Positions 1 through 64,000 of a DNA stretch of 64,000 bases are shown one piece after another. Numbering within the stretch: position 1 is the stretch's first letter; each line of letters opens with the position of its first letter. Source of the DNA: Saccharopolyspora elongata (GTDB taxonomy: Bacteria; Actinomycetota; Actinomycetes; Mycobacteriales; Pseudonocardiaceae); assembly GCF_004348985.1 (NCBI RefSeq), contig NZ_SMKW01000001.1, positions 248,001 through 312,000 on the forward strand. Direction: 5' to 3'. Made by a program: the position numbers and the translations under genes. The notes under the pieces are model-generated. The model had not been told where the DNA came from, did no database searches, and saw nothing but the letters and a program-made list of their open reading frames with translations.

Positions 1-100
1 AGACGTGGATGAACCCACCGGCCTTGATCGCCTGCGAGATCCGGTACGGCTCGTACCAGTCGGGAACAGTGGCGATGCGCTCGATGTCGGTGGCGGTCAT
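1..100 (-). CDS. RidA/YjgF-family protein, N-terminal fragment
   Basis: Only the first 33 codons are inside the window; the gene runs off the left edge. The ATG at 98-100 (read on the minus strand) has a strong GGAGG ribosome site just upstream. The readable peptide contains VPDWYEPYRISQAIKAGG, which resembles the start of RidA/YjgF/YER057c/UK114 proteins, small trimeric enamine/imine deaminases that clear reactive 2-aminoacrylate. Family assignment rests on this short N-terminal stretch and is tentative. It is divergent from the MarR gene, so the two may share a regulated promoter region. Confidence 0.55.
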   Translation of the reverse strand, partial: MTATDIERIATVPDWYEPYRISQAIKAGGFIHV

Positions 101-130
101 GGCCGTCCTCCAAGTTTCATGCCCAGTATT

Positions 131-164
131 TGTATGTACATGCACATCTTGAGCATTCATGTAC
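131..164. promoter_or_regulatory. divergent intergenic region with ATGTAC operator-like repeats
   Basis: The 104-bp gap between the RidA-like gene and the MarR gene is AT-rich compared with its surroundings. It carries an imperfect palindrome at 131-144 (TGTATGTACATGCA, one mismatch) and a second ATGTAC at 159-164. MarR proteins commonly bind 14-20 bp palindromes between themselves and a divergent target, so this is the likely operator. That binding is inferred. Confidence 0.4.
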
Positions 165-204
165 TTTGATGTCAACCACGACCACCGCGACACCAGGAGA
201 CCCG

Positions 205-627
205 ATGACCAAGCCCGCCGCGGACGATCAGCTGTGGAGCCGGGTCGTCACGTTGTCCGGCCGGGTGGAGAGCGAGCTGGCCAAGGCCATGCAGCGCAAG
301 CACCGGCTGGGCCTGTCGGAGTACCGGGCGCTGTGCCACCTGGCCGGCGCGGACCAGGGCGAGCTGCGGATGCAAGAGCTCGCCGACGCCGTCGGGCTGA
401 ACCAGAGTTCGGCGAGCCGCCTGGTCGCCAGGCTGGAATCCGCCGGTCTCACGGTTCGCGACCACTGCCCGGCCGACCGCCGCGGCGTCTACAGCGTCAT
501 CACCGAAGCCGGGCGCGAACTGCACGCGGCGGCCCAGCCCACCTACCTGGCGGCGCTGGCCGCCGCGCTGGACCGCGCCGCCGCCGACCCCGACCTGGCC
601 ACCACCGTCAAGGCACTCCGCGGGTAG
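205..627 (+). CDS. MarR-family transcriptional regulator
   Basis: A 140-residue protein with the winged-helix layout of MarR dimers: an N-terminal dimerisation helix, the HTH around residues 45-85 (MQELADAVGLNQSSASRLVAR) followed by a wing containing DRRGVYSVITEAGREL. The ATG at 205 is preferred over an in-frame ATG at 130 because AGGAGA lies six bases upstream and because family members start close to this point; the extra upstream residues are threonine-rich and look non-coding. The gene is divergent from the RidA-like gene, which is its probable target. The ligand cannot be read from the sequence. Confidence 0.88.
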   Translation: MTKPAADDQLWSRVVTLSGRVESELAKAMQRKHRLGLSEYRALCHLAGADQGELRMQELADAVGLNQSSASRLVARLESAGLTVRDHCPADRRGVYSVITEAGRELHAAAQPTYLAALAAALDRAAADPDLATTVKALRG

Positions 628-646
628 ACCGTTCCGTTCGGCGAAA

Positions 647-698
647 TGACCCGTGCGCACTTTTTGCTGCTATGGCGACAAGAAGTGCACACGGGTCA
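647..698. terminator. bidirectional hairpin between convergent genes
   Basis: Sixteen-base arms at 647-662 and 683-698 (TGACCCGTGCGCACTT against AAGTGCACACGGGTCA, one G-T pair) surround a 20-base loop. T tracts on the plus strand (661-665) and position between the 3' ends of the MarR gene and the isonitrile-synthase-like gene suit a shared terminator. Confidence 0.65.
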
Positions 699-791
699 GC
701 AGACTTCCCGACTCGGACGAGTAGCGCGCCGATTCCGGTGGACGCTCGACGCATCCGAACCGTCCACAATCGACGTCCGGGTACTTCCGGA

Positions 792-3700
792 CTACTTCCG
801 GCGGAGGCGGGCCCGAGCCGCGAAGTCCGGGTCGAGCCGGATCCCCGGCGGGGTCCGCGATCCCCTCGGGGCCGGGACCGCCGCACCGATCGCGCCCGTC
901 AGGTGGGTTCGCTGGGACGGGACCATCAGCCACGGCTGGCGGGGGCCGAGCAGCGGCGAGTACACCGGCACGAAGCCCTGGTCCAGCAGCGAGATCGCGA
1001 AGTCCACCGCCACGTTGCCGCGGTCGTCGAGCACCCCGGTGCCCTGCCAGGGCAGCAGGCCGGAGCCGCCGAGGTAGGTGAACCCGAGGCAGCCCTTGCG
1101 GACCGCGCTGAGCGTCAGCCGCACCCGGTTCGGGAACATCCGCTCGTAGCCGAACTCCTCGTCGACCTGCATCGTCGCCATGTAGCGGAGCACCGTGTGC
1201 CAAGCCCGGCGCAGCACCGCGCAGCGCGCCTGGCGCACCTCGGCCGACACGGTCTGGTCGGTCACGTTGTAGATGTCCGCGTAGACCGCCGTGGACCACT
1301 CCAGCCGGTCCGTGCCCGCGGGCACCACGACCGGCACCGAATACACCAGAGACATCAGGATTTCCCGGAACAGCCCGATGACGTGCGGCGCGAACTCGCC
1401 CATCTCGGCGGTGCGCAGGTGCACGAGCTCCAGGGTCCGCAGCGGGTTGTCGGTGATGTCGAAGGACCGCAGCGACTCCGCGAGCAACCGGCGGTAGCGG
1501 GCTACCCGCGACGCGTGCTCGGCCTTCAGCCCGGGTAAGCCGAGCCGCTGCTCGGCGACCGCGTCGATCTCCTCGACGCTGGTCCGGTCGCCGATGCCGA
1601 CCAGGTCGACGTATTCGCGCAGCTTCTTCTGGTACGCGTCGGTGATCGCGTGCGGGCGGCTCCGGAAGTGCCTGCCGTCGGTGAGGATGTTGAAGTGCAG
1701 GCCGGGCCGGTGCACCGCGCTGACCGCCTGTTGGAGCTCCCGAAGCCGCGCCATGGCACCGAGTTCGGCGAAGTCCGGCAGCGGGCCGCCGGCCTTGAGC
1801 CGGTTCAGGCACTGCTTGACCGGGAAGCCGAGCAGCACCACCTCGATGGGCTCGCCGCGCCGCACGAACGGTTCGGCGTCGCGCCGCAGGTCGGCGGGTT
1901 GGTAGTTGGCGCGAGAGCCCTTGATGAACTGCTTGCGGGTGAACACGTGGTGCAGCGCCGCTAGCACCTGCTCGGGTTCGCTGCGCTCGTCGATGCCGAA
2001 CTTCGCGACCGCGCTGCGCCCGGTCCGCGCCGCCGCCCGGTCCGCGTCGGCCACCACCGAATCCACGATGGACAGTGATTCCTGTTCGGTCAGGTGTACG
2101 GCCCAGCGCCGCGCCTGGCGGTTCTTGCGCAACGCGCCGATCTGCAGTTCTTCCAGCGAGTGCGTGTTGGACAGCCGCTGACCGCTGCGCGCGCCGGGGC
2201 GCGGCGTGGTCTCGAAGGTGGCGATCACCGCGGCGGCGTCGGCCACCGGCTGCGCCGGGAGGCGTTCGGCGGCCAGGCCGGGGATCTCGACGGCGACCGG
2301 AATTGCCCCGCCGAACTCCTTGGTCACGGCGATGCGGTTCGCCAGCTCGTCGTCGAAGACCGCCACCACGTCGACGTCGCCGAGCTCGCGGAGCTTCTCC
2401 ACCTTCAGCTCCGTGCGCGGGCGGCCGCCGTCCTCGGACAGGCACAGCAGCATCGCGTCCGGCACCCCGGCGGTGGCCAGCACTTCTTCGGTGTGCTCGC
2501 GGAACCGCTCGCGCCGACCGGTGCAGAACACCACCCGCCCGCCGGCGTCCTGCACGTCCCAGACGAACCGGGCCAGCCCGGCGTTCACGCTGTCGGTGCG
2601 CAGCTTCTCCCGCGGCCGGGCCAGGAACGAGCGGGTGAAGTCGGCGCGCACCTCTTCCCAGTCGACGGACGGGTAGCGCTCGCGCAGCCCGCTGAGGGAC
2701 ACGAAGTTGTGCCAGGTGGCGGCCGCGTGGGTCGGCAGCACCGGCAGCGTGCCGGGGCCGGCCAGCTCCAGGATTCCGTCCGGCGCGCCCGGCCGAGGCC
2801 CCGAAACCGAGCGGGCGGCGTCCAGGATCCGCTGCAGCGGCACGAGCCCGCACAGGTCGACGTCGATCACGACCGCGGGCTGCGGCAACCGGTCGTCCCA
2901 GCGGCGCCGGCGGGTGCGCTGCTGGACCCGGTCCAGCACCGAGTTCAGCACCTCGTCCTGCGCTTCGGGCACGGTGTGGACGTAGCACTGCAGCGGCTGT
3001 TCGCCGGAGAGCAGCTCAGCGGTGCGCGGCCCCAGGAAGCGCAGTTCCTCGGCGATCACCCGGTCGACGGCCCGCCGCACCCGGCTCTCCCGCCGCGCGG
3101 ATTCGAGGCGGCTGAACCCGGCGCTGAGCTCGTCGAGGGTCTCCACCAGTGCACGCGCTCCCGACGACACCTCGGCGCGGGTCGGCTCGTGGCTCACCCG
3201 CAGGTAGTCGGTCACCACGATCCGGCCGGTGGCCTGCAGCTCCGGTGAGAGCTCGAAGGCGATTCCGCCGCCGCCCAGGGCGAACAGCCCGATCCCGTGC
3301 ACGTCCAGGGCCAGCCGGAAGGTGCGCAGCAGCGGGCGGACGAAGTGCTCCAGGAAGTACTCGAGTTCGTCCTCGCGCCGCTCGAAGCGGTTGTCCAGCA
3401 CCACGCGCAGCAGGCCCGGGGTGCCGTCGTTCACCGGTTGCAGCAGCGTGGCCAGGTCGGCCGCGCTGACCCGCATCGCCGAGCCGGTGCCGGTGTCCAC
3501 CACGACCGCGGGCACCGGCTGGGTGGCGCAGTGCATCCGCAGGTCGGGGTCGGATTCCACAATGGACGACAGCCGCTCCCAGCCGCGCAGTTGGCGCAGG
3601 GCGCGCTCGCGGGGACCGGCGGCCTGCAGCTGCACGGTGCGCTCCGGCCCGCTGACGGTGATCCGCTCGGCGGGGAACGGCACGCTGCGGTTGGGACCGA

Positions 3701-4217
3701 GCACCGCGGCGAAGCAGTCCTCGGCGAGCTGACGCCGGGTCGAGGGCAGCAGGTCCGCGCGGTCGGCGGGCAGCGGCACCGACCCGCCGGTGTCGCGGTC
3801 CGCGGCCAGCGACCGGGTCAGCCGGTGCAGCCACGCCGGGTCGAACACCCGGCGGGTGCGGCGCAGCCGGACCAGCGCGCGGTAGAGATCGGACCAGTTC
3901 GGATCGTGTCCCAGCGGCAGCCCCGCCCCAGCCCCGGCGCCGCTGAGCTGCAGCGATCCCCCGGCGGAGCGCTCGACCCGCAGGCCGTAGCCACCGGCGG
4001 AGAGCAGGTCGTTCGCGGCCGGGACGGTCAACGGGTGCCACAGCCCGGGCGGCACGTCCGCGGCCGTGGCGGGCGGGCTCGCCGGTGCGGCGAGCTCCGG
4101 GGTCAGTCGCGCGGTCACGGGGCTGCGGTGCGCGTCGCGCGCGTGGCAGCCGAACAGGCACGGGTACCGGCGGCAGGTGTGCCACCGCACCAGGTTCTTC
4201 CCCCAGTCGATGTCCAC
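792..4217 (-). CDS. three-domain protein: unknown N-terminus, HAD phosphatase, DIT1/PvcA isonitrile-synthase-like domain
   Basis: A 1141-residue protein. Residues about 785-1090 match the DIT1/PvcA (isonitrile synthase) pattern: GFPVKQCLNRLK, GPLPDFAELGA, HFNILTDGRHF, then FPNRVRLTL and LLPWQGTG near the end, the order seen in PvcA, IsnA and Dit1. These enzymes turn the amine of Tyr or Trp into an isonitrile using ribulose-5-phosphate. Residues about 447-650 form a complete HAD phosphatase fold: DVDLCG (motif I), CTGRRERF (II), ELKVEKL (III) and FDDELANR (IV). The first 440 residues are unassigned, though residues 235-345 (EYFLEHFVRPLLRTF, DVHGIGLFALGGGG) faintly recall the C-terminal part of IucA/IucC siderophore synthetases. 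An HTC-x4-C-x3-C cluster sits at residues 14-24. The start is a GTG without a clear ribosome site and may not be the true one. Fusion of HAD and PvcA domains is unusual; the product is unknown. Canonical partners (PvcB-like oxygenase) are absent nearby. Confidence 0.8.
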   Translation of the reverse strand: MDIDWGKNLVRWHTCRRYPCLFGCHARDAHRSPVTARLTPELAAPASPPATAADVPPGLWHPLTVPAANDLLSAGGYGLRVERSAGGSLQLSGAGAGAGLPLGHDPNWSDLYRALVRLRRTRRVFDPAWLHRLTRSLAADRDTGGSVPLPADRADLLPSTRRQLAEDCFAAVLGPNRSVPFPAERITVSGPERTVQLQAAGPRERALRQLRGWERLSSIVESDPDLRMHCATQPVPAVVVDTGTGSAMRVSAADLATLLQPVNDGTPGLLRVVLDNRFERREDELEYFLEHFVRPLLRTFRLALDVHGIGLFALGGGGIAFELSPELQATGRIVVTDYLRVSHEPTRAEVSSGARALVETLDELSAGFSRLESARRESRVRRAVDRVIAEELRFLGPRTAELLSGEQPLQCYVHTVPEAQDEVLNSVLDRVQQRTRRRRWDDRLPQPAVVIDVDLCGLVPLQRILDAARSVSGPRPGAPDGILELAGPGTLPVLPTHAAATWHNFVSLSGLRERYPSVDWEEVRADFTRSFLARPREKLRTDSVNAGLARFVWDVQDAGGRVVFCTGRRERFREHTEEVLATAGVPDAMLLCLSEDGGRPRTELKVEKLRELGDVDVVAVFDDELANRIAVTKEFGGAIPVAVEIPGLAAERLPAQPVADAAAVIATFETTPRPGARSGQRLSNTHSLEELQIGALRKNRQARRWAVHLTEQESLSIVDSVVADADRAAARTGRSAVAKFGIDERSEPEQVLAALHHVFTRKQFIKGSRANYQPADLRRDAEPFVRRGEPIEVVLLGFPVKQCLNRLKAGGPLPDFAELGAMARLRELQQAVSAVHRPGLHFNILTDGRHFRSRPHAITDAYQKKLREYVDLVGIGDRTSVEEIDAVAEQRLGLPGLKAEHASRVARYRRLLAESLRSFDITDNPLRTLELVHLRTAEMGEFAPHVIGLFREILMSLVYSVPVVVPAGTDRLEWSTAVYADIYNVTDQTVSAEVRQARCAVLRRAWHTVLRYMATMQVDEEFGYERMFPNRVRLTLSAVRKGCLGFTYLGGSGLLPWQGTGVLDDRGNVAVDFAISLLDQGFVPVYSPLLGPRQPWLMVPSQRTHLTGAIGAAVPAPRGSRTPPGIRLDPDFAARARLRRK

Positions 4218-4680
4218 CTGGCAAGCAGAGCATGTGGAACGGCGGGAAAACGAGGGGCGGCCGGGCAGTAACCCACGATGACCTTTCTGTCACTGAGAAT
4301 GACGGCTCGGATCACACTAGATAGCGACCTTGTGCGCTGACAACATGACTCACTGCATATGCCAACGGTGTAACGCGACAAGATCCGCAGGTCAGAGAAC
4401 TGCCCAGAAAGCACCCGATGACCAACCGACAGGGTCTGGTCAAGCCATCAACAAAGAAACCACCCGAACGACTGATACCGTCCCCGGCATGTCCGGAGCG
4501 CACGACCGCCCGTGGGCCGGGAAACTGTGGACATCGCCGGCACCGGGAGAAATCCCCGGAACCAGCCGGTGAACCAGACCGCCGAGTCGAACTCGGCACC
4601 ATCTCCCCCAGGGCTCCCCTGAAAGAGAAATCATGGTCGTGGTCGGCAAGATGGTCAGTGAACATGATCAAGGAGTCGCC
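4218..4680. promoter_or_regulatory. divergent intergenic region, isonitrile-synthase-like gene / TetR gene
   Basis: This 463-bp gap separates two divergent genes and should hold both promoters. On the minus strand the frame of the large gene stays open up to a TGA at about 4290, through a cysteine pair (CSAC), but offers no ATG, GTG or TTG there. An inverted repeat TTGT-N6-ACAA with a GCGC core lies at 4330-4343 and is a weak operator candidate. No convincing -35/-10 pair was found. Confidence 0.35.
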
Positions 4681-5328
4681 TTGCCTGCCGAAGTAGCCCC
4701 GTTGCGCCGGAAGCCGGTCCAGCAACGCAGCGCACAACGTGTGGAGAAGATGCTCTCGGCCTGCGCCGAGCTGATCGACGAGGTGGGCTATGACGGTTTA
4801 ACCACCACGCTCATCGCCGAACGGGCGGGCGTCGCGGTCGGCTCGCTCTACCAGTTCTTCCCCGACAAGCGCGCCGTGGTCCAGGAACTCACGCTGCGCA
4901 ACCTGGACCGCTTCGTGCGCACCGTGTCCGCCCGGTTCGACCAGCTGGAGCTGGCGCACTGGTGGGACGCGGTGGACGCCGTCTTCGACGTCTACCTGAC
5001 GATGCACCGGGAGGTCCCGGCGTTCAGCCGGCTGCACTTCGGCGACGTGGTGGACCTCCGGCTGCTGGATCCGAGCAAGGACAACAACGCGGTGATCGCG
5101 GAGAAGCTGACCGGGCTGATCGCCGAGGAGTTCCGGCTCGATCCGGCGGACCTGCTGCTGCCGCTGGCGGTCGCGGTCGAGGCAGCGGATGCGGTGCTGC
5201 ACCTGGCTTTCCGGCGTGATCCCGCCGGCGAGCCGACGCTCGTCGCGGAGGCGAAGGAACTGGTGCGCGGCTACCTGTCCAACCGGATGCCCGAGGATCA
5301 GCCGAAGGATCTGCCTTCGCCGCGGTAG
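4681..5328 (+). CDS. TetR-family transcriptional regulator
   Basis: About 215 residues. The N-terminal TetR HTH is clear: RSAQRVEKMLSACAELIDEV, then LIAERAGVAVGSLYQFFPDK, the signature recognition helix plus the YxFFPDK tail. The all-helical C-terminal domain follows without a recognisable ligand class. The TTG at 4681 is chosen because AAGGAG stands six bases upstream (4670-4675); in-frame ATGs at 4633 and 4651 have poorer ribosome sites. The gene is divergent from the isonitrile-synthase-like gene and is its best candidate regulator. Its 3' end overlaps that of the convergent racemase-fold gene by 31 bases. Confidence 0.85.
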   Translation: MPAEVAPLRRKPVQQRSAQRVEKMLSACAELIDEVGYDGLTTTLIAERAGVAVGSLYQFFPDKRAVVQELTLRNLDRFVRTVSARFDQLELAHWWDAVDAVFDVYLTMHREVPAFSRLHFGDVVDLRLLDPSKDNNAVIAEKLTGLIAEEFRLDPADLLLPLAVAVEAADAVLHLAFRRDPAGEPTLVAEAKELVRGYLSNRMPEDQPKDLPSPR

Positions 5329-6476
5329 GTCGGCACGGTGGCGGTCAGCCGGTCGGCCGCCACCAGGTGGTAGTACGCGAACCGCTCGGCGGGCTCGCCC
5401 GCCTTCGCGTGCCGGAACCACACCCGGTCGCCGAGCCGGAGCCGCCCGGCCGCCGCCCCGACCACGGGCGTCTGCACCTCGCCGGCGCCCTCGGTCGCGA
5501 GCAGCCGCAGGCCGCCCGGCGAGTGCGGCACGGGCACCCGGTCGGCCCCGACGGGCCCGGAAGCGAGGTAGCCACCGCCGAACAACGTCGCGATCCGCGA
5601 GGCGGGGCGGTGCACGACCGGCAACGCGTAGAACACCGCGGGCCGCGGGCGGAAGGAGCGGTAGCCGTCGAACAGCGTCGGGCCGATCAGCCCGGAGCCG
5701 GCGGCGACCTCGGTGACGGCTCGTTCCGCTGCGGTGCCCTCCAGGCTGCCGGTGCCACCGCCGTTGACGAACTCCAGCGGGGTCAACGCCTGCACCGCGC
5801 GCACCACGGCGGCGCGGCGTTCGGCGAGCTCGGCGGCCGACCGGCGCTGCATCCAGCGCAGCGCGGCGGCCTTCATCGGCTTGCCGTTCGGCGCGTCGCC
5901 GAGCCCCGCGATCTGGCCCTCGTACGCCATCAGCCCGACCAGGCGAAAACCCTTGCGGCGCAACACGGATTCGGCGAGCCGGCGAGCCTGCGCGACGGTG
6001 TGCACCGGGGAGCGCCGGGTGCCGACGTGCAGGCCGGGCAGCGGCCGCCAGGCCGCGTCGACCTCCAGGCAGAGCCGGATGGCGGGCCGGTCGAGGCCGA
6101 GCGCGGCGTCGATGAGGTCGAGGTGGTCGACGGAGTCGACCATGAGCGAGATCGACGCGGCGGCGGCCGGGTCGGCCGCGAGGTCGCGCAGCGCCGAGCG
6201 GTCGACGGTCGGGTAGGCGACGAGGATGTCGTCGCTGAGTCCTTCGCGGTGCAGCCAGATCGCCTCGGCGAGGCTGTAGCACATCAGCCCGGCGTAGCCC
6301 GGGACCTGCAGCACCCGGTGCAGGAGCTCGCGGCAGCGCACCGACTTCGTCGCCACCCGGATCGGCCGCCCGGCGGCCCGCCGCACCAGGTCGGCGGCGT
6401 TGTGGTCGAACGCGTCGAGGTCGACCACCGCGAACGGGGGGTCGAGCTCGCTGGTGATCTCGTCGAACCGGCGCAC
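5298..6476 (-). CDS. alanine-racemase-fold PLP protein (amino-acid deaminase/aldolase type)
   Basis: A 392-residue protein beginning with the alanine racemase N-terminal TIM barrel: PFAVVDLDAFDHNAADLVRR, then VATKSVRC carrying the probable PLP lysine, GLMAYEGQIAG, and FVNGGGTGS for phosphate binding. The C-terminal half resembles the D-threonine aldolase-like domain rather than the alanine racemase beta domain. In actinobacteria this protein is usually annotated as an alanine racemase-domain or amino-acid deaminase protein and is commonly found next to an FAD sugar-lactone oxidase, as here. The GTG at 6474-6476 fits the family N-terminus; no ribosome site is seen, so the mRNA may be leaderless. 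Substrate unknown. Confidence 0.82.
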   Translation of the reverse strand: MRRFDEITSELDPPFAVVDLDAFDHNAADLVRRAAGRPIRVATKSVRCRELLHRVLQVPGYAGLMCYSLAEAIWLHREGLSDDILVAYPTVDRSALRDLAADPAAAASISLMVDSVDHLDLIDAALGLDRPAIRLCLEVDAAWRPLPGLHVGTRRSPVHTVAQARRLAESVLRRKGFRLVGLMAYEGQIAGLGDAPNGKPMKAAALRWMQRRSAAELAERRAAVVRAVQALTPLEFVNGGGTGSLEGTAAERAVTEVAAGSGLIGPTLFDGYRSFRPRPAVFYALPVVHRPASRIATLFGGGYLASGPVGADRVPVPHSPGGLRLLATEGAGEVQTPVVGAAAGRLRLGDRVWFRHAKAGEPAERFAYYHLVAADRLTATVPTYRGEGRSFG

Positions 6477-6504
6477 GCGGACAACAGTAGGCCGAAAACT
6501 CTTG

Positions 6505-6527
6505 TTATGTGAATCTTTTTCACATAA
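6505..6527. promoter_or_regulatory. perfect palindrome in divergent promoter region
   Basis: TTATGTGAA (6505-6513) and TTCACATAA (6519-6527) are perfect inverted repeats around a TCTTT spacer, centred in the 85-bp gap between two divergent genes and strikingly AT-rich for this genome. The core TGTGA-N7-TCACA is one base longer than the Crp/GlxR consensus (N6), so a GntR- or Crp-type binder is possible but unproven. Confidence 0.65.
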
Positions 6528-6561
6528 TTTCTCCGCGACGGCACCCGAAGGAGGGTTGGCG

Positions 6562-7872
6562 ATGCAGCGTTGGACCAACTGGGCGGGCACTGCCACCGCC
6601 ACCCCAAGCGCCCTGGTGGCGCCGCGCGACACCGACGAGGCCGCGGCGGCGATCCGCGACGCGGCCCGCGGCGGCGGCACCGTCCGGCCGCTGGGGACCG
6701 GCCACTCGTTCTCCGGCATCGGCTCGCCGGACACCGGCTGCGCCCTGGACCTTTCGCACTGGTCCGGGATCGTGCACGCCGATCCGCACACCGGGCTGGT
6801 CAAGGTGCGCGCCGGCACGCCGCTGCACCGCCTCAACGCCGAGCTCGACGGGCTCGGCCTGGCGATGGCGAACCTCGGCGACATCGACCGGCAGACCATC
6901 GCGGGCGCCATCTCGACCGGCACCCACGGCACCGGCGCCGGGCTCGGCGGCCTGGCGACCCAGGTCGAAGAGCTGGAACTGCTGCTCGCCGACGGCACCG
7001 AGAAACGCTGCTCGGCCGCGGAGAACCCGGAGCTGTTCGCCGCCGCCCGGCTCGGGCTCGGCGCGCTCGGCGTGATCACGACCGTGACGCTGCGCTGCGT
7101 GCCGACGTTCTCGCTGGCCGCCGACGAGCGACCGGCGCGGCTGGACGACGTGCTGGACGGCTTCGACCAGCTCGCCGCCGACAACGACCACGTCGAGTTC
7201 TACTGGTTCCCGCACGCCTCGAACACGCTGGTCAAGCGGAACAACCGGCTGCCCGCCGGGCAATCGCCGCGGCCGCTGCACCCGCTCCGGCACTTCCTGG
7301 AGTACGAGGTGCTGGAGAACCGGCTGTTCGGCGCGGTCTGCCGGCTGGGGCGCGCGGTGCCCGCATCGGTGCGGCCGCTCAACCGGTTCTGCGCCGCGAC
7401 CTGGTCCGCGCGTTCCTACAGCGACAGCTCGCACCGGGTCTTCACGACGCAGCGCAACGTCCGGTTCGTCGAATCCGAGTACGCCGTGCCGCAGGAGGCG
7501 CTGCGCGACGTGCTCCAGGAGCTGCGGGCCGCGGTCGGCCGGCTCGACGATCCGGTGATGTTCCCGGTGGAGGTGCGGGTCGCGGCCGCCGACGACGTGT
7601 GGCTGTCGACCGCGTACCAGCGGCCGTCTGCCTACATCGCGATCCACCAGTTCCGGGGCATGCCGCACCGGCGCTGGTTCGACGCGTTCGAGGACATCGC
7701 CGGTGCGCACGGTGGACGGCCGCACTGGGGCAAGATGCACCGCCTCGACGCCGCGGCGCTGCGCGAGCGCTACCCGCGGTTCGACGACTTCCGCCGGGTG
7801 CGCGCCGAGGTCGACCCCACCGGGGTCTTCCGGAACCCCTACCTGGACCGGGTCCTCGGCGCCTGTGGATAA
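6562..7872 (+). CDS. FAD-linked D-arabinono-1,4-lactone/L-gulonolactone oxidase family protein
   Basis: A 436-residue vanillyl-alcohol-oxidase family flavoprotein. The N-terminal FAD-binding PCMH part shows PLGTGHSFSGIGSPDTG, LGDIDRQTIAGAISTGTHG and LGALGVITTVTLRCVP. The C-terminal ALO domain ends with PHWGKMH, the HWGK motif typical of aldonolactone oxidases, and RNPYLDRVLG. Such enzymes oxidise an aldono-lactone, passing electrons to oxygen or cytochrome c. The histidine of the GTHG stretch is in a position used for covalent flavin in some members. AAGGAGGG precedes the ATG at 6562. It is divergent from the racemase-fold gene across a palindrome, a common actinobacterial pairing whose shared pathway is not established. 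Confidence 0.87.
   Translation: MQRWTNWAGTATATPSALVAPRDTDEAAAAIRDAARGGGTVRPLGTGHSFSGIGSPDTGCALDLSHWSGIVHADPHTGLVKVRAGTPLHRLNAELDGLGLAMANLGDIDRQTIAGAISTGTHGTGAGLGGLATQVEELELLLADGTEKRCSAAENPELFAAARLGLGALGVITTVTLRCVPTFSLAADERPARLDDVLDGFDQLAADNDHVEFYWFPHASNTLVKRNNRLPAGQSPRPLHPLRHFLEYEVLENRLFGAVCRLGRAVPASVRPLNRFCAATWSARSYSDSSHRVFTTQRNVRFVESEYAVPQEALRDVLQELRAAVGRLDDPVMFPVEVRVAAADDVWLSTAYQRPSAYIAIHQFRGMPHRRWFDAFEDIAGAHGGRPHWGKMHRLDAAALRERYPRFDDFRRVRAEVDPTGVFRNPYLDRVLGACG
7864..7872 (-). other. perfect DnaA box overlapping a stop codon
   Basis: TGTGGATAA is the complement of TTATCCACA, a perfect DnaA box, and its last three bases are the TAA stop of the lactone oxidase. It lies about 34 kb from oriC. 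Confidence 0.5.
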
Positions 7873-7876
7873 CTCG

Positions 7877-7922
7877 CGCAATTTCAATGGAAATCAGAGG
7901 TCCGATTTCCATTGAAATTGCG
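7877..7922. repeat. long palindrome, copy 1 of a repeated hairpin
   Basis: Nineteen-base perfect arms (7877-7895 and 7904-7922) around the loop AGAGGTCC, directly between the 3' ends of the convergent lactone oxidase and NAD-binding genes. The core AATTTCAATGGAAATC is repeated at 55094-55133 with the same flanking GGTCGAC, so it is a mobile or selected element as well as a likely bidirectional terminator. Confidence 0.75.
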
Positions 7923-7931
7923 GTCGACGGG

Positions 7932-8588
7932 TCAGCGGAGGGCCGCGCGGACGGCCTCGGGGATCGGTGTCTCGCCGTTGACGAGCTCCAGGGCACGCCT
8001 CGCCGCGGCGGGCTGGTCGAGCAGGGCGAGCAGCACCGCGGCGACGTCCGCGCGGGTCACCTCGGCCCGGTCAACCGATGCCGCCAGCGCGACGCGCCCG
8101 GTGGGTGGGTCGTCGGTCAGCCGGCCCGGCCGCAGGATCGTCCAGTCCAGCAATCTCGGCCGGAGGTCCTGCTCCGCCGCGCGCTTGGCGTCCAGGTACG
8201 CACCGAACACCGGGTCCACGTCCGGCGGGTTCGGGCGCGTCGTCCCCATCGAGCTGACCTGCAGGAATCGGCGAACTCCGGCCCGCTCGCAGGCGTCCGC
8301 CAGCAGCTCGGAGGCCGCGCGGTCCACGGTGTCCTTCCGCGACGCGCCGCTGCCCGGACCGGCCCCGGCGGCGAACACCGCGGCGTCCACATCGGACAGC
8401 AGAGCGGCGAGCGCATCGGCGTCGAGCCGCTCCAGATCGGCCAGCTGCGGCTGCACCCCATCGGCGCGGAGGTCGTCGGCGTGGTCGGGGTTGCGGATCA
8501 GCCCGAGCACGGCGTCACCGCGCTCGACGAGCATCGCCCCCAGGTGCCGCGCGATCTTCCCGTGCGCCCCGGCAATAACGATTCGCAT
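7932..8588 (-). CDS. NAD(P)-binding NmrA/SDR-type oxidoreductase
   Basis: A 218-residue Rossmann protein. MRIVIAGAHGKIARHLGAML carries the glycine-rich dinucleotide motif GAHGKIA, and the C-terminal part has VRRFLQVSSMG, YLDAKRAAEQDL (YxxxK) and WTILRPGRLTDD, matching the NAD(P)H-binding SDR a5 / YwnB-like group. These small proteins act as reductases or redox sensors; the substrate is not known. The ATG at 8586-8588 starts exactly at the Rossmann strand. It ends beside the 7877-7922 palindrome. Confidence 0.83.
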   Translation of the reverse strand: MRIVIAGAHGKIARHLGAMLVERGDAVLGLIRNPDHADDLRADGVQPQLADLERLDADALAALLSDVDAAVFAAGAGPGSGASRKDTVDRAASELLADACERAGVRRFLQVSSMGTTRPNPPDVDPVFGAYLDAKRAAEQDLRPRLLDWTILRPGRLTDDPPTGRVALAASVDRAEVTRADVAAVLLALLDQPAAARRALELVNGETPIPEAVRAALR

Positions 8589-8633
8589 GCCGCCCAACGT
8601 AAGCCACCCGGCGGGGCCGAGCAGGGCTGTCTT

Positions 8634-8815
8634 CGTCTTTGAAGCGGCGCAGCCGCTTAGCCCACCTACGCAACCGGCACCGCCGCGGGTTCTCAGGGGT
8701 CTTCTCGCGAGGACAGCCCCGACGTGGTGAATTGGTCATTCATGATGTCGGGGATCCCACAGCGAGAAGGCGCCTGAGGTTCCGCCACCCGCACCGCCAC
8801 GCAAGGTGAGTTTGG
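8634..8815 (+). repeat. dispersed intergenic repeat, long form
   Basis: One of four long copies in the window (others at 52210, 53899 and 58157). It begins with a TTTGAAGCGGCGCAGCCGCTT hairpin and the module AGCCCACCTACGCAACCGGC, continues with a central hairpin whose arms are at 8692-8708 and 8762-8778, and ends with CGCACCGCCACGCAA. No coding frame fits it. It sits 140 bp after the stop of the hypothetical gene at 8955. Confidence 0.75.
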
Positions 8816-8834
8816 AAACAGGCTTTCCACAGCC

Positions 8835-8864
8835 TGTGGACAACTCACCACAGGCTGTGGACAA
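8835..8864 (-). other. pair of perfect DnaA boxes far from oriC
   Basis: TGTGGACAA occurs at 8835-8843 and 8856-8864, both perfect complements of TTGTCCACA and 21 bp apart (two helical turns), inside a short duplicated segment (CTGTGGACAACTC twice). This arrangement could titrate DnaA; that role is inferred. Confidence 0.5.
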
Positions 8865-8954
8865 CTCGCCCCGTCGGTCGTGAGTGCGCAGCCGGGTGGC
8901 GCGCCCGATTGCGCTACGCACTCACGACCCGACCCCAGGGGCTGGCTTCGGGGT

Positions 8955-9596
8955 TCAGCGGCGCGACGGGGCGGGGGCCTCCGTCGCGAGCAGCTGCTGG
9001 TAGACGACCTCGTTCACCCAGCGGGACACCGCGGTGTGCTCGACCGGCGGGGCGTCGTCGAAGCATCGCCCGTCCAGCTCCACCTGCACGTCGTCGCCGT
9101 CCGCGCTGAGCACCGCGATGCCGAACTGGCGGGCGCGGATCAGGCAGGTCGAGGCGAAGTCCGGGGCCACCGCGACGTTGCGCGGCACCACGATGGCGGC
9201 GCTGGCGAACCGGGCGAACGGCACCGCGGCGGTCAGGGCGCTGCGCCAGTGCCGGGCCGGGGCGAGGACGCCGGTAACCCGGGCCGCGGGCGGCGGCACG
9301 CGCCCGTCCATCTCCGGCCACACCCAGGTGGCGATCTCGGCGCGGTCCAGCACCGGCCCGCTGCCGAAGCACAGGCGTTCGGCGTGCGCGTCGGGGAGCA
9401 GCTCGGCGGTCGCGATGATCTGCCGCCCGAGCAGCTTCACGGGCGGCAGCACGCTGCCCGCCCAACCCAACGTGTCCACCGACCGCTGGGCGAGCCGGCC
9501 CATGGAAGCGGCGAGCCCCAGCGGGGACCGAAGCTGCGTCGTCGAGCAGGCTCGGAGCTCGTCCTCGGTCCAGGCACGTCCCGGCATTCCGGTCAC
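8955..9596 (-). CDS. hypothetical protein
   Basis: A 213-residue protein that I do not recognise. The N-terminus is hydrophilic; there are no convincing membrane segments or signal peptide. Moderately hydrophobic strands around residues 50-160 (ARHWRSALTAAVPFARF, AIVVPRNVAVAP) and an acidic strand DDVQVELDGRCFDD suggest a globular alpha/beta protein. The start is the GTG at 9594-9596 because GAGGGAGG lies nine bases upstream; an ATG four codons later is an alternative. Codon use matches its neighbours. It ends 90 bp from a pair of DnaA boxes and stands alone between the IclR gene and the dispersed repeat. Confidence 0.7.
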   Translation of the reverse strand: MTGMPGRAWTEDELRACSTTQLRSPLGLAASMGRLAQRSVDTLGWAGSVLPPVKLLGRQIIATAELLPDAHAERLCFGSGPVLDRAEIATWVWPEMDGRVPPPAARVTGVLAPARHWRSALTAAVPFARFASAAIVVPRNVAVAPDFASTCLIRARQFGIAVLSADGDDVQVELDGRCFDDAPPVEHTAVSRWVNEVVYQQLLATEAPAPSRR

Positions 9597-9876
9597 GGCG
9601 TTCCGCCTCCCTCAGGCACTGCGCTTGCACTCCGCGGCCTCCGACAACGGGGCCACTGCCGACTTAAACAGCTCGGAGCGGGTTTTGCGCTGCTCAACGG
9701 GGTCCCTGCGACCGGCGGCGGGCATCGGTCGGTGACTGGTCGACGAATGACATCAGGACTTCAGCCCAGCGATGCCGCCATTCAGGTGATGCCGGTACGG
9801 CACCTGCCAATCGGGTTTTCCGCGACCACCCAAGCCGAATTCGGCCGGTCCCGCAAAACGACCACCGGTGGGGCGG

Positions 9877-10665
9877 TCAGTGCGACAGCAGGTCGAGGTT
9901 GATCCGATCCTGCTCGACGAGCCGCTGGCGGATGCCCTCCGCGGCTGGCAGCAGCGGCTTGACCAGCTTCGAAACCTCCGCGCGGACGCTGTGCGCCACC
10001 ACGCCGAGCGCCGCGACGACCGTGCCGCCCGCGTCGTGCACCGGGACCGCGACGGAGCAGTTCCCGAGCGTCATCTCCTCGTTGGCCTGCGCGAATCCCC
10101 GGCTTCGCACGGTCTGCAGCTCGCGCCCCAGCCGACCGGGCTCGGTGATGGTGTAAGCGGTGTAACGGGACAGCCCGCGTTCGCAGTACTGGTGCATCAC
10201 CGCGCTCGGCGCATGGGCGAGCAGCACCTTGCCGACGCCGGTCGAGTGCAGCGGCAGCCGACCGCCGCTGCGCGAGATGATCGGCACGGCCCGCGGCGTG
10301 GTGAGCTTCTCGACGTAGACGACCTCCAGCCCGTCGCGGACCGCGAGGTGGACGTTGTCGTGGGTGTTCTGGCACAGCTCCTGCATGTACGGCAGGGCTA
10401 TCTCGCGGAGCCGGCTGTTCACCGGCGCCAGCAGCCCGATCTCCCACAGCCGCAGCCCTATCGCGTAGCGGCCGTCGCCGTCGCGTTCCAGCGCGCCCCA
10501 CATCTCCAGCTCGCGGACCAGCCGGTGCGCCGTGGCCAGCGGGATCTCCGCACGCCGGGCGATGGCGGTGAGGGTGAGCCGGGTGTGGTCGATGTCGAAG
10601 GCGGTGAGGACGCTGAGCGCCCGAGCCGTGACCGACCGGCCAGGATCCCGGCTGTTGCCCGCCAT
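9877..10665 (-). CDS. IclR-family transcriptional regulator (likely PcaR-type)
   Basis: A 262-residue IclR regulator. The N-terminal winged helix covers residues 12-70 (ALSVLTAFDIDHTRLTLTAI, then IPLATAHRLVRELEMWG), and the C-terminal GAF-like effector domain contains LPLHSTGVGKVLLAH, ITEPGRLGRELQTVRSRGFA and CSVAVPVHDAGG, all family hallmarks. GGAGG stands before the ATG at 10663-10665. The gene is downstream of and co-oriented with the 3-oxoadipate enol-lactonase gene, so control of protocatechuate or related aromatic catabolism is a reasonable inference. Other pca genes are not in the window. Confidence 0.88.
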   Translation of the reverse strand: MAGNSRDPGRSVTARALSVLTAFDIDHTRLTLTAIARRAEIPLATAHRLVRELEMWGALERDGDGRYAIGLRLWEIGLLAPVNSRLREIALPYMQELCQNTHDNVHLAVRDGLEVVYVEKLTTPRAVPIISRSGGRLPLHSTGVGKVLLAHAPSAVMHQYCERGLSRYTAYTITEPGRLGRELQTVRSRGFAQANEEMTLGNCSVAVPVHDAGGTVVAALGVVAHSVRAEVSKLVKPLLPAAEGIRQRLVEQDRINLDLLSH

Positions 10666-10693
10666 GACTTCCTCCCGTGCAGGTGCTTGAACT

Positions 10694-10760
10694 GTTCTGC
10701 GTAGCGGTGCCGGTAGCGGAGCAAGCTGCGAGGGCGGGCTGAGCGGCTGTGCCGCTGCGA
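10694..10760 (-). repeat. dispersed intergenic repeat, short form
   Basis: TTCTGCGTAGCGGTGCCGGTAGCGG is joined directly to GCTGCGAGGGCGGGCTGAGCGGCTGTGCCGCT, the two outer modules of the long repeat without the central hairpin. It lies between the IclR gene and the enol-lactonase gene. Confidence 0.65.
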
Positions 10761-10876
10761 GGACATGCACGTGCCCGCCTCCAGTGTCGACCCCGACGAT
10801 GCGCAAAGCCCAGCACAGTCCGAGGCTGTCGCCAAGATCTGTTTTACCGCGCACCGGCGAGGTATCGGAGCGGCCA

Positions 10877-11644
10877 TCAGGCGAGGCCGAGCAGGGCGGT
10901 GAACGCCTCGGCCTGTTCGACGTTGGCCAGGTGCGCGGCGTGCGGCAGCACTTCCAGCCGGGCGTTGGCACCGATCCCGGCGGCGATCGCGGCGCTGTGC
11001 TCCGGCGGCGTGACGGGATCTTCGGCCCCGGCGACGACCAGCGTCGGCGCGGTGATGGCGGGCAGGTCGGCGCGCAGATCAACGCGGCCGGTCAGCTCCG
11101 AGCACAGCGCGTACGCCTCGTCGTCGATGCTGGCGATCATCGCGGAGTAGATGGCGGTTTCGGCATGGCACTCGCGGAAGTGCGGGGTGAACCAACGCTC
11201 GATGGTCGGCGAGACCAGCTCGTTGGTGCCGTGCTCGCGGGCGGCGGCGGCCCGGTCGAGCTCGACCTGCTCCTGCCCCAGCCAGGCGGAGCTACAGCAG
11301 ATGGTCAACGCCTCGATGCGGTCGCCGGCGTGCGCGCCCAGCCACAACCCGACCATCCCGCCGAGCGAGGAACCCATGAACGAAGCCCGCGGCACCGCCA
11401 GGTGGTCGAGCAGCGCGAGAACGTCCGCACCGAGCTCGGCCAGCGTGTAGGGGCCGGGCAGCACCGGGGATTCGCCGTGCCCGCGCTGGTTGTACCGAAC
11501 CACGCGGTACGCGCCGTTGAGCGCGTCGAGCTGCGGATCCCACATCTCCCAGGTGCAGCCGAGAGCGTTGGACAGCACGAGAACGGGAGCGTCGGGCTGT
11601 CCGGTCTCCCGCCACTGAAGGCCGAGTCGTTCCCACCGAGTCAC
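10877..11644 (-). CDS. pcaD: 3-oxoadipate enol-lactonase (alpha/beta hydrolase)
   Basis: A 255-residue alpha/beta hydrolase. MTRWERLGLQWRETG, then LVLSNALGCTWEMWDPQLDAL with the oxyanion strand, VRYNQRGHGESP, the nucleophile elbow FMGSSLGGMVGLWLGA, the acid in APTLVVAGAEDPVTPPEHS and the histidine in LPHAAHLANVEQ. This spacing and the RGHG motif fit PcaD, which opens 3-oxoadipate enol-lactone in the beta-ketoadipate pathway. A general carboxylesterase cannot be excluded from sequence alone; the IclR gene next door supports PcaD. Confidence 0.78.
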   Translation of the reverse strand: MTRWERLGLQWRETGQPDAPVLVLSNALGCTWEMWDPQLDALNGAYRVVRYNQRGHGESPVLPGPYTLAELGADVLALLDHLAVPRASFMGSSLGGMVGLWLGAHAGDRIEALTICCSSAWLGQEQVELDRAAAAREHGTNELVSPTIERWFTPHFRECHAETAIYSAMIASIDDEAYALCSELTGRVDLRADLPAITAPTLVVAGAEDPVTPPEHSAAIAAGIGANARLEVLPHAAHLANVEQAEAFTALLGLA

Positions 11645-11662
11645 GGAAGTCCCCCTGTCAGC

Positions 11663-12109
11663 TCACAACCCAAGCAGCGCCCGCATCCGCGCGTACTTCC
11701 GTTCAAGCCGCTCCCGCGTCACCGCGTCCAGCACGGCCAACCGCGCGGGATCGGCGTTGTGCGCCAGATCGGCCTCCTTCACCAGCAACGCTCCAGGAGT
11801 TCCCAAGATCCGGGCGGCGTAGTCGGCGGGATCCTCATCGGGCCGCTTCGTCACAGCCAGCACGATCGCCTTGGTCTCGGGCGGCAGCGCGGCGGCCAGC
11901 AGCCACTCCTCGGAGAGGGCGTCGTCCTCGACGGCGTCGTGCAACCAGGCGGCAGCGACCTGCGCATCGCTGCCGCCCCGCTCCCGAACCCCGGAAGCGA
12001 CGGCGGCCAGGTGCTCGACGTAGGGCCGCCCGGCCTTGTCGACCTGGCCGAGATGAGCGCGAGCGGCGATGGAAGCGACCTCATCGAGCCCCAGAACCGG
12101 ACCAATCAC
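11663..12109 (-). CDS. HD-domain protein, MESH1/SpoT-hydrolase-like
   Basis: About 148 residues covering a single HD domain. IAARAHLGQVDKAGRPYVEHLAAVA carries the first histidine and the H of the second helix, AAWLHDAVEDDAL the HD/VED signature and LVKEADLAHNADPAR the last metal ligand. This order is that of the ppGpp hydrolase domain of SpoT and of stand-alone MESH1-like enzymes, so alarmone or nucleotide hydrolysis is possible. The GTG at 12107-12109 is preferred; the open frame continues upstream into a low-complexity, A-rich stretch that does not look coding. It follows the enol-lactonase with an 18-bp gap in the same direction. Confidence 0.72.
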   Translation of the reverse strand: MIGPVLGLDEVASIAARAHLGQVDKAGRPYVEHLAAVASGVRERGGSDAQVAAAWLHDAVEDDALSEEWLLAAALPPETKAIVLAVTKRPDEDPADYAARILGTPGALLVKEADLAHNADPARLAVLDAVTRERLERKYARMRALLGL

Positions 12110-12690
12110 ACCGAAACCGTACAACCGAGCGCGAAGAAGAAACCTGTTCGCTGTCCGCTGAAGAAGAACCCGACCCCAAAGCCCCAAACCCCCCAAACCA
12201 CGCGCAGAAGGCGGCCCAGCTCAACTAAAACCCAACAACGAGCGGGAAAAGCGACCTTCGCCACACCCTGAGCGAAGCACCCGAGGTTCCTGCTGGTCAC
12301 GGGGGTCGTGAGCACTTTGGGGCGCCATAGCAACCCAAAACACGCACGACCCCCAACCAGCAACAACGGCAGAACCCCAAGAAAAGAAAGAAGAGCCACA
12401 AACCAGCCACCACGCCGCCCGAGGCCCGAAGAACCGAGGCCCCAAGCCACGGAGAACGGAAGACCGAGAGGCCAGGCCAAGCCGCGGAGAACCGACGAAG
12501 AGAAGCAGCGACCAGGCAAAAGACAGAAGGAAGAAGTGACAGCAGGAACAGGGAGGAGCAGAAGGAAGAAGCGACGTACCCCACAGGCTGGTCGCTGAAC
12601 AGGCCGGGAACGCTCGAGAGGTGAGGAGCAGCACGAAAAGCGCCCACCGCACCGTGGGGGCCTACGGGGGCTCGGCCTCCGTATAGATAT
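12110..12690. other. A-rich, gene-free region downstream of tRNA-Leu
   Basis: On the plus strand this stretch is unusually rich in A and poor in T (runs such as GAAGAAGAACC, AAGAAAAGAAAGAAGAG), with open frames on both strands that translate to low-complexity peptides and no recognisable protein. About 100 bp at its right end (roughly 12580-12684) is homologous to 31100-31203, the matching stretch downstream of tRNA-Ala: both have GGCTGGTC, CAGGCCGGGAACGCTC, GAGGAGCAG, then ACCGTGGGGG and GGGGGCTCGG. Confidence 0.5.
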
Positions 12691-12693
12691 AGG

Positions 12694-12734
12694 AAGAGGC
12701 CCTCCCGGCGAAGCATGAGCCGGGAGGGCCTCTT
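12694..12734 (-). terminator. terminator of tRNA-Leu
   Basis: Sixteen-base perfect arms at 12694-12709 and 12719-12734 (AAGAGGCCCTCCCGGC and its complement) begin three bases after the tRNA 3' end, read on the minus strand, and are followed by TTCCTATAT. Confidence 0.85.
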
Positions 12735-12737
12735 ACG

Positions 12738-12820
12738 TGGGCGAGGAGGGAGTTGAACCCTCACGTCCTTTCGGACACACGGACCTGAACCGTGCGCGTC
12801 TGCCATTCCGCCACTCGCCC
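12738..12820 (-). tRNA. tRNA-Leu (anticodon CAG)
   Basis: On the minus strand GGGCGAG pairs with CTCGCCC to form the acceptor stem with discriminator A. The anticodon loop reads GGTTCAGGT, anticodon CAG. A variable arm (TGTCCGAAAGGACG) marks a class II tRNA, and GGGTTCAACTCCC is the T arm. The 3' CCA is not encoded. Confidence 0.95.
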
Positions 12821-13032
12821 GTGGCTTGCCTGGAAGCTTACCTTGCTCTCTTCCGGGCCTTGGCACCGGGGTCGCTTTCGCTTCCCGCTGCCCTGTTGGC
12901 GAGAAGAAGATTAGCACGGGCTGACGAGGGGGTTCGGCGGGGGGTTGGACGAGTTGGGAACAGGGCGGTGTCTTGACCCGTTGGCCCAGATACGATGGTC
13001 GCCAGGAGTCGTACGCGTGAAGGGATTTTGCC

Positions 13033-14217
13033 GTGGGCCTCGTGCAGCGCTTTGAGCGCCGACTCGAAGGCATCGTCGGTAACGGCTTTGCGCGCGTGTT
13101 CGGCGGAAAGGTCGTCCCTCAGGAGGTCGCCCAGGCTCTGCAGCGGGAAGCCGAGCTGCAGGTCCGGGAGCTTGCCGGGGGACGGCTGCTCGCTTGCAAC
13201 CACTACGTGGTGCAACTGAGCCCGTCCGACCACGATCGGCTCACCGGCGATGAGGCCCGGGTGACCGACCTCCTCGCCGACTGCGTTCAGGAGCATCTCA
13301 CCGAGCAGGGGTGGGACACATATGGTGACGTCGTAGTCTCCCTGGAGCGCTCTGAGACGCTGCACACGGGACAGTTTCGAATCAGCTCGACCGTCGACCC
13401 CGACGTGACTCGACGGCCGGCACAACCGCGTACCGCAGGAGACCGACCCATGAGCCAGCCACCAGGCCACTACCCCCAGGGAGATCCGTACAACCAGCAG
13501 GGGCAGTACGGCTACGACCAGGGTTACGGCCAAGGCCAAGACCCCAACTACGGCTACGGCCAGCAGCAGCCGCAGCAGCCCGGCTACGACCAGGGTTACG
13601 GCCAGCAGCCGCAGCCCGGTTACGACCAGGGCGGCTACGGCCAGCAGCCGCAGCAGGGTTACGACCAGGGCTACGGCCAGCCCGGCGGCTATGACCAGGG
13701 CTACGGCCAGCAGCCTCAGGGCTACGACCAGGGTTACGGCCAGCAGCCGCAGCAGGGCTACGACCAGGGCTACGGCCAGCCCGGTTTCGACCAGGGCTAC
13801 GGCCAGCAGCCGGGTGGGGCGTACCCGCAGTCCGGCGGCTTCCCGGACCAGGGCGGCTACGGCCAGCAGCCCGGCGGCGCCTTCCCGCAGAGCGGCGGTT
13901 TCGCCGCGGGTGGCCCGCGCGGGCAGATGACCGCGACGCTGCACCTCGACGACGGTTCGAACCGCTCGTACACGCTGCAGCACGGCTCGAACATCATCGG
14001 CCGGGGCCAGGAGGGCCAGTTCCGCCTGCCGGACACCGGTGTGTCGCGCAAGCACATCGAGATCACCTGGGACGGCCAGAGCGCGATGTTGGCCGATCTC
14101 GGTTCGACGAATGGCACCACGGTGAACGGCACGCCGGTGCAGACTTGGCAGTTGGCAGACGGCGACGTGATCAGGGTGGGCCACTCGTCCCTGGTCTTCC
14201 GGGCTCAGCAGGCCTGA
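13033..14217 (+). CDS. fhaA: FHA domain protein FhaA with DUF3662 N-terminus
   Basis: A 394-residue protein. Residues 1-125 form the DUF3662 (FhaA N-terminal) domain ([20 protein letters not shown]). Residues about 150-300 are a long low-complexity spacer of repeated [10 protein letters not shown]-like units. The C-terminal FHA domain (about 312-392) shows [22 protein letters not shown] and [12 protein letters not shown], the phosphothreonine-binding Arg, Ser-His and Asn. In mycobacteria FhaA binds phosphorylated MviN pseudokinase and limits peptidoglycan synthesis. It opens a seven-gene operon reaching pknB. GTG start with AAGGGA upstream. The Gln/Tyr/Gly spacer is longer than I would expect and is probably flexible or phase-separating. 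Confidence 0.95.
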
Positions 14218-14262
14218 GCGCGGAAATCCGCGTCCGGACACGAGTAGGAGCGTTCACAACAA

Positions 14263-14727
14263 GTGCCAGAGCTGGTGATTCAGCTGACCAGAGCAGGGTT
14301 TCTCGCCCTGCTCTGGTTGTTCGTGCTGGCTGCGCTTCGCGTGGTTCGCTCGGATCTCTACTCGGCGTCCGGGATGCGGGTCCCGATTCCAGGTGCGAGT
14401 CGGCTCCCGGGCAAGCAGGCCCGGGGCAAGAGCAAGGCGCCCCGCCAGATGGTGGTGACGCACGGCGCTCTGGCCGGCACCCGCATCTCCCTGGACGGCC
14501 GGCCGATCCTGATCGGTCGCGCCGACGACTCCACGTTGGTCCTCGACGACGACTACGCGTCGACACGACACGCGAGATTGTCGCTTCGAGGCTCCGATTG
14601 GTACGTGGAGGATCTAGGCTCCACTAACGGCACATACCTCGATCGGGCGAAGGTCACGGGGCCGACCAAGGTCCCGCTCGGCGTTCCGATCAGAATCGGC
14701 AAGACGGTGATCGAGCTGCGCTCATGA
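14263..14727 (+). CDS. fhaB: FHA domain protein FhaB/FipA
   Basis: A 154-residue membrane-anchored protein. One transmembrane helix spans residues 10-28 (GFLALLWLFVLAALRVVR), followed by a basic linker and an FHA domain at 75-152 ([40 protein letters not shown]). FhaB recognises phosphothreonine marks from PknA/PknB and in mycobacteria supports FtsZ-FtsQ contacts during division. GTG start, 45 bp after fhaA; its stop overlaps the pstP start by four bases (ATGA). Confidence 0.93.
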   Translation: MPELVIQLTRAGFLALLWLFVLAALRVVRSDLYSASGMRVPIPGASRLPGKQARGKSKAPRQMVVTHGALAGTRISLDGRPILIGRADDSTLVLDDDYASTRHARLSLRGSDWYVEDLGSTNGTYLDRAKVTGPTKVPLGVPIRIGKTVIELRS

Positions 14728-16097
14728 CCCTCGTCCTTCACTACGCAGCCCGCAGCGACCGCGGCCTGGTGCGCTCCAACAACCAGGACTCGGTCTATGC
14801 CGGCCCACGACTACTCGCCCTCGCGGACGGCATGGGTGGACATGCCGCCGGTGAGGTCGCCAGCAAGGTCGTCATCGCGGCGTTGGCGCCGTTGGACGAC
14901 GACGAGCCCAGCGACGACCTGCTCGGGCAGCTCCGCGGTGCGGTGCTGGCCGGCAACGGTGCGATCGCCGAGCTGGTGGCCAACGACCCGGACCTGGAGG
15001 GGATGGGCACCACGCTCACCGCTGTGCTGTTCGCAGGCAGCAAGCTGGGTCTGGTGCACATCGGCGACTCCCGGGCCTATCTGGTCCGTGGCGGCGAGCT
15101 GACCCAGATAACCCACGACGACACCTTCGTGCAGTCGCTGATCGACGAAGGCCGGATCACCGAGGAGGAGGCCGCCAACCACCCGCAGCGCTCGCTGCTG
15201 CTGCACGCGTTGACCGGCCACGAGGTGGAACCGAGCCTGGCGATCCGGGAAGCCCGCGCCGGCGACCGCTACCTGCTCTGCTCGGACGGCCTGACCGGGC
15301 CGGTGAGCACCGAGACGATGGCGGAGGCGCTGCGCATCCCGGACCCGCAGCAATGCGCGGACCGGATGATCGAGCTCGCCCTCAAGGGCGGTGGTCCGGA
15401 CAACGTGACCGTGATCATCGCCGACGTCGTCGACGTCGAGTTCGGCGACGACGCCCCGATCGTCGGGGGCGCGGCGGGAAATGGCGATGAGCATCCGCAA
15501 CCCGATTCGTCGGCGGCGCGCGCATCCGCGGTGACCATGCCGCGGCCGCAGCCGCAGCGTTTCGAGCCCACCTCACCTCCGGCGGAGCGGCCGCGCAAGC
15601 GCCGCTGGCTGCGTTCGCTGTTGGTGACGTGCGGCGTGCTCATCGTGTTGGCCGCAATCGCACTGGTCGGGCGTTGGTGGGTGCTCAACCAGTACTACAT
15701 CGGTGCGAACCGCGCCGACGAGGTGGTGATCTACCAAGGCGTGCAGGGCAGCATGCTCGGCGTTTCGCTGAACTGGCAGGTCGAGACGTCCTGCCCGGCG
15801 GACTCGGCGCAGGACTGCACGCCGATCAAGGTGACCGACCTGCAGGAGGCCCAGCGGCCGGACGTCCGCAACGGCATCACCGAGGTCAACGGGCTGCAGG
15901 AGGCCCGTGAGGCGATGCGGCGGCTCCGGATGACGGCGTTGCTGCCGGAGTGCCAGCAGCCGGAAGCCCCGACGCCGCCGCAGCAGCCGCCTCAGCAGCC
16001 GCCGGGTCAGCCCCAGCCGCCCGAGTCCACTCCGGACGCCACCCCGCTGCAGACGGAGGAGCAGAAACCGGGCGTGACCTGCCGGATGGTGAGTTGA
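14724..16097 (+). CDS. pstP: PP2C-family Ser/Thr phosphatase PstP
   Basis: A 457-residue protein. The PP2C domain (residues 1-235) carries the metal-binding motifs SNNQDSVYAG, LADGMGGHAAGE, GMGTTLTAVLF, IGDSRAYLVRGG, LCSDGLTGPVS and GGPDNVTVII. A transmembrane helix lies near residues 295-315, and the external tail ends in Pro/Gln-rich sequence. PstP is the single phosphatase that reverses PknA and PknB phosphorylation. It is translationally coupled on both sides (overlap with fhaB, and TGATG overlap with rodA). Confidence 0.96.
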   Translation: MTLVLHYAARSDRGLVRSNNQDSVYAGPRLLALADGMGGHAAGEVASKVVIAALAPLDDDEPSDDLLGQLRGAVLAGNGAIAELVANDPDLEGMGTTLTAVLFAGSKLGLVHIGDSRAYLVRGGELTQITHDDTFVQSLIDEGRITEEEAANHPQRSLLLHALTGHEVEPSLAIREARAGDRYLLCSDGLTGPVSTETMAEALRIPDPQQCADRMIELALKGGGPDNVTVIIADVVDVEFGDDAPIVGGAAGNGDEHPQPDSSAARASAVTMPRPQPQRFEPTSPPAERPRKRRWLRSLLVTCGVLIVLAAIALVGRWWVLNQYYIGANRADEVVIYQGVQGSMLGVSLNWQVETSCPADSAQDCTPIKVTDLQEAQRPDVRNGITEVNGLQEAREAMRRLRMTALLPECQQPEAPTPPQQPPQQPPGQPQPPESTPDATPLQTEEQKPGVTCRMVS

Positions 16098-17506
16098 TGG
16101 CACAACCGGCCGCTACGACCGGAGCTGCCAGCGGGGCCCCCCGAGTCGATACTCGGCGGGGCACCGAGCTGTTCATGCTGGTTTGCTCGGCGGTGATCGT
16201 CACCTTCGCGCTGATCCTCGTGGAGCTCGCGCAGGAGCAGACGATCTCCCGGGAGCTCTTCTACTACGGGTTCGCGTTCCTCGCGCTCTACGGCGCCGCG
16301 CACTTCGGCGTGCGCCGCTGGGCGCCGTACGCCGACCCGCTGATCCTTCCGCTGGTGTCGCTGATCAACGGGATGGGCCTGGTGATGCTGCACCGGCTCG
16401 ACCTGGCACCGGTGGTCGGCGCCCCGTACACGCCCAAGCAGATCGTGTTCACCACGGCGGGCGTGGTGCTGTTCATCCTGGTGCTGGTGTTCGTCAAGGA
16501 CCACCGGACGCTGGCGCAGTACGGCTACACCTGCGGTTTCGTCGGGCTGGCGCTGCTGGCGCTGCCCGGCCTGCTGCCGTCGAGCATCTCCGAGGCCAAC
16601 GGCGCGAAGCTGTGGATCAACCTGGGCTTCGTGTCCATCCAGCCGAACGAGTTCGCCAAGCTCCTGCTGCTGGTGTTCTTCGCCTCGTTCCTGGTGTCGA
16701 AGCGGGAGCTGTTCACCACGGCAGGCAAGCGGTTCCTCGGTGTGGACTGGCCGCGCCCGCGGGACCTGGCTCCGGTGATCGCGGCGTGGCTGCTGTCCAT
16801 CGGCATCGTCGTGCTGGAGAAGGACCTGGGCACGTCCCTGCTGTTCTTCGGCATCGTGCTGGTGATGATCTACATCGCCACCGAGCGCGCGGTGTGGGTC
16901 TTCCTGGGCCTGTCGATGTTCGCGCTGGGCTGCATCATCGCCTTCAACCTGTTCGACCACGTCCAGGCCCGGGTGAACACCTGGTTGGACCCGCTGACCG
17001 AGGGGGCGGCGAACGACCAGCTGCGTTCCGCCCTTTTCGGCATGGCCAACGGCGGGATCGGCGGCTCCGGGCTGGGCTCGGGCATGCCGAACCTGACCCC
17101 GCTGTCGTTCAGCGACTTCATCATCCCGTCGCTGGCCGAGGAGCTCGGTCTGACCGGGCTGATGGCGCTGCTGATGCTGTACCTGCTGCTGATGATGCGC
17201 GGGCTGCGCAGCGCACTGGCGGTGCGCGACTCGTTCGGCAAGCTGTTCGCCGGCGGTCTGTCGTTCACCGTGGCGCTGCAGCTGTTCGTGGTCACCGGAG
17301 GTTCCACCGGGCTCATCCCGATGACCGGTCTCACCGCGCCGTTCCTCGCCTCGGGCGGTTCGTCGATGCTGGCGAACTACATGCTGATCGCGCTGCTCCT
17401 CCGGGTCTCCGACGCCGCGCGTCGCCCGCAGGCGCCCGCGAAGCAGAAGCCCAAGCAGGCTCCGATCGCGGAGGCACATACCGAATTGGTGGAGCGTCCC
17501 CGATGA
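16097..17506 (+). CDS. rodA: peptidoglycan glycosyltransferase RodA (SEDS family)
   Basis: A 469-residue polytopic membrane protein with about twelve helices of the FtsW/RodA/SpoVE type. Diagnostic segments include NGAKLWINLGFVSIQPNEFA, EKDLGTSLLFFGIVLVM, GLGSGMPNLTPL, FIIPSLAEELGL and TGLTAPFLASGGSSMLANY. RodA polymerises lipid II during elongation, working with a class B penicillin-binding protein, here encoded next by pbpA. The ATG at 16097 overlaps the pstP stop; the open frame extends upstream only in a shadow. Membrane located. Confidence 0.95.
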   Translation: MAQPAATTGAASGAPRVDTRRGTELFMLVCSAVIVTFALILVELAQEQTISRELFYYGFAFLALYGAAHFGVRRWAPYADPLILPLVSLINGMGLVMLHRLDLAPVVGAPYTPKQIVFTTAGVVLFILVLVFVKDHRTLAQYGYTCGFVGLALLALPGLLPSSISEANGAKLWINLGFVSIQPNEFAKLLLLVFFASFLVSKRELFTTAGKRFLGVDWPRPRDLAPVIAAWLLSIGIVVLEKDLGTSLLFFGIVLVMIYIATERAVWVFLGLSMFALGCIIAFNLFDHVQARVNTWLDPLTEGAANDQLRSALFGMANGGIGGSGLGSGMPNLTPLSFSDFIIPSLAEELGLTGLMALLMLYLLLMMRGLRSALAVRDSFGKLFAGGLSFTVALQLFVVTGGSTGLIPMTGLTAPFLASGGSSMLANYMLIALLLRVSDAARRPQAPAKQKPKQAPIAEAHTELVERPR

Positions 17507-18957
17507 ACAAGCCGCTGCGCCGGGTGGCGCTGGCGATGATGGTGATGGTCGTGCTGCTGATGGGCAACGCGACGTACGTGCAGGTCATCCAGGCCGACGA
17601 GCTGCGCGAGCACGCGCTCAACAAGCGCACGCTGTACGAGGAGTACGCCCGGGAGCGAGGGCAGATCACCGCCGGCGGCCAGTCGCTGGCCAGTTCGGTC
17701 GCCAACGAGCACGACCGCTTCAAGTTCGTGCGCAACTACCCGAACGGGCCGCTGTACGCGCCGATGACCGGGTTCTACTCGTTCTACTACGGCTCCAACG
17801 GCATCGAGCGCGCCGAGGACAAGATCCTCAACGGCACGGACGACAGCATGGCGTTCGGCCGGCTGTCCGACATGATCACCGGGCGCGAGCCGCGCGGCGG
17901 CAGCGTGGAGCTGACCATCAACCCGGCGATGCAGCAGGTCGCCTACGAGCAGCTGACAAAGAAGGGCTTCCAGGGCTCCGTGGTGGCGCTGAACCCGTCG
18001 ACCGGCGAGATCCTGTCGATGGTCAACGCGCCGTCCTACGACCCGAACCCGCTGGCCGCGGTGGACAACAACGCCGTCGCCGCGGAGTGGAACAAGCTGG
18101 ACGCCGACAAGGACCGGCCGATGGCGAACCGGTCGGTGTCCGAGCTCTACCCGCCCGGTTCGACGTTCAAGCTGATCACCACGGCCGCCGCGCTGGAGAA
18201 CGGGTACAACCCGAACAGCACGGTGGAGGACGCCGCGTCGATCACGCTGCCCCAGACCAGCACGCAGCTGCCGAACTACGGTGGCAAGCAGTGCGCGGGC
18301 AACACCCTGACCAAGGCGCTGGCGCACTCCTGCAACACCGCGTTCGCCAAGATCGCCGGGGAGCTCGGGCCGGACAAGATGCGCAAGACCGCCGCCGCGT
18401 TCGGCTTCGGCCAGGACCTGCAGATCCCGATGACCGTCGCCAAGTCGGACCTCGGCCCGATGGCCGACGCGGCCTCGCTGTACCAGAGCGGCATCGGCCA
18501 GCGCGACGTCCGCGTCACGCCGATGCAGAACGCGATGATGGCCGCCGCGATCGCCAACGGCGGCAAGCTGATGCAGCCGCAGCTGGTGAAGGCGACCCGC
18601 GCGCCGGACATGTCGGAGCTGGACACCCTCCGGCCGGAGGAGATGAGCGACGCCGTCTCCCCGCAGGTCGCCGCGATGCTGCGCGACATGATGATCCAGT
18701 CGGAGAAGAACACCAAGGGCGAGGGCAAGATCTCCGGCGTCGAGATCGCCTCGAAGACCGGTACCGCCCAGCACGGCGACGCCAAGGACCAGCCGCACGG
18801 CTGGTACGTCGCGTTCGCCCCGGCGGAGAACCCGACCATCGCCGTCGCGGTGATCGTCGAGAACGGCGGCGACGAGGGCACCGAGGCCACGGGTGGCTCC
18901 ATCGCGGCGCCGATCGGCCGCGCGGTCATCCGGGCCGGTCTGCAGGGGGGTGGCTGA
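17503..18957 (+). CDS. pbpA: penicillin-binding protein A (class B transpeptidase)
   Basis: A 484-residue membrane-anchored transpeptidase. A signal anchor occupies residues 8-28 (VALAMMVMVVLLMGNATYV), the dimerisation domain follows, and the penicillin-binding domain shows the three active-site motifs: PPGSTFKLITT (SxxK), AHSCNTAFA (SxN) and ASKTGTAQH (KTG). It cross-links peptidoglycan laid down by RodA; in mycobacteria PbpA is phosphorylated by PknB. The start overlaps the rodA stop by four bases. Confidence 0.95.
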   Translation: MNKPLRRVALAMMVMVVLLMGNATYVQVIQADELREHALNKRTLYEEYARERGQITAGGQSLASSVANEHDRFKFVRNYPNGPLYAPMTGFYSFYYGSNGIERAEDKILNGTDDSMAFGRLSDMITGREPRGGSVELTINPAMQQVAYEQLTKKGFQGSVVALNPSTGEILSMVNAPSYDPNPLAAVDNNAVAAEWNKLDADKDRPMANRSVSELYPPGSTFKLITTAAALENGYNPNSTVEDAASITLPQTSTQLPNYGGKQCAGNTLTKALAHSCNTAFAKIAGELGPDKMRKTAAAFGFGQDLQIPMTVAKSDLGPMADAASLYQSGIGQRDVRVTPMQNAMMAAAIANGGKLMQPQLVKATRAPDMSELDTLRPEEMSDAVSPQVAAMLRDMMIQSEKNTKGEGKISGVEIASKTGTAQHGDAKDQPHGWYVAFAPAENPTIAVAVIVENGGDEGTEATGGSIAAPIGRAVIRAGLQGGG

Positions 18958-18960
18958 CCC

Positions 18961-20271
18961 GTGCTGACCACCGGCCAGTTACTCGCCGACCGGTACCGCC
19001 TCGGCCAGCGGATCGCCGTCGGCGGGATGGGCGAGGTATGGCAGGCGGTGGACGTCCGGCTGGACCGGACCGTCGCCATCAAGGTGCTCAAGGCGGAGCT
19101 GTGCGGCGACGCCGAGTTCCTGCACCGCTTCCGCACCGAGGCCCGCACCACCGCGTCGCTGAACCACCCGGGGATCGCCGCGGTGCACGACTACGGTGAG
19201 ACCGCCGCGATCCCGGACGGGCCGGAGGACACCGCGTACCTGGTGATGGAGCTGGTCGAGGGCGAGCCGCTGGCCGCGATCCTGGCCCGCGAACGCCGGA
19301 TCAACACCGACCACACGCTGGACATGCTCGAGCAGGCGGGGCGGGCGCTGCAGGCCGCGCACGAACGCGGCCTGGTGCACCGGGACGTCAAGCCGGGCAA
19401 CATCCTCATCACGCCCGAGGGCAAGGTGAAGCTGACCGACTTCGGCATCGCGAAGGCGGCCGACGCGGCACCGGTGACCCGCTCGGGAATGGTGATGGGG
19501 ACCGCGCACTACATCGCGCCGGAGCAGGCGCTCGGCGACGACGCGACGCCGTCCAGCGACGTGTACTCGCTGGCCGTGGTCGGCTACGAGTGCCTGATGG
19601 GTCACCGCCCCTTCCTGTCCGACAACGCGGTGACGGTCGCGATGATGCACATCCGCGAGATCGCGCCGCCGCTGCCGCCGGACGTGCCGCCGGGCGTGCG
19701 GGCGCTGATCGAGGCGACGCTGGCGAAGGACCCGCGGCGGCGCTACGCCGACGGCGGCGAGTTCGCCAACGCCGTCGCCGCGGTGCGCGCGGGCCGGCCG
19801 CTGCCCACGCCGTCCTCGCTGGTGGTGCCGCAGCAGCGGCAGCAGCAGCTCAACGTCGCCGTGCCGAACACGGGCGTCCACCAGATGCCCGCGCAGCTGC
19901 CGCCGATGGGCAACACGTACCCGCCGGGGCTGATCCCGCCGCAGGCGCCGGCCCCGCAACTGCCGCCTCCGCAGGCGGCGGCACCGCGCACGAACAAGAT
20001 CGTCGTCTGGCTGCTGGTGGCGGTGCTCGCGATAGCCTTGCTGCTCGCCGTCGGGGTGGCCACGTACTGGGTGGTCAACTTCAACGAGGGATTGGTCGAA
20101 TCCGGCACTGTGACAACGCACAACCTGGATTCGGCAGCTGCTTTGGGCCAGACTTCGCTACGGCTCGCGCCCGGGATCGGGGCGGCACCGGCGGGGTGGC
20201 CGGACACGGAACTCGGGGGAACACCGCTGGTCGCCCGGCCGGTACCGATGGGATTGGGCGACTCGGCATGA
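18961..20271 (+). CDS. pknA: Ser/Thr protein kinase PknA
   Basis: A 436-residue receptor-like kinase. The kinase domain (residues about 12-270) has [12 protein letters not shown] (P-loop), [10 protein letters not shown] (Lys), [14 protein letters not shown] (catalytic loop), [10 protein letters not shown] (DFG) and YIAPEQAL. A Pro/Gln-rich juxtamembrane linker leads to a transmembrane helix near 345-365 and a short external tail. PknA phosphorylates division and elongation proteins. GTG start three bases after pbpA. Confidence 0.95.
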
Positions 20272-20308
20272 TGGGACGATCGTTGACAAGGATCGGAACG
20301 ACGCTTCG

Positions 20309-22264
20309 ATGAGTTCACCTCGACTTCTGTCCAACCGCTACGAGCTCGGTGAGACTCTCGGCTACGGCGGTATGTCCGAGGTGCACCGCGGCCGCGACAC
20401 CAGGCTGAGCCGCGACGTGGCGGTGAAGATCCTCCGCGCCGACCTCGCCCGCGACCCCACGTTCCAGCTGCGGTTCCGCCGCGAGGCGCAGAACGCGGCG
20501 GCGCTGAACCACCCGGCGATCGTGGCCGTCTACGACACCGGCGAGACCGAGTCCGAGAGCGGGCCGCTGCCGTACATCGTGATGGAGTACGTCGACGGCC
20601 GGACGCTGCGCGACATCGTCAAGACCGAGGGCCCGCTGTCGCCGCGCCGGGCCATGGAGGTCATGGCGGACGCGTCGGCCGCGCTGGACTTCAGCCACCG
20701 CCACGGCATCGTGCACCGGGACGTCAAGCCCGCCAACATCATGATCACCCGCGGCGGCGCCGTGAAGGTGATGGACTTCGGCATCGCCCGCGCGCTGGCC
20801 GACGGACAGGCCGCGGTGACGCAGACCGCCGCGGTGATAGGAACCGCGCAGTACCTGTCGCCGGAGCAGGCCCGCGGCGAGGCGGTGGACGCGCGAAGCG
20901 ACGTCTACGCCTCCGGCTGCGTGCTGTTCGAGCTGCTCACCGGGGAGCCGCCGTTCACCGGTGACTCGCCGGTCGCGGTGGCCTACCAGCACGTCCGGGA
21001 GGAGCCGCGCAAGCCCTCCGACGTCAACCCGACGACGCCGGCCTCGCTGGACGCCGTGGTGCTCAAGGCGTTGAGCAAGAACCCGGCGAACCGCTACCAG
21101 TCGGCCGCGGAGATGCGGGCCGACCTGGTGCGGGTGCTCTCCGGGCAGCGCCCGAAGGCGCCGATGATCATGTCCGAGGACGAGCGGACGGCGATGCTCA
21201 CGCAGACCTCGGCGACCGAGCTGCTGACGCCGGGCCGCCACCGGTCGGTGGAGCGGGAGCCGGAGGAGGTCGACGCCGAAGGCGACCGCAAGCGCCGCAA
21301 GCACCGGATGATCGCGCTGGTCACGGCGGCCTGCGTGCTCGTGTTCGCGCTCGCCGCCTGGCTGGCGACGTGGGCGTTCACCTCGGAGCCGAAGCCGGAG
21401 GCGGCGCCGAACTTCTACGGCATGACCCGGGCGGCGGCGCAGGCCGAGGCCGATTCCAAGCAGTGGCGGATCAACTGGTGCCTGTCACCGTCCAGCGTCG
21501 ACGATGTCAACAAGGTCGTCCGCCAGGACCCACCGGCGGCGACGCCGATCGTCAAGGAGACCCAGTCGATCAGGCTCTGCGCCGGCACCGGGCCGGGGAG
21601 TGTGCAGGTGCCGGACCTGACCGGCCTGAACATCGACGACGCCCAGAAGAAGCTGGAAGAGGCCGGGCTGAAGCTGGGGCTGACCCCGGAGTACCGCGAG
21701 ACCGACGACTCCAAGCAGGTCGGCAGGGTCATGGACTGGAGCAAGCGGGGCGAGACCGTCACCCAGGGCACCACGATCTCCGTCGTGATCGGCGAGGCGC
21801 CCAGGATGGTCGACGTCCGGAACGTGGTCGGCATGCCCTTCGACACGGCGAAGGCCTACCTGGTCGGCGCCGGGTTCAAGGTCAGCAAGCAGGACCGCGA
21901 CTCCGACCAGCCCGCGGGCACCGTGCTGGAGCAGTCCCCGTCGGGCGGCAGCAAGGCGAAGCCGAACAGCGAGATCGTCCTGGTGGTGTCCAACGGCGGG
22001 CAGATCAGCATCCCGTCGCTGGTCGGCATGACGCCCAGCCAAGCCGAGCAGGCCCTGCGGGAGCGCGGCTGGAACGGCAGCATCGTCGAGTCCGACCAGT
22101 CGACCACGGACAAGAACATGGACGGCAAGGTGGTCGGCTCGTCGCCGTCCGCCGGGCAGAAGGTGGGCAAGGACCAGCCGGTGACGCTGTACGTGGGCGA
22201 CTACACCACGGATCCGACCACCAGCACGCCGGCCGACGGCGGGCTCTTCCCGCCGTTCGGCTGA
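20309..22264 (+). CDS. pknB: Ser/Thr protein kinase PknB with four PASTA domains
   Basis: A 651-residue kinase. The kinase domain (residues 1-280) contains LGYGGMSEVHRG, VAVKILRADL, IVHRDVKPANIMIT, KVMDFGIARAL and YLSPEQARG. One transmembrane helix (about 333-353) separates it from four external PASTA repeats, starting near FYGMTRAAAQAEA, VPDLTGLNIDDAQKKL, VRNVVGMPFDTAKAYL and IPSLVGMTPSQAEQAL. PASTA domains sense muropeptides or lipid II, coupling envelope growth to phosphorylation of FhaA, CwlM, MviN and PbpA. It ends the operon; a strong terminator follows. Confidence 0.97.
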   Translation: MSSPRLLSNRYELGETLGYGGMSEVHRGRDTRLSRDVAVKILRADLARDPTFQLRFRREAQNAAALNHPAIVAVYDTGETESESGPLPYIVMEYVDGRTLRDIVKTEGPLSPRRAMEVMADASAALDFSHRHGIVHRDVKPANIMITRGGAVKVMDFGIARALADGQAAVTQTAAVIGTAQYLSPEQARGEAVDARSDVYASGCVLFELLTGEPPFTGDSPVAVAYQHVREEPRKPSDVNPTTPASLDAVVLKALSKNPANRYQSAAEMRADLVRVLSGQRPKAPMIMSEDERTAMLTQTSATELLTPGRHRSVEREPEEVDAEGDRKRRKHRMIALVTAACVLVFALAAWLATWAFTSEPKPEAAPNFYGMTRAAAQAEADSKQWRINWCLSPSSVDDVNKVVRQDPPAATPIVKETQSIRLCAGTGPGSVQVPDLTGLNIDDAQKKLEEAGLKLGLTPEYRETDDSKQVGRVMDWSKRGETVTQGTTISVVIGEAPRMVDVRNVVGMPFDTAKAYLVGAGFKVSKQDRDSDQPAGTVLEQSPSGGSKAKPNSEIVLVVSNGGQISIPSLVGMTPSQAEQALRERGWNGSIVESDQSTTDKNMDGKVVGSSPSAGQKVGKDQPVTLYVGDYTTDPTTSTPADGGLFPPFG

Positions 22265-22277
22265 CCGCTTCGACGCG

Positions 22278-22319
22278 AAGGGCACCTGCCACCGGCTTGA
22301 CCGGGGCGCAGGTGCCCTT
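22278..22319 (+). terminator. terminator of the fhaA-pknB operon
   Basis: Twelve-base perfect arms AAGGGCACCTGC (22278-22289) and GCAGGTGCCCTT (22308-22319), followed by TCGCTTCTTCC, 13 bp after the pknB stop. Confidence 0.85.
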
Positions 22320-22570
22320 TCGCTTCTTCCGACGGAAGATTCCGACGCCCTGCTGGCCCGTCCCCGCAGGGCGACGCCGCTGGGCCGGCGGAGACGTTCC
22401 GGGTCTCGGAGAACCAGGTCCGTCGTGGTCATCTCCTCAGCCGGCTGGCCGCCAACGCCTGGACCGCGGCCGAGCCGGGACTCGACGAAGCCCAGCCGGG
22501 TCTGCGCCTGGATTTCGGCACGCTGCTCCGACAGGACGCCCTGGACGGCTACCGCAAGCGCGCCCGCTAA
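22301..22570 (+). pseudogene. startless open frame, possible gene remnant
   Basis: A frame open from 22301 to the TAA at 22568-22570 has strongly coding-like third-position GC from about 22410 on. Its end reads ETFRVSENQVRRGHLLSRLA then LDFGTLLRQDALDGYRKRAR, which looks like a real protein C-terminus, yet the frame contains no ATG, GTG or TTG. It may be the tail of a lost gene. I do not recognise the family. Confidence 0.3.
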
Positions 22571-22582
22571 GGGTGACGGCGG

Positions 22583-23224
22583 TCAGCGCCGCGCGGCGGC
22601 GGCGACCTGACGCATGCCGTTCTCGAGCTCGTCGACCAGGTGCCCGTCCACCGGGTGACCGGCCGAGGTCATCCAGTTCGCCAGCATCCGGTGGCCGCCG
22701 TCGGTGAGCACCGACTCGGGGTGGAACTGGACGCTCTCCACCGGCAGCTCCCGGTGCCGCATGCCCATCACGATGCCGGTCGCGGTCTTCGCGGTGATCT
22801 CGAAGTCGTCCGGGATCGTGTCCGCGCGGACGATCAGCGAGTGGTACCGGGTCGCGATGAACGGCTCCGGCAGCCCGGCGAACACGCCGGTACCGGAGTG
22901 GTGGATCTCGCTGACCTTGCCGTGCAGCAGCTCCGGCGCCCTCTCGACGACCCCGCCCCACACGGCGCCGACGGCCTGGTGCCCGAGGCACACGCCGAAC
23001 ACCGGCTTGCGCTCGGCGGCGCAGCGCTCGATCAGCTCCATCGTGCGCCCGGCACGATCCGGCGTCCCAGGACCCGGGCTGAGCAGGACGCCGTCGGCGG
23101 CGGCAACGTCGTCGTCGGTGACGACATCGTTGCGGCGCACGACGCAGTCCGCGCCCAACTGAGCGAGGTACTGCACGAGGTTGTAGACGAAGCTGTCGTA
23201 GTTGTCGACGACGAGTACGCGCAC
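22583..23224 (-). CDS. pabA: class I glutamine amidotransferase, aminodeoxychorismate/anthranilate synthase component II
   Basis: A 213-residue glutaminase subunit. VLVVDNYDSFVYNLVQYL is the N-terminal signature, LLSPGPGTPDRAG the oxyanion loop, GVCLGHQAVG the nucleophile cysteine, and VQFHPESVLT gives the catalytic His-Glu pair. It would release ammonia for the synthesis of aminodeoxychorismate (folate) or anthranilate (tryptophan). In actinobacteria a copy convergent with pknB is standard and is usually called PabA/TrpG. GTG start at 23222-23224. No synthase component I is nearby. Confidence 0.92.
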   Translation of the reverse strand: MRVLVVDNYDSFVYNLVQYLAQLGADCVVRRNDVVTDDDVAAADGVLLSPGPGTPDRAGRTMELIERCAAERKPVFGVCLGHQAVGAVWGGVVERAPELLHGKVSEIHHSGTGVFAGLPEPFIATRYHSLIVRADTIPDDFEITAKTATGIVMGMRHRELPVESVQFHPESVLTDGGHRMLANWMTSAGHPVDGHLVDELENGMRQVAAAARR

Positions 23225-23257
23225 CCCGCCAGAGTACGCGGCGGGTAAAAACCGTTT

Positions 23258-23340
23258 CCAGACTCACCTTGCGGGGCGGTGCGGGTGGCGGTGCAAGTTA
23301 CGTAGGTGGGCTAAGCGCCTCCGGCGCTTCAAAGATGAAG
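23258..23340 (-). repeat. dispersed intergenic repeat, short form
   Basis: CCTTGCGGGGCGGTGCGGGT is joined directly to GGTGCAAGTTACGTAGGTGGGCTAAGCGCC and the GCGCCTCCGGCGC stem, then TTCAAAGATGAAG. The central hairpin of the long form is absent. It lies 39 bp after the stop of the gene at 23376. Confidence 0.65.
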
Positions 23341-23375
23341 AACTGGGCAGCTCCAAAGGCAGCCCGGCTTGCTTT

Positions 23376-23531
23376 TCACCTGGTGGTGACGTCGTTGAAC
23401 GGCAGCATCGGCTCGACCTGCGGGAACACCACGAACAGCAGCAGCGCGACGACGGCCGCGACCAGCAGCACGGCCTGCGCTGCCTTCACGGCGGTGCCGC
23501 CTGGCAGGCGCCGCCAGATCCACGCGTACAT
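23376..23531 (-). CDS. small membrane protein coupled to sortase
   Basis: A 51-residue protein with one transmembrane helix at about residues 14-35 (AAQAVLLVAAVVALLLFVVF) and a short tail ending PFNDVTTR. Its ATG overlaps the TGA of the sortase gene (ATGA), so it is translationally coupled. A small conserved membrane protein directly after class E sortase is common in actinobacteria; its function is unknown, perhaps sortase-associated. Confidence 0.8.
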   Translation of the reverse strand: MYAWIWRRLPGGTAVKAAQAVLLVAAVVALLLFVVFPQVEPMLPFNDVTTR

Positions 23532-24358
23532 CAGCGTTCCTCCAGCTCGGCCGGCCGCAGCCCGGGATTCGCCGGGTCCTTTGGGTAATGCTTGACCAGC
23601 ACGCCGTGCACGATCAGCCGCTGCTCGGCGGAGAACTCCGGGTGGCAGGTGGTGAGGGTGATCAGCCGGGTCTGCTGGTCGCGCGGCAGCAGCTCCGGCG
23701 GCTTCCCGGGCACCGGGAAGATCACCTCGCCCTGCTCGGGGAGGACGATGCTCCGGCCGACCACCTGCTCGTACGGCCCGCCGATGGGCGCCACGCCCGC
23801 GCACCTCGGGTCCGCCCCGCGCCCGTGCCAGCCCGCGACCTCGTCGGTCATCGGGAGCACGCGGTAGACGTACCAGTGCGTCGCGGTCTCGACGACCAGC
23901 GCGTCGCAGGAGCGCAGCTGGTCGAGGTCGTTGAACGGCGCGCCCTTGCCGATCCGGTGCCCGGCGACCGCGAAGTTGCCCTGCTCGCCGGGCCACGCCG
24001 TGCCGACGTAGTGCCCGGGCCCGGCGGCCAGCGTCTTCGCGTCGGTGCCCTCCAGCACGGCGAAGCGGAAGTCCGGGCCGAAGGCCGGGATGTGCAGCTG
24101 CGCGAACCAGGCGCCGGCGACCGGCGCGGGCGGCTCCGCCAGCGGCGGCGGGTGCTGCCACTGCTCCTGCAGCTGATCGGTGGCCTCGGCCTGCTTCTGC
24201 GCGGTGAACCAGTCCGTGACGTACACGGCGTAGAAGACGAACAGCAGCAACACCAGCCCCGCGGTGATCAGCAGTTCGCCCAGGACGTGCAGCGCCGTGC
24301 GCAGCCGTGCGGGCCGGCTCTCGGGCGGTGGTGCCACCATCAGCTCCGAGGAGGCCAC
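23531..24358 (-). CDS. class E sortase
   Basis: A 275-residue membrane transpeptidase. A transmembrane helix spans about residues 25-48, followed by the sortase beta barrel with FAVAGHRIGKG (catalytic His), LITLTTCHPEF (catalytic Cys in TLTTC) and QRLIVHGVLV (Arg). Class E sortases of high-GC Gram-positives anchor proteins bearing LAxTG signals to the cell wall. GTG start with GGAGAGGA upstream; an in-frame ATG lies six codons later. No LAxTG substrate is encoded nearby. Confidence 0.9.
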   Translation of the reverse strand: MASSELMVAPPPESRPARLRTALHVLGELLITAGLVLLLFVFYAVYVTDWFTAQKQAEATDQLQEQWQHPPPLAEPPAPVAGAWFAQLHIPAFGPDFRFAVLEGTDAKTLAAGPGHYVGTAWPGEQGNFAVAGHRIGKGAPFNDLDQLRSCDALVVETATHWYVYRVLPMTDEVAGWHGRGADPRCAGVAPIGGPYEQVVGRSIVLPEQGEVIFPVPGKPPELLPRDQQTRLITLTTCHPEFSAEQRLIVHGVLVKHYPKDPANPGLRPAELEER

Positions 24359-24541
24359 GGTGTTCCTCTCCGGTCACGGCTTGGACCACGGGTTAGATCA
24401 ACGCTGTGATTACGTTAACGTGGTAACTGGAAAACGAGCCGCATCGCGAGAAGTTGCGCGCGCCCTCGGGCGACGCAGCCCGGGGTGCGGTGACCGCCCG
24501 AGCACGCGGCGCACGATGCCGCACCACCTGGCGAGGACACC

Positions 24542-24808
24542 ATGCCGAAGTCCAAGGTCCGCAAGAAGGACTCCCCCACCCCGGTGACCGATCGCCGCAC
24601 GCCGGTGAAGGCGAAGGCGGTCGGCCCGTCGCACCCGATCTACGTCATCGTGATGTTGGGGATGATGGTGATCGGCCTGCTCTGGCTGGTGGTCAACTAC
24701 ATCGCCGGCGACAAGATCCCGTTCATGGTCGACCTGGGCGGGTGGAACTTCGCCGTCGGTTTCGCGTTCATGATCATCGGCCTGCTGATGACGATGCGCT
24801 GGCGCTGA
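24542..24808 (+). CDS. crgA: cell division protein CrgA
   Basis: An 88-residue protein with a basic N-terminus (MPKSKVRKKD) and two transmembrane helices at about 33-53 and 64-84, the exact layout of CrgA. It coordinates the divisome (FtsZ, FtsQ, FtsI, Wag31 contacts in mycobacteria and Streptomyces). Divergent from the sortase gene; position beside the PH, rhomboid, cyclophilin and CwsA-like genes is conserved in actinobacteria. Confidence 0.95.
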   Translation: MPKSKVRKKDSPTPVTDRRTPVKAKAVGPSHPIYVIVMLGMMVIGLLWLVVNYIAGDKIPFMVDLGGWNFAVGFAFMIIGLLMTMRWR

Positions 24809-24835
24809 CCCGTAGCACGTTAGCTGAATGTGGTC

Positions 24836-24867
24836 GAGGTCCGAAGGGGTCAATCCCTTCGGACCTC
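24836..24867. terminator. terminator after crgA
   Basis: GAGGTCCGAAGGG (24836-24848) and CCCTTCGGACCTC (24855-24867) form a 13-bp perfect stem with a six-base loop, 28 bp after the crgA stop. No long T run follows. Confidence 0.7.
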
Positions 24868-24942
24868 ACTCATCTCATCGACTTCTTGACGTTCGGTCAG
24901 CGAACAACACAGGTGTAACTCATCCCCAGTGGGGACAACTCC

Positions 24943-24973
24943 TGTGGATAACTCATCGGTAGCGGGTGGATAA
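24943..24973 (-). other. DnaA-box-like pair upstream of the PH-domain gene
   Basis: TGTGGATAA (24943-24951, perfect complement of TTATCCACA) and GGTGGATAA (24965-24973, one mismatch) lie 22 bp apart, immediately before the GTG at 24976, with a further GGGGACAA at 24931-24938. DnaA might regulate this gene or be titrated here; both are inference. Confidence 0.45.
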
Positions 24974-24975
24974 CG

Positions 24976-25383
24976 GTGGATGCGAGCGGATCCCGGCAGT
25001 GGTCGACGCCGATCGGACTGGTCACCTGCGGCTGGGCGCTCGCCGCGGCCGCGGCGCTGTGGTGGCTCCTCGCCGAGGAGGCGGTCGACCGGCTGTTCGT
25101 CGGCGTGCTGGTGCTGGCTCTGGCCGCCGTCTCCGCGCACGGCAGCATCTGCCGACCGCGACTGCGCGCGGACGCCGAGGGCATCACCGTGCGAACGTTG
25201 CTGGGCCGACGGCACTGGGCCTGGCCCACGGTGACGATCCGGGTCCGGCAGGACCGCCGCCTCGGCCGCACGGTACGGACCCTGGAGCTCGACGCGGACC
25301 CGCAGCTGATCGTGCTGACCAGGCTCGACCTGGGCACCGACCCGCAGGATGTCGCGGACGAGATCCGCGGCCTGCGCCGCTGA
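24976..25383 (+). CDS. PH-domain membrane protein
   Basis: A 135-residue protein. Two hydrophobic helices at about residues 13-31 and 37-52 are followed by a bacterial PH-like domain (PRLRADAEGITVRTLLGRR, then WPTVTIRVRQ). It corresponds in position and type to the PH-domain protein found beside crgA in other actinobacteria. Function unknown. GTG start, with no clear ribosome site and a DnaA-box-like pair just upstream. Confidence 0.85.
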   Translation: MDASGSRQWSTPIGLVTCGWALAAAAALWWLLAEEAVDRLFVGVLVLALAAVSAHGSICRPRLRADAEGITVRTLLGRRHWAWPTVTIRVRQDRRLGRTVRTLELDADPQLIVLTRLDLGTDPQDVADEIRGLRR

Positions 25384-25387
25384 CCCG

Positions 25388-26314
25388 TCAGCTACCCAGG
25401 CCGCAGCGGGTTTCCTCGCCGGAGCCGAAGCACACCACGTTGCCGAACTGCAGGTCGCGCGTCACCAGCATCGCGATCAGCACCACCAGCAGCGCCGCCA
25501 GCGCACCCGCCTGGACCAGCACCTGCCGCTGGCGAGGGGCGTAGACCAGCGCGGCGGTCGCGATCACGCCGATGACGAGCCCGCCGATGTGGCCCAGCAG
25601 GGAAATGCCCGGGATCACCACGCTGGCCACGATGTTGAGCGCGATCACCACCAGCACCGGCCGCAGGCTGACCTTCAGCCGCAGCGCGGCGATCGCGATG
25701 CCGCCCATCAGGCCGTACACGGCGCCGGACGCGCCGGCGACCGGCTGCAGCTCATCGCCGAGCAGGAACACCGCGGTGCTGCCGCCGAGCAGCGACAGCA
25801 GGTAGACGGCGCCGAACCGCACCCGCCCCAGCAGGAGCTCCAGGTCCCGGCCGATCACCCACAGCGCGATCATGTTCATCGCCAGGTGGAGCAGCCCGAT
25901 GTGCAGGAACCCGGCGCTGATCAGGCGCCACCACTGCCCGCCCGCGACCAGGATCGGCCACAGCGCGAAGTCGGTGAACAGCGCGGAGGCGGAGTTGCCG
26001 GGGATGCTGCCGGCCTGCGCCGCGGTGAGCGCGAAGACCGCCACGTTGACCGCGATCAGCACCGGCACCAGGATCGGCTTCGCGGGCAGCCGGGCGCCGG
26101 CCACCGTCACCGGCTGCCGCATGCCGCGCTGCCCCTGCGCCACGCAGTCGACGCATTGCTGGCCGACCGCGGCATCGCGCAGGCATTCCGGGCACGACGG
26201 CCGCTCGCACCGGGTGCAGCGCAGCCCGGTGGGGCGGTCGGGGTGCCGGACGCAGGTCGGTAGCTGCGGCGGAGCCCCGTCCGATCCGGGCAGAGATCCG
26301 GGCGGAACAGTCAC
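25388..26314 (-). CDS. rhomboid-family intramembrane serine protease
   Basis: A 308-residue polytopic protein. The N-terminus has a double cysteine zinc-binding motif (CVRHPDRPTGLRCTRCERP then CPECLRDAAVGQQCVDC). The membrane domain contains MNMIALWVIGRDLE, GASGAVYGLMGG with the catalytic serine (GxSG) and LGHIGGLVIGV with the catalytic histidine. Rhomboids cut transmembrane segments of substrate proteins; the substrate is unknown. It is convergent with the PH gene, only four bases apart. GTG start at 26312-26314. Confidence 0.92.
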   Translation of the reverse strand: MTVPPGSLPGSDGAPPQLPTCVRHPDRPTGLRCTRCERPSCPECLRDAAVGQQCVDCVAQGQRGMRQPVTVAGARLPAKPILVPVLIAVNVAVFALTAAQAGSIPGNSASALFTDFALWPILVAGGQWWRLISAGFLHIGLLHLAMNMIALWVIGRDLELLLGRVRFGAVYLLSLLGGSTAVFLLGDELQPVAGASGAVYGLMGGIAIAALRLKVSLRPVLVVIALNIVASVVIPGISLLGHIGGLVIGVIATAALVYAPRQRQVLVQAGALAALLVVLIAMLVTRDLQFGNVVCFGSGEETRCGLGS

Positions 26315-26349
26315 GTCAGACCTGCTCTCCGGTCGAGACCGCTTCGAAT

Positions 26350-26495
26350 GGCCCTGGCGGCGGCGCGGGCAGCGGAACCTCGGGCATCGTCTCGCCGGGG
26401 ACAGCCCCGACTGGGTGAACGACGCCCGAGGACCCGCGACGGCGCGAGCCGAGCCCCACGCCGCAAGCGGCTACGCCGCTTCCAAAAGCAAGCCT
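26350..26495 (-). repeat. dispersed intergenic repeat, degenerate copy
   Basis: The segment holds GGGGACAGCCCCGACT, CGCCCGAGGACCCGCG and the terminal stem CAAGCGGCTACGCCGCTTCC, all recognisable from the long repeat but with eroded arms. It ends 14 bp from the stop of the cyclophilin gene. Confidence 0.45.
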
Positions 26496-26508
26496 AGTAG
26501 GCCGGTTT

Positions 26509-27057
26509 TCAGCCGCGGTCGATCGAGACCTTCTCGATGACGATGTCGTTGACCGGGCGGTCCAGCCGGCCGGTCGCGGTGTTGCCGATCGCGTCGACGA
26601 CGTTGCGCGACTCCTGGTCGGCGACCTCGCCGAAGATGGAGTGCTTGTAGTTCAGCCAGTCCGTGGCGCCGACGGTGATGAAGAACTGCGAGCCGTTGGT
26701 GTTCGGCCCGGCGTTCGCCATCGCCAGCAGGTAGGGCTTGGTGAACTGCAGCTCGGGGTGGAACTCGTCGGCGAACTGGTAGCCCGGGCCGCCACGGCCG
26801 GTGCCGGTCGGGTCCCCGGTCTGGATCATGAAGCCGGAGATGACGCGGTGGAAGATCACCCCGTCGTAGAACGGCCCGGAGCGCTCACCCTTGGCGTTGG
26901 GTTCCTTGTACTCCTTGGTTCCTTCGGCCAGGCCCACGAAATTGGCCACTGTCTTGGGCGCCTTGTCGGGGAACAGGTTGATCCGGATGTCGCCCTGCGA
27001 GGTGTGCAGGGTCGCGGTCACCTTCGTCCCAACGAGCGATCCGTTGTCTTCAGCCAC
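26509..27057 (-). CDS. ppiA: cyclophilin-type peptidyl-prolyl cis-trans isomerase
   Basis: A 182-residue cyclophilin. DIRINLFPDKAPKTVANFVG opens the domain, FHRVISGFMIQTGDPTGTGR carries the catalytic Arg and Phe-Met motif, FTKPYLLAMANAGPNTNGSQ the Gln-active region, and FGEVADQESRNVVDAI follows. No signal peptide, so cytoplasmic. It speeds proline isomerisation during folding. GTG start at 27055-27057; divergent from the CwsA-like gene, as in mycobacteria. Confidence 0.95.
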   Translation of the reverse strand: MAEDNGSLVGTKVTATLHTSQGDIRINLFPDKAPKTVANFVGLAEGTKEYKEPNAKGERSGPFYDGVIFHRVISGFMIQTGDPTGTGRGGPGYQFADEFHPELQFTKPYLLAMANAGPNTNGSQFFITVGATDWLNYKHSIFGEVADQESRNVVDAIGNTATGRLDRPVNDIVIEKVSIDRG

Positions 27058-27197
27058 CAGACCATCCTGCCATCGAAGAGGCCGAACGCCGTGTCTGGGT
27101 GCAATATGGGGCTGATCGCCGCCTGCCGGGCGGTGCCCACGCCGCGGGCGTGGGCCGGATAAGTCGACCGGCGAACGCCGGGCCGAGGAGGCACACG

Positions 27198-27773
27198 ATG
27201 GACGAGGTGAAGGCGATGGCCCGAGCTGGCGAAAGCGTGGGCAAGGCGGTCGGGACGGGCTTGAAGTCCGCCCGCCACGGCGCGAAACGCGCCGGCGAGG
27301 TCGGGGTGGCGCTGTCCAAGCAGGCCGCCGCCCGCGCCGAGCAGGAACTTGCCAACCACGGCTACTCCGCCGACGAGTTGCAGGAGCGCATCACCCAGGC
27401 GACCACTGGGATGTCGCGCAAGGAGCTCGCCAAGCGAAGCCGCAAGGCGCGCAAGCAGTGGGACAAGAAGACCGAGAAGTCCCGCAAGCAGCTCGCCAAG
27501 AACACCACCGCGGCCCGCAAGGAGCTGGCCGCGATCATCGACCCGGGCAAGCCGAAGCGGCGGCGCAAGTGGCCGTGGGTGCTGCTGGTGCTGGCCGGGC
27601 TCGGCGCCGCGGTGGCAGTGGCGTTCTCCCGCCGCCCGGAGGAGCTGCCGATCGCGGAGGCCAACGACGGCTTCCCCAAGCGGGACACCCCGGCCCGCCA
27701 CCGCGCGGAGCGCCCCGACGTGCCCGCGCAGACCGACGGCCAGTCGCACATCACGCCGGAACGATCCCGCTGA
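27198..27773 (+). CDS. CwsA-like cell wall synthesis membrane protein
   Basis: A 191-residue protein: a long, charged, helical/coiled-coil region at residues 1-115 with many Lys, Arg and Ala (KELAKRSRKARKQWDKKTEK), one transmembrane helix at about 118-138 (WPWVLLVLAGLGAAVAVAFS) and a hydrophilic tail. Size, topology and its place beside ppiA, the PH gene and crgA match mycobacterial CwsA, which contacts CrgA and Wag31 at the pole and septum. Sequence identity is not obvious by eye, so the assignment relies mostly on context. GAGGAGG precedes the ATG. Confidence 0.6.
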   Translation: MDEVKAMARAGESVGKAVGTGLKSARHGAKRAGEVGVALSKQAAARAEQELANHGYSADELQERITQATTGMSRKELAKRSRKARKQWDKKTEKSRKQLAKNTTAARKELAAIIDPGKPKRRRKWPWVLLVLAGLGAAVAVAFSRRPEELPIAEANDGFPKRDTPARHRAERPDVPAQTDGQSHITPERSR

Positions 27774-27784
27774 CCTCGCACGCA

Positions 27785-27817
27785 CGGGAGGCCGGGCCGG
27801 TTCGGCCCGGCCTCCCG
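27785..27817 (+). terminator. terminator after the CwsA-like gene
   Basis: Fourteen-base perfect arms CGGGAGGCCGGGCC (27785-27798) and GGCCCGGCCTCCCG (27804-27817), loop GGTTC, followed by CTCTTCGTCGTGTT. Confidence 0.85.
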
Positions 27818-27876
27818 CTCTTCGTCGTGTTGCACGTCACCTTCCGACCGGCTGGTCCGGTGGCCACGATGCTGAC

Positions 27877-28371
27877 ATGAGCGAACCGACCAGTTACGAC
27901 CTGCACGCCTCCACGCACGTGTCCGCCACGCCGGACGAGGTCTACCGAGTCGCCAGCGACATCACGCGGATGGGCGAGTGGAGCCCGGAGTGCACCGGCG
28001 GCGAGTGGGCGTCCGGCGAACCGGGCACCGCCGGCGCCACCTTCAAGGGCCACAACCGGCACCGCGACGACGTCTGGACGACCGAGTGCGAGGTGACCGC
28101 GGCCGAGCCCGGCCGCCGGTTCGCCTGGGCGGTACGGAGCTACCAGCCGACGCCGGACAACTCGGTGTGGTCCTTCGAGATCGAACCCGACGGCGATGGC
28201 TGCACCCTGACCCAGCGCTTCCAGATGAAGCAGCCGCCCAGCCGGCTGGCGTCGATCAAGGAGAGCCTGCCCGCCGACCGGGCCGCCACCTTCTACGAGT
28301 TCCGCCGATCGCGGCTGCAGCAGGCCATGCAGCAGACCGTCGACGCGATCCGGGACGCAGTCCAGCGCTGA
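27877..28371 (+). CDS. SRPBCC/START-like polyketide-cyclase-fold protein
   Basis: A 164-residue protein of the SRPBCC superfamily: VSATPDEVYRVASDITRMGEWSPECTGG is the hallmark opening helix-turn-strand, followed by GATFKGHNRHR, TECEVTAAEPGRRFAWAV and WSFEIEPDGDGCTLTQRF. These proteins form a hydrophobic ligand pocket; polyketide cyclase annotation is only by fold. No nearby biosynthetic partner. The ATG at 27877 starts at the conserved N-terminus. Confidence 0.83.
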   Translation: MSEPTSYDLHASTHVSATPDEVYRVASDITRMGEWSPECTGGEWASGEPGTAGATFKGHNRHRDDVWTTECEVTAAEPGRRFAWAVRSYQPTPDNSVWSFEIEPDGDGCTLTQRFQMKQPPSRLASIKESLPADRAATFYEFRRSRLQQAMQQTVDAIRDAVQR

Positions 28372-28372
28372 C

Positions 28373-28417
28373 GTCAACTGGGGTTGACACTTCCCTGATT
28401 GTCAACATAAGTTGACA
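28373..28417 (+). promoter_or_regulatory. promoter with two GTCAAC-N4-GTTGAC operators
   Basis: Two identical inverted repeats occur: 28373-28388 (spacer TGGG) and 28401-28416 (spacer ATAA), centres 28 bp apart. The first overlaps a -35 TTGACA (28384-28389), the second covers the -10 TAAGTT (28408-28413, TANNNT). Predicted transcription would begin at about 28420, the ATG itself, giving a leaderless message. The downstream HTH protein is the obvious autorepressor; binding is inferred. Confidence 0.75.
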
Positions 28418-28419
28418 GC

Positions 28420-28629
28420 ATGGCAGAAGCGACGGAACTCGCCTCCGCGGCGAGCAGCCGCGATCCGCGGATCGGCCTGCGAGCCGTTGCGGCGCTGCGG
28501 AAGCTGCTCGAACAACTTGAATCCGTCCAGGTCCGCAACGCCCGCAACCAGGGCTGGTCGTGGCAGGAGATCGCCGCGGAGCTCGGCGTTTCCCGGCAAG
28601 CCGTGCACAAGAAACACGGGAGGTCCTGA
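28420..28629 (+). CDS. small helix-turn-helix regulator of the Clp-N gene
   Basis: A 69-residue protein. Its C-terminal half is a helix-turn-helix, WSWQEIAAELGVSRQAVHKK, preceded by a helix (RLLEQLESVQV-like, LRKLLEQLESVQVRNARNQG) that probably dimerises. No ribosome site precedes the ATG, consistent with leaderless transcription from the promoter just upstream. It is followed two bases later by a Clp N-domain gene. An HTH plus Clp-N pair is common in actinobacteria and is likely autoregulated through the GTCAAC/GTTGAC sites. Confidence 0.85.
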   Translation: MAEATELASAASSRDPRIGLRAVAALRKLLEQLESVQVRNARNQGWSWQEIAAELGVSRQAVHKKHGRS

Positions 28630-28631
28630 TC

Positions 28632-29177
28632 ATGTTCGAGAAGTTCGCCCCGACCACCCGGCAGGCGGTGGTCCGCGCGGTGCACGAGGCCGAGCAGCAG
28701 GGCGCCCCGGAAGTCACCGACGAGCACCTGCTGCTCGCACTCGTCGACGACCCGAACACCGCGGCGGGGCGCCTGCTGGCCGCGCACGAAGTGCAGCGCG
28801 ATGCCGTCACGACGGCCTACCAGCAGGCGCGCCGGCTCGGGGGGCTGAGCACATCCGATGCGGAAGCGCTCCGCGAGCTGGGCATCGACGTGCACGACGT
28901 CGTCGCCAGCATCGAGCGCTCCCTCGGCGCGGACGCCCTCTCCCGCCGGCCAAGCCGACGGCGGCGCTTCTTCAAGTCGCACATCCCGTTCAGCACCGCG
29001 GGCAAGCGCCTGCTCGAAGCCACGCTGCGCGAGGCCATCGAGCTCGGCGACCGCCGCATCGGCGACGAACACCTCTTGCTCGCGCTGCTGCTCGGCAAGG
29101 GAGTCGCCGCGGAGCTGCTCGAACGCCACGGCATGACCTACCGAAGCGTTCGCGCATCCCTGCGCAGCGCGGCCTGA
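28632..29177 (+). CDS. Clp protease N-terminal-domain protein
   Basis: A 181-residue protein made of two Clp-N repeats (residues about 2-75 and 110-180): MFEKFAPTTRQAVVRAVHEA and EVTDEHLLLALVDDP, then STAGKRLLEATLREAIELGD and GDEHLLLALLLGKG. There is no AAA+ ATPase module, so this is a free-standing ClpC1 N-domain mimic. Such proteins could bind ClpC adaptors or substrates (for example arginine-phosphate-like degrons) or compete with ClpC; function is not established. GGAGG upstream lies inside the end of the HTH gene, so the two are co-transcribed. Confidence 0.87.
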   Translation: MFEKFAPTTRQAVVRAVHEAEQQGAPEVTDEHLLLALVDDPNTAAGRLLAAHEVQRDAVTTAYQQARRLGGLSTSDAEALRELGIDVHDVVASIERSLGADALSRRPSRRRRFFKSHIPFSTAGKRLLEATLREAIELGDRRIGDEHLLLALLLGKGVAAELLERHGMTYRSVRASLRSAA

Positions 29178-29189
29178 ACCGGGAAACCG

Positions 29190-30437
29190 CTACGCCGCCT
29201 GCTGGGTCGGCTCGGCCTCGAACTCCTCCGCGGTTGCGGGGCGGCCGACTGCGGCAGCGCCGATCGCACCCAGCACGCCGACCACCGCGAAGGCGTAGAA
29301 GCCCCACGGGTACGCGATGCCGGCGGTGAGCATCGCGCCGCCGAGCAGCGGGCCGCAGATCGCCCCGATGCGCCCGATCCCCGCCGACCAGCCGAGCCCG
29401 GTCGCCCGGCTCTCCGCCGGGTACACGTGCCCGATGTAGGCGTAGACGAGCACCTGCGAGCTGAACACGAAGCAGCCCGCGATGAGCACCGCCACGTACA
29501 CGCCGATGCCGGGCAGCTTGACGCTCAGCGCGGCGAGGAACACGGCCGAGGCCGCGAACCAGCCGATCGTCGAAAGCCGCGGCCCCACCCGGTCGGCCAC
29601 CGCCCCGGCGACGACCAGCCCGATCACGGCCCCGATGTTCAGGGTCAGCAGCAGCCCCAGCGCGGCGCCCAGCGGATACCCGGCGGATTTCATGATCTGC
29701 GGCAGCCAGGTGTTGAGCCCGTAGACCAGCAGCAACCCCATGAACGAGGTGACCCAGAACGCGAGCGTGGCGCGGGTGAAACCGCCGCGGAACAGCGAAG
29801 CCACCGCGCCGGCGCCGCCGCTGAGCTTGCGCTCCGGTGCGGCCGCGCGCAGGAAGGAAGCCGATTCCGGCAGGTAGCGCAGCATCAGCGGAACGAGCAC
29901 GAGCGCGGGCGCGGCCCCGATCACGAACATCGCGCGCCACCCGAGGCTCGGCAGCACGGCGATGCCGAGCAGCGCCGTGAGCACGGCGCCGACGTGGTAG
30001 CCGGTCATGATCGTGGTGGTGGCGCTGCCGCCCTTGCCCGCGCGGGCGTACTCGGTGACCAGCGCGATCGCGGTCGGCAGGCAGCCGCCGAGCCCGAGCC
30101 CGGCGAGGAACCGCAGCAACCCGAAGACGAAGACCGAAGGCGCGAGCGCGCACAGCGCGGTGAACACGGAGAAGCTGGCGACGGCGAAGATCAGCGCCTT
30201 CCGCCGGCCGACGACGTCGGTGATGGTGCCGATGGCCAGAGCGCCGATGGTCATGCCCACCAGGCCGACGGTGGAAACGACGGAAGCGCTGGCGGCAGTG
30301 AGCCCCCACTGCTTGGCGTCCAGCAGCACGGGCAACACGCTGCCGAGCACGACCAGGTCGAACCCGTCCAGCAACACGGCGGTCCAGCACAGGGGCAGAA
30401 CCCAACGGGCCCGCCCGGCATCAACCTGGCTCGACAT
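29190..30437 (-). CDS. MFS transporter, aromatic acid:H+ symporter type
   Basis: A 415-residue, 12-helix major facilitator. The first helix contains LLDGFDLVVLGSVLP, the DGxD signature of the aromatic acid/H+ symporter group (PcaK, BenK), and the loop 2-3 motif reads ITDVVGRRKALIF. ESASFLRAAAPERK occupies the central loop. It probably imports an aromatic or organic acid with protons; the substrate is not determined. ATG start with GGAGGTGG upstream. Its link to the enol-lactonase gene 18 kb away is only suggestive. Confidence 0.87.
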   Translation of the reverse strand: MSSQVDAGRARWVLPLCWTAVLLDGFDLVVLGSVLPVLLDAKQWGLTAASASVVSTVGLVGMTIGALAIGTITDVVGRRKALIFAVASFSVFTALCALAPSVFVFGLLRFLAGLGLGGCLPTAIALVTEYARAGKGGSATTTIMTGYHVGAVLTALLGIAVLPSLGWRAMFVIGAAPALVLVPLMLRYLPESASFLRAAAPERKLSGGAGAVASLFRGGFTRATLAFWVTSFMGLLLVYGLNTWLPQIMKSAGYPLGAALGLLLTLNIGAVIGLVVAGAVADRVGPRLSTIGWFAASAVFLAALSVKLPGIGVYVAVLIAGCFVFSSQVLVYAYIGHVYPAESRATGLGWSAGIGRIGAICGPLLGGAMLTAGIAYPWGFYAFAVVGVLGAIGAAAVGRPATAEEFEAEPTQQAA

Positions 30438-31140
30438 GCCACCTCCACTGCACCGTCGCAGAACCGGAATGCGCGAATGCTCCCCGGCGCAGAGGCCCGA
30501 TCAACCACAGGACCTTCCACTGAACGGAATCGAAGCAAAACCGTCACCCGGCATCGGAACCCGTAAGAACGACGAATCCCCAGGTAACGACCCCGAATAC
30601 CAAACCACCACGAAACCAGGACCGAACCCGCAACGAAACCGAGACCAACGAAACCAAATGTCCAAAGAGGACAACCAAACCGAGCGGAAGAACCAGCCGA
30701 AGGCGAAGGCGCACGCCGAGGTGGAGGTGGAGAGCAGCCCCGGGGAAGGCGAAGCCACCGATGTCCGACGGGATACCAGCAGCCAAGCCGACCAGCACGG
30801 AACCAGCACGGCTCGTCCCAGCCGAAGGCGGCACGAGCCATCACAGCCGAAGGCCGCACAAGCGTCACAGCCGAAGGCCGCACAAGCGTCACAGCCGAAG
30901 GCTGACCAACAACCAGGAAAAGCACCGACAGCCGAAGGCTGCCAATACCCAAACACAGCCGAAGGCTGACCAAAAGCCCGCAACAGGACGAACAGGCGCT
31001 ACCCCACAAGCCAAGGCCGAACAAAAGGCCGAACGCCTCGAACGGCACAACGGGAAGCAGCCCAGCACTCCGACAGCCGAAGGCTGGAGAAACCCACGAA
31101 AAGGCTGGTCCATGAGCAGGCCGGGAACGCTCCTCAGGCG
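30438..31140. other. A-rich gene-free region with CAGCCGAAGGCTG palindromes downstream of tRNA-Ala
   Basis: About 700 bp without a credible gene: plus strand very A- and C-rich, T-poor; translations in all frames are low complexity. CAGCCGAAGG occurs eight times (30694, 30819, 30844, 30868, 30892, 30929, 30956, 31074), four of them as the full 13-base palindrome CAGCCGAAGGCTG (5-bp stem). A 24-bp unit is exactly duplicated at 30841-30864 and 30865-30888 with a 13-base third start at 30889. The right end is homologous to the region downstream of tRNA-Leu. Confidence 0.55.
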
Positions 31141-31149
31141 AGGAGCAGA

Positions 31150-31199
31150 CAAAAAAAGACCCCCACACCGTGGGGGTCTGCGGGGGCTCGGCCCCCGCA
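31150..31199 (-). terminator. double hairpin with T tract downstream of tRNA-Ala
   Basis: Read on the minus strand, GCGGGGGC/GCCCCCGC forms a first stem (plus-strand 179-187/191-199 of 31 kb) and AGACCCCCAC/GTGGGGGTCT a second (31157-31166/31170-31179), ending in a seven-T run (31151-31157). A classic Rho-independent terminator about 60 bp after the tRNA. Confidence 0.88.
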
Positions 31200-31261
31200 A
31201 AATAATGACGCGGTAGTAAAGGCCCACGTTTTCCGTGGGCACACTCCACCGAACTAACGCG

Positions 31262-31334
31262 TGGAGACGAGGGGAATCGAACCCCTAACCCCCGCCTTGC
31301 AAAGGCGGTGCTCTGCCAATTGAGCTACGTCCCC
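31262..31334 (-). tRNA. tRNA-Ala (anticodon TGC)
   Basis: On the minus strand the acceptor is GGGGACG with CGTCTCC, the D arm is AGCTCAATTGGCAGAGC, the anticodon loop CTTTGCAAG gives TGC, and the T arm is GGGGTTCGATTCCCC. CCA is not encoded. Confidence 0.96.
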
Positions 31335-31421
31335 GGCTATCGCAGCCCCACTCAGGTCTGCTGACCGGTGACGCGCGATGGCTGCCGGCTCAGCGGCCGA
31401 CTCAAGCGCCCGGAGAAAGGA

Positions 31422-31538
31422 TCAGGCCTCGGCGGTGGCTTCGCGCCACAGGTCGGCCTCAGCCTTGGCGGCCCGGTTGCGCCGGATGACGAACAGCACG
31501 ACTCCAGCAACTGCGGCGAGTGCGAGCAGCTTCTTCAC
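31422..31538 (-). CDS. DLW-39 family small protein
   Basis: A 38-residue protein encoded from the GTG at 31536-31538: a hydrophobic helix (LLALAAVAGVVLFVIRR) then a charged tail containing AKAEADLWREATAEA, whose DLW motif and length define the DLW-39 family. It is conserved in actinobacteria between the tRNA-Ile/tRNA-Ala genes and gyrA; its function is unknown and it is often missed because of its size. Likely a single-span membrane protein. Confidence 0.88.
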   Translation of the reverse strand: MKKLLALAAVAGVVLFVIRRNRAAKAEADLWREATAEA

Positions 31539-31600
31539 TTCCGGTCGCCTCCTAGCACGGCGTCAGCCCGAGCAGTTCTCGGAGCTGGGAAAAATTCCAG

Positions 31601-31674
31601 TGGGCCTAGAAGGACTTGAACCTTCGACCTCTTCGTTATCAGCGAAGCGCTCTAACCGCCTGAGCTATAGGCCC
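31601..31674 (-). tRNA. tRNA-Ile (anticodon GAT)
   Basis: On the minus strand the acceptor is GGGCCTA with TAGGCCC, the D arm contains AGCTCAGGCGGTTAGAGC, the anticodon loop CTGATAA gives GAT, and the T arm is AGGTTCAAGTCCT. CCA is not encoded. It lies between gyrA/DUF3566 and DLW-39, the usual actinobacterial order. Confidence 0.96.
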
Positions 31675-31789
31675 TTGGTGTGCTTCAAACACTACAGGAC
31701 GCCTTCCGGCACCCGAAACGGGGGTCCCCGTTGAGATCTCGCCGGACGTGGCGATCCCGGTCAGGGACCGGAATCGCCACGTCAGCGGC

Positions 31790-32569
31790 TCATTCCCGCT
31801 CGGAGAGGGTGACCTCGACGCCGCCGGCGAAGTCGGCCGCCACGTTGTAGATGAACGCGGCCACCGTCGCCAGCGCGGTCACCAGCACGATGTTGATCGC
31901 GCCGATGATGGACGCGACGCCGAACACCCGGCCGGCGCTGATCAGCGGCTCGCTGGCCGCGTCGTCGGGCTGGGTCAGCTCGGTGAAGGTGCCGTTGAGC
32001 TGGTCCCACACGCCCATGCCGTCGAGCACGCCGTACAGCACCGCGACCGCGATCATCCACACGAAGAACAGCGCGACGCTGAGCACCAGGGCAAGCTTCA
32101 GCACCGACCACGGGTCCAGCCGCTTCACCTGCAGGCTGGCCCGCCGCGGGCCTCTGCTCGGCCGCCGCGCCGAGGCCGTCGGCGAGGTGCGGGTGGCCCC
32201 GGCGGCACCGGTGGCGCCGCCGGTGAACGACACGGTCGTCCGCGCGGCCTGCGGCACCTTGGTGCGCACCGTTTCCTGGTCCTGCACCTGCTTCGGGATG
32301 TTCTGCGTGTCAGCGACGTCCGAACCCGGGGCGGCGGCCGCCACCGGGGTGCCGGCCTCGCCTGGCGCGGTCGCCGAGGCACGTTGCCACGGTGGCGGTG
32401 CCTCGGTGCCGTGCAGGGCCTCCCCGTTGCCTTCGGCGTCCGGTTTGGCGGCCGAGCCGGACTCGGTGCCCTCGCCCCCGGTGCTGTCGTCGGCTGTCTG
32501 GGTGCTGACCGAAGCCCCGTCCGCATCCTGCTGCGGATCAGCCTGCTCCGGCTTCTCGGAAGGTGTCAC
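31790..32569 (-). CDS. DUF3566 membrane protein downstream of gyrA
   Basis: A 259-residue protein. Residues 1-150 are Ala/Pro/Thr-rich and probably disordered; RASLQVKRLDPWSVLKLALV starts the DUF3566 domain, with two transmembrane helices at about 165-187 and 220-245. The family is fixed next to gyrA in actinobacteria; function unknown. GTG start at 32567-32569, 54 bp after gyrA, so probably one operon. Confidence 0.93.
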   Translation of the reverse strand: MTPSEKPEQADPQQDADGASVSTQTADDSTGGEGTESGSAAKPDAEGNGEALHGTEAPPPWQRASATAPGEAGTPVAAAAPGSDVADTQNIPKQVQDQETVRTKVPQAARTTVSFTGGATGAAGATRTSPTASARRPSRGPRRASLQVKRLDPWSVLKLALVLSVALFFVWMIAVAVLYGVLDGMGVWDQLNGTFTELTQPDDAASEPLISAGRVFGVASIIGAINIVLVTALATVAAFIYNVAADFAGGVEVTLSERE

Positions 32570-32623
32570 GAGCGATCCTTCGATGATCGTCGGCGGCGGT
32601 GTGCGACGTGGTCTCCCACGGTT

Positions 32624-35119
<2,496 letters not shown>

Positions 35120-35168
35120 GCTCGTCCTTCGCTTTCCGGGAAGTTCGGGGGCTTAGCGGCGCGTGGCG

Positions 35169-38144
<2,976 letters not shown>

Positions 38145-38155
<11 letters not shown>

Positions 38156-39320
38156 GTCGCACCTCGCCTTCGCGGACGTCGAATCGGGCGCCGGCGAGCT
38201 CCGGCGGCACGTCCTCCGCCACCGCCGCGGTCACCAGCACCTGCTCGGCGCCGGCGACCAGGTCGGCCAGCCGAGCCCGACGGCGGCGGTCGAGCTCGGC
38301 GAAGACGTCGTCCAGGATCAACACCGGCTCCGCGCCATCTTCGGTGAGCAGGTGGTAGGAAGCCAGCCGCAACGCCAGTACGAAGGACCAAGATTCTCCG
38401 TGGCTGGCGTATCCCTTCGCGGGCAGGTCGCCGAGCAGCAGTTCCAGGTCGTCGCGATGCGGCCCGACCAACGACACGCCGCGCTCGAGCTCCTGCGGCC
38501 GGACCCGCTCCAGCTCGGTGAGCAGGGCCGATTCCAGTTCGGCCGAGTCGGCGGCCTTGCCCAGCGGTACGCCGTAACCGGCGGGAAGCGACTCGCCGAG
38601 GCTGCTGCGGTAGCGGACGTCGGCCACCCGGACGGACGGCAAGGTGGCCTCGTCGGTGGCAGCGACGTTGGCATATGCACTGGTCACGTGCGGTGCGATG
38701 GCGGCGACCAGGTCGAGCCGGCCGGCCAGCAGCTCGGCGCCGCAGCGGGCCAGGTGGCCGTCCCAGACCTCCAGCGTCCGCACGTCCGCCGCCCCGCCGC
38801 CCCGCCGCGCCGCGCCCGCGGACTTCAGCAGGGCACTGCGCTGCTTGAGCACCCGGTCGTAGTCGGCGCGGACGCCCGCGTACCGGGGCGATCGCGAGAC
38901 CAGCAGGTCGTCCATGAACCGGCGGCGCTCGCCCGGATCGCCGCGGACGATCGAGAGGTCCTCCGGCGCGAACAGCACGGTGCGCAGGATGCCGAGCACG
39001 TCGCGCGGCTTCGCGACGGCGCCGCGGTTGATCCGTGCGCGGTTGGCCTTGCCCGGCGTGATCTCCAGCTCGACCAGCAGCTCACGCCCGCTGTTGACCA
39101 CGGCGGCCCGCACCACCGCGCGCGCCGCGCCGTCGCGGACCAGCGGCGCATCGGTGGCGACGCGGTGCGAGCCGAGGGTCGCGACGTACCCGATCGCCTC
39201 GACCAGGTTCGTCTTGCCCTGTCCGTTGGACCCGACCAGCACGGTGATGCCCGGCTCCAGGGCCAGGTCGGCGTGCGGCCAGGACCGGAAGTCGGTCACT
39301 TGCAGATGACGGACGTACAC
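38145..39320 (-). CDS. recF: DNA replication and repair protein RecF
   Basis: A 391-residue SMC-like ATPase. [18 protein letters not shown] opens it, with Walker [18 protein letters not shown], signature [20 protein letters not shown] and [11 protein letters not shown], and Walker [19 protein letters not shown]. RecF helps load RecA at gaps. GTG at 39318-39320 sits exactly at the conserved N-terminus. Same direction as dnaN-gnd upstream. Confidence 0.97.
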
Positions 39321-39517
39321 GACGATCCAACTTAGAGGTCGGCCCGCGCCGACCGGAGCCCTGCTGCCCCAGTCGGTCGGTGAGGTGGAGCGAACGGCCT
39401 GTTCGCCACGTTCTACGAGGTCAACGGTCCGTTCACACCAGGTCGGCAGGTGGTCCTGCGCGGCCGAACGGAACGTTCGCACCGGAATAACGGCGCCGAG
39501 CGGCCGTCGACCTGCAT

Positions 39518-39605
39518 CTGGCGATTTGTCGACAAGGCGATCTGGCGATGTGTGCCCCTTCGCGGACCGGGGAGATTTGTCGACAAATCGACCCGACCCG
39601 CGAAG
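39518..39605. repeat. GATTTGTCGACAAATC palindrome and half copy
   Basis: A perfect 16-bp palindrome lies at 39574-39589, nested inside CCTTCGCGG/CCGCGAAGG outer arms (about 39558-39606), and GCGATTTGTCGACAAGGCGA occurs 53 bp earlier. Placed between the stop of gnd and the start of recF; it could be an operator or terminator. Confidence 0.5.
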
Positions 39606-39612
39606 GCCGCGA

Positions 39613-40500
39613 TCAGTCCTCGGTCTTCTGCACGGCGTGGCCGCCGAACTGGTTGCGCAGCGCCGCGACCGCCTTCATCGCCGGCGAGTCCTCCTGCCGC
39701 GAGGCGAACCGCGCGAACAGCGAGGCGGTGATCACCGGGGTGGGCACGGCGTTGTTGATCGACTCCTCGACCGTCCACCGGCCCTCGCCGGAGTCGCTGA
39801 CGTAGCCGCGCAGCTCGGCCAGCTCCGGGTCCTCCTCCAGCGCGCGGACCAGCAGGTCCAGCAGCCAGGAGCGGACCACGGTGCCGCGGCTCCACGCCTT
39901 GATCGTCTCCGGCACGTTGGTGACCACGTCCGACGCGGACAGCAGTTCGAAGCCCTCGGCGTAGGCCTGCATCAGGCCGTACTCGATGCCGTTGTGCACC
40001 ATCTTCGCGTAGTGCCCGGCACCCACCGGGCCGGCGTGCGCGAAGCCCTCCTCGCGCGGCCCCTCCGGGCGCAGCGCGTCGAAGATCGGCATGGCGCGCT
40101 CGACGTCCTCGGCGTCGCCACCGGCCATCAGGCCGTAGCCGTTCTTGGCGCCCCACACCCCGCCGGAGACCCCGACGTCGAGGTACTTGATGCCGTGCTC
40201 GGCGAGCAGCGCCGCGTTGGCCTGGTCGTCGGTGAACTTCGAGTTGCCGCCCTCGATCACCAGGTCACCGGCGGACAGCAGCCCGGCCAGCTCCTCGACC
40301 GTCTGACGGGTCGGGTCGCCGTGCGGCACCATGATCCAGACGATCCGCGGGCCGGCCAGCTTCTGCACCAGCTCCGCGATCGACGCGACATCGCTGACGT
40401 CCGGGTTGCGGTCGTAACCGACGACGTCGTGACCGGCGGCGCGCAGCCGCTCACGCATGTTGAAACCCATTCGGCCGAGACCGACAAGTCCGAGTTGCAC
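39613..40500 (-). CDS. gnd: 6-phosphogluconate dehydrogenase, short NAD-type (GndA/YqeC-like)
   Basis: A 295-residue enzyme, shorter than the 470-residue NADP form. [18 protein letters not shown] carries the dinucleotide motif, [14 protein letters not shown] and [20 protein letters not shown] the substrate loop, [20 protein letters not shown] the catalytic lysine and GCW-like VHNGIEY motif. It oxidatively decarboxylates 6-phosphogluconate to ribulose-5-phosphate. GTG at 40498-40500 with GAGGGAGA upstream. Its location between dnaN and recF is standard in actinobacteria. Confidence 0.93.
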
Positions 40501-40653
40501 CGGATCTCCCTCTGCGAGCTGTGTATCGACTGGTTGGTCGGCGCGGGTGGCCGGCCGCGGGGTGAGGACCTTCACCAGCTGAATCGATCCGACCGGAGCC
40601 TAGCCATCGGTGGCCGCGGCTCCGGCCGGGCAGTGCGCCGGATGTGACCCAGA

Positions 40654-41778
40654 TCAGCCCGGGAGGCGGACCGGCATCAGGAGGTAGAGGTAGCCCTCCG
40701 CCACTTCGCCATCCTCGCCGACCGGCTTGACCAGCGCGGGGCGGTTGGCGGTCGTGAACTGCAGCTGGGCGCGTTCGGTCTTCATCGCGCCCAGGCCGTC
40801 GAGCAGGTAGCCCGGGTTGAACGCGATGGTCAGCGGCTCGCCGGAAAGCTCGATCGCGAGCTCTTCCTCGGCGCTGCCCTCGTCGTCGCCGCCGGCGGTC
40901 AGCCGCAGCACCCGGTCGGAGAACTCCAGCCGCACCTGGGTGCCGCGCTCGGCGACCAGCGACACGCGCTTGATCGCCTCGACCAGCGGGGCGACGTCGA
41001 CGTTGGCGGTCACCGCGCTCTCGGCGGGCAGCAGCTGGCGGTACTTCGGGAACTCGGCGTCGAGCAGCCGGGTGGTGTTGCGGCGCGTGGTCCCGGACAG
41101 CCCGAGCAGGCCGTCGCCGGAAGCCAGCGAGATCTCCACCTTGCTGCCGCCGGCGCCCAGCGTCTTCGCCGAGTCGGCGAGCGTCTTGGCCGGGACGAGC
41201 ACCGCGGTGTCGTCCATCGAGGTGCCCGGCTCCCAGGTGATCTCGCGCATCGCCAAGCGGAACCGGTCGGTGGCGACCATGGTCAGCTTGTCGTTGTTGA
41301 TCTCCATCCGGATGCCGGTGAGCATCGGCAGCGTGTCGTCCTTGCCGGCCGCCACCGCGACCTGGCCGACGGCCTCGCTGAACAGATCGCCCGGGACCGA
41401 ACCGGCGTGCTCGGGCATCGCGGGCAGTTCCGGGTAGTCCTCGACCGGCATGGTCGGCAGGCTGAACCGGGAGCTGCCGCAGGTGATGGTGACGCGGGAG
41501 CCGTCGACGGTGAGCTCCACCGGACGGGCCGGGAGCGCCTTGGTGATGTCGGCCAGCAGCCGCCCGGAAACGAGGGTGCGCCCGCTGTTGTCGATCGCGG
41601 CGTCGATGGTGACCTGGGCCGAGACCTCGTAGTCGAACCCGGAGATGGTCAGCGCCTCTCCGGAACTCGCGTCGAGCAGCACCCCGCCCAGCACCGGAAC
41701 CGGTGGCCGTGACGGCAGGCTGCGCGCGACCCAGGCGACGGCGTCGGCGAGACCGTCACGTTCCACGCGGATCTTCAT
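40654..41778 (-). CDS. dnaN: DNA polymerase III beta sliding clamp
   Basis: A 374-residue clamp of three repeated domains. [20 protein letters not shown] starts it; [49 protein letters not shown] and [14 protein letters not shown] mark the domains; it ends [12 protein letters not shown], the hydrophobic peptide-binding tail. ATG at 41776-41778 with GAAAGGA upstream. First gene left of oriC. Confidence 0.97.
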
Positions 41779-42500
41779 GGGTGTCCTTTCGGTTCCAGCC
41801 GTGGCTCGGCTGCCGAGAACTGTGTGTCGAGCTGGAGCGAAGCAGCTCATCGGGTCGTTGTGCCTCGTGTCCCCGCAATGAGGGCGAAGCGATCCCCCAC
41901 GAGCGCCGTGCACGCGAAGTTCGGCCCGAGCTCGACCCGGAGTTCACGCCGGCGGCCTCCGCGGGAGTTCCACCGTAGAGCGTGCGACGCGATCTCCGCA
42001 TCCGGGTCCGAGCAGTTCGTCAGGCCGTGCTGGCGGTCCGGGCGGAGTTGTCCACTTATCCACCGAGCCTTCTTCTCTTTTTCTTTTTTCTTCAAAGAGA
42101 AGAAATGAGAGCAGTAGTAGTAAGGGCTGTGAGTTGTGGGGACAAGTGGCGTTTGGGCTGGTCGGGTGGCGTGGTCGGGTGTGGATGAGCACGGGATGTA
42201 ACCGGGGACTACGGCAACCGGGTGGTGGACAACTTCTGCCCCACCTCCATCAGTCCACAACCATCCCCAGTTGTCCACAGTTCCATCCACAGTTGTCGAC
42301 CCAGTTGTACCCATCCCCTGCGGGTTTTGGGCCCCTCCACCGATCGGGCTGTGGGCAAAGCTGTGAGAGCGTTGTGGTCAACCCGGCTCCGCTCTGTGGG
42401 CAGACGGCTTCAACTTGTGCACAGCTTGTGGATGGATTGGGGAAAACTCCAGGTCAGGCCTGGGGATGGAAAATCTGTGGACAGCCAGCGCTCCGGTGGA
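41779..42500. other. origin of replication oriC
   Basis: Between dnaN and dnaA lies a 1419-bp gene-free region. DnaA-box sequences: TTGTCCACT 42048-42056, TTATCCACC 42056-42064, GGTGGACAA 42224-42232, TTGTCCACA 42271-42279 (perfect), TGTGGGCAA 42350-42358, TTGTGCACA 42415-42423, TGTGGACAG 42476-42484. An AT-rich tract of T and C (42068-42125) with an 11-bp inverted repeat (TTCTTCTCTTT/AAAGAGAAGAA at 42070-42080 and 42094-42104) is the best candidate for the unwinding element. Confidence 0.85.
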
Positions 42501-43090
42501 CTTTTTTGCCGGAGGGGTGAGGCGAAGACCACCCCGGTCCCCAGAAAAGTTCGGCGCGCCAACCTCTTCCACAACTGCGGAGCGCGCTTGATCGACCTCG
42601 GAACGTGGTGATTTGCTGTCCTGGCGCGGCCGGCGACGGCTCGATGCGCGCGCTTCGCGGCCTCCGGAGCCCGGCGCGGAACCCGAAGTTTTCTGCCAGA
42701 GCGGTCTGATCCGGGCCGGGCGGCCCAACAGAAACATCTCGCTGCCCCCGGCGGACCCCGAAGATCCCCTTCGAGCCCCGAGGCGACTCGAGGGGCGCGC
42801 TGCCATGCACGCCCGGATGCCGCCCCGCTGCGGGCTCGCCGGCGGCTCGCCGGACCGACGCCCTACAACGCTCGGCCGGAGAGCTTTCTGTTGACGGGGG
42901 TGGCTCGCGGCGGGGTGGGGTGGCAGAAAGATTCGCCGCGCGAGCCGAAGGGAATCACACCGGGAACCCCGAGATAGCCCGGCACAGGCCATCTGAGCGG
43001 GTCGACCCCTCTGACCTGGGCAGAAGCCGAGGATCCAGGCGAAGGTGGCTCGTTACCTCTTTTTCGCAAGAGCAACCGCCGCCGCGAAGC
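42500..43090. other. gene-free region between oriC boxes and dnaA
   Basis: Roughly 600 bp without a gene, further DnaA boxes or clear terminators by eye. It has high GC and short hairpins such as CTTCGAGCCCCGAGGCGACTCGAG. Open frames on both strands do not resemble proteins. Confidence 0.4.
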
Positions 43091-43094
43091 TCAA

Positions 43095-43182
43095 CTCGAC
43101 ACGTCGTACGTAAGTCGGGGATCCCGGGGTCGAGAAGGCCTCTGAAGTTCCGCTACTTGCACCGCTACGCAGAAGAACCCCA
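43095..43182 (+). repeat. dispersed intergenic repeat, truncated long form
   Basis: GTACGTAAGTCGGGGATCCC and GGTCGAGAAGGCCTCTGAAGTTCC followed by GCTACTTGCACCGCTACGCAG match the right half of the long repeat; the left half is missing. It ends about 20 bp from the dnaA stop. Confidence 0.6.
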
Positions 43183-43197
43183 GATTCCTTTAAAGAA

Positions 43198-44907
43198 TCA
43201 GCGGGACTGCTGCTTGATGCGGGCGGTGAGCTCCTGGACGTGCTCGTACACGCGGCGCCGCTCCGCCATCTCCTTGCGGATCTTCTTGTCCGCGTACATC
43301 ACCGTGGTGTGGTCGCGGCCGCCGAAGTACTGGCCGATCTTCGGCAGCGACGAGTCGGTCAGCTCCCGGCACAGGTACATCGCGATCTGCCTGGCCTGCG
43401 CCAGCGCCTTGGTCTTGCCCGGGCCGCACAGGTCGTCGATGGTCACGCTGAAGTAGTCCGCGGTCACGGCCATGATCGTCGGCGCCGTGATCTCCGGGGT
43501 CTGCGAGTCCGGGATCAGGTCGCGCAGCACGATCTCGGCCAGCTGCAGGTCGACCGGCTGCCGGTTCAGCGACGCGAACGCCGTGACCCGGATCAGCGCG
43601 CCCTCCAGCTCGCGGATGTTGCGCTCGATCCGGGACGCGATGAACTCCAGCACGTCGGCCGGCGCGTTCATCCGGTCCTGGGCGGCCTTCTTGCGCAGGA
43701 TCGCGATCCGCGTCTCCAGCTCGGGCGGCTGGATATCGGTGATCAGGCCCCACTCGAACCGGGTGCGCAGGCGGTCCTCCAGGGTCCGCAGCCCCTTCGG
43801 CGGCCGGTCAGAGGACACCACGATCTGCTTGTTCGAGTTGTGCAGGGTGTTGAAGGTGTGGAAGAACTCCTCCTGGGTGCCTTCCTTGCCCTCCAGGAAC
43901 TGGATGTCGTCCACCAGCAGCACGTCGACGTCGCGGTACCGGCGCTGGAACGCCACCTGCCGGTCGTCGCGCAGCGAGTTGATGAAGTCGTTGGTGAATT
44001 CCTCGGTGGACACGTAGCGGACGCGCATCCCGGGGAACAGCCGCTGGGTGTAGTGCCCGACCGCGTGCAGCAGGTGCGTCTTGCCGAGCCCGGACTCGCC
44101 CCAGATGAACAGCGGGTTGTACGCGCGGGCCGGCGCTTCCGCCGCGGCGACGGCGGCGGCGTGCGCGAACCGGTTCGAGGAGCCGATGACGAACGTGTCG
44201 AAGGTGTACTTCGCGTTCAGCCTGGTCTGCGAGGTCGGCGGCGCGTGCTTCGGCGCGGTGAACGGCTGGCCCTGCGGCGGCTCGCCCCGGCCGAAGGTCG
44301 GCCAGATCTCGTTGCCGTTCTCCTCGGCTTCCGGCTCGGGCGCGCTCTCCGGCTCGGCATCCGCCTCGTCGGCCTCCAGCGGCTGCGGGACGTCGCCACC
44401 CGGCCACTTGAACTCGGCGGTCGGGAAGTCGATCTCGGGTTTCGGGTCCGGCGCGGCGTGCCGCCCTTCGACGACGGGCGGGATCGAGCCGGTGTGCGCG
44501 GTGTGGCCGAACGCGTCGGTGCCCCGGCCGAAGCTCGTCGCGGGGACGTAACCGGGCGTGGGCTGATCGGCGCCGGGCGGGGCGGCGCGGCCGGACCAGG
44601 AGTCGGCCGGCGCGGGCGCCGCGACCGGGCGGGTGGGCGCGGGAACCGCGGTGTCCACCTTCACCGCGAGCGATACGGCGCGGCCGAGGCGGCGCGACAG
44701 CGCGTCGGTGATCGGATCGCGCAGGGCGCGCTCGATGGCTTCCTTGGCGAAATCACTGGGCGCGGCGAGCAGCGCGGTCCCGTCCAGCAGCCCGATCGGC
44801 CGGGTCACCCGCATCCAGGCGCGCTGCTGTGGTGAGAGGGTGCCGGAGGACAGCTCCTGCACCACCTCTTCCCAAACTCGACCGAGATCGGATTGGTGGT
44901 CGGACAC
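43198..44907 (-). CDS. dnaA: chromosomal replication initiator DnaA
   Basis: A 569-residue initiator. Domain I (1-90) contains [20 protein letters not shown]; domain II is a long acidic, Pro-rich linker; domain III is AAA+ with [17 protein letters not shown] (Walker A) and [16 protein letters not shown] (Walker B); domain IV ends with [20 protein letters not shown] and [16 protein letters not shown], the DnaA-box-binding helix. GTG at 44905-44907 with GGGGAGCAAGG upstream; a longer upstream frame is not coding. Upstream DnaA boxes suggest autoregulation. Confidence 0.98.
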
Positions 44908-45513
44908 CGCCTTGCTCCCCTCCCCTCGCTCGCGCAGCCCCCGGTGCGGTCCCGGGGCCTGGCTCCCACGATGCTCGGGCGCGTTCGGTGTCACGGGACA
45001 GTGGGGCCAGACTCCTGTGGACACCTGTTCGAGCAGGTGTCCACAGAGTTGTCCACAACTTGTGTATGAAGGTACGGCAGGCCGGTCCGGTGATCCCCCC
45101 TGGGGCCGTCGTACCGCTGCGATCCAGGTCAGGGCCTCCCCACAGAGTCCGGTGCTCCCACCCACCGGTCCGCGAATCGCAGGGGGGCACGCTAACAAGG
45201 TCACGCCACGCTTACAAGCGAGTCCCGGAGATGCCAGGAAGATCGCGATGTGGCAGCCTGTTGGCCGTCGGCGCGGGCTGTCGCTTCCACATGACGACCC
45301 CGGTTAAGCGCCCCTCGTCGCCAGTGCGTACCCTCGTACAGTCCCCCGCTTCCTGAGCGGGCATGTCGCTGCGCCGAGATTCCGGCGCCGTGCACCGCTC
45401 GGTGTTGCCGATCGCCGCACGTCCGGCGACTGCGGCTCGCGAGGCAGGGACACCTTGACCGAACCGTGGTTCACCGTGGCCATCGGTGCCTGTAGTAACC
45501 GGGAGATCCGACC
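44908..45513. promoter_or_regulatory. dnaA/rpmH divergent control region with DnaA boxes
   Basis: TGTGGACAC (45016-45024), GTGTCCACA (45037-45045) and TTGTCCACA (45049-45057, perfect) cluster about 110-150 bp upstream of dnaA, the usual site of dnaA autoregulation. The rest of the 606-bp gap must hold the rpmH-rnpA promoters, but I could not identify them with confidence. Confidence 0.6.
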
Positions 45514-45657
45514 GTGAGCAAGGGCAAGCGCACTTTCCAGCCGAACAACCGCCGCCGTGCCAGGAAGCACGGGTTCCGGCTGCGCATGCGCACTCGGGCC
45601 GGCCGGGCCATCGTGGCCTCGCGCCGTCGCCGGGGTCGCGCGCAGCTGACTGCCTGA
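45514..45657 (+). CDS. rpmH: 50S ribosomal protein L34
   Basis: A 47-residue protein, too short for many gene finders: [19 protein letters not shown], then [20 protein letters not shown], the invariant L34 sequence. GTG start at 45514 with GGGAGA upstream. It begins the rpmH-rnpA-yidD-yidC-jag-rsmG operon divergent from dnaA. Confidence 0.98.
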
Positions 45658-45669
45658 TCGCGTCCGGCC

Positions 45670-46116
45670 GTGCTTCCCGCGGCAGCCCGGCTGACCAAGA
45701 ACCAGGAGTTCCGCCTGGTGGTCCGTCGTGGTCGTCGGGCCGGTCGGTCCCGCTTGGTGGTCCACGTTCTACGTGCGGACCAGGCACGGGACCTCGGTTC
45801 GCACCGCACCGGCGAGGCCTTACCGGAAGCCGAGGCGAATACGGCACCCACCCGGAAATCGGATATCACGACCCGGGTGGGTTTTGTCGTGAGCAAGGCC
45901 GTGGGCACGGCGGTGATCCGGCACCGGGTCACCCGCCGCCTCCGGCACCTGATGCGCGACCTCCTGCCCGCGTTGCCCGCTGGCACACTGGTGGTGGTCC
46001 GCGCCCTGCCACCGGCAGCAGGTGCGTCCAGCCGTGAACTCGGTGCGGACCTCGACGCGGCGCTGCGCAAGCTCCGCGTCATCGCCCCCGATGTTCCGGC
46101 GACGGGTTCCAGGTGA
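45670..46116 (+). CDS. rnpA: ribonuclease P protein component
   Basis: A 148-residue protein. [20 protein letters not shown] is the N-terminal substrate region and [20 protein letters not shown] with [14 protein letters not shown] the RNR-like RNA-binding motif. It aids the RNase P RNA in 5' tRNA maturation. GTG start 12 bp after rpmH; the stop overlaps yidD. An insertion of about 20 residues before RVGFVVSK is typical of actinobacteria. Confidence 0.95.
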
Positions 46117-46442
46117 TGGCTCCGGACGAGCAGCAGGACGACAGGCTCCGCGCCCCCGCTCGGCGCCCGAGCCCGCTCGCCTGGGTGCTGCTCGGTCCGG
46201 TGCACGTCTACCGCAAGGTGATCTCGCCACTTCTGCCGCCTTCGTGCCGGTTCTACCCGAGCTGCAGCACCTATGCGGTCGAGGCGCTCACCGTGCACGG
46301 CCTGTTCCGCGGCGGCTGGTTGACGTTGCGCAGATTGCTGCGCTGCGGCCCCTGGCACCCTGGAGGCCTGGACCCGGTCCCACCGCCCCGTGAGCGGTCC
46401 GCGGCGGGTGGCCGCGTACCCGAGAAACCTGCCGAGGAGTAG
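46113..46442 (+). CDS. yidD: membrane insertion efficiency factor YidD
   Basis: A 109-residue protein. [34 protein letters not shown] and [19 protein letters not shown] carry the conserved cysteines and GPWxxGG motif of YidD. It assists YidC-dependent membrane insertion. GTG 46113 or ATG 46116 may start it; both overlap the rnpA stop. Confidence 0.95.
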
Positions 46443-46447
46443 CCCGC

Positions 46448-47380
46448 GTGCTGGACTTCATCTACTACCCGGTGTCGGCCATCCTGTGGTTCTGGCACAA
46501 GGTGTTCGGCTTCGTGCTGGATCCGGCCAGCGGCTACGCCTGGGCACTGGCGGTCATCTTCCTGGTCTTCACGCTGCGCGCGCTGCTGTTCAAGCCGTTC
46601 GTGCACCAGGTGCGGTCGATGAAGAAGATGCAGGAGTTCGCGCCGCAGATCCGCGAGCTGCAGGCCAAGCACGGCGACGACCGGCAGAAGCTGGCCGCCG
46701 AGATGCAGAAGCTGCAAGCCGAGCAGGGCTTCAACCCGCTCAGCGGCTGCCTGCCGATCCTGGTCCAGGTCCCGGTGTTCATCGGGCTCTTCCAGGTGCT
46801 CAACGGGTTCAAGCCGGGCGCGCCCTCGAACTACATCTTCAACGCCGACGACGTCGCCTCGTTCGTGGCGGCCGACCTGTTCGGCGCCAAGCTGTCGAAC
46901 ACCATCAGCCAGGCCCCCGAGGTGCTCGCGACGTTCGGCACGGCCCGCTGGGACATGATGCTGGTCGGCGTGCCGCTGATGATCGCCGCCGCGATCGCCA
47001 CGCACTTCACCGCGCGCCACTCGGTGCAGCGGCAGACCGCGGACGCCGCGGCGAACCCGCAGACGGCGATCATGAACCGGATGACGTTGTGGATCTTCCC
47101 GATGTTCGCGATCATCGGTGGTCCGTTCCTGCCGCTGGCCATTCTGATCTACTGGCTGGCCAACAACTTCTGGACGCTGGGTCAGCAGCGGGTGGTGTAC
47201 AGCCGGATCGACCGCGAGGAGGCTGCGCTGGCCGGCGCGCCCGCGGTCGTCGAATCCACCGCGGTGGAGACCGACACCACGCGCAGCGCGGACCCGGTGG
47301 CCAAGGACGAACCCGGTGAGATCCCCGGGGTGATCGAAGACCGCTCTCGCGACGCGGACAAGCCGGGCGAGTCCCGCTGA
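46448..47380 (+). CDS. yidC: membrane protein insertase YidC
   Basis: A 310-residue membrane protein of the Oxa1 family. The first helix includes YYPVSAILWFWHKVFGFV, and the core has ALAVIFLVFTLRALLFKPFV, EQGFNPLSGCLPILVQVPVF and RMTLWIFPMFAIIGGPFLPL, with the conserved positive groove arginine. The tail is acidic and hydrophilic. It inserts and folds inner-membrane proteins. GTG start with GAGGAG upstream. Confidence 0.96.
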   Translation: MLDFIYYPVSAILWFWHKVFGFVLDPASGYAWALAVIFLVFTLRALLFKPFVHQVRSMKKMQEFAPQIRELQAKHGDDRQKLAAEMQKLQAEQGFNPLSGCLPILVQVPVFIGLFQVLNGFKPGAPSNYIFNADDVASFVAADLFGAKLSNTISQAPEVLATFGTARWDMMLVGVPLMIAAAIATHFTARHSVQRQTADAAANPQTAIMNRMTLWIFPMFAIIGGPFLPLAILIYWLANNFWTLGQQRVVYSRIDREEAALAGAPAVVESTAVETDTTRSADPVAKDEPGEIPGVIEDRSRDADKPGESR

Positions 47381-47412
47381 ATTCGTCGCGAACCCTGGAG
47401 AGGAGACACCCA

Positions 47413-47961
47413 GTGTCCGAAACCGTGCAGGAGTCGAGCCCGTCCGCGGCCGAACCCCAGAACGAAGAGACCGCCGAGAAGTCCGAGGTGTCGAACACCG
47501 AGGCGCTCCTGGTGCAGGAGGGCGACATCGCGGGTGACTACCTCGAGCGGCTGCTCGACCTGCTGGACTACGACGGGGACATCGACCTCGACGTGGAGGC
47601 AGGCCGTGCGGTGGTGAGCATCGACGGCGGCGAAGACCTGGAGAAGCTGGTCGGCAGCCGCGGTCAGGTGCTGGAGTCGCTGCAGGAGCTGACTCGGCTC
47701 GCGGTGCAGCAGGAGACCGGCGTCCGCAGCCGACTGATGCTGGACGTCGCCGGCTGGCGGGCGGGCCGTCGGCAGGAGCTGACGGAGCTCGGGCGGTCGA
47801 CCGCCGAGGGCGTGCTGGAGAGCGGCAAGGAGGCGCGACTGCGCCCGATGACCCCGTTCGAGCGGAAGATCATCCACGACGCGGTCGCGGCCGTCGACGG
47901 TGTCCACAGCGAGAGTGAAGGCGAAGAGCCCAACCGCAAGGTCGTCGTCTTCAAGAGCTAA
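47413..47961 (+). CDS. jag: Jag/KhpB-type R3H-KH RNA-binding protein
   Basis: A 182-residue protein. After an acidic N-terminus, the KH-like domain shows DYDGDIDLDVEAGRAVVSID and KLVGSRGQVLESLQELTRLA, then the R3H domain ends RPMTPFERKIIHDAVAAVDG. These proteins bind RNA and influence cell elongation and division. GTG start, co-transcribed after yidC. Ends eight bases before a dispersed repeat. Confidence 0.94.
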   Translation: MSETVQESSPSAAEPQNEETAEKSEVSNTEALLVQEGDIAGDYLERLLDLLDYDGDIDLDVEAGRAVVSIDGGEDLEKLVGSRGQVLESLQELTRLAVQQETGVRSRLMLDVAGWRAGRRQELTELGRSTAEGVLESGKEARLRPMTPFERKIIHDAVAAVDGVHSESEGEEPNRKVVVFKS

Positions 47962-47968
47962 GAGAATG

Positions 47969-48040
47969 GACGGCTCGTTCTGCGTGGCGGTGCGGGTGCC
48001 GGCTGCGAGGGCGGGCCAAGCGGCTGCGCCGCTTGCGAAT
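47969..48040 (-). repeat. dispersed intergenic repeat, short form
   Basis: GGCTCGTTCTGCGTGGCGGTGCGGGT joined directly to GGCTGCGAGGGCGGGCCAAGCGGCTGCGCCGCTTGCG; the central hairpin is missing. It begins eight bases after the jag stop. Confidence 0.7.
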
Positions 48041-48147
48041 GGCTCGGGTGGCATCTGGTTGAGCTTCGCAGTTGCGGTTGGTTGAACTGAATATCCTGAT
48101 CCGGTGCTCCTGTCCGATACGGCAGGAGCACCGGTGTGTTTGGGTCG

Positions 48148-48163
48148 TGTTCCACGTGAAACA
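48148..48163. other. parS site 1
   Basis: TGTTCCACGTGAAACA, one base from the consensus TGTTTCACGTGAAACA bound by ParB; upstream of rsmG and the parAB genes. Confidence 0.9.
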
Positions 48164-48212
48164 TCGTCGAACGCGGCACCCCTCCCCGCCGGCCTGCGAG
48201 CCCGAAGCGGTG

Positions 48213-48228
48213 GGTTTCACGTGAAACG
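48213..48228. other. parS site 2
   Basis: GGTTTCACGTGAAACG contains the perfect 14-base core GTTTCACGTGAAAC. Confidence 0.92.
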
Positions 48229-48281
48229 TGGGTTGATGCTTGGCTGCGGAGCGCAATCCGGCAGGCTTAGGTCAGACACCT

Positions 48282-48297
48282 GGTTCCACGTGAAACA
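48282..48297. other. parS site 3
   Basis: GGTTCCACGTGAAACA, two bases from consensus, just before rsmG. Confidence 0.88.
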
Positions 48298-48302
48298 TCG
48301 GG

Positions 48303-49010
48303 GTGAATGCTTTGTCCGAAGGTGTGCCGGCGGCGGCGCAGGTCGTGTTCGGTGAGCGAGTGGCGTTGGCCGAACGGTTCTACGACCTGCTCCAGGAGCA
48401 CGGAATCCGCCGCGGATTGATCGGTCCGCGCGAGTTGGACCGGCTCTGGGAAAGACATTTGTTGAACTCTGCGGTCATTGCGGAGTTGCTGCCACCGAAT
48501 TGCCGGGTGTTGGACGTAGGCTCTGGGGCGGGGCTGCCGGGCATCCCGTTGGCGATCGCCCGCCCGGATCTCAGCCTGACCCTGTTGGAGCCGATGGCTC
48601 GACGGGTGACGTGGTTGCAGGAAGTCATCACCGAGTTGGCGCTCACCGTCGAGGTGGTGCGCGGACGTGCCGAGGAGGGCCCGGTGCGCGAACGGCTGGC
48701 CGATCAGGACGCCGTGACCGCGCGCGCCGTGGCACCGATGGAACGGCTCGCGAAGTGGTGCGTCCCGCTGCTGCGGACGGGCGGCCGGCTGCTCGCAATG
48801 AAAGGCGAGAGTGCGGCGGAAGAACTCGAACGGGACGCCGCGGCGATCGCCGCGGTCGGTGGCGGCCCCGGCGAGGTGGTTTCGTGCGGCGTCGGCGTGC
48901 TCGAAGTGCCGACGACCGTCGTCGTGGTGGAGCGGGTCTCGGCGGCCCGAAATGCGTCCGGTCGGCGTCGTGACGGTGCACGTCGAACGAGAAAGGATCG
49001 TGGACGGTGA
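48303..49010 (+). CDS. rsmG: 16S rRNA (guanine527-N7)-methyltransferase RsmG
   Basis: A 235-residue methyltransferase. FYDLLQEHGIRRGLIGPREL is the N-terminal family motif, VLDVGSGAGLPGIPLAIARP the SAM-binding loop, and MERLAKWCVPLLRTGGRLLA with LAMKGESAAEELER the later strands. It methylates G527 of 16S rRNA; loss gives streptomycin resistance in many bacteria. GTG start; stop overlaps the parA start. Confidence 0.95.
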   Translation: MNALSEGVPAAAQVVFGERVALAERFYDLLQEHGIRRGLIGPRELDRLWERHLLNSAVIAELLPPNCRVLDVGSGAGLPGIPLAIARPDLSLTLLEPMARRVTWLQEVITELALTVEVVRGRAEEGPVRERLADQDAVTARAVAPMERLAKWCVPLLRTGGRLLAMKGESAAEELERDAAAIAAVGGGPGEVVSCGVGVLEVPTTVVVVERVSAARNASGRRRDGARRTRKDRGR

Positions 49011-50008
49011 ATCCGGAGTCAAACGGATCGGGTCGTGTTTCACGTGAAACGAAGGGACGTGCAATGGGCGGGCTGCGGTTTCCCTCCGGGCCGGGTAGCG
49101 ACCCGTCGATGAGCAGCTTCGGCAGGGACGACATCGGCTGGACTCCGATCATGGAGGAGGCCCAGCGGGCGACCCGGGTGCTGCACCCGGAGGCCCTGGA
49201 ACTCCCCCGCCCCAGCCGCCGGCGGATCATCACCGTGGCGAACCAGAAGGGCGGCGTCGGCAAGACGACGAGCACGGTGAACCTCGCCGCCGGGCTCGCG
49301 CTGCACGGGCTCAAGGTGTTGGTCATCGACCTCGACCCGCAGGGCAACGCGAGTACCGCGCTGGGCGTCGAGCACCGCTCCGGCGTGCCGTCGGTGTACG
49401 AGGTGCTGCTCGGCGAAATCAACATCGCCGACGCGGCGGCGCAGAGCACCCAGTCGAAGAACCTGTGGTGCGTGCCGGCGACGATCGACCTGGCGGGCTC
49501 GGAGATCGAGCTCGTGACCATGGTGGCGCGCGAGGGCCGGCTGAAGGAGGCGCTGAACTCCGAGGCGGTGGAGCAGCTCGCGCCCGACTACGTCTTCATC
49601 GACTGCCCGCCGTCGCTGGGCCTGCTCACGGTGAACGCGATGGTCGCCGCGCACGAGGTGCTGATCCCGATCCAGTGCGAGTACTACGCGCTGGAGGGCC
49701 TGGGGCAGCTGCTCCGCAACATCGAGCTGGTGCAGGCGCACCTGAACCCGGCGCTCTGGGTGTCGACGATCCTGCTGACGATGTACGACGGGCGAACCAA
49801 GCTGGCGGACCAGGTGACCGCCGAGGTGCGCGGGCACTTCGGCGACCTGGCGCTGCGGACGGTCATCCCGCGCAGCGTGAAGATCTCTGAGGCGCCGGGC
49901 TTCGGCCAGACGGTGCTGACGTACGACCCGGGCTCGCGCGGGTCGATGAGCTACCTGGACGCCGCTCGGGAGATCGCCGAGCGGGGGGCCGAGAGGAAGA
50001 CAGCATGA
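49007..50008 (+). CDS. parA: chromosome partitioning ATPase ParA
   Basis: A 333-residue ATPase. A long N-terminal extension (about 65 residues) precedes [20 protein letters not shown] (deviant Walker A), [15 protein letters not shown] and [18 protein letters not shown]. ParA forms the dynamic gradient that moves ParB-parS complexes. GTG 49007 overlaps the rsmG stop by four bases; an ATG at 49064 is a shorter alternative. parS site 4 lies inside its first codons. Confidence 0.95.
49036..49051. other. parS site 4
   Basis: TGTTTCACGTGAAACG, one base from consensus, within the first codons of parA. Confidence 0.93.
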
Positions 50009-51021
50009 CCGAGCGTCGAGGTGGTCTCGGCCGCGGCATCGCCGCGCTGATCCCCAGCGGTCCCCCGGCCGGCGCTCCCCCGGCCGGCGCTCCCCCGGCT
50101 GGCGCCGACGGCGCCGCGCTGCGCAGTCCGGTGCTCCGCGGCGCGCCGAGCGCCGAGCCGGTGGAGGAGTCGGTTTCACGTGAAACCGGCGGCACCGTGG
50201 CCGGCGCGGTCTACCGCGAGATCGCCATCTCCGCGATCACGCCGAACCCCAAGCAGCCGCGCCAGGTCTTCGACGAGGAGGCGCTGCAGGAGCTGCAGCA
50301 CTCCATCCGCGAGTTCGGCCTGATGCAGCCCATCGTGGTCCGCGAGCTCGGGACCGATCAGTTCGAGCTGATCATGGGCGAGCGCCGGTGGCGCGCCTCG
50401 CAGTTGGCCGGGCTGGAGTTCATCCCGGCCATCGTCCGCAAGACGCAGGACGACGAGCTGCTCCGGGACGCATTGCTGGAGAACATCCACCGGGTTCAGC
50501 TCAACCCGCTCGAAGAGGCGTCGGCCTACCAGCAGCTGCTGGAGGAGTTCGGCGTGACGCACGACGAGCTGGCCGACCGGATCGGCCGCAGCCGCCCGGT
50601 CATCTCCAACACCATCCGCCTGCTGCGGCTGCCGATGGCGGTGCAGCGCCGGGTGGCGGCCGGGGTCCTCTCGGCCGGGCACGCCCGCGCTCTGCTCAGC
50701 CTGGAGGACGCCGGAGCCCAGGAGGACCTCGCGAAGCGGATCGTCGCGGAGTGCATGTCGGTCCGCGCGACGGAGGAAGCGGTGACGCTCCAGAAGTCGG
50801 CGGCGCCCGCGAAGGAGAAGCCGGCGGCGAAGAAGCCGATCCAGGCCCCGGGCTTCGAGCGGCTGGCCGATCGGCTGTCGAACCACTTCGACACGAGGGT
50901 CAAGGTGGAGCGCGGCAAGCGGAAGGGGCGGATCGTCGTCGAGTTCGGGTCCGTAGACGATCTTGAACGGGTCACAGAGTTGATCTTGGGTGAACATGCC
51001 CGTGGACTCGACGATCAATGA
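50005..51021 (+). CDS. parB: chromosome partitioning protein ParB
   Basis: A 338-residue protein. It begins [15 protein letters not shown] (ParA-stimulating arginine), followed by a Pro-Ala-Gly stretch encoded by three tandem 15-base units. The CTPase/ParB domain has [20 protein letters not shown] and [15 protein letters not shown], the [23 protein letters not shown], and the C-terminal dimer domain. ParB spreads from parS and loads SMC. Start overlaps parA stop by four bases. parS site 5 is inside the gene. Confidence 0.96.
50172..50187. other. parS site 5
   Basis: GGTTTCACGTGAAACC contains the perfect 14-base core, inside parB coding sequence. Confidence 0.92.
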
Positions 51022-51086
51022 CACCGGGGTCTTTCGTCACGGTGACGATGACTTTGAGTGATTGAAAACCACGATTAGTGTTCAAA

Positions 51087-51124
51087 ACAAGAGGGCCGGT
51101 CTCATTGGAGACCGGCCCTCTTGT
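51087..51124. terminator. bidirectional terminator between parB and ddl-family gene
   Basis: Seventeen-base perfect arms (ACAAGAGGGCCGGTCTC at 51087-51103 and its complement at 51108-51124), loop ATTG, flanked by A and T runs on both sides. The right end overlaps parS site 6. Confidence 0.92.
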
Positions 51125-51137
51125 TTCACGTGAAACG
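51122..51137. other. parS site 6
   Basis: TGTTTCACGTGAAACG, one base from consensus, overlapping the terminator arm and just after the 3' end of the ddl-family gene. Confidence 0.93.
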
Positions 51138-51142
51138 GCGGA

Positions 51143-52093
51143 TCACCGCGATCGCGCGATCGCCCGCTCGACGAGAGTCGCGAAGACCTCCCCCAGCGAC
51201 CGGCCGGCGGCCTCGACCGCCATCGGCAGCAGGGAGGTCTCGGTCAGCCCGGGCGACACGTTGACTTCGAGGAAGTGCGGCGTCCCGTTGCGGTCGATGA
51301 TCGCGTCGGTCCGGGAGACGTCGCGGAGCCCGAGCAGCCGGTGTGCGGCGATCGCCAACTCGCCCGCAGCGGCGGCGGCCTCCGGCGAGACCTCGGCGGG
51401 TGCGCGGTAGCTCGTGAGCCCGGCGGTGTATCGGGCGGTGTAGTCGTAAACCCCGTCCGCCGGTTCGATCTGCACCGCGGGCAGCGCCTCCGGGCCGTCC
51501 GGCCCGTCGATGACGGTGATCGCCACCTCGGTGCCCTCCACGAACTGCTCGACGAGCACCGCGTCCCCGTAGGACAGCGCGCCCACCATCGCCGACGGGA
51601 GCTCCGCGGCGTCGCGCACCACGTGCGCGCCCAGCGCCGACCCGCCCTGGTCCGGCTTGAGCATCAACGGCAGGCCGAGCTTGGCCACGAGCGCGTCCAG
51701 CACCGCCTGCGCGCCGAGCTCGCGGAAGGTGGCGTGCGGCAGCGCGACCCAGTCCGGGGTGGCCAGTCCTGCGCGCGCCAGCTCGGCCTTGGCGGTGGGC
51801 TTGTCCCACGCCCTGCGGCACGCGTGCGGGCCGGTGCCGACGTACGGGACGCCGATCATGTCCAGCACGGCCTGAACGGCGCCGTTCTCCCCTTCCCCGC
51901 CGTGGAGGGCGACCACGACCGCATCGGGGCGCTCCTGCTCGATGCGGGACAGCAGTCGGGCGTCCGCATCCCACTCCGCGACGGTCACGCCGACCGACCG
52001 CAGCGCGGCGGACAATCGACGCCCGGAGCGCAACGACACCTCGCGCTCGTGCGACAGCCCTCCGGCGAGCACGGCAACCCAGCGATCAGACAC
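51143..52093 (-). CDS. D-alanine--D-alanine ligase family ATP-grasp enzyme
   Basis: A 316-residue ATP-grasp ligase. VAVLAGGLSHEREVSLRSGR is the N-terminal Ddl signature, VVVALHGGEGENGAVQAVLD and GVPYVGTGPHACRRAWDKPT follow, LMLKPDQGGSALGAHVV holds the ATP lysine, and HFLEVNVSPGLTETSLLP the magnesium-binding Glu-Asn. Ddl makes D-Ala-D-Ala for peptidoglycan precursors. A second ddl may exist elsewhere; actinobacteria often keep the main copy near murF/leuCD, so this could be a paralogue with another dipeptide product. GTG start at 52091-52093. Confidence 0.9.
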   Translation of the reverse strand: MSDRWVAVLAGGLSHEREVSLRSGRRLSAALRSVGVTVAEWDADARLLSRIEQERPDAVVVALHGGEGENGAVQAVLDMIGVPYVGTGPHACRRAWDKPTAKAELARAGLATPDWVALPHATFRELGAQAVLDALVAKLGLPLMLKPDQGGSALGAHVVRDAAELPSAMVGALSYGDAVLVEQFVEGTEVAITVIDGPDGPEALPAVQIEPADGVYDYTARYTAGLTSYRAPAEVSPEAAAAAGELAIAAHRLLGLRDVSRTDAIIDRNGTPHFLEVNVSPGLTETSLLPMAVEAAGRSLGEVFATLVERAIARSR

Positions 52094-52209
52094 TCAGCAC
52101 ACCCCTGGAAAGTAGTAGTCCACTGTGCTCAGGAAGACTCCTGGTGCACAGTGGACTGTTTTCTCGTTTCGGATCACACGGATTGGCAGGCGAGATCCGT
52201 CCCACCGCA

Positions 52210-52372
52210 CTGTGACGTCAGGCAAGCGGCGAAGCCGCTTTCCGCCACGCACGCAACCGGCACCGCCGCGGGTTCTCAGATGTCGTCTCGCGAGGACAGC
52301 CCCGATGCCGCGTATTTGGTCATACACAAGTCGGGGATCCCGCAGTCGAGACGGCGTCTGAGGTTCCGCTGA
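52210..52372 (+). repeat. dispersed intergenic repeat, long form
   Basis: Central hairpin arms at 52275-52290 (CTCAGATGTCGTCTCG) and 52347-52362 (CGAGACGGCGTCTGAG), paired with two G-T pairs, flanked by a GCAAGCGGCGAAGCCGCTT stem and GCAACCGGCACCGCCGCGG. It ends 60 bp from the aminotransferase stop. Confidence 0.78.
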
Positions 52373-52431
52373 GGGACCACCTACGCAAACCAGCCAGCGA
52401 ACCCTTTTCCTGCCAGGATTCGGCGAAAACT

Positions 52432-53775
52432 TTACGCCGTGTCGGGCGACGGAGCCTGCGGGCCTTGGACGCTGCGCTGGGGCACCGTGCCGAAGGTGCG
52501 GACCAGTTCCATCTCCTCGGTCAGCGTGTTCGCCAATCGCCGCACGCCCTCGCGGATCCGCTCCGGCGTCGGGTAGCAGAACGACAGCCGCATCTGCCGG
52601 CTGCCGAACCCGTCGTGGTAGAAGCCGGTGCCCGACACGTACGCGACGCGCTGGGTCACCGCGCGGGGCAGCATCGCCTTCGTGTCCACGCCTTCCGGGA
52701 CGGTCAGCCAGACGAAGAATCCGCCGTCCGGGCGCGTCCACGTGCAACCCGGGGGCATGTACTGCTCCAGCGCGCTGAGCATCGCGTCGCGGCGCTCGCG
52801 GTACTGCTCCTGGAAGATCTTGATCTGCCCCTGCCAGTCGTGCGTGCTCAGGTAGCGGGACACGATCATCTGGTTCAGCGTGGGCGGGCACAGCGTGGCC
52901 GACTCCGCGGTCAGCACCAGCTTCTCCCGGATCGCGTGCGGCGCCAGCACCCAGCCGACCCGCAGGCCCGAGGCGAAGGTCTTGGAGAACGAACCGAGGT
53001 ACACGACGTTGTCCGCGTCCATGCTGCGCAGCGCCGGGAGCGCCTGACCGTCGAAGCCGAGCAGGCCGTACGGGTTGTCCTCCACCACCAGGATGCCGTG
53101 CTGGGCGCAGATCTCCAGGATCTCGGCACGCCGCGGCAGGGCCAGCGTGATGCCGCCCGGGTTGTGGAAGTTCGGGATCGTGTAGAGGAACTTGATCCGC
53201 TTGCCCTGGGCGTTCACGTTGGCGATGGCCTGGCGCAGCGCGTCGGGCTGCAGGCCGTCGTCGTCCATCGCGACGTGCACGACCTCGGCCTGGTAGGCGG
53301 CGAACGCGCCGAGCGCACCGACGTAGGACGGGCCCTCGGCGAGGATGACGTCGCCCGGGTCGCAGAAGATCCGGGTGACCATGTCCAGGGCCATCTGGGA
53401 GCCCGCGGTGACCATCACGTCGTCCGGGTGGGCGGAGATCCCCTCCAGCGCCATGACGTCGCAGATCTGCTCGCGCAGCTCCGGAACGCCGTGCGCGGAG
53501 CCGTACTGCAGCGCCACCTGGCCGTCGACGGAGATCAACCGGGCGACCTCGGCGGCCAGCGAGTCCAGCGGCAGCGCGGCGAGGTTCGGCATGCCGCCGG
53601 CCAGGGATACCACCTCGGGGCGGCTGGCGACGGCGAAGAGAGCTCGGATCTCGGAGGCGGTCATCCCAGCGGTCCGCTCGGCGTAGTGCGCCCGGTACGC
53701 GTCCAGGTTGCGTGCGGGCTTCTCGGGCGAGCTGGGCTGTTCCGGCTTGGCCGGCTGGCTTCCGTGATCCGACAT
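52432..53775 (-). CDS. PLP-dependent aminotransferase, 2-aminoadipate/LysN type
   Basis: A 447-residue fold-type I aminotransferase. VVSLAGGMPNLAALPLDSLA and LQYGSAHGVPELREQICDVM mark the subgroup, IPNFHNPGGITLALPRR and EDNPYGLLGFDGQALPAL the substrate region, and YLGSFSKTFASGLRVGWV the PLP lysine. No GntR N-domain, so not MocR. Substrates are probably 2-aminoadipate, kynurenine or branched amino acids. ATG at 53773-53775. The gene is fixed near parB in many actinobacteria. Confidence 0.92.
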   Translation of the reverse strand: MSDHGSQPAKPEQPSSPEKPARNLDAYRAHYAERTAGMTASEIRALFAVASRPEVVSLAGGMPNLAALPLDSLAAEVARLISVDGQVALQYGSAHGVPELREQICDVMALEGISAHPDDVMVTAGSQMALDMVTRIFCDPGDVILAEGPSYVGALGAFAAYQAEVVHVAMDDDGLQPDALRQAIANVNAQGKRIKFLYTIPNFHNPGGITLALPRRAEILEICAQHGILVVEDNPYGLLGFDGQALPALRSMDADNVVYLGSFSKTFASGLRVGWVLAPHAIREKLVLTAESATLCPPTLNQMIVSRYLSTHDWQGQIKIFQEQYRERRDAMLSALEQYMPPGCTWTRPDGGFFVWLTVPEGVDTKAMLPRAVTQRVAYVSGTGFYHDGFGSRQMRLSFCYPTPERIREGVRRLANTLTEEMELVRTFGTVPQRSVQGPQAPSPDTA

Positions 53776-53898
53776 ATCGCGCTCCGGTTTCGGTTGTGCG
53801 CTCCGGTCATCCCATGGGGACGATCGGGCGATTCTATAGGTCCTATCGCCACAACCCCCTCGACATGTAACCAGCACCTCGCTGGAAGAGGGTTTTCC

Positions 53899-54080
53899 AG
53901 GCTCGTTCTGCGTGGCGGTGCGGGTAGCGGCCCCCTGCGGGAGTTGCAGACGCCGTCTGGACTCCGGGATCCCCGACATGCGTATGACCCGCCATCGAGG
54001 GTGTCCTCGCCAGGCGACGTCTGAGAACCCGCGGCGGTGCAAGTTGCGAGGGTGGGCTAAGCGGCTGCGCCGCTTGCGGC
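53899..54080 (-). repeat. dispersed intergenic repeat, long form (inverted)
   Basis: Opposite orientation to the other long copies. Arms CAGACGCCGTCTGG (53947-53960) and CCAGGCGACGTCTG (54010-54023) enclose ATCCCCGACATGCGTATGACC. Outer modules GCGTGGCGGTGCGGGTAGCGG and GGTGCAAGTTGCGAGGGTGGGCTAAGCGGC flank it. It is the only copy placed between two divergent genes. Confidence 0.78.
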
Positions 54081-54326
54081 AGCTCTCGCACATGCCGCGC
54101 AGGGCGTCGCGGCGGCGGTTGTTCAGATGGCTCTGGTGGTTGGGTTGATGGTGGCGCCGATGGTCGTGCCGGTTCCCGCCACCAAACCGACTGGGCGGTA
54201 ACCCATCTCACCCCATCGAGTCGCTGACGGTGAGCGCTGGCGCTTCCGGTCGCGGCCTGCGGCGGCTTATCCTGGCGACATTCCCGCCGGATGTGCGCGG
54301 GTTCGTGCGGGTTTCCAGGAGGTCAG

Positions 54327-54953
54327 GTGTCGCGACGCGTCGTCGGCGTCACGCTGGACAACCTCGACCACCTGCCCCAGCGGTGTCGCCGATGCGTTTT
54401 CTGGGAGTTGGCGCCGCACGTCCGGGAGCAGGCCGAGGAGTTCGGCGAGACCGAACTGGAGAAGGAAGCTTGGGTCTCCAGCGTGCTGCTGGAGTGGGGT
54501 TCCTGCGGCCGCATCATCTACGTGGACGGGCTGCCGGCGGGCTATGCCATGTACGCCCCGCCCGCGGCCGTGCCACGTGCCGGAGCCTTCCCCACCGCCC
54601 CGGTGAGCGCCGATGCGGTGCTGCTCACTGCGCTGCGCGTGCAGCCCGAGTACGAGCACGGCGGGCTGGGGCGCGTACTGGTGCAGAACGTGGCGAAGGA
54701 CCTGACCCGGCGCGGCGTGAAGGCCGTGGAGGCGTTCGGAGACCTGACGGGCTCGGTCTCGGGCTGCGTGATCCCGGCCGGATTCCTGCAGCAGGTGGGC
54801 TTCAAGACGGTCCGCCAGCACCCCAAGTGGCCGCGGATGCGGCTGGAACTGCGCACCGCGATCTCCTGGAAGGAAGACGTGGAAGCGGCGCTGGAGCGGC
54901 TGCTGAGCTCGGTGACGATCAAAACGGCGGAACCGATGGTCGGCGGCGCCTGA
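54327..54953 (+). CDS. GNAT-family N-acetyltransferase
   Basis: A 208-residue acetyltransferase-like protein. RRVVGVTLDNLDHLPQRCRR and CVFWELAPHVREQAEEFGET form the N-terminus, DAVLLTALRVQPEYEHGGLG and GRVLVQNVAKDLTRRGVKAV the acetyl-CoA-binding strand and loop. The GTG at 54327 is chosen because CAGGAGG lies directly upstream (54316-54322); an in-frame ATG 36 bases earlier lacks a ribosome site. Substrate unknown. In Streptomyces and mycobacteria a GNAT near cwlM and parB is conserved. Confidence 0.87.
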   Translation: MSRRVVGVTLDNLDHLPQRCRRCVFWELAPHVREQAEEFGETELEKEAWVSSVLLEWGSCGRIIYVDGLPAGYAMYAPPAAVPRAGAFPTAPVSADAVLLTALRVQPEYEHGGLGRVLVQNVAKDLTRRGVKAVEAFGDLTGSVSGCVIPAGFLQQVGFKTVRQHPKWPRMRLELRTAISWKEDVEAALERLLSSVTIKTAEPMVGGA

Positions 54954-55011
54954 CCCGCACCCGCGACCACCTGCGACCCACGCCCCAGGTGCTCTGGCGT
55001 CCGGAGTGGTC

Positions 55012-55043
55012 AAGTCACCAAGTCGCCAAGTCACCAAGTCGAC
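55012..55043 (+). repeat. 8-bp tandem repeat
   Basis: AAGTCACC, AAGTCGCC, AAGTCACC, AAGTCGAC in direct tandem (four units), just after the GNAT gene. Confidence 0.7.
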
Positions 55044-55093
55044 AAATCCCCACCGGAACTTCCGCATCGCAGAACCCGGGTTTCGTTCGCCGC

Positions 55094-55133
55094 AATTTCA
55101 ATGGAAATCGGACCTTCGATTTCCATTGAAATT
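55094..55133. repeat. long palindrome, copy 2 of a repeated hairpin
   Basis: Seventeen-base perfect arms 55094-55110 and 55117-55133 with loop GACCTT, the same core AATTTCAATGGAAATC as at 7877-7922 and the same CGGTCGAC flank. It separates the convergent GNAT and cwlM genes and may terminate both. Confidence 0.8.
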
Positions 55134-55160
55134 TCGGTCGACCGGGGAGACCAGGCGTGG

Positions 55161-56309
55161 TCAGGCGCCTTCGGCGCGGGCGAGCTCGTGGCGCAGCAGG
55201 TCGTCGAAGGTGAAGGTGCCCGTGGGCTGGTCGTCCTTGCCCAGCAGGTACAGCCGCTTCACCGCGACCAGCAGGCCCTCCGCCACGACGTCCCGGAACG
55301 CCGGGTCCAGCAGCCGGCTGCGGTCCCGGGCGTTGGTCAGGTAGCCGATCTCCATCCGCACCGCGGGCATCCGGGTCAGCCGCAACACGTCCCAGGTCTT
55401 CGGGTGCGTGTGGCAGTCCCGCAGCCCCGTGCGGGCGACGATCTCGCGCTGCAGGAAGCCGGCCAGTGCCTCCCCCACGGTGGACGTGGTGCCGTTGCCG
55501 GTGCCGAAGTGGAAGCTGGCCACGCCCTCCGCCAGCGGCGACCGGTTGGCGTCGATGTGCAGCGACAGGAACATGTCGGCGCCGGCCTCGTTGGCGAAGC
55601 CGGCCCGGTCGGCGTCCGGCGGGCTCGCGTTGAGGCCGCGGGTGATCAGCGCTTCCATCCCGGTGGCGACCATCCGGCCTTCCAGCCGGCGGGCCAGGTC
55701 CCAGGTCAGGTCGGCCTCGTGCACGTTGCCCAGGCAGACCCCGCGGTCCGCGCCGCCGTGCCCTGGATCGATCACGATGCGCTTGCCACGCAGCCGCGGT
55801 CCAGCGCGCCGGACCTTCTCCTGCTCCCGCAGGAACACCGGTCGCCCGCCACGGACCTTCGGCGCGAGCTGCTTGAGCGCCCGCAGCGTGCCCGGCCCGC
55901 AGATGCCGTCCGGGTTCAGCCCGTAGTCACGCTGGAAGCTGCGCAGTGCCTGCTCGGTCTCCCGGCCGAAGATGCCGTCCGGGCGGCCCGCGTCGAAGCC
56001 GAGCTCCAGCAGCCGCTCCTGCAGCGCGAAGACGTCGTCGCCGCTGATCGGCTTGGACACCAGGAAGGCCAGCGAGCGGTCGCCGAGCCGCCAGCGCGCG
56101 TCCGTCAGCGCCCGGTACGTCGCCGGGCCGACGACGCCGTCCGTGATCAACCCGCGTTGTTGCTGGAAGACCCGGACCGCTTGTTCCACCGCTTCGTCGT
56201 AGATCACCGGTCCCGTCCGACCGTTGGACGGAAGTAGACCCAACGCCGCAAGAGTGTTCTTGATCTCGGCAACGGCCGGACCGACGTCACCGCGGTGGAG
56301 CAGCTGCAT
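55161..56309 (-). CDS. cwlM: CwlM-type N-acetylmuramoyl-L-alanine amidase homologue
   Basis: A 382-residue protein with two peptidoglycan-binding domains (residues about 8-70 and 90-150: AAEIKNTLAALGLLPSN-like, GDDVFALQERLLELGFDAGR) and an amidase_3 domain at 175-365 with IVIDPGHGGADRGV, VHEADLTWDLARRL, FLSLHIDANRSP and RMEIGYLTNARDR, so the zinc ligands and catalytic glutamate are kept. No signal peptide is visible, matching mycobacterial CwlM, a cytoplasmic PknB substrate that activates MurA. ATG at 56307-56309 with GAGGAG upstream. Confidence 0.92.
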   Translation of the reverse strand: MQLLHRGDVGPAVAEIKNTLAALGLLPSNGRTGPVIYDEAVEQAVRVFQQQRGLITDGVVGPATYRALTDARWRLGDRSLAFLVSKPISGDDVFALQERLLELGFDAGRPDGIFGRETEQALRSFQRDYGLNPDGICGPGTLRALKQLAPKVRGGRPVFLREQEKVRRAGPRLRGKRIVIDPGHGGADRGVCLGNVHEADLTWDLARRLEGRMVATGMEALITRGLNASPPDADRAGFANEAGADMFLSLHIDANRSPLAEGVASFHFGTGNGTTSTVGEALAGFLQREIVARTGLRDCHTHPKTWDVLRLTRMPAVRMEIGYLTNARDRSRLLDPAFRDVVAEGLLVAVKRLYLLGKDDQPTGTFTFDDLLRHELARAEGA

Positions 56310-56526
56310 GCACTCCTCGCTCGATTCAGGCGCCGGTTTTGGCACCGACGCGAAGGATGGCCGGGGATACCCGGGGTCCTGTTCTGCGTGCCGGGTCCGG
56401 AAGGCGGACCCGTCGGGTCATTGTGCCTTGTGTACCGGGACCCGGCGCTGCGGCCCACGGCCACCGGGGCGGACGTGCGACAACGGTCCGTGGGTGGATG
56501 ATCTCGTTGAGTGCGCGAAAACACGA

Positions 56527-56562
56527 TCCCGCCGTCACTGTCCTATCGGAGAGACGGCGGGA
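56527..56562 (-). terminator. terminator of the trxB-trxA operon
   Basis: TCCCGCCGTC (56527-56536) and GACGGCGGGA (56553-56562) pair perfectly. Read on the minus strand the stem is followed by TCGTGTTTTCGC, 36 bp after the trxA stop. Confidence 0.8.
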
Positions 56563-56597
56563 CCGCGTTATTCGGTTGCGTCAGATGGAGTCCGATT

Positions 56598-56927
56598 TCA
56601 CAGGTAATCGGACAGGTCGGACTCGAGCGCGGCCTTCGGCTTGGCGCCGACGATCTGCTTGACCGGCTGGCCCTTGTCGAACAGCAGCAGGGTCGGGATC
56701 GACATCACCTGGTAGTCGCGCTGCAGGCTGGGGTTGGCGTCGATGTCCAGCTTGGCGACGACGATCTTGTCCTTGTGCTCACCGGCGATCTGCTCGAGCA
56801 CCGGGGCGACCATCTTGCACGGGCCGCACCAGGTGGCCCAGAAGTCGACCAGGACCGGCTTGTCGCTTTCCAGGACCTTTTCCTTGAACGTGCTCTCGTC
56901 GACGACCACCGTGTTGGTGTCGGCCAT
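56598..56927 (-). CDS. trxA: thioredoxin
   Basis: A 109-residue thioredoxin: FKEKVLESDKPVLVDFWATW leads into WCGPCKMVAPVLEQIA with the CGPC redox pair, and YQVMSIPTLLLFDKGQPVKQ contains the cis-proline loop. It reduces protein disulfides with electrons from TrxB. ATG at 56925-56927, 35 bp after trxB in the same direction. Confidence 0.97.
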   Translation of the reverse strand: MADTNTVVVDESTFKEKVLESDKPVLVDFWATWCGPCKMVAPVLEQIAGEHKDKIVVAKLDIDANPSLQRDYQVMSIPTLLLFDKGQPVKQIVGAKPKAALESDLSDYL

Positions 56928-56962
56928 GTTCCTTCTCCCTATCGGTTTGGTGCTGCCTGGAG

Positions 56963-57952
56963 TCAGTTCGCCGAGGGCCCGTAGCCGCCACCGACGAGCT
57001 CGGCGGCCATCTCGGCCTGGGGCACGTCGTGCTCGGCGAGCCAGCGCTCGGCGTCCATGGCCGCGGAGCAGCCGGAACCCGCGGCGGTGATCGCCTGCCG
57101 GTAGGTGTGGTCCACCAGGTCGCCCGCGGCGAACACGCCGGGGAGGCCGGTGTGCGTGGTGGGCTGCTGGACCTGCACGTAGCCCTCGTCGTCCACGCTG
57201 ACCTGGTCGCGCACCAGCTCGCTGCGCGGGTCGTGGCCGATGGCGACGAACATGCCGCTCACGTCCAGATCGGAGGCCTCGCCGGTGATGGTGTCGCGCA
57301 GCTTGAGGCTGCTGACGGTGGTGTCGCCGACGACCTCGGTGACCGCCTTGTTGGTCAGCCACTTGATCTTCTCGTTGGCCCGGGCCCGCTCCAGCATGAT
57401 CTTGGAGGCGCGGAACTCCTCGCGGCGGTGGATGATCGTCACCGACCGCGCGAAGCGGGTCAGGAAGGTGGCCTCCTCCATCGCCGAGTCACCGCCGCCG
57501 ATGACGGCGATGTCCTGGTCGCGGAAGAAGAACCCGTCGCAGGTGGCGCAGGCGGAGACGCCGCGGCCGAGCAGCCGCTCCTCGCCGGGCACGCCGAGGT
57601 AGCGGGCGGCCGCGCCCATCGCCAGGATGACGGCCTTCGCGCGGTACTCCACGCCGTTGGCCAGCACGGTTTTCACCTCGCCGGTCAGGTCGAGGCGTTC
57701 GACGTCCTCGGCCCGCAGCTCGGCGCCGAAGCGCTCGGCCTGGGACCGCATCTCCTGCATCAGGTCGGGGCCCATGATCCCTTCCCGGAAGCCCGGGAAG
57801 TTCTCCACTTCGGTGGTGGTCATCAACGCGCCACCGAACTGGGTGCCCTCGAAGACGAGTGGTTCGAGTTCCGCCCGTGCGGCGTACACCGCAGCGGTGT
57901 ACCCGGCAGGGCCAGAGCCCACGATGATCACGTTGCGGACGTCGTCAGTCAC
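56963..57952 (-). CDS. trxB: thioredoxin reductase
   Basis: A 329-residue flavoenzyme. [20 protein letters not shown] binds [20 protein letters not shown] holds the CATC redox cysteines, [20 protein letters not shown] binds NADPH, and [20 protein letters not shown] closes the FAD site. GTG at 57950-57952. Order sigM/anti-sigma - trxB - trxA - cwlM is conserved and often sigma-controlled in actinobacteria. Confidence 0.97.
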
Positions 57953-58156
57953 CGCGCCCCTTCCGTCGTAGCGTCTCCGCCGCGCTCGGCGCGCGACCGT
58001 ACCCGGCTCAACGCGATCCTATTCGGGTCTGTTCCCGATCACGGAGAGGCGGTGCGGCAGGGCACAGCGAAGCCGACTCCCGTCCCATGGACCGGGAGCC
58101 GGCGTGGCTCTGCGGCCGGGCGCGGGTCGAGCACCCGGCCGCCAGCACGTGGCTTC

Positions 58157-58352
58157 GACCTTCGTCTTTGAAACGCCGAAGGCGTTTAGCCCACCTACGC
58201 AACTCGCACCGCCGCGGGTTCTCAGACGTCGCCTGGCGAGGACAGCCCCGATGCCGCGTATTTGGTCATACGTAAGTCGGGGATCCCACAGCCAGGCGGC
58301 GTCTGTAACTCCCGCAGGGGGGCCGCCACCAGCACCGCCACGCAAAACGAGC
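58157..58352 (+). repeat. dispersed intergenic repeat, long form
   Basis: The cleanest copy. TTTGAAACGCCGAAGGCGTT stem, GCCCACCTACGCAACTCGCACC, central hairpin arms CAGACGTCGCCTGGC (58223-58237) and GCCAGGCGGCGTCTG (58291-58305) with inner CGTAT/ATACG, then CCGCCACGCAAAACGAGCC. It ends 13 bp from the anti-sigma gene stop. Confidence 0.82.
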
Positions 58353-58364
58353 CCGAAACAGTTC

Positions 58365-59180
58365 TCAGCCGCCGAAGGTGGAGTCCGAGATCTTGGCCGG
58401 GTTGCCCGGGCCGCAGTCGGGTCCGACCGCTAAGAGGCGGAACTTGCCGAGGCCGCCTCCGGGCAGGATCAGCAGCTGGGCAGGGTTCCCGTTGAGCGTG
58501 ATCTCCCGCGCCCCGAGCGGCTTGCCGCCCGTGACGCCGTTGGCCTGCAGGCAGCCGATGAGCCGCTGCGGATCGGCCAGCGCGCTGCTGTACTGCTCCG
58601 AGTTCATGATCTCGCCGAACTGCTCGCCGTTCAGCGTGACCTGATCACCCTGCAGCGCCAGCGGCGCGGGTCTGCCGGTCGTCGCGCCGGGCTGCGCCTG
58701 GTTGCTGTCGGAGCTCGTGCTGTTCGGCAGGACCGAGAACACCACGGCGGCGGCCGCCGCGGCCACGCCGACCAGTCCGGCGCCCAGCGTGAACTTCCGC
58801 CGGCGGCGCTGCTTGGCCGCCGCGAAGTCGATCACCTGGCCGCCCTCCTCGGCGGCTGGTGCGGGCTGCGGGGCAGCGGGCTCGGCAGGTGCCGCAGCAC
58901 CGCTCTGCTCCTGGGCCCAAGCCCGGACCTCGTCCTCCAGCGCGGCGTCGATGCGTGCCGCGACGTCGTCCGGAATCGTCAGTGGCGGCAGTGCCGCCAG
59001 ATCGGAACTGGTGGCGTCCAATGCCGCCAGGATCTCCCGTGCCTCCGGGTCGTCCTGGACCTGGACGCGCAGTTGATCGGCGGTCTGCTGGTCCAGCACC
59101 CCCGCGTGCAGATCGGCCAGCAGGTCCAGGGACCACGGTGGTCCCTGCGGCGCCCCCGTGCGCCGTTGTTCACCACTCAT
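58365..59180 (-). CDS. membrane-bound anti-sigma factor of SigM
   Basis: A 271-residue protein. The N-terminal helical region (LDLLADLHAGVLDQQTADQL) is the probable sigma-binding part, an Ala/Pro-rich linker follows, a transmembrane helix spans about 133-153 (TLGAGLVGVAAAAAAVVFSV) and the rest is external. No ZAS zinc motif (HxxxCxxC) is present. Its ATG overlaps the sigM stop (ATGA), the standard coupling of an ECF sigma with its anti-sigma. Other mycobacterial examples call the pair RsmA/SigM. Confidence 0.85.
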   Translation of the reverse strand: MSGEQRRTGAPQGPPWSLDLLADLHAGVLDQQTADQLRVQVQDDPEAREILAALDATSSDLAALPPLTIPDDVAARIDAALEDEVRAWAQEQSGAAAPAEPAAPQPAPAAEEGGQVIDFAAAKQRRRRKFTLGAGLVGVAAAAAAVVFSVLPNSTSSDSNQAQPGATTGRPAPLALQGDQVTLNGEQFGEIMNSEQYSSALADPQRLIGCLQANGVTGGKPLGAREITLNGNPAQLLILPGGGLGKFRLLAVGPDCGPGNPAKISDSTFGG

Positions 59181-59785
59181 CGTCCCTCCCGTCGACGGAT
59201 GGCCATCGCGTCATCTGGGACGTTCGCATCTGCACTTGGGTTCCGCAGGTGCCCCAGAAGTTTGGCGAGTTTGGCCCGACCACGTGCGCACCGGCTCTTG
59301 ACGGTGCCCTCCGCAACGCCCAACATCACCGCGGTCTCCGCCACGGAGTATCCCTCCACGTCCACCAGGACGATCGCAGAGCGTTGATCTTCGGGGAGTT
59401 CGGCGAGCGCCTCCTGGACGGCCATCCTGGTGTCCTGTTCGGCGATCGCATCGCGCGGCACCGCCGGTTCGGTGGGGCCGGTTTCCGGAAGGGGGACGGT
59501 GGGACGGGCCTGGCGGCGGCGGATCCGGTCGAGGCAGGCGTTCACCACGATCCGGTGCAGCCAGGTGGTCACCTGGGATTCGGCGCGGAACGATGACGCA
59601 TTGCGGAAGGCCGAGATCATCGCGTCCTGAAGCGCATCCGCGGCGTCTTCGTGATCGCGCATGGTCCGCAGCGCAACCGCCCACAGCCGATCCCGATGTC
59701 GGCGGAAGAGCTCGGAGAACGCATGTGGATCTCCGTTGGTATGCGCCGCTATGAGTTCGGCGTCCGAGCTGACGGGGACAGACAC
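59177..59785 (-). CDS. sigM: ECF RNA polymerase sigma factor SigM
   Basis: A 202-residue ECF sigma factor. Region 2 (residues about 25-90) contains FRRHRDRLWAVALRTMRDHE, DAADALQDAMISAFRNASSF and TWLHRIVVNACLDRIRRR; region 4 (about 130-185) has LPEDQRSAIVLVDVEGYSVA and GVAEGTVKSRCARGRAKLAK. It directs transcription of stress and thiol genes, probably including the trxB-trxA operon. GTG at 59783-59785 fits the family start better than the longer frame. Confidence 0.95.
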   Translation of the reverse strand: MSVPVSSDAELIAAHTNGDPHAFSELFRRHRDRLWAVALRTMRDHEDAADALQDAMISAFRNASSFRAESQVTTWLHRIVVNACLDRIRRRQARPTVPLPETGPTEPAVPRDAIAEQDTRMAVQEALAELPEDQRSAIVLVDVEGYSVAETAVMLGVAEGTVKSRCARGRAKLAKLLGHLRNPSADANVPDDAMAIRRREGR

Positions 59786-60122
59786 GGAACAGAACTTTAC
59801 TGTTCGTGTGAATCGGCACACCCGCCCCACTGACGAGTGACGGATCTCCCGTGCTCAGGCGTCGTTGCCAACGGGGTCGGGTCGGCTTCGGATCGAGCGA
59901 TTCGGCGTCGCTCTGCAGAGGCTGTTCGGAAGCGGCGCGGGGACGGTCTGGATGACCTTAGGTACACGCGATCGGCGGTTGGCTATGGTGCCTCGGCCTC
60001 GCCAAAATCTCTCTGCTGCGCAGCGTACTGGGGCTCGCTGGGAGTGACTTTTCTGCGGAGAGACTGGGGTTTGCTGCGTCCAGCCAACGTGAACAGGCCA
60101 TTGCAGCTCGTCAAGAGGTGAA
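59786..60122. other. gene-free region between sigM and the SH3-like gene
   Basis: A 337-bp divergent gap. It should hold the sigM promoter at its left end (CACACGAACAGTAAAGTTCTG) and that of the SH3-like gene at the right; no clear operator or additional ORF was found. Confidence 0.35.
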
Positions 60123-60482
60123 TTGAATTTGCTGAAGAAGTTTGGTGCGGTGATCGCCGCATGTACTTTCACCGCCCTGATCTCGGTTCCCGCCGATGCT
60201 TCGGTTGGATCGGCCGAGCAGGCCGATGTGTCTCCCAAGGCACTTCTGGTCTGCTCGCACCCGACCTTCGGCACATTGAACGTTCGAGAGGCCCCGTCGA
60301 CCGGCAGCAGGGTCGTCCGCCGCATCGACGGCTGCGGGGCCCGGACCGAGTACCCAGCGCTGGAGGGCGAGTCGTACTGGTGTGATGAGCACCGCGGCGG
60401 CCGCACTTGGATGAAGGCGTTCGACTTGAACACGAACGCGTACATCGGCTGGTTCGCCGAGTACTGCGCGAGCATTCAGTAG
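60123..60482 (+). CDS. secreted bacterial SH3-like small protein
   Basis: A 119-residue protein with a signal peptide (LLKKFGAVIAACTFTALISV then PADASVG) and a short SH3b-like domain: FGTLNVREAPSTGSRVVRRI, RTEYPALEGESYWCDEHRGG, GRTWMKAFDLNTNAYIGWF. Four cysteines could form two disulfides. Secreted SH3 domains often bind cell-wall peptides. TTG start at 60123 with AGAGGTG upstream. Function unknown; lower GC than neighbours hints at recent arrival. Confidence 0.78.
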   Translation: MNLLKKFGAVIAACTFTALISVPADASVGSAEQADVSPKALLVCSHPTFGTLNVREAPSTGSRVVRRIDGCGARTEYPALEGESYWCDEHRGGRTWMKAFDLNTNAYIGWFAEYCASIQ

Positions 60483-60493
60483 TTCGATCGTTG

Positions 60494-60528
60494 CTTCGTC
60501 CCCGCACAGCCGTCGTGCGGGGACGAAG
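60494..60528. terminator. bidirectional terminator
   Basis: CTTCGTCCCCGCAC (60494-60507) and GTGCGGGGACGAAG (60515-60528) form a 14-bp perfect stem between the convergent SH3-like and pseudokinase genes. Confidence 0.88.
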
Positions 60529-60533
60529 TGCGT

Positions 60534-62111
60534 TCAGCCTGCGGTGCCGTTGACCGTGATCTCGTTGATCTGGGCGGCGTACCCGCCGTCCTTGGAGATC
60601 AGCTGCTTGATCACGACCAGGATCTGCTGCACCGGAGCGCTCGCGTTCAGCTTGATCGGGGTGTCGCCGTTGCCCAGCGTCGCCGATCCCAGCAGCGTGC
60701 CGCCGTCCGCGCTCGGCGTCCCCTCGACTGTCCGGACTTCGACGACGGTGCCGGCGCTCGCCGAATTGATCAGGATCTCCTGCGGCACCGCGGCGTGGTC
60801 GAAGGTCAGCACGGCACCCGTTCCAGGGCTGATCCCGCCGGGGCCGAGCTGCTGGTTGTAGCGGGAGGTTCCCCAATCGGTGGCCGGGTTGCCGTCGATG
60901 ATGTTGCGGAGCCTGCCCGGGTTGTCCGGCGAACCGTTGCCGCTGAACTGCGTCGCGTTGTTGACCGGGATCTTGATCAGATTCGCCGAGGGCTGATCGG
61001 GCGGTTGCTGGCCGCCGGGGTGGTTGCCGGATTCGCCGATGATCTGGCCCGTGCCGCGGTTGGTGTTGTTCTCGGTGAACATGCCGATCAGGGACGCCGC
61101 GATCCAGCCGACCACCAGCAGCGTGGCCACCGCGAGGACGCCGACGCTGATCATCAGCTTCTTGCGCTTCACCTGGTCCGGCTTGGGGTCCTCGCGCCGC
61201 CAGACCTCGTTGCTCTCGGTGGACTGCCCGCTCTGCCCCACCGTGCTGGTGTTTTCGAAGGTCGCGTGCTGCTCCAGCACGCGGAGCACGGCGGCACCGG
61301 TGCGGACGCCGCCGGTGGTGCCCGTCGAGTCGGGGTTGCCCAGCGCGCGCACCGCGACCGTGGACAGCTCCAGCGGCACGGTCGGGCGCAGCGTGCGCGG
61401 CGCGACCAGGTTGCCGTCGGGGCCGGTCGGGGCGGCTGGCAGGCCCTCGGGCGCGGGGCCGAGCGCCCAGCGACCGGTGAGCAGCAGGTACAGCGCGGAG
61501 CCGAGGCCGCGCACGTCGTCGCTGGAGGTGGCCTGCGCCATCGGGCCGGGGAAGGCCATCCGGATCTCGCCGTCCGGCGTGACGCGGATCCGCTGCGGGT
61601 GGTCGGCGCCCAGCACCAGCCCGGCGTGGTGCGCCGCCTCGACCGCGGCGGCCAGCGGCTGCAGCAGCCGGGCCGCGGTGCCGGGCGGCAGCGGGCCCTC
61701 GGCGACCAGGTCGAGCAGGTCGGTGCCGTGGGTCCACTCGGCGATCACGATGCCGAGCACGCCGGTCGGATCGCTGGAGGACTGCGTGACGACGTCGAGC
61801 ACCCGCGCGACGCCGATGTGGTTGAAGGTGCTGGCGTGCATCGCGCGTTCCAGGGTCCGGCGCGCGTTCGACGCCGCCTCGGCGTCCGAGCGGTCGCCGA
61901 CCAGGACCGTGAGCGCGACATCCCGTCCGAGCACACCGTCCTTGGCCCGCCACAGCTGCACGTTGCAGCGATCGTCGACGCCGACCTGGGAAAGGAGCCG
62001 ATACCGGCCATGATCCAGTACGCGGCCAGGGTGCAGCGCCTGCTCGGTCGAACCCTCGTCGCCGGACTCGTCGCGTTCCGCCGCGATCTGCTCGGTGGGT
62101 TTGCTGGTCAC
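60534..62111 (-). CDS. membrane pseudokinase partner of MurJ
   Basis: A 525-residue protein. Residues 45-290 are kinase-like (HGRYRLLSQVGVDDRCNVQL, VTQSSSDPTGVLGIVIAEWT) but lack HRD and DFG; the loop reads LGADHPQRIRVTPDGEIRMAFPG. A transmembrane helix (about 318-340) is followed by a discoidin-like external domain (LRNIIDGNPATDWGTSRYNQ). In mycobacteria this module is fused to the C-terminus of MviN and, once phosphorylated by PknB, recruits FhaA; here it is a separate gene just after murJ. GTG start at 62109-62111. Confidence 0.87.
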   Translation of the reverse strand: MTSKPTEQIAAERDESGDEGSTEQALHPGRVLDHGRYRLLSQVGVDDRCNVQLWRAKDGVLGRDVALTVLVGDRSDAEAASNARRTLERAMHASTFNHIGVARVLDVVTQSSSDPTGVLGIVIAEWTHGTDLLDLVAEGPLPPGTAARLLQPLAAAVEAAHHAGLVLGADHPQRIRVTPDGEIRMAFPGPMAQATSSDDVRGLGSALYLLLTGRWALGPAPEGLPAAPTGPDGNLVAPRTLRPTVPLELSTVAVRALGNPDSTGTTGGVRTGAAVLRVLEQHATFENTSTVGQSGQSTESNEVWRREDPKPDQVKRKKLMISVGVLAVATLLVVGWIAASLIGMFTENNTNRGTGQIIGESGNHPGGQQPPDQPSANLIKIPVNNATQFSGNGSPDNPGRLRNIIDGNPATDWGTSRYNQQLGPGGISPGTGAVLTFDHAAVPQEILINSASAGTVVEVRTVEGTPSADGGTLLGSATLGNGDTPIKLNASAPVQQILVVIKQLISKDGGYAAQINEITVNGTAG

Positions 62112-62208
62112 CTTCCCTCTCCCGCTCCTCCCGGTCCGCAAGGGGTTGCGTGCCACCCCTATTCCCCACGGAAGGAGACTTCGCCAACGAGGGTACGTGA
62201 CGCGGAAG

Positions 62209-64000
62209 TCAGCGACGACGCAGCAAACCGGTGAGCCGCCCGATCGCCGGCTGGAGTTCCGTCACCCGCAGCAAGGACATCAGGCCGAAGATCGCCGCGA
62301 AACCGACCAGCACGCCGACGATCAGCTGCAACCACCCCGTTCCCGCGCCGGCGGTTCCGGGGATCAGCGCGTCCACGCCGAGCGTGCTCGCCCAGGCGAC
62401 TAGCCCACCCAGCACCGAGGCCGTCAACGTTTTTGCCAGTGTGACAAGGAAACGCCGGCTGCCCAGCGGGCCGAGCCGGTGCCGCAGCCAGGCTTCGCCG
62501 ACCAGCCAACCGACCACGAACGTGAACGAGTTGACGAAGCACAGGCCGAACACCACGTGCTCGGGCGCGAGCACCGAGGGCAGCGCGAAGGCCATCAGCA
62601 CCTTCACGACGGTCATCACGACCATGATCAGGGTGGGGGTGCGCGCGTCGTTGAACGCGTTGAACGTGCGCATCTGCATCATCGTCAGCGCGTAGGGCAG
62701 CACGCCGAACGCGGAGACGGCCAGGCCGAGCCCGAGGGTGTTGGCCTGTTCGAGCAGGTCTGGCTTGGCCGTCGTGAAAAGGGCCACCGCCAGCGGTACG
62801 CCGAGCGCGGTCATGACCGCGCTGATCGGCAACAAGGTCACAGTGGACAGTCGGTTGCCCAGCGACAGGTCGCCGATCACCTTGGCGTTGTCGCCGTCCG
62901 CGGCGGCGGCGCTCATCCGCGGCAGGATCGCGGTCATGATCGAGAAGCCGATCACGCCGTAGGGCAGCTGCAGCAGCATCCACGCGTAGGTGTAGGTCGA
63001 CAGCGCGCCGCCGGCGGCACCGGTGGCCACCCGGGTGAGCGCCCAGAGCCCCACCTGGCTGACCGCCACGTAACCGAGCATCCACAGCGCGAGCCCGCCG
63101 AACTCCGACAACCGCGGATCCCAGCCCCACCGCCAGCGGAACCGGAATCCGGTCTTGCGCAGCGCCGGCACCTGCACCGCGGCCTGGCAGACCACGCCGA
63201 GGGTGACGCCGACGCCCAGCACGAGCAGGTGCGCGTCGGTCATCGACACCGGGTCGATCGTGAGCCGCCCCGGCAGCAGCACGTAGGCGCCGATGGTGGC
63301 GATCACGACCAGGTTGTTCACCACCGGTGCCCAGGCCGGCGGGCTGAAGATCTGCTTCGCCTGCAGGATCGCGCCGACCAGCGCGCTGATGCCATAGAAG
63401 AAGATCTGCGGGAGCAGCAGGTACGCGAAGGCGCTGACCAGATCCCGGTTGGAGGCGTCGGATTCGGTGACCAGCGCCCAGGTCAGGATCGGCGTGCAGA
63501 GCATCGCCACCAGCGTGCCGAGCGCCAGGACCACCGTGGCCAGCGTCATCAGCGTCTGGACGAACCGCTCACCGCCGTCGGCGTCGGACTTCTTCGCCCG
63601 CACCAGCACGGGCACCACGACGCTGGTCAGCACACCGCCGATGAGCAGCTCGAAGACCATGTTCGGCATCGTGTTGGCCACGTTGAACGAGTCGTTCTCG
63701 ACCGCGAAGCCGATCGCCCCGGCCAGCATCAGCTTCCACAGGAAGCCGGTGATCCGGCTGGTCAGGGTGGCGATGGCCATCGATCCGCTGGCCTTGAGCA
63801 GCGACGGCTTGCCGGGCGAGACCGGGCGGATGACCTGCGTTTGCTCGGTGGCCTGCTCCGCGGCCTGGTTGATGCCGGGCTCCGGCGGCACCGCCGGGAT
63901 CGGCTGGGTCTCCGCGACGTGCCAGCCGCGCGGTGCTCCCGGCGCCTGGGGCATCGCGCTGGGGCGGCGGATCGGCGCGGTCGGTCGGGCGTCGGGGAGT
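62209..64000 (-). CDS. murJ: lipid II flippase MurJ (MviN), N-terminally truncated by the window
   Basis: At least 597 codons with about 14 transmembrane helices. ASGSMAIATLTSRITGFLWK is the MurJ N-terminal signature, LLLPQIFFYGISALVGAILQ, ALSTYTYAWMLLQLPYGVIG and RTFNAFNDARTPTLIMVVMT lie in the core. It flips lipid II across the membrane. The frame stays open to the right edge with a Pro-rich cytosolic leader (PTAPIRRPSAMPQAPGAPRG), so the start is probably outside; the ATG at 63954 has no ribosome site. Confidence 0.94.
   Translation of the reverse strand, partial: LPDARPTAPIRRPSAMPQAPGAPRGWHVAETQPIPAVPPEPGINQAAEQATEQTQVIRPVSPGKPSLLKASGSMAIATLTSRITGFLWKLMLAGAIGFAVENDSFNVANTMPNMVFELLIGGVLTSVVVPVLVRAKKSDADGGERFVQTLMTLATVVLALGTLVAMLCTPILTWALVTESDASNRDLVSAFAYLLLPQIFFYGISALVGAILQAKQIFSPPAWAPVVNNLVVIATIGAYVLLPGRLTIDPVSMTDAHLLVLGVGVTLGVVCQAAVQVPALRKTGFRFRWRWGWDPRLSEFGGLALWMLGYVAVSQVGLWALTRVATGAAGGALSTYTYAWMLLQLPYGVIGFSIMTAILPRMSAAAADGDNAKVIGDLSLGNRLSTVTLLPISAVMTALGVPLAVALFTTAKPDLLEQANTLGLGLAVSAFGVLPYALTMMQMRTFNAFNDARTPTLIMVVMTVVKVLMAFALPSVLAPEHVVFGLCFVNSFTFVVGWLVGEAWLRHRLGPLGSRRFLVTLAKTLTASVLGGLVAWASTLGVDALIPGTAGAGTGWLQLIVGVLVGFAAIFGLMSLLRVTELQPAIGRLTGLLRRR

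Follow-up and report, generated by a model that had tools for sequence, protein, structure and literature searches.

The protein encoded by gene A, which lies near the start of a 64,000-nucleotide stretch of Saccharopolyspora elongata DNA (the window), is composed of three domains in a single chain, and it is best regarded as representing a divergent branch of the isonitrile-synthase superfamily, multidomain in build and possibly different in chemistry. The initial annotation had described two domains. That a HAD domain and a PvcA/IsnA-fold domain occur in one chain is borne out by a profile match to PF05141 and by comparison of models with solved structures, and the quoted motifs are present in the order given (D452-V-D454, T566, K605 and D622-D623, followed by GFPVK801, PD815, D847, R1033 and PW1057), but the description overlooked a third, siderophore-synthetase-like N-terminal domain and a nearby paralogue. 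The gene and its parts are as follows.

792..4217, minus strand: gene A (NIS-like / HAD / PvcA-like), 1141 residues as listed, in one frame in 17/17 aligned A copies
792..4118, minus strand: likely true coding part of A, from the GTG start of the conserved 'VTAR', 1108 residues (predicted)
2886..4040, minus strand: N-terminal domain, residues 60-444, with a modelled fold like that of NRPS-independent siderophore (IucA/IucC) synthetases and the catalytic signature missing
2283..2882, minus strand: HAD phosphatase-like domain, residues 446-645, with motifs I-IV intact in this copy and a model that matches HAD structures
903..2120, minus strand: PvcA/IsnA-like (DIT1_PvcA) domain, residues 700-1105, from PF05141, structure matches to 3e59 and 9dh4, and profile-profile comparison
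3457..3482, minus strand: inversion of 26 bp with respect to S. shandongensis, in which the gene has 48 bp more at this place
4240..4393, minus strand: conserved non-coding block upstream of A, with spaced GTCA/TGAC half-sites (4268-4303) and, recognized by eye, a promoter-like TTGTCA-N18-TAGTGT

The gene is a single uninterrupted open reading frame whose codon-position G+C contents (0.75/0.50/0.94) follow the pattern of a real gene. A related-locus search recovered it fused in one frame in 16/16 Saccharopolyspora loci, which, together with the presence of the fused protein in 21 of the 22 genomes sampled from the genus, rules out a frameshift or misassembly as the source of the fusion. Translation probably begins at the GTG at 4118 (residue 34), because the listed reading frame of the S. 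rosea copy (L014) starts at this codon and the residues before it are only weakly conserved in the alignment. The spaced motif in the upstream block occurs once in the genome, no second site being found genome-wide at up to 2 mismatches, and no RNA leader was recognized by Rfam in 4050-4750 at E values up to 1.

The C-terminal assignment is supported by profile and structural evidence. Residues 784-916 match PF05141 (DIT1_PvcA) significantly (E 6.4e-16; score 59.1 bits, cut-off 26.4), as the initial annotation had anticipated, with the match spanning only profile positions 4-139 of 273; the paralogue, B, is borderline for the same profile (25.9 or 28.2 bits). Foldseek comparison of the C-terminal model recovered the PvcA/IsnA fold, the matches including PvcA (3e59, E 4.4e-9) and PIsnA with L-Tyr (9dh4, E 1.3e-8; TM(target) 0.61 for 9dh4_A). 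Profile-profile alignment (hhalign) against 37 ordinary PvcA-type proteins gave 99.4% and E 2.8e-21 over 232 columns that include the C-terminal PW motif. Conservation was evaluated in a set of 69 proteins (17 A, 14 B and 38 others), in which the following positions stand out.

1815..1817, minus strand: K801 of GFPVK, invariant (69/69)
1677..1679, minus strand: D847 of TDGRHF, invariant (69/69)
1119..1121, minus strand: R1033 of RVRLTL, invariant (69/69)
1047..1052, minus strand: P1056-W1057 of LLPWQG, invariant (69/69), the following residue being Q in 44 and H in 25

K808, D815 and W1006 are likewise present in 69/69, and E818 in 68/69, in each case with the HAD-less members included. Set against the classical invariants (KSPN, PD..E, SDG.VF, RF..ED, RSrAW, RLSIHP and PWH), A keeps K, PD, E, D, AW, R and PW and has apparently lost the KSPN serine, RF..ED, the H of IHP (RLSIHP) and the H of PWH, the losses having been judged by eye from the printed alignment, in which RF..ED falls in a poorly aligned part. 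The isonitrile-synthase hallmarks claimed earlier thus stand for K, PD..E, D, R and PW and fail for the remainder. Because residues invariant in ordinary isonitrile synthases are missing from A, the very kind of reaction is in doubt.

The earlier proposal, that A is an ordinary L-Tyr or L-Trp isonitrile synthase whose fused phosphatase clears phosphorylated fragments, accords with the PvcA/IsnA fold, with the retained core residues and with the intact HAD domain of this copy, but it must contend with these lost invariants and with a score of 24.6 bits for NCBIfam NF045653 (L-tyrosine isonitrile synthase) against an equivalog cut-off of 600. The TauD-type (Fe/2OG) oxygenase that would be its adjacent partner is also absent from the contig; the expectation of no PvcB/IsnB-type oxygenase held for the contig of the window, the six TauD-family matches of the genome lying on other contigs, and no NRPS partner was found among the neighbouring reading frames scanned with Pfam.

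The HAD domain also bears on this proposal; its motifs are located as follows (motif table).

2856..2864, minus strand: HAD motif I, D452-V-D454
2520..2522, minus strand: HAD motif II, T566
2403..2405, minus strand: HAD motif III, K605
2349..2354, minus strand: HAD motif IV, D622-D623

This copy of A has the motifs I-IV and, in the model, the Rossmann-like fold that characterize the HAD superfamily, and all motifs are also present in the paralogue B of this genome. HAD profiles gave no match above cut-off (PF03767, E 0.008, 16.1 against 27 bits), so that the domain, which the initial annotation had proposed to check by profiles and modelling, is recognized by its model and by Pfam only below cut-off. 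Across the 69 proteins, however, the motif set is complete in only 36 (10/17 A, 14/14 B and 12/38 others), at least seven changes in it are placed on the tree, and seven homologues lack the domain altogether. The suggestion that the HAD domain is a fixed partner acting on a phosphorylated sugar or product is therefore not upheld: its catalytic set has been repeatedly lost while the PvcA-like core is invariant, which argues that the PvcA-like domain is the core of the protein and the HAD domain an accessory. The ordinary-synthase proposal is considered very unlikely.

Selection was measured as dN/dS in five chosen pairs of A copies, each gene being divided into four segments. The PvcA-like domain has values of 0.07-0.21; it ranks lowest of the four segments in three of the pairs and next to lowest in the other two. 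Values for the HAD domain are 0.16, 0.23 and 0.37 in the three pairs that retain every motif, 0.14 in one in which a single copy lacks K605, and 0.49 where motif III is lost, so that there is no clean split between kept and lost motifs. Among five pairs of the paralogue B, four show stronger constraint on the HAD domain than on the PvcA-like one.

The N-terminal domain resembles the IucC-type fold, an assignment which derives mainly from a model, that of a sister copy (L004), compared by Foldseek. The model matches IucC (6cn7) with E 2.9e-7, and of its ten matches at E<=0.001 nine are chains of IucC, SbnC or AcsD, all three of them siderophore synthetases, with TM(query) 0.40-0.47 for the nine. 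The HxEN/HxQN catalytic signature is present in 20/20 real siderophore synthetases and in 0/64 of the N-terminal domains; Pfam gave no match to PF04183 (IucA_IucC) at E<=10 in ten N-terminal pieces, and searching PDB sequences with a profile likewise gave no match to siderophore synthetases. Local alignment of the N-terminal profile to the 20 synthetases gave weak values of 0.007-0.015, the best of four local controls being 0.045, global alignment gave 3.3e-5 without a control, and comparison with only two synthetases yielded nothing significant (E 0.31 and 0.5). The weak match stops at the active-site signature. The sister copies have an HPxHP near residue 250, which was considered as an HPxHPxxK motif and ruled out because that motif belongs in another part of the fold; the HPxHPxxK search pattern is itself poor, being found in just 2/20 real synthetases. 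As modelled, the N-terminal part of A would be a worn-down siderophore-synthetase-like domain.

The loss of this catalytic signature and the frequent decay of the HAD domain raise the possibility that A is a pseudoenzyme throughout, three enzyme folds turned into a ligand sensor or a scaffold and perhaps tied to the XRE/TPR and TetR regulators that neighbour it, since regulators adjoin the homologue in several genera. The charged PvcA-like core, invariant in 69 proteins, and the low dN/dS in A are better suited to catalysis, and the neighbourhood offers the pseudoenzyme account little, because in nine comparison genomes, chosen for having the XRE regulator and no fused protein, TetR and XRE are in place in 9/9. 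This account is accordingly considered quite unlikely, and the neighbourhood has no special link to A.

4633..5328, plus strand: TetR regulator, divergent from A and the same neighbour in other genera

An XRE/TPR regulator also neighbours the A locus. The nine genomes have CopC or YcnI in 9/9, the APH kinase in 8/9 and the small protein in 5/9, and a glycosyl hydrolase family 1 gene occupies the TetR-XRE gap in 5/5 scanned genomes without the fused protein. CopC/YcnI genes adjoin the cluster. Isonitriles bind copper, and a copper link through these neighbours was considered and rejected as specific, given their presence in genomes without the fused protein.

A survey of genomes for the same fusion, as had been suggested, found it in the 21 Saccharopolyspora genomes noted above, with homologues in at least 10 genera of Pseudonocardiaceae, mostly in one gene order. 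The second, diverged copy, B, is present in 20/22 Saccharopolyspora genomes, 4-8 kb from A, and lies here 4.9-7.7 kb past the left edge of the window; S. spinosa is one of the species that possess both copies. This close pairing, and the completeness of the four HAD motifs in every B, would suit a cooperative arrangement in which B is the phosphatase and A the synthase, acting as a complex or in sequence; yet the loci read in other genera have one copy, with the HAD domain often dead or absent, and since the PvcA-like core is also kept in B, B need not be a phosphatase alone. Such cooperation is judged highly improbable.

The reading preferred here, tentatively given a little under an even chance, is that A, as a multidomain protein, belongs to a divergent PvcA/IsnA/Dit1 branch specific for the most part to Pseudonocardiaceae, and that its PvcA-like part is a working enzyme, its N-terminal part non-catalytic and its HAD domain dispensable. 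The PvcA-like domain would take a carbon from a donor resembling a pentulose phosphate and join it to an amine, yielding an isonitrile- or formamide-type group on a substrate that could be something other than tyrosine or tryptophan. The N-terminal domain would serve as a non-catalytic binding or assembly module, and the HAD domain, where intact, would remove phosphate from donor remnants or the product, a job that may be dispensable or done by the second copy. Because the PvcA-like part is the part kept by evolution, a small molecule is probably made here. A bolder version, possible but somewhat unlikely, is that this isonitrile-synthase branch belongs to the chromosomal core and is not accessory, its siderophore-synthetase scaffold, phosphatase and rewired PvcA core being fused for the synthesis of a new metabolite of isonitrile, formamide or related metal-binding type, retained in almost all Saccharopolyspora, which on that reading no one has looked for.

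Saccharopolyspora is an antibiotic-producing genus. Isonitrile synthases are familiar as accessory enzymes of natural-product metabolism, and the classical ones combine an amino acid with ribulose-5-phosphate to make an isonitrile. Here a divergent relative occurs with the same genes around it in almost all sampled members of the genus. Should its product be a new isonitrile or formyl compound, a hidden, conserved metabolite is opened up; if not, A shows the fold turned to other chemistry. The repeated decay of the HAD domain next to an untouched PvcA-like core is a natural experiment on which part works.

Each domain of A can be compared with known systems. The modelled fold of residues 60-444 is like that of the IucA/IucC-type synthetases (IucC 6cn7, SbnC 7cbb, AcsD 2w04), but these have about 540-590 residues and carry HxEN/HxQN, whereas the domain in A has about 400, is without the signature and is unrecognized by Pfam. 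The HAD domain has its fold and four motifs in common with AphA, beta-phosphoglucomutase and the MtlD phosphatase domain, and differs in that the domains of A and B fall under Pfam cut-offs and the catalytic set is not family-wide. PvcA of P. aeruginosa and IsnA (PF05141; 3e59, 9dh4, 9dhm) have the same C-terminal fold, with FPxK, a second K, PD..E, the D of SDG, the R of RLS and PW; A differs from them in lacking the KSPN serine, RF..ED, the H of IHP and a TauD-type (PvcB/IsnB) partner on the contig, and in having a longer domain and two extra domains. Yeast Dit1 and Dit1-like fungal enzymes are distant PF05141 relatives. Their product is debated: formyl-tyrosine is reported (PMC7345447), but also, for the Dit1-like enzyme found in a fungus of the Mucoromycota, a stable tyrosine isonitrile (PMC13005658); these fungal proteins are described as single-domain by Lim et al. 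2018 (PMC5974471), unlike the multidomain A. The consulted part of that source gives single-domain and ICS-dioxygenase proteins as the two common bacterial ICS architectures, and describes no HAD or siderophore-synthetase-like partner for the ICS fusions; nor was the three-domain architecture of A found described in the open-access literature searched. The ICS-dioxygenase and ICS-NRPS fusions are nevertheless like A in that an isonitrile-synthase domain is joined to other domains.

Gene A encodes a protein in which a siderophore-synthetase-like N-terminal domain is followed by a HAD phosphatase-like domain and a PvcA-like domain of the isonitrile-synthase superfamily. It is a single open frame of 1141 codons with strongly coding-like G+C periodicity in a 10.3-Mb Saccharopolyspora genome, and its best named relative, from S. 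shandongensis, is 95% identical across the protein. The relevant features, in window coordinates, are:

792-4217, minus strand: gene A
3457-3482, minus strand: 26-bp segment of A whose reverse complement is identical to the S. shandongensis sequence
4240-4393, minus strand: non-coding block upstream of A, strongly conserved across ten aligned Saccharopolyspora sequences
-7651 to -4874, same strand as A: paralogue B, 925 aa as listed

The C-terminal assignment made in the initial annotation is upheld by a Pfam match to DIT1_PvcA (PF05141) at residues 784-916 (6.4e-16), while its HAD domain finds support from a modelled structure but not from profiles, the Pfam HAD matches being solely sub-threshold. 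An AlphaFold2 model of A built from 30 sequences (17 A and 13 B; mean pLDDT 71.5, pTM 0.51) gives pLDDT values of 73-92 in the HAD blocks and mostly 70-95 in the PvcA-like domain, where they fall to 57-63 around residues 941-980. Both folds are among its Foldseek matches in the PDB, which are led by PvcA 3e59 (4.4e-9) and continue with PIsnA 9dh4/9dhm and then HAD proteins, including MtlD phosphatase, AphA and beta-phosphoglucomutase.

At the 26-bp segment, gene A is 48 bp shorter in the window than in S. shandongensis, in frame; a template switch causing microinversion and deletion would explain the two differences, as would misassembly. The upstream block contains GTCA/TGAC half-sites spaced by about one helical turn, a spaced motif that is unique in the genome (up to 2 mismatches); an Rfam search of 4050-4750, up to E 1, gave no match for the block.

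Conservation was evaluated on 77 homologous frames. Three duplicates, a fragment and a distant frame were dropped, and three of the 72 aligned were not counted because locus or contig ends truncate them, leaving 69. K801, K808, D815, D847, W1006, R1033, P1056, W1057 and T1060 are each present in all 69, E818 in 68, and H850 in 62, the remaining seven being HAD-less proteins. The HAD motifs are more variable: in A (n=17) DxD is kept in 16, T/S in 17, K in 10, DD in 16 and all four in 10; all four are intact in 14/14 B proteins; and among 38 other homologues the set is complete in 12, degenerate in 13 and absent or remnant in 13. On a quick tree of the PvcA-like domain, rooted on five ordinary and very distant PvcA proteins, HAD intactness changes at least seven times. 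In ten hand-chosen pairs, dN/dS in A is 0.07-0.21 for the PvcA-like domain and 0.14-0.49 for HAD, where it does not simply track motif loss (0.37 with motifs intact, 0.14 where one copy lost K605, 0.49 without motif III). The corresponding ranges in B are 0.24-0.44 and 0.19-0.35, and HAD is the more tightly constrained domain in 4/5 pairs, which counts against a dispensable HAD in B.

For the N-terminal domain, Pfam detected no IucA/IucC in ten pieces from different copies (E<=10), the best match of any sort being a sub-threshold TetR C-terminal hit (0.004) in one piece, and a profile search of PDB sequences returned nothing relevant. A separate model of this domain was built on the S. shandongensis copy (pLDDT 83, pTM 0.81), the window copy being 16 residues shorter there. 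Nine of the ten Foldseek matches at E<=0.001 are NRPS-independent siderophore synthetase chains (IucC, SbnC, AcsD), with IucC 6cn7 (2.9e-7) at the top; a protein kinase makes up the tenth, and more kinases come after it. Profile-profile comparison with 20 siderophore synthetases from the same bacterial family gave weakly scoring alignments over the expected region: local E-values of 0.007 and 0.015, against 0.045 to 0.5 for four local controls, and a global value of 3.3e-5 from a mode run without a control. The HxEN/HxQN signature occurs in 20/20 synthetases but in 0/64 N-terminal domains, and the domain reads as a degenerate siderophore-synthetase relative serving in binding or assembly. With up to 30 candidates scored per genome, it was found in 24/61 genomes, each time within an A- or B-type frame.

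B has the same HAD and PvcA-like order as A, with a shorter N-terminal domain. Across Saccharopolyspora, A occurs in 21/22 genomes and B in 20/22, 4-8 kb apart. All 16 named loci contain TetR, A and the XRE/TPR regulator. The APH kinase is present in 15 (L013 stops short of its position) and B in 13, and a further B gene runs off the locus end in each of L008 and L016; no call was made in L013, L017 and L019 for the small protein that separates kinase and B. Eight other genera retain A together with regulator and kinase (L083-L090, L097-L100), and genus g54 has its A homologue at a different location (L091-L093). In L085 (G064) a separate 622-aa N-terminal-domain frame overlaps the PvcA-like-domain frame and HAD is almost gone. 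Because the regulator-kinase-copper gene order also occurs without the fused protein, the neighbourhood says little about function; five such genomes have a GH family 1 gene in the TetR-XRE gap (L128, L131, L133, L134, L136). A lies 24-91 kb from a record end in ten single-contig genomes (G003, G033, G034, G061, G062, G063, G108, G396, G397, G399) and is not near one in, for example, G020, G064, G110, G112, G394 and G395; an FhaA gene comes next in the window. These positions suggest that the locus lies close to the replication origin, sequence records not necessarily beginning there.

PF05141 is matched in 104/390 genomes of the family. Weak matches of 43-70 bits lie in long frames of about 950-1230 aa in at least ten genera (g1, g6, g13, g14, g39, g40, g44, g51, g54 and g61 among the matches listed), and homologues of 498-630 aa are present in at least three (g3, g49 and g68 among the matches listed), seven of seven examined lacking both HAD and N-terminal domain within the fetched DNA; g41 and G274 have shorter frames of 427-473 aa, outside these counts. 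A phylum-wide sample gave matches in 4/296 genomes: besides the one that contains the window there were three, each matching at full length in the ordinary way. An order-wide sample gave 13/249 matching alignment A1 at 1e-20, of which eleven belong to the family; the other two, G059 and G712, lie outside it and have the homologue in pieces. In G712 (L137, 7997-10315) the N-terminal and PvcA-like parts occupy two overlapping frames and HAD has decayed. G005, taken as S. spinosa, carries both fused copies and an ordinary PvcA (335-aa frame, G005:C5:144471-145205, L055), and no other of the 22 Saccharopolyspora genomes has a third PF05141 hit among the matches listed.

The PvcA-like domain would most likely be a working carbon-nitrogen-forming enzyme with an altered substrate or outcome, to which the N-terminal domain would contribute by binding or assembly and HAD in an accessory role. 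Claims for Dit1 itself conflict, its product being argued to be formyl-tyrosine in one paper (PMC7345447) and a stable isonitrile in a later one (PMC13005658). The domain matches 37 PvcA-type proteins at 99.4% (2.8e-21, profile-profile), and reading this alignment by eye shows a site that is conserved in part. The KSPN serine, RF..ED and the H of IHP found in ordinary PvcA are missing, as in A is the H of PWH, a position holding Q in 44/69 homologues and H in 25/69; residues 880-1000 align poorly, so RF..ED might be displaced instead of lost. A and ordinary PvcA have in common FPxK with its lysine, a second K, PD..E, PG, the D of SDG, F, AW, the R of RLS and PW.
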